Shown here: positions 1-28,629 of the stretch, piece by piece
Layout: each line of letters begins with the position of its first letter
Position numbering within the stretch: position 1 is the stretch's first letter
IMG/VR virus record: IMGVR_UViG_3300032006_000062
Span: 1 to 28,629 of that record
Source of the DNA: a virus
Direction: 5' to 3' (one strand)
DNA length: 28,629 nucleotides
Made by a program: the position numbers and the translations under genes
The notes under the pieces: model-generated
What the model was told of the DNA's origin: nothing
What the model saw: the letters and a program-made list of their open reading frames with translations, nothing else
Database searches by the model: none

Positions 1-58
1 TAGTATAAGGTCATAGAGTTTAAATCTTTCTGTATGGCTTTCTATTCAAGCGAGAGAA

Positions 59-202
59 CTAACTATCATTTTCAGTAGTAGTTTTTATCTCAATAGAGAT
101 ATTCTGGTCTGATGGTAGCTGAGCATTAACTCCAATGTGGCTAGACGCACAACCAGATACAGTTATTCCAAATAAAATTATAAGGGATAGTGCATACTTC
201 AT
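59..202 (-). CDS. Small lipoprotein (47 aa), possible lysis-associated outer-membrane protein
   Basis: This short gene begins with ATG immediately after the TAA of the holin-like gene (3-base spacing or less) and ends with TAG. The protein starts MKYALSLIILFGITVSGC: a lysine, a hydrophobic stretch and a lipobox-like VSGC with Cys at residue 18, so it should be a signal-peptidase-II lipoprotein with a mature part of about 30 residues. Its place at the end of the late block, directly behind a small membrane protein, suits a lysis role such as an o-spanin (Rz1-like), but the mature part is not proline-rich and no i-spanin partner is visible inside the window. Lipoprotein nature is seen in the sequence; the spanin role is inference. 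Confidence 0.7.
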   Translation of the reverse strand: MKYALSLIILFGITVSGCASSHIGVNAQLPSDQNISIEIKTTTENDS

Positions 203-409
203 TTAATTTCCTCCAAGTTTAGTTAAAAAATTTGTAATACCAGCTGATAATCCACCAGCTGCAAAAATAATTCCGAACAATAGACCTCTACCTCTTGCTA
301 CTTGTAGCTCCATGTTCTGTAATCTCTTGTTCAAGTCCTCAACTTGATCTGTTAGTTTATTAACAGCGTTAAGTAATTTACCTTGTTCAACGGGAGATAG
401 GCCAGCCAT
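203..409 (-). CDS. Small holin-like/XhlA-like membrane protein (68 aa)
   Basis: The N-terminal ~38 residues form an amphipathic heptad helix (LLNAVNKLTDQVEDLNKRL), followed by one hydrophobic segment at about residues 41-63 (LLFGIIFAAGGLSAGITNFL) and a short polar tail. A coiled-coil N-terminus with a single C-terminal membrane helix is the arrangement seen in XhlA-type and other small phage membrane proteins linked to lysis. The start codon overlaps the stop of the upstream gene by one base (TAATG), so translation is probably coupled. Position next to a lipoprotein gene at the end of the structural block supports a lysis role, but no catalytic endolysin is in the window, so holin is only the best guess. 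Confidence 0.65.
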   Translation of the reverse strand: MAGLSPVEQGKLLNAVNKLTDQVEDLNKRLQNMELQVARGRGLLFGIIFAAGGLSAGITNFLTKLGGN

Positions 410-768
410 TATTCTTCATCTCTTGGATCAGCAAAATCTTCATCAGCAACCCATCCATCTTCTTCTGTATAAAAATATTTATTAGCTATCCAATCCTCTG
501 GTGTATCAGTTACTCCTGTGTAATGATTAGTATTAGATGAATTCAAGTCAGCTACTATTAAAAGTTCTTCACCATCAGCACCACTAACTACCAATCTATT
601 ATCTGTAAGAGTTACAACTTCTTCATCAAGAAATATAAAAGGACATCTATCTTTATATCTATCTACTACATCAAATTCTTCTGCTACTTCATTACCTGAT
701 TCATCAGTATAATTATTAGTTAATGTTACAGTTTCATCTTCTCTGTTTAATGTTATTACTTGTGTCAT
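409..768 (-). CDS. Acidic protein of unknown function (119 aa), paralogue of the adjacent upstream gene
   Basis: This is a soluble, strongly acidic protein without signal peptide or membrane helix. Its C-terminus (PEDWIANKYFYTEEDGW) matches that of the preceding gene product (PDDYEDGKYCYTVDDGF), so the two look like tandem paralogues sharing a P-[ED]-D...KY.YT..DG[WF] motif near the end. It starts within the stop of the preceding gene (ATGA overlap). Location after two fibre genes suggests a fibre-associated, assembly or small adhesin role, but no known family is recognised. Confidence 0.8.
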   Translation of the reverse strand: MTQVITLNREDETVTLTNNYTDESGNEVAEEFDVVDRYKDRCPFIFLDEEVVTLTDNRLVVSGADGEELLIVADLNSSNTNHYTGVTDTPEDWIANKYFYTEEDGWVADEDFADPRDEE

Positions 769-1112
769 TCTTCTTCTCCTGTTGGTACAATGTCATCAGG
801 TTTTAATGTGAACCCATCATCTACAGTATAGCAATACTTACCATCTTCATAATCATCTGGTAATTCTATATCTGAATATATTGTAGATGTATCTGGAGTA
901 GCATCAGCTATAGTAACATAAGGAACAGATGTTTCATCTGATACATGAGTTCCTTTTTCAGTAGCATCTAAGTTCCATTCATTAGGGTAAGCCCTCATTA
1001 CTACATTCTCTAGGAACAAAGTAATCTCAGGAACATCTCCTTCAAAATCTTCTGGTGCTTCTGGTGTATATGTAATGTCCTCATTATTATTTACTATTAT
1101 TTTTTTCAACAT
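765..1112 (-). CDS. Acidic protein of unknown function (115 aa), paralogue of the downstream gene
   Basis: The ATG follows an AGGAG ribosome-binding site that overlaps the stop of the giant fibre gene. The product is acidic and soluble, starts MLKKIIVNNNEDITYTPEA and ends with a KY.YT.DDGF segment followed by an acidic tail. The same C-terminal motif occurs in the next gene (409-768), which indicates a tandem duplication followed by divergence in the N-terminal parts. No domain is recognised. Co-transcription with the collagen-like fibre suggests a role in tail-fibre assembly or as a small accessory virion protein; this is inference from position only. Confidence 0.8.
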   Translation of the reverse strand: MLKKIIVNNNEDITYTPEAPEDFEGDVPEITLFLENVVMRAYPNEWNLDATEKGTHVSDETSVPYVTIADATPDTSTIYSDIELPDDYEDGKYCYTVDDGFTLKPDDIVPTGEEE

Positions 1113-1121
1113 GATAAGCTC

Positions 1122-4100
1122 CTAATGTCCATGACTTGATTTAATATATAGATCAGTAGCAGATAAAGCTACACCAATTTCTGTATTGCCAGTAGCTGTG
1201 TGAGTAAATGTAGCATTAGCTGAGCTTACATATACTGGACTACCAGCAGTTAGTCCTGATTGTTTTGTGTTCGTTTCACCTAAAGCAGTAATGGTAACAT
1301 TAGCTCCATCAGCAACAGTACTTGTTGCAGCTCCTATGAATGTACCAGTACGATCATACGCTGTAAATCCTACACACCTAGACTTAGTATAGTAGTTACT
1401 AGGACTAGACCCCCAGTTTAATAAGGCTAACCCTGTTGTTGGATGTACACCTACAGTCCTTGAGAATCCAATGTCACCATAGAATTCACTAGGTGCAACA
1501 GCAAACTCATTAGCAACTGTTGTTCCCTTAGTCCATTGGCCATTCGGCGACACTAAAGTATTAGCACCTCCATCAATAAAGTTTAACTCACCAAAATGTA
1601 TTGGTTCATTTTGATTGCTAGTTTGCTGGCCCATAAACATATAAGTTTTTTGAGCAGCCGGACTATAGTAAAGAGTTAACAACCTCCAAGAAGAAGCAAA
1701 GCTACCAGAACTAGGAGTTATATCACTCCAGTTTGTTGTCCAACTGCCACCATTTCTTTTAAAGTTAACGGCTTGCCATCTATCATCACCGCTGTGTTTT
1801 CTTACACCACAAAAGATTTTTTTAGCACTATCATATACAATAGACATAGCAACTGTATTATTGTCTGGCGTTATATTAACTTGATAAACATAATGATCGA
1901 GACTGTTGGAGTTATTAGTAAAGTAAATATAGTTACCTCTAATATGAGCAGCACCACTACCAGTATTAAAGCCATAAATTAAACATGCTTGTTCATCTGG
2001 ATTCCAGACTATACCACTTGACCATCTATACGACCAATCAGTACGAGTAGTCCAACCCCAGTTACCGAAACTAGTATACTCACTATCCTTGTTCCATTGA
2101 TAACCACTATTACCAGTACTTACCATTCTACCAGCACACACTTTTTTGTAACCAGCACTCCAGGCTTGGTTATAATCTGACATACATATAAACTGATCGT
2201 ACTCACTATTAGGTCCTGACTTACCACCAGTAGTAGAATCTACACATTCAATAATTTGTGTAACTCCCTGACCAGTTGGATCCCATCCACTTGAGAAAAA
2301 ATTACTTCCATATTCTTCGCTTAATACTGTACCAGAAACAGATATAGCTCTTAAATAAAAATGACTGCTATACCCATGAAATAACATAAGCGTTGGATCA
2401 CCATTATAATTCTTTACTTCACATATAGCTGGGAAACCAGATGATGAACCCCAAGATAAAGGAGTACCCCATGTAATATTACCAGCACCATCATCTGTAC
2501 CACATGCAACATGACAATGATTACTATTGTCTAACCATGTTTGATACCATTTACCACTATGTCTACCATAATGTGTTTCACCAACATAACTACTTGAGTT
2601 TGAGTTTGTTCCATCTGGAGTTTGAAGCGCTGTCTTAGTTATAGTAGCATTAGTACCTTTTAATGTTCTAGCTGCCTTACCATCTGATGTTACAGAAACA
2701 GGATCACCCTCAGTAATAGCTCCATCAGCTACTAATGTAAGACCACCGCCTCCTCCACCTCCACCAGAAGAAGAACCAGCGTTCATCCATAGTTTGTTTG
2801 TATCTAATGCTCTACCTAAATCTACCGTACCAGTAGTACCAATGACACCAGTCACACCAGTCTTGTATTCCTCATTAATTGTAAGACCAGTTACAGATGT
2901 ATTAATACCACCGCTGATTGTAACAATAACTGGTTGTCCAGCAGTTGCAGCTGAATTAGATACACCTAAGAATGTATTACCAGTTAAGTTAGATGAGGTT
3001 ACCATTTTACCTGAGTAGTAATGTATGTAACCATTAGTACCTTGTCTGTATATAACATGGAAACCACCATAAGCATCAGTAGCAGATTGTTTGTAATATA
3101 CAGGAGGCCATGCGTGTTCCATTATTCCATTAGCTGGAGTATAGTGTTCTGTTTCTGTAGCTGTATAGTTTCCAGATGTTGCCGTTATAGTAGCAACTTT
3201 AAACTTATTGCTGTCACCTCTGTCTACAAAACCATAATAAAACTTATCATCTACTTCATCATAACGAAGATTAGAACCATTCTGAACTGCTACATAAGAA
3301 TAACTTGATGAATTATCCATAGTAAATAAGGATGTTGTATCATTGGTTGCTGTACTCCATGAAGAACCAGAGGATTGAGTACATTCTAATGTAATCATAC
3401 CCACATAAGACTGATTTGTTCCATACTTTGCGTAATAAAGCACACCATTTTTCTGTTGATCTGGATTATAAGCAACATCCAGCACATCGTAGGTAAGACC
3501 ACCAGCTGATTTTACAGTTTCTGAATACTGCCTACCGTATGTTCCATAACCACCTTGATAATCTAATCTTTCTACCTTTATATCATTAGAGGTATAGTCA
3601 GTAAAATAATATAAAATTTTACTTTTGCTTTTATCATATTCCATTACTGGTTTAGCTGAAGTACTGTAATTACCTCTTTGCTGTTCATAACCCCAGCCAC
3701 CATTTTGTCGTCTGGCAAAACTCATACCAGCATTATATCCTGTGGGATAAGCCCATGCTATGTGCCAGTATGCCTGACCACTAACATAAGACTTAAATGT
3801 TAATACTAAGTTTCTTTGGCTTCTATCCCAACACATATCAAACCAATTAGGAGATTGATTCTGTCCACCTCCAGAGATTTGGTAGAAATTACCATAAGTA
3901 TTGCTGGATTGGTCATCCTGAGGAGATATTTGATTGCCAATAAGAGTAACCCAACCACAACCATAGCGTGTATAGGTCTGGTTTGTTCTCATAGCATAGG
4001 CATATATTTCACGATCACCGTATTGAGCGTTGAAACCCTCGCCACCTGTGGCACTTGCCATGTTAGCTTCATACATTAGTTTTAAATGGTTACCACCCAT

Positions 4101-6815
4101 ATCACCACTATATTGTGTTGATCCACTATTAGCTATAAACTCTGTACCCCATGTTAGACTACCATCACTATCACTTACTGTTGCAGCCCTTAAACACATT
4201 TGACTTGAATTGTTTTTATACGCAATAATAACTGCTTTCTCAGTTAGGTTATAATCCCAACCTATTAATTTAGTACTGATATTTGTAACAGAACCCTCAG
4301 TTTTGCTGAAAGCTGTAGTTTCTGCTATTTGTTGAGCCTTACCAGTAGATGTTAATATGACTGGTTTACCAGCAGCAACATCTCCATCAGCAGTTACAGT
4401 TACATCAGCAATAGTAGATGCTGGTAAGTTAACTAAGTTAGAGCCATCTACTTGTGGTAGCTTAGCTTTAGTGTGTAAGAAAATTTTTGTTGCACTTATA
4501 GCTGTACCTACAAACACAGAGTTATCATCTTTAGTAGTAGTTAGACCACCAGCTGTAGTAGCGTAATAGTCTGTATTAATTGTAAGGCCAGTCTGATTAT
4601 CATTAACACCACCGATAATATTAATATCTACATTAGCTCCATCTGATACAGTTTCACTTGATAGCCCTAAGTATGTATCTATATTTAAGTTATGAGCAGA
4701 TGAGAAACCATAGTAATAAGTCCAGGTCTTAATCTTACTGCTATCAGAGATATCTCTTATTGCTGCCAATACACCTTTACCAGCTTTATATACTGATGAT
4801 CTTGGTCCTATTCTACCATCGCCTGTTAGAATTGTACCACCAGAACCTACAGTAAGAGCTGATCCATTACTTGTTATTGTTTTATATTTAGTGTGGTCAC
4901 TATCATCTGCATCTCTATATATAAATAAAAATTCATTAGCATCAGAATTGTAAACAAGTGATGAGTTTTCACCAGCAGCACTCGATAGATTAATGACATC
5001 TGTTGCACTTGAGAAAGATATAGTATTAGTTGATCCTCCTGTTACTGTACCTATTCTTGCTTCTTGTTTTTGTTGTGTATCATTATAGTAAGTGACAACA
5101 ACTTTTTGATTATCTGAATCATAAGTAGCAGAAATTTCCTCTGTATGATCTACCTCACCCCCAGTAATATATGCTCTTGTTCCAATATTAACGGTTGGAT
5201 TACTTGATGATCCTGTTGATTGTATTACATAAGCTGATCCATAAGACTGACCAAGATGATTTCTTTTAGTAAAGTATACAGCTCTTTGGGCATTTGAATC
5301 CCAGACAAAATCTGTTTCATAATTTGAGGCTGTAACTGTATTAGAATATATAGCTGACTTTGCACCTAATGTTGTAGCACCATCTGATGCTATATATACT
5401 GGTCTACACCATGTATAGTTTTGGGAATCAGAAGCTGAATAAGCAATTAACACATAATTATTAACAGTATCATACACCATTTTATAATCTAATGGAGTTG
5501 AACCAGCTGGAGCAAAGTCTACTTCACTTCCTACTTGTGTTAAAGTTGTTCCGCTTACACTATATACTTTAAATTTACCATAATTGCTTTGATCTCTGCA
5601 TGTTGTAAAAACATAACCTCTACCGCTAGATATATGAATAACATCATCGACACCACCACCATCAATACTTACTCCAGTACCCCATGTAATTGTACCGTTA
5701 GACCAAGTACCAGCATACAATTCGTTAATTGTACCATTTGATACAGCTACTAAATAAACATCATTTGTTTCATCATAATGTACTGCCACATAAGGTTTAT
5801 CAGATAATCTTCCACCATCTATTTCTGTAGGAGTTCCAGTAGTTGGGTTAGCATCTTGTGTATTTGTTACGCTAACTTCTTTAGCTTTACCAGCAGCTGT
5901 CATTTCAACAACCTTACCAGCTGTAATACCGCCATCAGCTACAAATGTTTCTACTCCACCATTAGCTGGTAGGTTTAAAATCTGATGACCATTTAAGTCT
6001 AGGTTTCCACCAAGTTGTGGAGTTGTATCTTCTACAATATTTGCCATTGGTCCAGCTGGCCCTTGAGGACCAGTAGCTCCAGTAGCACCAGTATTACCTT
6101 GAATACCTTGAATACCTTGAGGTCCAGTATTTCCTGTTGCACCTTGTGGACCAGTAGCTCCAGTAGGTCCAGTTAAGTCAGGACTTGTTACTGTAATATT
6201 AGAACCAGCAGACATACTATGTACTATGTCATAAGTTCCATTTCCATTATCAGTTAAGCTAATTCCTGTAATATGTGTACCAGTAGCTCCAGTATTACCA
6301 GTTGCACCTTGAGGCCCGGTATTTCCTGTAGGTCCAGTTGGTCCTGTAGGTCCTGTGTTTCCTGTTGCACCCTGAGGTCCAGTTGCACCAGTAGCTCCAG
6401 TAGCACCTCTTAAATTCTGTGATGTAAAACTATGCGTACTACTATCAGAGAAAGTTAAAGTAATAGTTTCTGTGTAATCGTTATTAGATGTAGAAGAAAA
6501 TCCTGTAACAGTAATACCAGATGTACCAGCTGGTCCAGTAGGACCAGTAGGTCCAGCTGGTCCTTGCGCTCCAGTTGCTCCAGCACTTCCAGTTGCTCCA
6601 GCAGAACCAGTAGGTCCAGCTGGTCCAGTTAAATCAGGAGTTACAATAGTATATGTAGCTCCACCTACAGCAGTGAATACAATATCAAGAGTACCATCAC
6701 CATTATCAGTTTTAGATACTCCGCTAAAACCAGTTGTAACACTACTACCATCTAAATCAACAGTTCCTACTGAACCATCTGTTATCATTCTTCCATGTAC
6801 TGTAGTTATAGCCAT
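1122..6815 (-). CDS. Giant collagen-like modular tail fibre/adhesin (1897 aa)
   Basis: Preceded by a clear AAGGAG site. Residues ~31-257 alternate three ~34-residue beta-type units (for example [16 protein letters not shown] and [15 protein letters not shown]) with three Gly-X-Y blocks at about 64-99, 137-179 and 215-257, rich in GPT, GAT and GPQ triplets, which should form collagen-like triple helices. The rest consists of three large modules (about 285-797, 800-1345 and 1358-1897). Each opens with a V.ADG.I..G..V..TS.GKA motif, continues with ~400 residues of Trp/Tyr-rich beta sequence, and closes with a module containing a GLT..... segment and G.A....L motif. A run of glycines (~1346-1356) links modules 2 and 3. 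This is most likely a trimeric receptor-binding fibre. No tail-anchoring domain is recognised, so attachment may depend on another fibre protein. Central domains could be propeller-like, but that is inference. Confidence 0.9.
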
Positions 6816-6817
6816 TG

Positions 6818-7276
6818 TTATTCTCCTTTAGGATTCCTTTCTTTTATTTCTTTTATAGTTTCTCTCCATGCGTCTATGTCGTGATATATCATATCTAATT
6901 GTTCTGCTAGTTTAGGGTATTCATTTCTTCTTTTACCAGAATAATCTAAATCTTCTTCTCTTATTCTTTGTTCAAGAACACCAGCATCATTTCTTGCTAC
7001 ATATAATTCATAACCTTTACTTACTTGTCCAACAAAAGGAATAATTAATTCATAAGAATCATCTATTTTATCTGGACCCATTTGTGTTCCATACTCGTTA
7101 TCACCTAGTACTTGTATATAGTAACCATCAGATTCAGAATCAGACCTTGCTTGTTGGTCTAATAGTAGCTGAGCATAGGCTTCGTCTTGAGCAGCAGTTT
7201 CTTTTTCTGCTTGTTCCATTTCCTGTGCTACTTTTTCTTCTCTTTCTTTTATTTGTTCTTCTGTAAATTTTGGCAT
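6818..7276 (-). CDS. Tail-fibre-associated/assembly-type protein (152 aa)
   Basis: The likely start is ATG at 7276, which overlaps the stop of the upstream fibre gene by one base (TAATG) and has GGGGA upstream; a TTG start five codons earlier is possible. Residues 1-40 form a charged coiled coil ([20 protein letters not shown]). The C-terminus carries the [17 protein letters not shown]...I..IK pattern that is common in small phage proteins encoded next to tail fibres. Between two fibre genes it may be a fibre chaperone or a connector. The family motif is recognised in general terms; the exact role is not known. Confidence 0.8.
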
Positions 7277-9498
7277 TATCTTAATCCCCAAGCAAGTATG
7301 TTAGCTTTAGTTAAACTACAGGAAGTTCCATCATGTTTGGCATATAGTTTAAATCTAATTGCACTTGTTGTCTTTCCTGTTGCAGATATTTGTGATGGTA
7401 TTCTAGCATTAAGGTGCATATTAGATACATACCAATCTTCATATATATCATGTAATACATACTCAGTACCCTCTGTGCTTCCTGTTAATGTACATGCAGT
7501 TAGTTTTCCATATATACCATCAGATGTACTGCTGAAATATAAACTAGCAAAAGCCATAGCAGCATGGCCCTCTGCTGTTGATCCTGTATTATCTGGTGCT
7601 GGTAAATCACAAGTAAGTTTTAATACATAAGAAGATGTTAAAGATGATGAACCAGATGTTTCTGCTACTTGGTTTTTATTAACATCTCCTCTAATTTTAT
7701 TAGCTTGTAATGAATCAATAACAGCATCACGAATATTAAACTGTCCACCAACAACCTCAAATACTGTATTAGGACTAGCACTACCATTTCTATCAACCAT
7801 ATAAAACTTTTGAGCATTAATAGCAAAAGATGTAGTTGTTCCACCTACTTCATTAGCACTTGAAATTAATCCAAAGCCACCAATATAACCATTAGTCATA
7901 ATTTTAACAGAGTACTTGCCTTGTATTCCATTAATACTTTGAGTGTTAGTAGATACTGTTGTTGTGTTATTGCCTACTGTTGTACTTAACTGTGTAACTG
8001 TTGCAGCTTGGGCTTGTGCTGTAGAGTTTGCAGATGCAGCAGTTGTGCTTACAGCATTTAATTCTGATATTGTAGCAAGTACTCTGTTACCAGTACCACC
8101 AGTTACAATGGATTCTAAACTATTTAACCGTGTAGCATGAGATGTTGTAGTACCATTAAGTGTACTTACAGTAGCATTTAATGAGTTGTATTCATTAAGT
8201 GTAGCTAATCTTCTTGTAGTTCCATCTGCTTCAAATACTTGTGATTCAAGATTGGTAATTCTATTTAAGTCTAATGTTATACTACCAGTACCTTGCACTT
8301 GTAATAATTCTAAAGCAGCTACCCTTGATGTTAGTGATGTAGATGCAGAACCATTAACAGTATTATCTAACGATGATGTTAATGTTTCTAATGCAGTTAT
8401 TTTAGTTCCTTGATCTGTAATAATTTGCACACCATTTTGTGTAATAATGTTTTCAAGAACCAAGACTCTGCCATCTACTGTAGAAATATTAGATATTTGA
8501 TCTTGTAGTGATGTAGATAACTGTGATGTATCTATTTTATTTGTTGCAGCAGCTAAGTCAGCAAGTAGTTTATCTAAATCTATATTAGCTTGAGTTATTT
8601 CTGTACCAGATAAATCAATAATAGTTCCTGAACCAGATGATACTGTTGAGGAAAAATCTCTTATTTCAATAGAAGCGCCTACAGGAGGAGCAGTTGTAAA
8701 TGTAATAACATTATCAGATAATTCATAGTTATTAACATTCTGTAATACACCATCAATAATAACTAATATGGACAAGACACTACTAGGTCTTGCTGATAGA
8801 GTTAGTGTTGTTTGACCAGAAGAAGTATATGTTGTTGATATAGGTTGAACCCTACCAAATACCAAATCCCATGCTGTGCCTGTCCATATTCGTGTTTCTA
8901 AAGCGGTTGTATTGTAATATAAATCACCAGTTTGTAATGCAGTACCGTCTGGCCTGTTAGTTAAATCAGTTGAAAAAGCTCCAAGATACTCAGTAATAGC
9001 AGATGTTTTAGTGGTGACATTACCAGATGAGTCAAAAGCCAAGAGCTTTCCAGCCCTTGAAGTCGCAGTAGGTAAATCTCCTGGCGTACCCTCTTGTATA
9101 GGTGCTGAAATAGATTGATCAACTTTTAACTCCAAGTCTTGTAAGTTTCTTGTTACCCTTGATAACTCAACATTGAGGTCCTCAATATCGAAATACCCTC
9201 CTGTGTTGTAGTCACTTGTTCTTGATATAGATGTATCTCTGATTATGTCAACGGTCACATTACTTTGTGCTGTGGCAAATTCAACAGTAGTAGAACTAGC
9301 AGTACCTACATTATTTAATATATATGCTGTTCCTGTCTGTCCTGATAGAGAAGCTACTTGTGTAGCCTCTACATCATTCACAAAAACCTTAATATCCGCA
9401 GCTTGTTCAGTAGCAAACGGTACTGAGAATACAGTTTGTGATGATGTGCCAACAGTATATTCTACTCTTGGGCTTGTATCTGATACACTTATTGCCAT
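7276..9498 (-). CDS. Tail fibre with T7 gp17-like N-terminus and DUF1983-like central/C-terminal region (740 aa)
   Basis: Residues ~1-140 match the pattern of the T7 tail-fibre N-terminal domain that docks on the tail: VEYTVGTSSQTVFSVPF early, then VTVDIIRDT, then a DIEDLNVELSRVTRNLQDLE helix. Residues ~180-215 carry a short 'GDLYYNTTALETRIWTGTAW' repeat-type unit. About 310-520 is heptad-rich coiled coil. At about 525-605 a KYSVKIMTNGYIGGFGL...FAINAQKFY....FEVVGG segment resembles DUF1983 found in the C-terminal part of lambda gpJ-type tip proteins. The last ~130 residues are unassigned and may be the receptor-binding end. The start ATG lies 32 nt downstream of a GTGCGTTGC motif, and no strong Shine-Dalgarno is present beyond AAGGAAAG about 12-18 nt upstream. 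Confidence 0.88.
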   Translation of the reverse strand: MAISVSDTSPRVEYTVGTSSQTVFSVPFATEQAADIKVFVNDVEATQVASLSGQTGTAYILNNVGTASSTTVEFATAQSNVTVDIIRDTSISRTSDYNTGGYFDIEDLNVELSRVTRNLQDLELKVDQSISAPIQEGTPGDLPTATSRAGKLLAFDSSGNVTTKTSAITEYLGAFSTDLTNRPDGTALQTGDLYYNTTALETRIWTGTAWDLVFGRVQPISTTYTSSGQTTLTLSARPSSVLSILVIIDGVLQNVNNYELSDNVITFTTAPPVGASIEIRDFSSTVSSGSGTIIDLSGTEITQANIDLDKLLADLAAATNKIDTSQLSTSLQDQISNISTVDGRVLVLENIITQNGVQIITDQGTKITALETLTSSLDNTVNGSASTSLTSRVAALELLQVQGTGSITLDLNRITNLESQVFEADGTTRRLATLNEYNSLNATVSTLNGTTTSHATRLNSLESIVTGGTGNRVLATISELNAVSTTAASANSTAQAQAATVTQLSTTVGNNTTTVSTNTQSINGIQGKYSVKIMTNGYIGGFGLISSANEVGGTTTSFAINAQKFYMVDRNGSASPNTVFEVVGGQFNIRDAVIDSLQANKIRGDVNKNQVAETSGSSSLTSSYVLKLTCDLPAPDNTGSTAEGHAAMAFASLYFSSTSDGIYGKLTACTLTGSTEGTEYVLHDIYEDWYVSNMHLNARIPSQISATGKTTSAIRFKLYAKHDGTSCSLTKANILAWGLR

Positions 9499-9530
9499 AA
9501 TGACCTACTTTCCTTAATGTTTATTCTATT

Positions 9531-9540
9531 GCAACGCACT
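9531..9540 (-). promoter_or_regulatory. GTGCGTTGC repeat motif upstream of tail fibre gene
   Basis: The 42-base gap between the gp16-like gene and the fibre gene begins, one base after the TAA stop, with GTGCGTTGC read on the minus strand. The same 9-mer occurs at 23956-23964 and 20708-20716, and shorter versions at 26049-26055 and 28464-28469, each upstream of a start codon. It may be a promoter element for a phage or modified polymerase. Function is inference. Confidence 0.4.
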
Positions 9541-12500
9541 TTATTTAACCACGCTTACAGTATTATTACTATTGTACATACTTCCAGCATCTACATCTGT
9601 TCCAGTTATATCTCCATATAAATCCATAGCATTTTTAATTTGTGATTTTACAGATAGACCACTATTATTAACAACAGGCATATCAAACCATAATAAGTTA
9701 TTAAAAGGTACAGCTCTCCACAAATGTAATGCTCTTTCTTTGCTCGACATTTCTCCAAATAGAATATCATGAACTAATTTTAATGGAACAATAGGAGTAC
9801 CAAACATAGATAACCCAGCTTCAATTTCGTTTTGATATTCCCATTTTGGATCCATTCCTAAAGCTGGTCTTATACCAATAGGCAACTCTGTCATAAAAGC
9901 TAGAGCTTCAAGAGTATTATTCATATCCATCTGCCAGTTTGATGCGCCAGAATATTCAGCAGAAATTAATAATTGCTCTGAAAGTGATTTATATTGCCAA
10001 GCATCAGGGTTTTTTGCCCATTGAGATAAATATGCTAATGGTATTAGTGTTGCTATACCAGCAGCAGTATGTTTTGTTCTTCCTTGCATCATAGCTAGTG
10101 TAATTTTTTGAGCAGCAGCAATTCCAAATGTTCTAAATTGAAACATAGATGATAATAATGGTCTATATGTGTGCATAGTAGAGCTGTATTTAGCTTGTAT
10201 ATCTTCAAACTCTTGTTGTAGTTTTATTGCTGATGATGTATCTCCATCTTTTTCTGCTTTTGCCCACTTTTCAGATACTCTAGCTAGCTCATTGTTCATT
10301 TGTAATCTTCTTTTTTGGTATGCTTTTGAATGTGATGTTCCTCTCCACATACCATCAAGCCACATAGGTCTTGTTGCTATTGATGGAGTCATAACTGCCA
10401 TCTGTGTTTCGTTATGTATAGCTACACCAAACTTACTTTTTAATTTTTTTGCTTTTATTCCGTCTTTCCATCCATCTGTATTAGCTGTATACATAAAGTC
10501 ATCTTCTGAAATTACATCTCCATCCTTTAAAGGTTTCTGGTCTTTGAAAGAAACTTTTTTCCAGTTAACTCCTTTTCTTTTTAAGCCAAGATCAAGTATA
10601 TCTTCTAATGTAAAACCAGAAGCATGCAATCTGGTCCAATCAGCTTGTTCTGATTTTAATATTTTGTTTCCATTTGCTGCATAACTTTTAGATAGTCGTA
10701 CAGAATCTTTAATAATAGAATCAACAGATAGGATTGTGGAATATTCTTTTGCAGCAGTAGTCCATTGGTTAAGCATGTTTAATTTAAACATTGTATTAGC
10801 ACCTTTTTCCAATGCGTTTTCTACCCAAGTTCCTTGACCAGGTACTACTCCATCATTTTGTATAAATCTTAAAGCAGCAGAGTGCATTACAGAATCAATA
10901 GCTGTTGCATGAATCCTAGCTTCTCTTTTTCCCTCTTGTAATACCTTGTTTAAACCCTCCATTTTAGATACATGTGTTTTCCACATTAATCCAAATGATC
11001 TTTTAAATCCGTGATGAGCTACAATAGTTCCAGCATCAGCAATAGCATTGATAACAAACTTACCAGCTAACAAAACGGTTGAAGCGTTCTTTAATGCTCT
11101 TGCAAAACGAGCATTTTTAGATGTAAGTTGAGGTCCAGATATTAAAGTTCCTAAAGTTCTATCTCTTAAAACTCTAGCGTTTTCTTTTGCAGCTTCTCTG
11201 CCCTCTCTTAAGACTTGTTTTTTGTCAGCGTTAGTTGTTGACATTATTAAATCATCAAAAGCATCATCAATTTCATGGAATTTTGATGTCATTGTTCTAT
11301 CACCAGCATATCTGGTCATTTCAATAGCAGTAGACATTCTTCTTATGTATTGCCTTGAAACATTAGTAACATCTAAATCAATAAATTCTTCTATCCATTC
11401 TCCTTTAAATGGTAATTGTCTGTTTAATTGGTTAACAGCATTAGGATTTACATTTCCTGTACCTTGAAAATGGCCCTCTTGATCTATAAGTTCTTGCCAT
11501 ATTTCCTCTGCCCTTTGAGAAGCTGTTTTTTCTCCTTTGGCTAGCTTACCATCAGCAGTTCTTTTTAATGCTGAGTCAGGTATTTCATCTTGTAAATCTC
11601 TTGTTGCATGATGAATAAACTTATCTTTGTTTTTAATTAGTTTTCCTGTAATCCATATACGAGTATAATAATTTGAATCCCTACCAGCTACTTTGTTTCT
11701 TTTCTTTTTTAAACTTTCTGCAAAATCTTGTAGCTTAGCAAGTCTGTTTGTTTCGTTTGTAACATTTACTTTTGCATTATCTATTTCTTCTTTAGCTGCT
11801 TTCTTTTTTCTTAAGTTTTGCAACACTTCTTTTCTTCTTGCTAATATTTCTGTTTGTCTTTCTATTTGGTTTGCAATATTTTTGTTGTTTAAAAACATTT
11901 CCAAGTTATCCATTTCAGATTTAAACTTATTCATAACAGAAGCATATCTATTTGCTGCTTCTCTAATAGGAGCTGGAGCATCATAGTCAGCATTTCTAAT
12001 AGCTCTTACTAATTCTTTATTTAAGTTTTCAAATGTATATCCTTTGTTTGCGCCTACTAATTCTTTTAATCCAGCAAACTCAATTCCTCTTTTTACTCTA
12101 GCATCTGATATACTTTTTGCATTACCATGAACAAGTTTATTCATTTTAGCATAAGCTAAATCAACAGCATCTTTAAGCTCATACATTTCCTTATACCAAT
12201 TTTTCATAGCAAGAGTATTTACAGATGGATCAGTAGCTAAACCCTCAACATTACCTCTCATTATTGTAGACATATCTCCAGCTATCTCATCTGGCATTTT
12301 AGCTATTACATTTAATATATCTAACTTGTCAGCAAATTCTGCATCATCACTTATATCTCTAACAAGAGTTTTAATTTGTTCGTATTCGCTTTGTTGTAAG
12401 AAAAATGGTCTGGTAAAATATCCTCTTAACAATCTATTACCCATAGGTACTTGTATTTTTTCTCCATCTTTTGGAACAACATATTGAACATCTCCATCTT

Positions 12501-13305
12501 TTTCTACTTTTGCACCTCTGTGTTTTAATTCTTTTAATACTTTAGGTTGATTTTTTAAATCGCCCTTAAATGTATGATCTACACCTTTTATTATATCGTT
12601 TACCAAACTCTTTGCAGACGCACTATTTAAAGTTCCTCTTAATAATTTTGCCATTGGAGGTCCTATAACACCACCTAAGAAAGCAGCAGTAGGTATTGTA
12701 TAGGCAAGTTCATCTGGGCTTGATGTTGGATCAGCTTGTATTCTTGCTATCTCATAAGGAAGAACAGTAGCTCCAGTAACACCAGCAAACTTAGGAGCAG
12801 CTTTCATAAATGTTTGTGATGCCCATCTTTGAGAACCAAGAGGGCTAAACATTAAAGGATCATTAACAGCATAAGCAAACATTTCATAAACAAGAGTTTT
12901 TATTACTCCCATGTTTTGTTCTTTATGTCTTTTAGCTGAAAGATTATCATCTATATTTTTTGCCAACATATCAAATTCATAAGAGTTACCAGCTTTAGCA
13001 AGTTCTCTTACATAGTTGTCATCCCAAATTAAGTCAGGTCTGTTTTCTTTTAAATATTCAAAGTTATCAAAATCAGGATCAAGACCAGGATTATCTGGAC
13101 TTAAAGCTATAGACCAATCAGTTAATGTTTCATCTAATAAATGAGATTCAAAAACAGCACCTATATCTGACCATTGTTTTTCTTCCCTACCATCAAATGT
13201 AAATTCTTTTCTGTAAAAATCTGGCATATTATTTTGAGCTATTGGTCTTGATTGATCTTGACCATAACCTAAAGTAATAAAATTTATTTCTTTTTCATCC
13301 ATCAT
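9541..13305 (-). CDS. Internal virion protein of the gp16 type, putative DNA-ejection protein (1254 aa)
   Basis: This is the largest of three consecutive genes in the position of T7 genes 14-15-16, between tail tubular protein B and the tail fibre. The protein has a hydrophobic region at about residues 198-218 (TIPTAAFLGGVIGPPMAKLL), a long charged coiled coil at about 450-550, another hydrophobic stretch at about 740-757 (LLAGKFVINAIADAGTIV) and one near 1075-1090 (TAAGIATLIPLAYLSQWA). Alternating membrane-active and helical parts fit an ejected protein that forms the periplasmic or inner-membrane channel for DNA entry. No lytic-transglycosylase catalytic motif was seen at the N-terminus, unlike T7 gp16. 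It starts within the stop of the upstream gene (ATGA). Confidence 0.75.
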   Translation of the reverse strand: MMDEKEINFITLGYGQDQSRPIAQNNMPDFYRKEFTFDGREEKQWSDIGAVFESHLLDETLTDWSIALSPDNPGLDPDFDNFEYLKENRPDLIWDDNYVRELAKAGNSYEFDMLAKNIDDNLSAKRHKEQNMGVIKTLVYEMFAYAVNDPLMFSPLGSQRWASQTFMKAAPKFAGVTGATVLPYEIARIQADPTSSPDELAYTIPTAAFLGGVIGPPMAKLLRGTLNSASAKSLVNDIIKGVDHTFKGDLKNQPKVLKELKHRGAKVEKDGDVQYVVPKDGEKIQVPMGNRLLRGYFTRPFFLQQSEYEQIKTLVRDISDDAEFADKLDILNVIAKMPDEIAGDMSTIMRGNVEGLATDPSVNTLAMKNWYKEMYELKDAVDLAYAKMNKLVHGNAKSISDARVKRGIEFAGLKELVGANKGYTFENLNKELVRAIRNADYDAPAPIREAANRYASVMNKFKSEMDNLEMFLNNKNIANQIERQTEILARRKEVLQNLRKKKAAKEEIDNAKVNVTNETNRLAKLQDFAESLKKKRNKVAGRDSNYYTRIWITGKLIKNKDKFIHHATRDLQDEIPDSALKRTADGKLAKGEKTASQRAEEIWQELIDQEGHFQGTGNVNPNAVNQLNRQLPFKGEWIEEFIDLDVTNVSRQYIRRMSTAIEMTRYAGDRTMTSKFHEIDDAFDDLIMSTTNADKKQVLREGREAAKENARVLRDRTLGTLISGPQLTSKNARFARALKNASTVLLAGKFVINAIADAGTIVAHHGFKRSFGLMWKTHVSKMEGLNKVLQEGKREARIHATAIDSVMHSAALRFIQNDGVVPGQGTWVENALEKGANTMFKLNMLNQWTTAAKEYSTILSVDSIIKDSVRLSKSYAANGNKILKSEQADWTRLHASGFTLEDILDLGLKRKGVNWKKVSFKDQKPLKDGDVISEDDFMYTANTDGWKDGIKAKKLKSKFGVAIHNETQMAVMTPSIATRPMWLDGMWRGTSHSKAYQKRRLQMNNELARVSEKWAKAEKDGDTSSAIKLQQEFEDIQAKYSSTMHTYRPLLSSMFQFRTFGIAAAQKITLAMMQGRTKHTAAGIATLIPLAYLSQWAKNPDAWQYKSLSEQLLISAEYSGASNWQMDMNNTLEALAFMTELPIGIRPALGMDPKWEYQNEIEAGLSMFGTPIVPLKLVHDILFGEMSSKERALHLWRAVPFNNLLWFDMPVVNNSGLSVKSQIKNAMDLYGDITGTDVDAGSMYNSNNTVSVVK

Positions 13306-15845
13306 AATCCTGGTGTTAATATTTTTCCTATTTTTAATGACTCTGCATCAGCTTGTGTTTGATCTATTAAGGTTTCTACTTCTCGGTATCTTTCTTCCCA
13401 TGCTGAATTTAATAGTTTTTCTCTTTTAGGAGCATAGTGTATAGCTAATGGTTCACCATTTTTTTTAAGAATAGGACTCCAATCTCCATAAGGATTTTTT
13501 ACCATAGGATAATAAACATTACCTAAAGTTATTTCTCCAGTTTCTAAATCTTCATAATTAGCTTGTGTCGTATAACCAAACCTTATGTCTTTGCCAAACT
13601 CTAAATCCTTAATATCTGTATCTGTTTGCAAATCAATTTCATTTAATATCTTTTTGCCATGTGTTGATATATTAAAACCACCTACTGTTATAGAATGATT
13701 TTTTGGTATAACACCCAAAAATGACATAGGATCAATAGTATATATTCTTTCAACCTCATCTCTTACATAAGCCTGTGCATCTTCTACCGAGCTTCCGTTA
13801 AGAAGTTGTTGCTTAAAAGTTCTTTCCATATAGTTTTTTAAACCATTATCTGTTAACAAAAATCTATTCATAGCGCTTTGTATTTCTTTATCACCAAACC
13901 ATTTTGGTAAAGTTTTTCCTTTATCATCTCTTACAGTACCTAAGTTTACATAAGGATTTCCAAATGTTGGATCACCACCAGTTGATACTTCTAAATTGAA
14001 AAAGATTTTTTTAGCTGTGGATATATCAATATCATTTACATCGTCTATATCAAGTATATCTAAAAATGTAATATCCTTTAATTTAATTGGTTTGTTGTTT
14101 AATTCTATTTGCACATCTTCATTTATATTAAGTTCAGGAGGATTAGTAACTTCTGCGAATATTTCTAAATCGCTAACATCACTTCTATTCAATGTAGCAT
14201 TTCTGTATCTGCTTGCTATTGGGGCAAGTACATCTTTCATCTCAGAATAAAATAAACTTCCTGTATCTAGTCTTGCACCTCCTATCTTAAACTTATTTTG
14301 AATATCTAATATAAATGGCATAGCAACATTAAAATTTTCTGGGCTACTGTTTATCCATGATATAAAGTTTCTTTTATTTTTTTGATCAATAGTTAATCCT
14401 CTATACATTTTGTGGAATATGCTTTGTTCATTTCCTATTAATAATTCAAATTGATAGTTAGATAAAATTTGTGCATCTGATAATCCAGCATTTCTATTTG
14501 CCTCAACATAGTTCACCATTTCTCCATCTATTTCTACCTCAACATCACTTATATCGTCTAATGTCATATTAGATACACCAGCAAAATAAGCATCAGAGTA
14601 TTCATGTATCTTTGTTGTTGTTTCTTCTGGAAGATTGGCGTCTGTTATTCTGCCACCACCATCTATTATATTATTTACAGTTCCAATAATTGTAGAAAAA
14701 TCATGATTGTCTACTTCTTCTCTTAGTCTTGTTTCTAAGCTGGTTCTAAAAGCGGAAAAATCATTTAAGCCAGAAATATCAGGATGGGCCTGAGAAACTT
14801 TATTGTAACCAAAGACTGTTACCATTTCTCCATCTATTTCTACCTGAATATCATTTCTTGCTCCTTGATCAACCCAAGATTCTATAGCTTTTTTTGCTGG
14901 TCCTGTTGCTATTCTATGTATTTTTACTATTGAATTTGTATGATACTCAAACAAATCTCCTTGCACTCTTTTTATTTGATCTAGGGATATTATTTCTCTA
15001 CGATTTGGGTCCTGTTTTTTAAAATGATCTACTATTGTTATGTATTCATCGTATGCGTTATCAAAATTTATAATTCTATTTGTTTCTTCGTTTACCCTTA
15101 AAGAGCTATTAAATTTTGCTATATGGCTTTGCCCTATTTCATTTTGTTTTTTAATATAGTTATCTTTAGCTGCGTTGTTTGTTTCTGTTTCTATTCCTTT
15201 ATCAAAAGAAACTAAATTGTCTGTATAGTTTTTTATTCTTGCTTCTTCAAAAGCTGGGTTAAGCTTAATACCCTCCTTTAGTTTAAGGCTTAATGTACCA
15301 TCATCATTTTCTACTTCTATTAAACCATATAATTCTAAAAGATTTTTCTTAACGCTTGATTTAAATTTTTTAAGAGCATCTAATCTTCCTCTCCCATCTA
15401 ACGCAAGATACTTATCTGTGCTATTCATGTGATAAAACTCTGATATACTCGTATTTGTAAGATTCGCACCTTTACTTATTATTACTGATTCACCTAAACT
15501 TAATTCGCCATAACCTAATGAGCCAATAGCACTCCTTGTCCAGTTACTTACTTGAGTTGAATCTACCTTAAGCATTTCGTCTAATACACTTTGCGCTCCA
15601 GGAACATCGCCTAGCTTTACAGAGTTTTGTATGTCTGTATACATTAGCTTTAAATCATCTTCTGTTTCTTGATCTTGTCTTGTAACTCTATTGTTTTCTG
15701 CTGTTATTAATTTATCAACAGTAGAAGAAGTGATTTGCCCTAAACCTTGTAAGGACTGACTTACATAATTTGCTGATGAGGCTTTAGCAATACCAATGTT
15801 TCCTACAGAAGATTTATATCTTTTACTATCTTTTTGTAGAGCCAT
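13302..15845 (-). CDS. Internal virion protein of the gp15 type (847 aa)
   Basis: This is a large soluble, mostly helical, charged protein encoded between the gp14-like and gp16-like genes, which is the position of T7 gp15, a core protein ejected into the cell. The first ~60 residues (SANYVSQSLQGLGQITSST and on) resemble the start of such core proteins; sequence similarity beyond this is not recognised. An 8-residue peptide, VEIDGEMV, occurs twice (about residues 334-341 and 436-443) and is encoded by a perfect 25-bp direct repeat. The start overlaps the preceding stop by one base. Assignment rests mainly on gene order and size. Confidence 0.72.
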   Translation of the reverse strand: MALQKDSKRYKSSVGNIGIAKASSANYVSQSLQGLGQITSSTVDKLITAENNRVTRQDQETEDDLKLMYTDIQNSVKLGDVPGAQSVLDEMLKVDSTQVSNWTRSAIGSLGYGELSLGESVIISKGANLTNTSISEFYHMNSTDKYLALDGRGRLDALKKFKSSVKKNLLELYGLIEVENDDGTLSLKLKEGIKLNPAFEEARIKNYTDNLVSFDKGIETETNNAAKDNYIKKQNEIGQSHIAKFNSSLRVNEETNRIINFDNAYDEYITIVDHFKKQDPNRREIISLDQIKRVQGDLFEYHTNSIVKIHRIATGPAKKAIESWVDQGARNDIQVEIDGEMVTVFGYNKVSQAHPDISGLNDFSAFRTSLETRLREEVDNHDFSTIIGTVNNIIDGGGRITDANLPEETTTKIHEYSDAYFAGVSNMTLDDISDVEVEIDGEMVNYVEANRNAGLSDAQILSNYQFELLIGNEQSIFHKMYRGLTIDQKNKRNFISWINSSPENFNVAMPFILDIQNKFKIGGARLDTGSLFYSEMKDVLAPIASRYRNATLNRSDVSDLEIFAEVTNPPELNINEDVQIELNNKPIKLKDITFLDILDIDDVNDIDISTAKKIFFNLEVSTGGDPTFGNPYVNLGTVRDDKGKTLPKWFGDKEIQSAMNRFLLTDNGLKNYMERTFKQQLLNGSSVEDAQAYVRDEVERIYTIDPMSFLGVIPKNHSITVGGFNISTHGKKILNEIDLQTDTDIKDLEFGKDIRFGYTTQANYEDLETGEITLGNVYYPMVKNPYGDWSPILKKNGEPLAIHYAPKREKLLNSAWEERYREVETLIDQTQADAESLKIGKILTPGL

Positions 15846-16318
15846 TATCCTGTACCTCTAGGATGAAACTTAGATTTTTTAATATATTTTGCACCATATA
15901 CATCCGCACCACCTTGAATTGCATAACCACCCATTTGTATTAAACTAGCTGTTCTTGCTTGTTTTATTTCTTGTCTTGCAATTCTAATTTGTCTTTGAGA
16001 TGCGTCTTGATTTAAAGCTAAAGATGTTTGTCCAGCTGCAACATCCATAGCAGCAACCCTATCGCCCTCATCTAAAGTTGCTTCAAAAGATTCTCCACCA
16101 GATGACTGAGCTAAATTGTATGCTTTCACATCTAATGCTTGTCCTACAATAGCATTTTGTTCTTCTGCATTACGAAGAATACTATTTTCAAAATCTATTC
16201 TTGCCTGTTCTTGCTGAGCTTTACCTTGATACTTTGCTTGTTGGTAACCCATATAAGCACCAAGAATATTAAAGCCAGCAGATACGCCCATCAAAGACAT
16301 CATAATTGTTGGGTCCAT
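15845..16318 (-). CDS. Internal virion protein of the gp14 type (157 aa)
   Basis: The protein opens with a hydrophobic helix (MMSLMGVSAGFNILGAYMGY), followed by a long Gln/Ala/Glu-rich helix (QAKYQGKAQQEQARIDFENS) and a second Ala-rich helical part ending in a basic tail. This layout and size match T7 gp14-like proteins (internal virion protein B), which are ejected first and insert in the outer membrane. It directly follows tail tubular protein B (TAATG overlap) and precedes the gp15-like gene, as in T7-type genomes. Confidence 0.8.
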   Translation of the reverse strand: MDPTIMMSLMGVSAGFNILGAYMGYQQAKYQGKAQQEQARIDFENSILRNAEEQNAIVGQALDVKAYNLAQSSGGESFEATLDEGDRVAAMDVAAGQTSLALNQDASQRQIRIARQEIKQARTASLIQMGGYAIQGGADVYGAKYIKKSKFHPRGTG

Positions 16319-18813
16319 TATATTGTTACCTCACTTACTAATTGCATTACTCCACATGATGCTGGTAATGTCTGTGTTATTTGAATTGTTGGGTCCTGAG
16401 AATAACCTAACAATCTAAAATCCTGTTTGCCATCTACTCTAGCTGGGTCCTGTTGTATAAGGCCAGATGCAGTAGTCCTGTTAAATAATGTCTTACCATT
16501 AACAGACATTGACAATGCTCCCTCAGTTTCTACTTTCACTCTTGTTATTCTCCTCATCTTACCAGTTAGTTCATAGCCCGGATATTGATAATCTACTGGC
16601 ATAGTTTCCAAGTTCATAAAATATGAATATCCTATATATGCTTTATCACCATTTGATAAGTTCAGCAAATTTGAATCCAATGTTCCTGTACCTGATACAG
16701 TTTGTGTTCCTCTGTAAGAGCCGTCATTTTTGATTACATGGACAGTTTTGTTATAATGATGTGCTGGTATACCTGAGATTGTATTATTGGCTACAGTAAC
16801 CTCGTATGCGTCATCTAGGTGACATTCATTTGTAGAGTCTATCTCATCAAAGTTTGTAAACTTCTCTAAAGAGATAACTCCATTTCTATCTGTAACCCAA
16901 AATATATTCTCGTTAACAGCACACATAGACATAACTTTATCTAGGTAACCATCTGAACCATCTGTTTGTCCTGACGCATCCCATAGTACCCATCCAAGTA
17001 TAGATTCAGATAGAACAGTATGACATACAGCTACAGTACCATCTGTGTTTACAAAGAAAATATATTCCTCAGGTCTGGTATCAGAACCACCGAAGCTACA
17101 TATATCGATAGGAGTATTAATAAGATGGCTAGACCGTATGGAAACATCTCTTGGTGCAAAAGCTCCAGCAGATACTCTTTCCAAATCTCTAACAGTTCTA
17201 CCGTTCCTTTGTACATAAAAAGTGTTACCATTACATATATGAGGATTAGTTCGTGTTGATCCATAGCCTGTCATCCTTTCGATTTGAATATTCGTTGGAG
17301 TGAGAGGAGTACCAGCATCTTGTATAACAAGAAACTCTCCACCACTTGTAAGTATTTCTAATCCTTTGTTTGACACAATATGATATATTTCGTTTAATTG
17401 ATTTGATGCTACAATAGTTTGGACACTATCATTGTCCGCAGCATTACCCACATCAAAGTTATAGTAATCTCCTGACTGTGAACCGAATAAAGCATCTGGT
17501 TGATTTGTTGTTCCACCAAACCATAATCTATTTTGATGGAATGTTATTGCTCTTGGATAACCATTTCTTGAACAGAATGATTGTTCTTTCCATTCTCTTG
17601 ATGGTGGCAGATTAGCTCCAGTAATCTTAACTCCAGCTCCTCCAAAATCTCTGGACCCATTACCATTAGGATCAGTATTAGCTGATGTTCCTGTATATCC
17701 AGTTACTTCATGTGATGAGTTGTATACTGCCCATGCAGATATAGCATTAGTACCTACACTAAATCCTGTTGCTACATTATAAGTACTACCTCCAGGCAAG
17801 AAGAATCCAAAGTTACCAGCACCTTGCGATATGTTTATTGTTGTATCTGATCCAATCATAAAGTGATCGTCATCAATAACCCTTTGTATTTGGAAGTTAC
17901 CATTAAGTCCTGATCTTTGTATAAGACCTGGCTCTCCAGCAAATCCAGTTAAAGACAATGTATCACCAGCTTTAAAGCCATGATTAACTAATGTAACCTC
18001 TACTGTATTTTCTCCAGCAGTAGACCTAAATGGATTTAATGGTAGCTCTATTTCAAGTCTGTCTTTTACAATACCATTAGCTTCTGTACCATTTAATACT
18101 GTATGTATCTCTATTTCCTTACCATGCCATAGTATTGACTCCTTGTTAGTAGCCATGCTACTTGTAAAAAAAGAATCACTAGCAAGTAAACTAATGTCAC
18201 CAACATTGGAGCTAGGTTTAATGGTAACATCACTACTTGCTAGCTTTGAGTAGGGTTGATAGATTTCATATAAGTCTACTGTTCCACCATTACCAGTATA
18301 TGTAAATTGTGTCACATTAGATGATTTCTTAAATTCTAATTTCTTTGCAGTAAATGAAGATGAACTTACTCTCTCTACTATAATAGGATTAAATGATTCA
18401 TGGGTAAAAATAAATGTGTCGGCTTGTTGGGCGTATGTAAACTCATGTATGTTGTTTGCATCAATAGGTATAGCTGGAGTTGTTGATCCATCTGTATAGT
18501 TGTTGATAGTTGATATAGGTGTTTGACTTGTTACATCATACACAACAATCTTACCTATTTGAAATAAGAAAAGATATTCTTGTGTTTCATTAAATACAAA
18601 TGGTTCTACTCTAGCATGAGTAGTAGTACCAGTTAATTCATCCCAATGTAGAGTGCCTGGCCTCCTGAATACTGATCCTTGTGATGTTATTAAAGCATTT
18701 CTAAGTTTTTGACAGCCAGCAGCATAAGCTGGTTGGTCTGTCCTTGCTTTCATACGAGGATCTAATTCGCCTACAGTAAAATCTGTTTGTACAAATTTTA
18801 TCTTTTTAGCCAT
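16318..18813 (-). CDS. Tail tubular protein B, gp12-like nozzle protein (831 aa)
   Basis: The N-terminus (FTVGELDPRMKARTDQPAY followed by GCQKLRNAL and GSVFRRPG) is characteristic of T7 gp12-like proteins that build the tail nozzle. Length is close to the family norm (~790 aa in T7). The body is beta-rich, with the typical FHQNRLWFGGT segment around residues 430-445. It starts by TAATG overlap with the tail tubular protein A gene and has AGGAGA upstream. Role: hexameric tail tip through which DNA passes and to which fibres bind. Confidence 0.93.
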   Translation of the reverse strand: MAKKIKFVQTDFTVGELDPRMKARTDQPAYAAGCQKLRNALITSQGSVFRRPGTLHWDELTGTTTHARVEPFVFNETQEYLFLFQIGKIVVYDVTSQTPISTINNYTDGSTTPAIPIDANNIHEFTYAQQADTFIFTHESFNPIIVERVSSSSFTAKKLEFKKSSNVTQFTYTGNGGTVDLYEIYQPYSKLASSDVTIKPSSNVGDISLLASDSFFTSSMATNKESILWHGKEIEIHTVLNGTEANGIVKDRLEIELPLNPFRSTAGENTVEVTLVNHGFKAGDTLSLTGFAGEPGLIQRSGLNGNFQIQRVIDDDHFMIGSDTTINISQGAGNFGFFLPGGSTYNVATGFSVGTNAISAWAVYNSSHEVTGYTGTSANTDPNGNGSRDFGGAGVKITGANLPPSREWKEQSFCSRNGYPRAITFHQNRLWFGGTTNQPDALFGSQSGDYYNFDVGNAADNDSVQTIVASNQLNEIYHIVSNKGLEILTSGGEFLVIQDAGTPLTPTNIQIERMTGYGSTRTNPHICNGNTFYVQRNGRTVRDLERVSAGAFAPRDVSIRSSHLINTPIDICSFGGSDTRPEEYIFFVNTDGTVAVCHTVLSESILGWVLWDASGQTDGSDGYLDKVMSMCAVNENIFWVTDRNGVISLEKFTNFDEIDSTNECHLDDAYEVTVANNTISGIPAHHYNKTVHVIKNDGSYRGTQTVSGTGTLDSNLLNLSNGDKAYIGYSYFMNLETMPVDYQYPGYELTGKMRRITRVKVETEGALSMSVNGKTLFNRTTASGLIQQDPARVDGKQDFRLLGYSQDPTIQITQTLPASCGVMQLVSEVTI

Positions 18814-19439
18814 TAGAATCTCCTAGCAAGTGTCCGTGAGTTACCTCTAAACTTAGCAAATCTATCCATTCTTAATCTCTCAGATGTAGTTTGTTGGGCG
18901 TCTACATTCCTTGCTATTAAATATTGTCTTTGTGCTTTTTCTTCAAAGAGTGCTGATTTGTTTTCATCTTCTGCTATTGCTCCAGCAAATACAGATGCTA
19001 AATGAAATTGTAATGCTGTAATAAAGTATGGTGGAAATGTAGTTGTGTCTGGTCTATATGTATATTCAGCTATAACTTTGTCATTAACACCAGCATTACA
19101 GAATAACTTCTCTGTAAATATTTCGTATTGTATTGGGTTACCATTAACAGTAACGCCATGTATCATAATTGATTCTTGTGGTATTTGATAAGCAGCATCA
19201 TACCTATCATCATCTATTGGAGTTTCTGTTAGCCTTGATAACTGTGTTATGTTTGAGGCAAACCTCCATCGTGTCTGTGTGAGAGCTGTTCTTACAATAT
19301 CTTCATACAGATTCTGTGCTACTTGGGATTCAGTTGTTGTTCCAGAAAACGACGAAATCGGTGATGCACCGATTAGAACCAATCCTCTTGAGGCTATGTC
19401 TATGTCACTCCCTGAGGGAGTTGATGTTGTTGTTGTCAT
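18813..19439 (-). CDS. Tail tubular protein A, gp11-like adaptor (208 aa)
   Basis: Residues 12-60 contain the family signature of gp11/gp4-type adaptors: DIASRGLVLIGASPISSF followed by a helix ending QTRWRFA. Size matches T7 gp11 (~196 aa). It forms the ring below the portal. The ATG at 19439 has no recognisable Shine-Dalgarno; it lies just 7 bases after a strong stem-loop (19447-19479), so initiation may be leaderless on a processed mRNA or otherwise unusual. It is directly followed by tail tubular protein B. Confidence 0.92.
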   Translation of the reverse strand: MTTTTSTPSGSDIDIASRGLVLIGASPISSFSGTTTESQVAQNLYEDIVRTALTQTRWRFASNITQLSRLTETPIDDDRYDAAYQIPQESIMIHGVTVNGNPIQYEIFTEKLFCNAGVNDKVIAEYTYRPDTTTFPPYFITALQFHLASVFAGAIAEDENKSALFEEKAQRQYLIARNVDAQQTTSERLRMDRFAKFRGNSRTLARRF

Positions 19440-19446
19440 ATTAATT

Positions 19447-19479
19447 ATAGGGGTAGCTGCGAACGCTCACTACCCCTAT
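19447..19479 (-). terminator. Strong stem-loop between capsid and tail genes (terminator or mRNA-processing hairpin)
   Basis: A perfect 10-bp stem, ATAGGGGTAG with CTACCCCTAT, encloses a 13-base loop. On the minus strand it is followed by AATTAATATG rather than a U-run, while on the plus strand it is followed by CCTTTTT. The site corresponds to the position of the T7 terminator after gene 10, so it may reduce transcription after the capsid genes or protect/process the mRNA 3' end. Confidence 0.55.
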
Positions 19480-19488
19480 CCTTTTTGG

Positions 19489-19734
19489 TTAAGCTAACGC
19501 AGTAGTTGTTACGGTTGTGTTGCCAGTAGTTGATGAAACTGTAATTACATCAACAGCAGCAGTACCTCCAGTAGCTGAAACAACAAGAATAATATCAAAT
19601 TGTTTCAAATTGTTAGTAACATCATTAAAATAACCAGATGTCGTAATAGTACCAATCGCATCAGCTGATTTGTAATACCAAATAGCTGGTGAAGTACCAC
19701 CGACTTTTTTCAATTCTGAGTCTGATAAAGCCAT
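19489..19734 (-). CDS. Small capsid-associated protein, decoration/head-fibre-like (81 aa)
   Basis: This gene directly follows the major capsid gene, with AGGAG overlapping the capsid stop region. The sequence (IWYYKSADAIGTITTSGYF then LKQFDIILVVSA) matches a small beta-domain pattern found in phage head-decoration or head-fibre proteins, where W.Y...DA..T....GYF is followed by L..GD.I. The product is neutral and Thr/Val-rich at its C-terminus. Function is by pattern and neighbourhood, not a catalytic motif. Confidence 0.7.
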   Translation of the reverse strand: MALSDSELKKVGGTSPAIWYYKSADAIGTITTSGYFNDVTNNLKQFDIILVVSATGGTAAVDVITVSSTTGNTTVTTTALA

Positions 19735-19743
19735 GTTTTACTC

Positions 19744-20571
19744 CTATACCGATTCGTCTATAACGACTTCCCATATACCAGCAGTATCGACAGCGATCGA
19801 TCCCATTGACATATAAGAGGTTACAAGGTTACTAACTTTTTCTGGAATGTAGTTTACTTCCGTTCTAACATCCGATCCTGTAGCAGTACCAATAGCTGAT
19901 TTGTGGTAAGCAAAACATTTTCTATCATTAGTTGAGATAGGTAATGCAGAGTGCATAAAGAATGTAAAGCCTAGCCAGTTTTTAGCTGTGACACCACTTG
20001 GGAAAGGTAAACCGCCAGCGCCAATGTAGTCTGTGTTAACAAACTCATCGATACCTAGTAGGTCAGCCCATCCCTCTGGAGATACAATAAAGTATCTGTT
20101 TCCATCGTCAGGGATGTCAGCTTCGTTCATGGCTACAAAAGTAGATAATACTTTAGCTTTTGTAAGACCAGCTGAACCAGCTGCAATAGTTGAACCGTTA
20201 CCAGCGTCAAGAGCAGCAATAATAAGGTCATCAGTCTTTCTTCCTAATGCGTTTGCAGCATTAGTAGCGACTACTTGTCTTTCATCAATGTTTGTCTTGA
20301 GTAGGTCTAGTGTATCAATGTAGTCAGCTGCATAGTAATCAGACAATGTGACATCTACATTAGTATGTACGAGGTCCATGCTTGACACTTCTGCATGTCT
20401 TGACTTAGTGACTGCCTCACCTTTGCCGACTTTTTGGAATCGAGCTGTTGAGCCAGTTACATTGTTCACTTGGCGAGTTGTGTTTCTGAGTTTAGAACCA
20501 GCTCTTTGATAAGCAAGGTGGACTTCACTCTCGAACTGCGTAATAAACGCTTGATCTATAGTTAATGCCAT
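19744..20571 (-). CDS. Major capsid protein (275 aa)
   Basis: The gene lies between scaffold/gp13-like genes and tail tubular genes. It has a strong AAAGGAGAG ribosome-binding site. The protein has an N-terminal helical arm (FITQFESEVHLAYQRAGSKL), then ATARFQKVGKG-type beta sequence, a helix with TNIDERQVVATNAANALGRK (a spine-helix-like element of HK97-fold coat proteins), and a C-terminal beta region. Length is at the short end for podoviral coat proteins. Base composition is less AT-biased than its neighbours, as expected for a highly expressed gene. Confidence 0.9.
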   Translation of the reverse strand: MALTIDQAFITQFESEVHLAYQRAGSKLRNTTRQVNNVTGSTARFQKVGKGEAVTKSRHAEVSSMDLVHTNVDVTLSDYYAADYIDTLDLLKTNIDERQVVATNAANALGRKTDDLIIAALDAGNGSTIAAGSAGLTKAKVLSTFVAMNEADIPDDGNRYFIVSPEGWADLLGIDEFVNTDYIGAGGLPFPSGVTAKNWLGFTFFMHSALPISTNDRKCFAYHKSAIGTATGSDVRTEVNYIPEKVSNLVTSYMSMGSIAVDTAGIWEVVIDESV

Positions 20572-20680
20572 AGATACTCTCCTTTAGTTAGAGTTAATAA
20601 AATACCTCCTGTTATCCTAATGTACTGGTTCCAATTATCCTAAGGAATAGGGTTGGTCATCTACCTTTGGGCAGTTAACA
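20572..20680 (-). promoter_or_regulatory. Leader upstream of the major capsid gene with a repeated TTAGGATAA element
   Basis: The 109-base gap contains no gene. Read on the minus strand it holds two direct copies of TTAGGATAA (20635-20643 and 20612-20620, 23 bases apart), an AGGAGG around 20605-20610 with no start codon near it, and the capsid AAAGGAGAG site. A GTGCGTTGC motif lies just upstream inside the end of the gp13-like gene. The repeats may serve regulation or mRNA structure. Confidence 0.35.
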
Positions 20681-21169
20681 CTAATTAATTATTTCTTGAT
20701 TGTTCACGCAACGCACAAAATACATACGGTTGTCATCTTCTAGGTCTATAATATCAAACTTATGGTAGAGTAAAAACTTCTTTAATCCCTTTCTTCTTGA
20801 ATCTGCTATGTTAAATATCAAATCAAAGTGTGTATTAAAGACTTCTACCCATGCTTTTGACTCTCTTAAGAATATAAACTTTTCTTTTTTGCTCATGTTA
20901 TTAGACATTAAAAGCCATATTCTACCAGCATTTTTATACATCTTGTTGTTAACAGGGGGTGTATCTCTAAAGATTCCCCACATCATCATAGGTCCATGCT
21001 TGTTTACAGCTACCCATGATATGTCTTGTTGGTGTTCGTCTAATGCCTGGACACATGCTTCCATTGGTGTGTGTCCAAGTAGCTCACATTCTGCAATATC
21101 TTCATCTGTTAGATTACCAGCTAATGCTGTAACTAAGTGTAGGTCAGGTTTGAATATACTAATTGCCAC
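20681..21169 (-). CDS. T7 gp13-like/DUF2833-type internal protein with GNAT-like fold (162 aa)
   Basis: The pattern LTDEDIAECELLGHTPMEAC, followed by ISWVAVNKHGPMMMWGI and then GRIWLLMSNN, matches gp13-like proteins of T7-type phages, which resemble GNAT acetyltransferases (V..DGE...MFG and IWLL strands). In T7 gp13 is needed for incorporation of internal proteins. The start is GTG at 21169, inside the end of the scaffold gene (11-base overlap); the Shine-Dalgarno is weak and translation is probably coupled. Catalytic activity is not implied. Its 3' end contains a GTGCGTTGC motif. Confidence 0.75.
   Translation of the reverse strand: MAISIFKPDLHLVTALAGNLTDEDIAECELLGHTPMEACVQALDEHQQDISWVAVNKHGPMMMWGIFRDTPPVNNKMYKNAGRIWLLMSNNMSKKEKFIFLRESKAWVEVFNTHFDLIFNIADSRRKGLKKFLLYHKFDIIDLEDDNRMYFVRCVNNQEIIN
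20708..20716 (-). promoter_or_regulatory. GTGCGTTGC repeat motif near the end of the gp13-like gene
   Basis: A perfect copy of the minus-strand 9-mer GTGCGTTGC preceded by TATTTT. It lies within the last codons of the gp13-like gene, 136 bases upstream of the major capsid start, where a strong promoter would be expected. As it also encodes the peptide VRCV, chance is possible; the other copies are in gaps. Confidence 0.35.
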
Positions 21170-21935
21170 CTAATTTCTGAAACCCATCATTCACTTCTTG
21201 AACGAATTGTTCATCTCGCCTATTCTGATCCCAGTATCTTGGATCGTTCATCTTAGCTCTTAGATCATCTATAGTTAATTGGCCTGTGCCTTTATCTACT
21301 CCATCAGCAGTATTAACACTAGCTACTCCCATATTCATAACTCTTTCAAGGAAACGAATACCAGTAGCAGATTGACCTAGCTGAACAACAATATCTAATT
21401 CTTCATTCTGAAAATTCTTAGATGCCCAATTTGTTACGCTATCTATTCTTGCATCAGCATTATCGCCTAGCTTTTTCTTTTCAGAATCTAAGTCTTGTTC
21501 GACAACAGTAGACTGAGCAAATTGTTTTATACCCTCATGGAATTGTTCATCATTAAATCCCTGTTCAAATGCTGTCTTTTTCCACCAGTCTAACATAGGA
21601 TTAGCAAGTATATCTTCTTGTGTGAATCCCTCTATCTCTGGAATTGTATAAGCATTTTCATCTGCTGGTCTATCTTTCATTTGCTCTGCTTTAAGTTCAC
21701 CTACCAGTTCTTCTTTAAAGTCATCTTTTCTTTTACCAATCATACCCTCTAATTCTATATATGATTTAGCTAGAGCTACATCATCGAGCTTTCCATCTTT
21801 CCAAAATTTTTCTGGTACATGTTCAGGTCTGGTTGGAGTCTGGCTTTCGGTTGGTGCAGATTGGGTGGGAGGGAGATCGCCAGACTCCGTTGTTTCTTCT
21901 ACTGCTTGTGGTTCTACTAAAGATTCATCATTCAT
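21159..21935 (-). CDS. Capsid scaffolding protein (258 aa)
   Basis: The protein is acidic and helical with a Glu/Pro/Thr-rich N-terminus. The RPEHVPEKFWKDGKLDDVAL signature near residues 37-56, followed by AKSYIELE, is typical of podoviral scaffold proteins of the T7 gp9 type. It lies between portal and capsid genes. It has an AAGGAG site and overlaps the end of the Bbp19-like gene by 8 bases. The C-terminal basic/polar part (DDLRAKMNDPRYWDQNRRD) is the usual capsid-binding end. Confidence 0.88.
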   Translation of the reverse strand: MNDESLVEPQAVEETTESGDLPPTQSAPTESQTPTRPEHVPEKFWKDGKLDDVALAKSYIELEGMIGKRKDDFKEELVGELKAEQMKDRPADENAYTIPEIEGFTQEDILANPMLDWWKKTAFEQGFNDEQFHEGIKQFAQSTVVEQDLDSEKKKLGDNADARIDSVTNWASKNFQNEELDIVVQLGQSATGIRFLERVMNMGVASVNTADGVDKGTGQLTIDDLRAKMNDPRYWDQNRRDEQFVQEVNDGFQKLGGN

Positions 21936-22200
21936 TTGTTTGCTCCTTTGCTGCTTGATGTTGTCTTATTCTTGTTTCAATAACACCAACTAAAAACCTC
22001 TGGCCCTCTAAATGAAACAAAGCATCAGCTTTTATTTCTGGTCCAGCTACTCTTTCTGTTGTTATTGATTTTAAATATTTAAGTGTTTCAATTCCATGTG
22101 GTGTTCCGAAAGTAGTAGCCAATAAATCATTTAACAAATCATTATCTTTCTTACTTGTTTCATATCCATCAGGACCCAATATCTTCTGTTGTTTCGGCAT
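21928..22200 (-). CDS. Bbp19-like small phage protein (90 aa)
   Basis: The likely start is ATG at 22200 (MPKQQKILG), preceded by GGGAG at suitable spacing; a start 18 codons earlier would overlap the portal gene by 86 bases and is less likely. The segment LLATTFGTPHGIETLKYL, then a spacer and EGQRFLVGVIETRI, fits the Bbp19-like pattern (F.TP.G..VL..L...GQR..V..I), a small protein found between portal and scaffold or tail genes in many podoviruses. Molecular function is unknown. It overlaps the portal 3' end by 32 bases. Confidence 0.75.
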   Translation of the reverse strand: MPKQQKILGPDGYETSKKDNDLLNDLLATTFGTPHGIETLKYLKSITTERVAGPEIKADALFHLEGQRFLVGVIETRIRQHQAAKEQTNE

Positions 22201-23704
22201 TTGGTATAGCTCCCATCTGTTGTGCCTGTTGTAAAACTTGCTGTCTATCAGCATCAGTCATTAACAAATCCTCTGGCACGGAGAATTTTTTAGCTAAGAA
22301 TTTAGCAACCTCATCACCTTTAACTAACATAGGTAACATCTGTGGTCCAAACCTAGCCATGACCAATTCTAAAAATCTATCTACTGATGCAATATCTGTT
22401 TGCATCTGTGCTTGTGCTAATGGAGAGATGCTTACTACTTTAATTTCTCTACCATTAATTTGTGGTACTTCTATTCTACCCTGTTTTTTAAGTATATGTA
22501 TAACTCGTCGTAGGATTGGAGTAACCAACTCTGCTTGTAATCTTCCAAAGGCTGATCCAATTCTTCTTGAAAGGTCTGCCATTCTTTCTGCAATTTCTGT
22601 TGCAGAGGCTGGTGTTTTGTTCGGATCGCCCAGCATATCATTGTATAAAGCTCTTTTGATGTTGTTACGCATATCCGACAAAATAATATCAGATATTCTA
22701 AAGTCGCCAGCATTTTGAATCGGCTGGAGTCCAGACGAGCCTGGTGCTTTAGGTATGACAGTACCCGGCAATAACTGTATTGTATCTGTATTAACAATAC
22801 CATCATCTTCCAGTTGGTATATACCTGAGATAGCCATCTGCGCATTTTCTAATATCATCTCCACAGTTAGATTCGTAGTCTTGATTGCTGCCATAGCGTT
22901 CATCAATGGTCCACGACCGTATACTTCTCCAGCACATTTACCCCAACGGAAACAAATGTATGGATTAGAACCATTACCATCCATTTCTCTATGGACTATC
23001 TTGCGCTTTTCTTCTTTTACTATAACACAGAAATGATATTTCTCATCAGGTAAAACAGAATAATCTCTGTATACTGTTTCTACTATTGTAACTTTTCTAT
23101 CAGGATTTCTTTCGATATTCATTTTCATATCTTCTGATACATCAGCATCAGGATATGCAATAGGTATATCTCTATATCGTACTAATCTTTTCCGATATAT
23201 TGTGTCAATATCGTCTTGAGGTCCTGTTTCCAGCGTAATATGAGGGAGCGGAATTGCTGTAAAGTTGACAGGGTTAATTGCGTCACCTTCTTCCACAAGT
23301 AAGCAACCTGTTCCAACAGCCAAGTCCAAGAAGCTTTCATGTACTTCTTGATTAAAGTTGGAATTTTGCAGAACTTCAAATACATATTCTGTAACATCAT
23401 CGAGAGCTTTGTTAACATCTAATCTTTCCTCCTCAGGAACTTCTTGTCCTCCTACTAAGTCAGCCCATCTGGCAAAGTTGGGAACAATTCCAGCTTGTAG
23501 TCTTGATGCAAATTCTTGTACTCCTACTACAGCTGTTTCATCAAAAATTTTGTCATGTCTATTTGCACCCTCTGATTCAGAAAAGAAACTTTCTCTCTGT
23601 GGTAGTGCATATTCATAACATTCTTCAAAGGTAGGAGTCCATAATTGTTTAGTAGCCTCCGCTTTAGTATACCTTTCAAGTATTTTCTTTACATCATCTT
23701 CCAT
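22169..23704 (-). CDS. Portal protein, T7 gp8-like head-tail connector (511 aa)
   Basis: The N-terminus (EDDVKKILERYTKAEATKQL followed by W..TFEECYEYALPQRE) and the following FDETAVVGVQEFASRLQAGI segment are hallmarks of T7-like head-tail connector proteins. Length matches the family (~510-540 aa). The protein forms the dodecameric portal at the capsid vertex through which DNA is packaged. C-terminal residues are Gln-rich (QQVLQQAQQMGA). Start ATG at 23704 has only a weak upstream AGG. It follows a 67-aa gene by three bases. Confidence 0.93.
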   Translation of the reverse strand: MEDDVKKILERYTKAEATKQLWTPTFEECYEYALPQRESFFSESEGANRHDKIFDETAVVGVQEFASRLQAGIVPNFARWADLVGGQEVPEEERLDVNKALDDVTEYVFEVLQNSNFNQEVHESFLDLAVGTGCLLVEEGDAINPVNFTAIPLPHITLETGPQDDIDTIYRKRLVRYRDIPIAYPDADVSEDMKMNIERNPDRKVTIVETVYRDYSVLPDEKYHFCVIVKEEKRKIVHREMDGNGSNPYICFRWGKCAGEVYGRGPLMNAMAAIKTTNLTVEMILENAQMAISGIYQLEDDGIVNTDTIQLLPGTVIPKAPGSSGLQPIQNAGDFRISDIILSDMRNNIKRALYNDMLGDPNKTPASATEIAERMADLSRRIGSAFGRLQAELVTPILRRVIHILKKQGRIEVPQINGREIKVVSISPLAQAQMQTDIASVDRFLELVMARFGPQMLPMLVKGDEVAKFLAKKFSVPEDLLMTDADRQQVLQQAQQMGAIPNAETTEDIGS

Positions 23705-23707
23705 AGT

Positions 23708-23911
23708 CTATGAGCCTAGAGGATAACCTCTACCCCCACTCAATCCACTAATAAGCGATCGCCTACCGAACCCAGATTGCAATAATCTTTCTGCTTCTGT
23801 TGACTCAGTCTTAAGTCTAGTACGCTCGTCTAGCTCTCCCTTTAGTTGAGCTGCTCTTGCTGCCTTTGCGTCTTGACTTTCCTTTGGTGGCTTTGGTGTT
23901 TTTATACACAT
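23708..23911 (-). CDS. Small conserved phage protein (67 aa), unknown function
   Basis: The protein starts MCIKTPKPPKES, has a charged helical middle (AARAAQLKGELDERTRLKTE) and a glycine-rich C-terminus (GFGRRSLISGLSGGRGY). Small proteins with an N-terminal Cys-Pro/Lys-rich start and a C-terminal GRRSLLTG-type motif are common just before portal genes in podoviruses. No function is known to me. It has an AAAGGATG site before ATG and is separated from the portal start by three bases. Confidence 0.75.
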   Translation of the reverse strand: MCIKTPKPPKESQDAKAARAAQLKGELDERTRLKTESTEAERLLQSGFGRRSLISGLSGGRGYPLGS

Positions 23912-23955
23912 ATTTTTTCATCCTTTATGCATTGGTAGTAACAATTAGAAATTGA

Positions 23956-23964
23956 GCAACGCAC
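23956..23964 (-). promoter_or_regulatory. GTGCGTTGC repeat motif upstream of the 67-aa gene and portal
   Basis: Minus-strand GTGCGTTGC located one base after the TAA stop of the 25-aa peptide gene, 44 bases before the next start. The placement, stop codon followed by one base and then the motif, is the same as at 9531-9539. Confidence 0.42.
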
Positions 23965-23965
23965 A

Positions 23966-24043
23966 TTACTTTTTCAACCAGAAGTTTAACAGCAATACTA
24001 GGAGTGCTGCAATACCAAATATATCAAAATAAGTAAGTGTCAT
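23966..24043 (-). CDS. 25-aa membrane micropeptide directly after the large terminase
   Basis: ATG overlaps the terminase stop by one base (TAATG). The product MTLTYFDIFGIAALLVLLLN then FWLKK has a single hydrophobic helix (about residues 5-22) with an aromatic-rich edge and a Lys-Lys end, so it is expected in the inner membrane with the C-terminus inside. The coupled start, neat membrane profile and placement followed by a control-like motif argue for a real gene. Function is unknown; a pinholin-like or accessory membrane role is only speculation. Confidence 0.6.
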   Translation of the reverse strand: MTLTYFDIFGIAALLVLLLNFWLKK

Positions 24044-25563
24044 TAGAGTTTACTCCAGAAACTTTTTTCTTTTTTTCTAGCTCTTTTCTTATCAAATGGA
24101 TTAAAGGATGCCTTTACTTGAAAAGCATCCCTTAATGCGTTCCCATGTGTTATCCCTCTGCCCTCACCAGAACCTAGCATCAAGTATTGTAGGGCATCAT
24201 GCACATGGGAGAATCTGTTTTTGTTTGGTGTTTCTTGGTATCTTTCCTGTCCTGTTACTTGTAATCTTCTATAGTGATAGCCACCATCAAACCCAGCTAT
24301 AAGTTCCTTACATCTTTTATCTATCAATACTCCAGACTGGCCCTCAAGCATACGAGTTAGTCCAGCATTAACAGACTCTAACCTTAGACTTACATCATTA
24401 CTAGGTGCTGGGTAGACTTGTACTCCAGCTCCTCTCATTATCTGGAATGGTGTACTCTCATCAGTCTGCGCTCTGAAATCACCAGCTGGATCACCCCACA
24501 TTTGTAGGTCACAACCCTGATAATTCTGTGCAATCTCTTGTCGCATTAGCTCAGCAAAGCGTACGATACCCATGTCAATACACACAACTTCCTTTAAGAT
24601 GTGCCATCTTCCGCGAATTTTTTGGGCAAATACGGCAGCTGGAGTTAATCCAAAGTCCATACCTACATAGACTGTATTACCATTTGCTACTGGTATATGC
24701 TCATCAGCTACATGAATAAGCTTATTAAAGTCTGGATATACTGGCTTACCATCATCTAATCTACCTAATCGGTTCATAACATAGATGTCTATCCAAGATT
24801 TAGTCTTACCATTAACTATATTCTTGTAGTATTCTGGGGTTAAATGCTTTTTGTTTTCTGCTTTATCATTAGACTTATATCCTATTATTTCATTCTCATT
24901 GTTTCTATTTTCTACCATACCTCCTGGCTGATTCCAAAACATCCAGTTATCAGGCTTCACTAACATCAATGCTTCTTCTCGTGATATATGTTCTGGTACT
25001 ACAGAATCTCCTGACATAATAGCCCACCAATGATCTTCTTCTGGTGCATTGGTATCACATATAACTCCATACCAAGTAGGTCCTCCATCTTTCATAGAGG
25101 GGAATCTACCTACCCTCATAGTACACGCATCAATAATAGACTTAGGAATCTCTCTTGCCTCGTTCACCCATATACCAGTTAGCTCTAATGATAGCAGCTT
25201 CTTCACATCTTCTGGTCTATCTAAGGCTAAAAAAATTACCTCAACATCTATATTACCTTTCTTGATATGGTGTGTAAAAGGTACAGACCAGCGAAAATTT
25301 CCCCAGTCATTCTCAGGAAACCAGTCAAGCCAAGTCTTTATTGTTGTTGTTCTAAGCTGTGGATTGGTGTTTCTTATAACTGCCCAGCGACTTTTCTTAA
25401 TACCATCTTCATTGGGCTTTTGCATTAATGCACGCCTAAAAATTTCTATGCAGCATGCTACAGATTTGCCAGAACCTACTGGACCACGAAGCCCACGAAA
25501 GAACGAATCATCTTTCATAAAGGTTTTCAAGGTGTCACCATCTGGTTTGTATTTAAGTTGCAC
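24043..25563 (-). CDS. terL: Large terminase subunit (506 aa)
   Basis: The ATPase part has a Walker A motif, GPVGSGKS, at residues 27-34 and a Walker-B-like GIWVNEAREI at about 150. The nuclease part has GMDFGLTPAAV at about 300, CDLQMWGDPAGD at about 350 and FSHVHDALQYL near 465, which supply the acidic metal-binding residues. The enzyme packages DNA into the prohead with ATP and cuts it. The start is GTG at 25563, overlapping the zinc-ribbon gene by 11 bases, with AAAGGA upstream. Confidence 0.95.
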   Translation of the reverse strand: MQLKYKPDGDTLKTFMKDDSFFRGLRGPVGSGKSVACCIEIFRRALMQKPNEDGIKKSRWAVIRNTNPQLRTTTIKTWLDWFPENDWGNFRWSVPFTHHIKKGNIDVEVIFLALDRPEDVKKLLSLELTGIWVNEAREIPKSIIDACTMRVGRFPSMKDGGPTWYGVICDTNAPEEDHWWAIMSGDSVVPEHISREEALMLVKPDNWMFWNQPGGMVENRNNENEIIGYKSNDKAENKKHLTPEYYKNIVNGKTKSWIDIYVMNRLGRLDDGKPVYPDFNKLIHVADEHIPVANGNTVYVGMDFGLTPAAVFAQKIRGRWHILKEVVCIDMGIVRFAELMRQEIAQNYQGCDLQMWGDPAGDFRAQTDESTPFQIMRGAGVQVYPAPSNDVSLRLESVNAGLTRMLEGQSGVLIDKRCKELIAGFDGGYHYRRLQVTGQERYQETPNKNRFSHVHDALQYLMLGSGEGRGITHGNALRDAFQVKASFNPFDKKRARKKEKSFWSKL

Positions 25564-25753
25564 GCTTACTGATCCTTTTCTCGTAACATGGTGTACAAAG
25601 TATTATATCACCACCAGTAATAATAAAGCTATCTCCTTGATGCACAGACCTTTCGCATATACGACACGGCCCGATAAGTCCTCCCCTTTTGTTTTGGTGT
25701 AGCTCCTGAGGTGTCATATCCCTCTTTAACTTCTTCTTCTTTACTCCGACCAC
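25553..25753 (-). CDS. Zinc-ribbon small protein (66 aa)
   Basis: Two CxxC knuckles, CRIC at residues 30-33 and CTPC at 53-56, separated by 19 residues, predict one zinc site. The N-terminus is strongly basic (KKKKLKRDM), consistent with nucleic-acid binding. The start is probably GTG at 25753, overlapping the preceding stop by one base with GGAGGA upstream; an ATG at 25717 is an alternative. Lying between the terminase subunits, it might be a packaging accessory or a transcription modulator; no specific family is recognised. Confidence 0.72.
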   Translation of the reverse strand: MVGVKKKKLKRDMTPQELHQNKRGGLIGPCRICERSVHQGDSFIITGGDIILCTPCYEKRISKRAT

Positions 25754-26013
25754 TATTCCTCCGTGTAGTGTTCCACCCTATCGCTAAATGCTTTTCGGAC
25801 AAAATGATCCAAAAAATTTTTCTGGAATAAAAGAGTATAGATGTCCTTATCCTCCGCATATACTCCAACCCTACCATCACCATGCTCAACAACACAAGTG
25901 AGAGATACAATGTCATCCCTATACTCGATAAGGTGATCCAGTACAGAATCAGTTGTATGCCTTGTGTTATCATCGTTACCAGTAAACTCTATTATGTTGT
26001 TATCATTTGACAT
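25753..26013 (-). CDS. Acidic protein of unknown function (86 aa) between the terminase genes
   Basis: ATG at 26013 (MSNDNNIIEFTGNDDNTRHT) is the most natural start, although GTG at 26031 also keeps the frame; neither has a clear Shine-Dalgarno. The protein is acidic, with a SVLDHLIEYRDDIVSLTCVV helix-strand segment and a C-terminal FLDHFVRKAFSDRVEH helix. The VLDHLI.Y.D.I..L..VV pattern resembles small phage proteins of unknown function located near terminases, but I cannot name a family. It follows a gap with a GTGCGTTAG motif. Confidence 0.65.
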   Translation of the reverse strand: MSNDNNIIEFTGNDDNTRHTTDSVLDHLIEYRDDIVSLTCVVEHGDGRVGVYAEDKDIYTLLFQKNFLDHFVRKAFSDRVEHYTEE

Positions 26014-26141
26014 GATGTTGTAACTATACACCAGTATTAACGAACCCTAACGCACAAAAAAAAAGAAGAACCTTTTTAGAAAATAATGTTTGAGCAGCAC
26101 CTATTACACGATTGAAACCACCACTTTTGACCCCCCACTAC
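26014..26141 (-). promoter_or_regulatory. Gap between small terminase and next gene with a T-run and GTGCGTTAG motif
   Basis: No gene is seen in this stretch. Read on the minus strand it contains a GGGGGG run near the terminase end, a low-stability AAAAAG/CTTTTT hairpin followed by nine T residues (about 26056-26078), and then GTGCGTTAG (core 26049-26055). The T-run could be a weak terminator; the motif is a variant of the element seen at 9531, 20708 and 23956. Confidence 0.35.
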
Positions 26142-26504
26142 CTAGTCCAAGTCTATACTTATCTTCACATCACCAGCAAGAACGTTGATTGCTTTGTCTG
26201 GTGGTTTAAATCCAGCTCTATCTAATATATCCTTAGAAGCTTCTAACTGAACATACTCTGACTTAGCTGAATCACTTAGACTTATGATCTTACCTAATGC
26301 CTGTACTGCGGATATAGAAAACTGCTCACTTGTTAATCGAATCAGCTCTTGCTGTATATGGGGTAACTTAAGGAGTTGACTACCTTGAACTGATGCTGTC
26401 TTTTCGCTATATCCTGCCATCTTAGCTGATTCAGTAGCGTTTCCACCAGTACTTATAAAGTTAAGGACAAAATTCTGTTGTTTACTTGTTAATGCAGTTT
26501 TCAT
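26142..26504 (-). CDS. terS: Small terminase subunit (120 aa), Terminase_2 family
   Basis: The N-terminal sequence LTSKQQNFVLNFISTGGNAT, continuing ESAKMAGYSEKTASVQGSQL and LKLPHIQQEL, is the helix-turn-helix signature of the Terminase_2 family, which binds the packaging site. A helical oligomerisation region follows, and the C-terminus is short and acidic (KISIDLD). The ATG has AGAGG close upstream, and a consensus sigma-70 promoter ends only a few bases before, so the mRNA leader would be about 10 nt. Confidence 0.92.
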   Translation of the reverse strand: MKTALTSKQQNFVLNFISTGGNATESAKMAGYSEKTASVQGSQLLKLPHIQQELIRLTSEQFSISAVQALGKIISLSDSAKSEYVQLEASKDILDRAGFKPPDKAINVLAGDVKISIDLD

Positions 26505-26520
26505 TTATACCTCTATATAG

Positions 26521-26550
26521 ATTATACACAACTGATTCGTTTTGTGTCAA
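26521..26550 (-). promoter_or_regulatory. Consensus sigma-70 promoter for the late (structural) block
   Basis: Read on the minus strand: TTGACA at 26550-26545, an 18-base spacer, and TATAAT at 26526-26521. Both hexamers are perfect. The expected start site is about 26513-26515, leaving a leader of roughly 10 nt with AGAGG near its 5' end before the small terminase ATG. This implies host RNA polymerase can transcribe the terminase and probably the structural genes. Confidence 0.8.
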
Positions 26551-26564
26551 TACAGTTATACACA
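26522..26564 (+). repeat. Two direct TTATACACA 9-mers (DnaA-box-like)
   Basis: TTATACACA occurs at 26522-26530 and 26556-26564, 34 bases apart in the same orientation. It agrees with the bacterial DnaA-box consensus TTATNCACA (identical to the E. coli oriC R2 box). The first copy overlaps the -10 element of the late promoter. They may bind host DnaA for replication or promoter control, or be chance in AT-rich DNA. Confidence 0.4.
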
Positions 26565-26577
26565 TACATTCAATTAA

Positions 26578-26593
26578 ATCGGTGGACACCGAT
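26578..26593. promoter_or_regulatory. Operator-like dyad ATCGGTG-GA-CACCGAT
   Basis: Two perfect 7-base arms with a 2-base centre. The loop is too short for an RNA hairpin, so a dimeric repressor/activator site on DNA is more likely. It lies 28 bases upstream of the late promoter -35 element. A second, wider inverted repeat (ATACAAT 26592-26598, ATTGTAT 26622-26628) follows immediately. Confidence 0.45.
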
Positions 26594-26607
26594 ACAATAT
26601 AGAGTAA

Positions 26608-26775
26608 ATGATGTTATCGACATTGTATAGTAGTATTTTTATATGCGAAGTTGTACCCAACTTCTATCAATACATAAAAATGCTTTCTGTCGACACAATT
26701 TACACATCTCTCATCAATCTATACCCTACTTTCCCACAGACACCTCTGTGGGAAGATATTATTTGTATTATGTGA
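26608..26775 (+). CDS. Doubtful short ORF (55 codons) in the intergenic region
   Basis: An open frame starting ATGATG and ending TGA encodes a hydrophobic, Tyr/Ile-rich peptide (MMLSTLYSSIFICEVVPNFY onwards). Only a weak GAG precedes the start. Two perfect hairpins (26647-26664 and 26731-26754) lie within it, which is unusual for a coding sequence and suggests that the RNA structure, not the peptide, may be what is conserved. I list it so it can be tested, not as a likely gene. Confidence 0.15.
   Translation: MMLSTLYSSIFICEVVPNFYQYIKMLSVDTIYTSLINLYPTFPQTPLWEDIICIM
26632..26684 (+). ncRNA. Two-tier stem-loop in the intergenic region
   Basis: The inner hairpin is GAAGTTG-TACC-CAACTTC (26647-26664). 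The outer arms, AGTATTTTTAT (26632-26642) and ATAAAAATGCT (26674-26684), pair over 11 bp with one U-G wobble when read on the plus strand. Internal loops are 4 and 9 bases. A regulatory RNA element or a DNA cruciform are both possible. Confidence 0.35.
26730..26755 (+). ncRNA. Strong perfect hairpin TTCCCACAGA-CACC-TCTGTGGGAA
   Basis: A 10-bp perfect stem (26731-26740 with 26745-26754) plus a U-G pair at its base on the plus strand, with a 4-base CACC loop. It is not followed by a U-run on either strand, so it is not a standard terminator. The loop and 3' side read ACCUCU, similar to an anti-Shine-Dalgarno sequence. Confidence 0.4.
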
Positions 26776-26801
26776 TGTCCTTTTCGAGATAAAGTCGCCC
26801 A

Positions 26802-26878
26802 AAAAACATTACATGGATTGTTGTTTTTTAGAAGTATCTAAAAAACATCTTTGCTCTGACGCATCCATGTAATTTTTT
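26802..26878 (+). ncRNA. Nested helix with a 3' U-tract: candidate structured RNA or attenuator
   Basis: The outer helix pairs ATTACATGGAT (26808-26818) with ATCCATGTAAT (26863-26873), 11 bp perfect. It can be extended by five A-U pairs past a bulged C (26802-26806 with 26874-26878). Inside is a second hairpin, TGTTTTTTAGA-AGTA-TCTAAAAAACA (26822-26847), 11 bp perfect. The 3' arm ends in six T residues, so on the plus strand it also resembles a long-loop intrinsic terminator. Confidence 0.45.
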
Positions 26879-26980
26879 CGATATGGCTGAAACGAAAAGA
26901 ACAGTCGGACTCAACATACCATAATTTTATTTCTTTATGGCCTCTGGCTATGCACTCAGAAATAAGAATTCTGGAGTTTC

Positions 26981-27006
26981 GTAGAAGCCAAGTTGTTGGC
27001 TTCTAT
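26981..27006 (+). ncRNA. Strong hairpin TAGAAGCCAA-GTTG-TTGGCTTCTA
   Basis: A 10-bp perfect stem (26982-26991 with 26996-27005), extended by a G-U pair (26981/27006) on the plus strand, with a 4-base loop. No U-run follows. It lies 9 bases before the long helix at 27015-27104, so the two could stack in one RNA. Confidence 0.42.
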
Positions 27007-27014
27007 TCCTTGCC

Positions 27015-27104
27015 AATAGACATTGAAAATAAATCTATTCTACAATCCCACCTATAGAGCGGTGTGATTATAGAGTCTGTTTAGATTTATATTAAATGTC
27101 TATT
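27015..27104 (+). ncRNA. Long-range 23-bp helix enclosing a second stem: candidate structured RNA
   Basis: Arms 27015-27037 and 27082-27104 are complementary over 23 positions with only two internal mismatches. They enclose a second stem, AATCCCACC (27044-27052) with GGTGTGATT (27061-27069), eight pairs of nine, with an 8-base loop TATAGAGC. The 90-base fold is much longer than chance hairpins in the rest of the window. It could be an RNA regulatory element in the leader of the rightward gene, an RNase III substrate, or a DNA site such as an origin. Confidence 0.5.
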
Positions 27105-27124
27105 TCACACATAATAAAAATAAT

Positions 27125-27142
27125 ATCTATGGGAGGATAGAT
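27125..27142 (+). other. Small hairpin ATCTAT-GGGAGG-ATAGAT
   Basis: A 6-bp stem with a GGGAGG loop that looks like a Shine-Dalgarno sequence but has no start codon nearby. A second small hairpin, GTCTTT-AGAC-AAAGAC, lies at 27176-27191. Both are in the leader of the 326-aa gene and could be chance at this stem length. Confidence 0.25.
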
Positions 27143-27240
27143 TTAGAGAGAATAGAAGAAGAAAAAACATATTCAGTCTTTAGACAAAGACATCTTTAAA
27201 TCATTTATTAACATTATTCAATAACACAAAGGAGAAAAAA

Positions 27241-28221
27241 ATGAATAACGAAAATAGAACTAACGACGATATGGTAAAAACAATAATAACTCAGATTGAC
27301 TCAGGAAGCTTTATTAATCCTGAGGAAACGACCATAAGGGGAGTCAAGAATGATGACCTTGAAATGATGGTTAGAGAATCACATATTGTTGCTGGCTACT
27401 TAGATGAATATCTGGAACAGATTAATTGGCAAAAAGAACAAGGTCATTTAACTGTAATAGAACATCACAAAGCAACAAGCTTCCTAACTCAGTCATTTTC
27501 CAGAGATACCAGAGATGATGTCGCTGAAGCATACAAGAATGAAGTCAACAGATTGACTAAACATTATTGGAATAGCGGTTCTGGAAAATGGGATAAATTC
27601 AAGGATGAAAAGACTCATCAATATGCTTTGGTAAATGTGCATCCTAATAACTACACCATTAAAAGAAACAAGAATGGAAGCAAGTCTGTTAAATGGAAGC
27701 CAGGAGGCAAAGCATATAAAGAAATCCCAAGCTTTAACACTATAAAGCTGGACGCTTATGTTGACCTAGCTGTAGAAATCGCAGAAAAGAATCAAGACGA
27801 AGCACTTAGACATCTTGAGGACGTTGCGTTAACACAGGGAATTGGTGGAACACATGCTACGGAGTGGGCTTTAGATTTATACAATAGATTTAAGGAATCT
27901 GCTACGACCATTGATACCTTTAGTGATAACAGAGGCGGTGATAAATACAGCGAATGGACAGACACAGAAAGGGAATACGCAGATTTGATGTTCCAATCTT
28001 TCGGTCTTAAAACAAACGAAGAAATCTTTAAGGAACTTAATCCTTACAGATTAAGAAAGTCATTCCAAAGAATCACATCTTTCATGGCTTTATATCAGCT
28101 TCTTCTAGGTTCTGAAACTTTACAGAATGAAAACTATAGAGGTTCACACGACCTAGCTGATGCAGTTTGTTGGAAGAAAGAAAGATATGTTCCTTCTGGA
28201 CAAAGAGCGTCTGCACTTTAA
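27241..28221 (+). CDS. Unknown 326-aa protein, first rightward gene
   Basis: ATG is preceded by AAAGGAG at good spacing. The protein is soluble and charged, rich in Asp, Asn, Lys and Trp/Tyr. Visible pieces: an acidic N-terminus (MNNENRTNDDMVKTIITQID), a helical region near 55-100, a basic part around 135-160 (TIKRNKNGSKSVKWKPGGKA) that could contact nucleic acid, and a C-terminal helical part (FMALYQLLLGSETLQNENYR). No signal peptide or membrane helix is present. I recognise no family. As the first gene after the control region and opposite to the structural block it is probably expressed early. Confidence 0.85.
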   Translation: MNNENRTNDDMVKTIITQIDSGSFINPEETTIRGVKNDDLEMMVRESHIVAGYLDEYLEQINWQKEQGHLTVIEHHKATSFLTQSFSRDTRDDVAEAYKNEVNRLTKHYWNSGSGKWDKFKDEKTHQYALVNVHPNNYTIKRNKNGSKSVKWKPGGKAYKEIPSFNTIKLDAYVDLAVEIAEKNQDEALRHLEDVALTQGIGGTHATEWALDLYNRFKESATTIDTFSDNRGGDKYSEWTDTEREYADLMFQSFGLKTNEEIFKELNPYRLRKSFQRITSFMALYQLLLGSETLQNENYRGSHDLADAVCWKKERYVPSGQRASAL

Positions 28222-28232
28222 GACTTCCCCAC

Positions 28233-28258
28233 GAGGGCTGAGCATCAGCTTAGCCCTC
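28233..28258 (+). terminator. GC-rich hairpin after the 326-aa gene
   Basis: GAGGGCTGAGC and GCTTAGCCCTC pair over 11 bp (one G-U on the plus strand) around an ATCA loop. It starts 11 bases after the stop. There is no U-run, so it may be an mRNA 3'-end stabiliser or RNase III site rather than an intrinsic terminator. Confidence 0.5.
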
Positions 28259-28277
28259 ACATCATAGGAGAATAATC

Positions 28278-28391
28278 ATGGTTTACTTAGACTTACTTAT
28301 CTTTATATTAGTAATCAGCTCTGCTGTAGGGTTATTACTTTTATTAATACAATTATTCTATTACTCATTCACAAAGCGATGGCTTAAGTAA
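28278..28391 (+). CDS. 37-aa single-pass membrane peptide
   Basis: ATG is preceded by AGGAG at 7 bases. The product is MVYLDLLIFILVISSAVGLL followed by LLLIQLFYYSFTKRWLK: one long hydrophobic helix from about residue 4 to 29 and a basic tail (TKRWLK), which predicts an N-out, C-in inner-membrane peptide. It sits between two strong hairpins as its own small unit. Such small membrane peptides are frequent among early phage genes, sometimes affecting host membrane functions or superinfection; here the function is unknown. Confidence 0.7.
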   Translation: MVYLDLLIFILVISSAVGLLLLLIQLFYYSFTKRWLK

Positions 28392-28399
28392 TAGTAAGA

Positions 28400-28453
28400 C
28401 CTAACCAGGAGTAGCGAAAAAGCTACTCTTGGTTAGGAATAAAATTTTTTTTT
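28400..28453 (+). terminator. Intrinsic-terminator-like hairpin with T-tract
   Basis: A 16-bp stem (28400-28415 with 28422-28437, one G-U on the plus strand) around a GAAAAA loop, followed after AATAAAA by nine T residues (28445-28453). The 7-base gap before the T-tract is longer than in classical terminators, so efficiency may be reduced. It ends the unit holding the 326-aa and 37-aa genes. Confidence 0.7.
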
Positions 28454-28463
28454 AATTGATGAG

Positions 28464-28469
28464 GTGCGT
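28464..28469 (+). promoter_or_regulatory. GTGCGT motif upstream of the last partial gene
   Basis: GTGCGTGAG on the plus strand, 45 bases before the start at 28515 and directly after the terminator. It is a shorter, less certain match to the minus-strand GTGCGTTGC element, but lies at a comparable distance from a start codon. Confidence 0.25.
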
Positions 28470-28514
28470 GAGTATAAGGGATTGTGCTGAAACATTTTAG
28501 TAAAGGAGAAACTA

Positions 28515-28629
28515 ATGGCAATACAAATATTTAATGTATCATTTACTCTATCAAGAGATGATTCAAATGATGATGATGACACATGGGTTGATGAAGAACA
28601 CATCGCTAGTGAAATCATAACATGGCTTG
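28515..28629 (+). CDS. Small acidic protein, N-terminal part (truncated by window end)
   Basis: ATG follows AAAGGAG at 7 bases; the frame is open to the end of the window (38 codons seen). The sequence MAIQIFNVSFTLSRDDSNDD, then DDTWVDEEHIASEIITWL, shows an acidic patch and a (W)..EEHI.SEI..WL element that I associate with a small conserved protein of marine phages with unknown function. Only the start is visible, so length and role cannot be judged. Confidence 0.7.
   Translation, partial: MAIQIFNVSFTLSRDDSNDDDDTWVDEEHIASEIITWL

Follow-up and report, generated by a model that had tools for sequence, protein, structure and literature searches.

What does a viral genome encode in some 600 bases that lie between its late and early genes and fold strongly but hold no conserved reading frame? 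The question is raised by the structured region at 26578-27191 of a 28,629-base virus record, the whole of which was analysed and is called the window below. The region is flanked by leftward late genes, the first of which encodes the terminase small subunit (TerS, 26142-26504), and by a gene that runs rightward and encodes a 326-aa protein. The best explanation, to which we give a probability of roughly one half, is a large structured non-coding RNA encoded here, which would be free-standing and act in the early-to-late switch of gene expression.

Folding strength and architecture of the region

The folding of the region lies outside the range of dinucleotide-shuffled sequences on both strands, so that the refuting outcome named by a first-pass annotation of this DNA, an energy within the shuffled range, did not occur. 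The plus strand gives -179.8 against -118.5 for the shuffles (z -9.0) and the minus strand -194.9 against -125.1 (z -11.1), with 0/20 shuffles as low in either case. When the entire window was scanned in 160-nt pieces, the mean z was -4.05 in the region vs -0.44 elsewhere, and the top four fold scores all fell within it. The annotation had also found no convincing gene here, and this holds: the longest ORF (55 aa, 26608-26775, plus strand) is frame-shifted in the homologue L002 and divergent in its second half in L003. Small ORFs were rejected as the region's explanation, as no reading frame is conserved among the homologues.

Strong folding is seen at other places of the window as well. Past the 326-aa gene, 28201-28480 holds two hairpins, probably terminators, the latter of which leads into a T run (CCTAACCAGGAGTAGC...GCTACTCTTGGTTAGG..ATTTTTTTTT). 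A locally strong plus-strand fold (z -4.5) also lies at 20041-20200 within the capsid gene, antisense to that gene.

Relatives of the region occur in three other IMG/VR contigs, two of them complete (3300009593_000063, labelled L001/L002, and 3300020478_001330, labelled L003) and one (3300020451_000538, labelled L121) keeping just the half that adjoins the 326-aa gene. The complete homologues are 84-85% identical to the window over about 740 nt. The comparative set thus holds only four sequences, three of them closely related, and the evidence drawn from it is good but not exhaustive. Three motif scans of IMG/VR for further homologues returned just the known contigs and chance matches, a covariance model of arm A (see below) recovered the four known copies and nothing further from 89 sources, and blastn of phage records gave zero matches. 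The matches from a motif scan of bacterial genomes were taken as chance, a judgement made without case-by-case inspection.

All five stems of at least 10 bp listed by the annotation were recovered (I10, 26632-26642/26674-26684; I11, 26731-26740/26745-26754; I3+I7, 26803-26878; I14, 26982-26991/26996-27005; I1, 27015-27037/27082-27104), together with its two smaller ones at 26578-26593 and 27176-27191. The list lacked a long-range helix of about 20 bp (P2) and a basal one (P1), by which the local stems become arms of one multibranch domain of about 445 nt (26707-27151) with four arms, A to D. The parts are as follows, given in the favoured minus sense.

26578-27151, minus (favoured): the entire putative structured RNA of about 570 bases, with its core at 26707-27151 followed by arm E and hairpin F toward TerS; it rests on the z of -11.1, the homologues and RNAalifold
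27137-27151 (5' strand) and 26707-26726 (3' strand), minus: basal helix P1, with identical pairing in the folds of the window, L002 and L003
27108-27128, minus: closing helix P2, 5' strand, AGATATTATTTTTATTATGTG on the minus strand, complementary to 26754-26774 at 20/21 positions
26754-26774, minus: closing helix P2, 3' strand, CACATAATACAAATAATATCT on the minus strand
27015-27104, minus: arm A, a hairpin in three parts whose 8-nt loop, GCTCTATA, is invariant
26904-27013, minus: arm B, made up of two hairpins, one of them perfect and of 10 bp (26982-27005), and seen in all four homologues
26776-26903, minus: arm C, a long interrupted hairpin whose fold is common to the window, L002 and L003; the L121 sequence differs
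26732-26753, minus: arm D, a 9-bp hairpin, replaced in L002 and L003 by an unrelated longer hairpin
26603-26703, minus: arm E, a long hairpin outside the P1-P2 domain, whose fold is common to three sequences, with indels confined to the apical part
26578-26593, minus: hairpin F, ATCGGT-GTCC-ACCGAT followed by TTTAATT, invariant
27176-27191, strand unassigned: hairpin GTCTTT-GTCT-AAAGAC, invariant in four sequences

P1 and P2 together enclose arms A, B and C, and hairpin D sits between P2 and P1 on the opposite side, followed by arm E and hairpin F. Independent folds of the full homologues L002 and L003 give the same architecture as the window. P1 differs among them by a compensatory C-G/U-A pair and a U-G/C-G change, and P2 is a pairing of 21 nt that is 95% complementary, with halves 333 nt apart.

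Selection on the fold and the question of strand

One argument for the fold comes from P2, both sides of which have been replaced in the relatives: L002 and L003 have ATAGAAGTTG..TTAAAAAT / ATTTTTAA..CAACTTCTAT where the window has AGATATTATTTTTATTATGTG / CACATAATACAAATAATATCT. The helix was assessed by duplex energies because MAFFT misaligns this stretch. Each half binds its own partner at -19.9 (window) or -18.8 kcal/mol (L002, L003), an energy that 0/5000 shuffles reach in either case, and when the halves are exchanged between the window and L002 the duplexes fall to -4.6 and -5.2 kcal/mol. Arm A tells the same in another way. In its four aligned sequences 96% of the cells are paired, four pairs have changed on both sides, and the loop GCTCTATA is constant although its closing stem varies. 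The covariation sought by the annotation was thus found in this arm, with a score of 0.183 vs 0.076 for shuffled alignments and at most 0.061 for slid structures (n = 4 sequences). The replaced yet paired P2, the covariation of arm A and the lack of a conserved ORF together show that selection acts on the fold of the region, and such a fold would most simply act at the RNA level.

The contrary reading, that there is no selected structure and that chance or recent inverted duplications account for the folding of an AT-rich spacer or a decaying mobile element, is largely refuted by the same data. It can draw on the small number of sequences, just four, and on the swapping of whole arms among relatives in the manner of unconstrained insertions: arm C differs in L121, and arm D forms one hairpin in the window and another in its relatives. 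Against it are the z of -9 and -11, the joint replacement of two P2 halves 333 nt apart that still pair, and compensatory changes in arm A that surround an invariant loop. Hence this reading is very improbable.

The annotation had further stated that several stem extensions use G-U pairs on the plus-strand reading only. Over the region as a whole this was not borne out: both the energies and the changed pairs point rather to the minus strand. RNAalifold of three sequences gives -179.1 for the minus strand vs -157.5 for the plus strand. Likewise, arm C folds 6-8 kcal/mol better on the minus strand (-42.4, -37.8 and -42.1 kcal/mol in the window, L002 and L003) than on the plus strand (-34.1, -31.7 and -34.8), and in arm A 3/3 of the wobble-varying pairs are G-U on the minus strand. 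Among the hand-listed stems about 8 wobble sites favour the minus strand vs 1-2 the plus strand, a census that was unblinded to the minus fold and is non-significant alone; the single-mismatch counts are 6 to 3. Arm E adds one conserved plus-strand wobble, and most pairs are Watson-Crick and hence foldable on either strand. On the sequence evidence the minus strand, i.e. the terminase sense, is favoured as the RNA strand by about two to one. A counterweight is that the slot element of phages of the same lineage, described below, folds better on the other strand.

Neighbouring genes and competing roles

The region is surrounded by the following features.

26142-26504, minus: terminase small subunit gene (TerS, Terminase_2; PF03592, E 1.4e-16; phrog_51), which leads the leftward late block
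26521-26550, minus: TerS promoter, TTGACA-18-TATAAT, 12/12, between the structured region and TerS
26522-26530 and 26556-26564, plus: two DnaA-box-like sites, TTATACACA, within 43 bp, the former overlapping the -10 element
27241-28221, plus: gene for the 326-aa protein, with relatives just in L001/L120, L003/L122 and L121

On the minus strand, hairpin F is followed downstream by the 12/12 TerS promoter. The RNA would be transcribed leftward, in the TerS sense, and would have its 3' end at or near hairpin F, directly before this separate promoter of consensus strength, an arrangement that suggests a free-standing RNA rather than a leader of TerS. Hairpin F is a possible weak terminator of the minus-strand RNA by its sequence, and it fails the terminator rule of the prediction tool; upstream of the domain no conserved minus-strand promoter was recognised, the chief weakness of this reading. 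The alternative that the region is a minus-strand leader of the terminase (late) operon, read through into TerS, would fit the favoured strand, which is that of TerS, and the distance of 74 bp between the end of the region and the TerS start. It is nonetheless improbable, since the sigma-70 type promoter and an ordinary ribosome-binding site of TerS intervene and the promoter is kept (in L002, L003 and L004-L009) even where the upstream sequences of such relatives are unrelated.

As to the way in which a free-standing RNA might work, it may be a folded scaffold that acts via its conserved apical loops and in this manner affects the switch between early and late genes, a proposal made with low confidence. 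One hint is a possible pairing of the invariant arm A loop, GCUCUAUA, with UAUAGAG at the ribosome-binding site of TerS. This complementarity spans 7 nt, recurs at two other places of the RNA and is interrupted by a single base in L003.

The region could instead serve the rightward 326-aa gene as a long, structured 5' leader, with a start near 26583-26612 on the plus strand and a fold that controls translation of, or elongation into, the early genes. Every contig with a homologue of the region carries this gene, and the gene was found only in genomes with the window-type RNA, so that the two always co-occur. A weak 9/12 promoter-like site at 26583 (plus strand) is identical in all three full homologues, and element T, which occupies the slot in related phages, folds 6 to 16 kcal/mol better in the early-gene sense. 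However, the energies and wobble changes of the window family prefer the opposite strand, promoter-like sites in the region are at chance level (7 found, 5.3 expected), and there is no clear pairing that hides the ribosome-binding site of the gene, 26500-26513/27232-27245 being just 79% complementary. A leader of the 326-aa gene is rather unlikely.

The 326-aa protein itself had no match in Pfam, PHROG, PDB sequences or phage records, and no similarity to the 204-227 aa protein at the equivalent place in relatives. Its AlphaFold model (pLDDT 43.5) is too low in confidence for use. A downstream early gene (L001:5474-6451; L003:566-1549, minus) encodes a protein of 325-327 aa that has a HEAGH motif of the zincin type and looks ArdC-like by eye. 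It is kept across the lineage, whereas the 326-aa gene is not.

A third possibility is an element that acts as DNA, such as a replication origin or packaging site with single-stranded or extruded hairpins, or a precursor of a primer like ColE1 RNA II. The two TTATACACA sites within 43 bp, the presence of TGTGGATAA at the corresponding place before the TerS promoter in L007-L009, the minimum of cumulative GC skew that adjoins the region where the genes diverge, and the near-equal folding of both strands are all in its favour. On the other side, one TTATACACA overlaps the -10 element, so that promoter constraint may account for that site, and GC skew tracks gene direction regardless. Moreover, a plain array of hairpins needs no long-range multibranch domain, and a symmetric DNA structure predicts zero strand bias in wobble pairs. 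This explanation is unlikely, slightly more so than a leader of the 326-aa gene. ColE1 RNA II is a primer RNA of a plasmid origin, likewise about 550 nt long, multi-hairpin and next to an origin-like site; the likeness lies in position and size only and does not extend to an antisense unit like RNA I, an RNase H site or origin activity. A packaging RNA of the phi29 type was set aside, an ordinary pair of small and large terminase being present.

Hence, among the roles offered by the annotation, that of a structured RNA stands on P2 and arm A, the plus-strand leader is weakened by the minus-strand bias, replication retains the DnaA-like sites and the skew minimum, and partition is unsupported.

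Known RNAs and the same slot in related phages

Searches against known RNA families placed the region in none of them. Rfam searches at gathering score (window) and up to E 5 (26480-27260) gave chance-level matches far below the gathering scores, and the covariance models of GOLLD and ROOL matched neither the window nor 26480-27260. Similarly, the region had no match to the cis-regulatory families of Rfam (riboswitches and others) or to its models of group I/II introns and known ribozymes, and ARAGORN found zero tRNA or tmRNA genes in the 28,629-base window. The region does have a conserved secondary structure with compensatory changes and no conserved ORF, as expected of large structured non-coding RNAs of phages in general.

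GOLLD, found in phages and prophages, is a non-coding RNA of very large size and ornate build, whose arms are unequally conserved and whose expression rises at lysis, and ROOL is a phage or prophage RNA with many stems; the function of both is unknown (PMC12286853). The window RNA is likewise large, ornate and phage-borne with arms of unequal conservation, but it is shorter than GOLLD and lies beside a terminase gene, with neither an Rfam match nor tRNA genes in the window. It shares with ROOL many stems and a comparable order of size, and differs from it in the lack of an Rfam match and of a tRNA island in the window. The OLE RNA, of about 600 nt and with an intricate fold (PMC9723947), is similar in size and intricacy; it differs in being bacterial (Gram-positive) with known protein partners, while the window RNA has no Rfam match. 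The best reading of these sequence comparisons is that the window RNA would be a new, undescribed RNA of the large structured phage kind, outside GOLLD and ROOL. Such RNAs (GOLLD, ROOL) rank among the least understood, and the window RNA is missing from Rfam.

The window phage is a marine SAR11-type phage of a lineage that includes Pelagibacter phage EXVC031P Hodr, its nearest isolate in the phage collection (TerL 67% identical). Phages whose TerS is 50-60% identical have, in the same slot, 740-1450 nt of non-coding, strongly folding sequence (400-nt pieces, z down to -13), which shares no sequence with the window RNA save for the promoter area. Several of these slots contain element T, in which AGCCGTGTTG, a variable hairpin and CTGCCCGCACC(C/T)A(G/A)ACA lie within a covarying helix.

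L004:3471-3600, L005:1169-1298, L007:3511-3639, L010:3544-3669 and eight others: copies of element T, 12 distinct ones being aligned

Its covariation score is 0.317 vs 0.116 for shuffled alignments, its fold on the strand opposite to that of TerS is better by 6-16 kcal/mol, and it had no Rfam match in the loci tested. Element T (L004-L011, L133-L140) resembles the window RNA in its place between TerS and the early genes, its covarying hairpins and the lack of an Rfam match, and differs in sharing no sequence or motif with it and in folding best on the opposite strand. In EXVC031P Hodr the slot (L141:12037-12373) is one giant hairpin, in which a short hairpin with a cUUCGg loop is flanked by CAACACGG and GCGGGCAG, complements of the two conserved strands of element T, their order being swapped.

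A bolder and tentative proposal would make the window RNA the first of a new class of large phage RNAs to be described, and the slot a site where this SAR11-phage lineage maintains unrelated, fast-changing large RNAs for a common purpose, probably via RNA-only or RNA-protein assemblies in infection. If true, phages with very small genomes devote up to about 1.4 kb of non-coding structured sequence to the divide between early and late genes, which would need an explanation. Laboratory tests of transcripts and function are within reach, since EXVC031P Hodr, whose slot carries a giant hairpin, infects a SAR11 strain that is in culture.

Some minor observations were made on these slots. The EXVC031P Hodr palindrome has a ribosome-binding site (CCAAAGGAGG) at each end, one per divergent direction. 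The outer helix of element T (L007:3480-3680, L005:1140-1340) pairs CTCCCTT with AAGGGAG, and the latter is probably the Shine-Dalgarno sequence for a small ORF ahead of TerS. An element of about 200 nt with a multibranch fold, GATTCGATGGT.ACCAAACAAA ... GGCTTGTTTGGTG ... AACGAATC, is present at about 800-1110 of L005, 2470-2790 of L006 and 2840-3110 of L007, and its outermost helix takes in both the ribosome-binding site of the early gene and the first codons, like an inverted copy of the gene start. In a more distant phage, the sequence upstream of TerS (L045:3201-3600) folds at -231 vs -127 for shuffled sequences (z -12).
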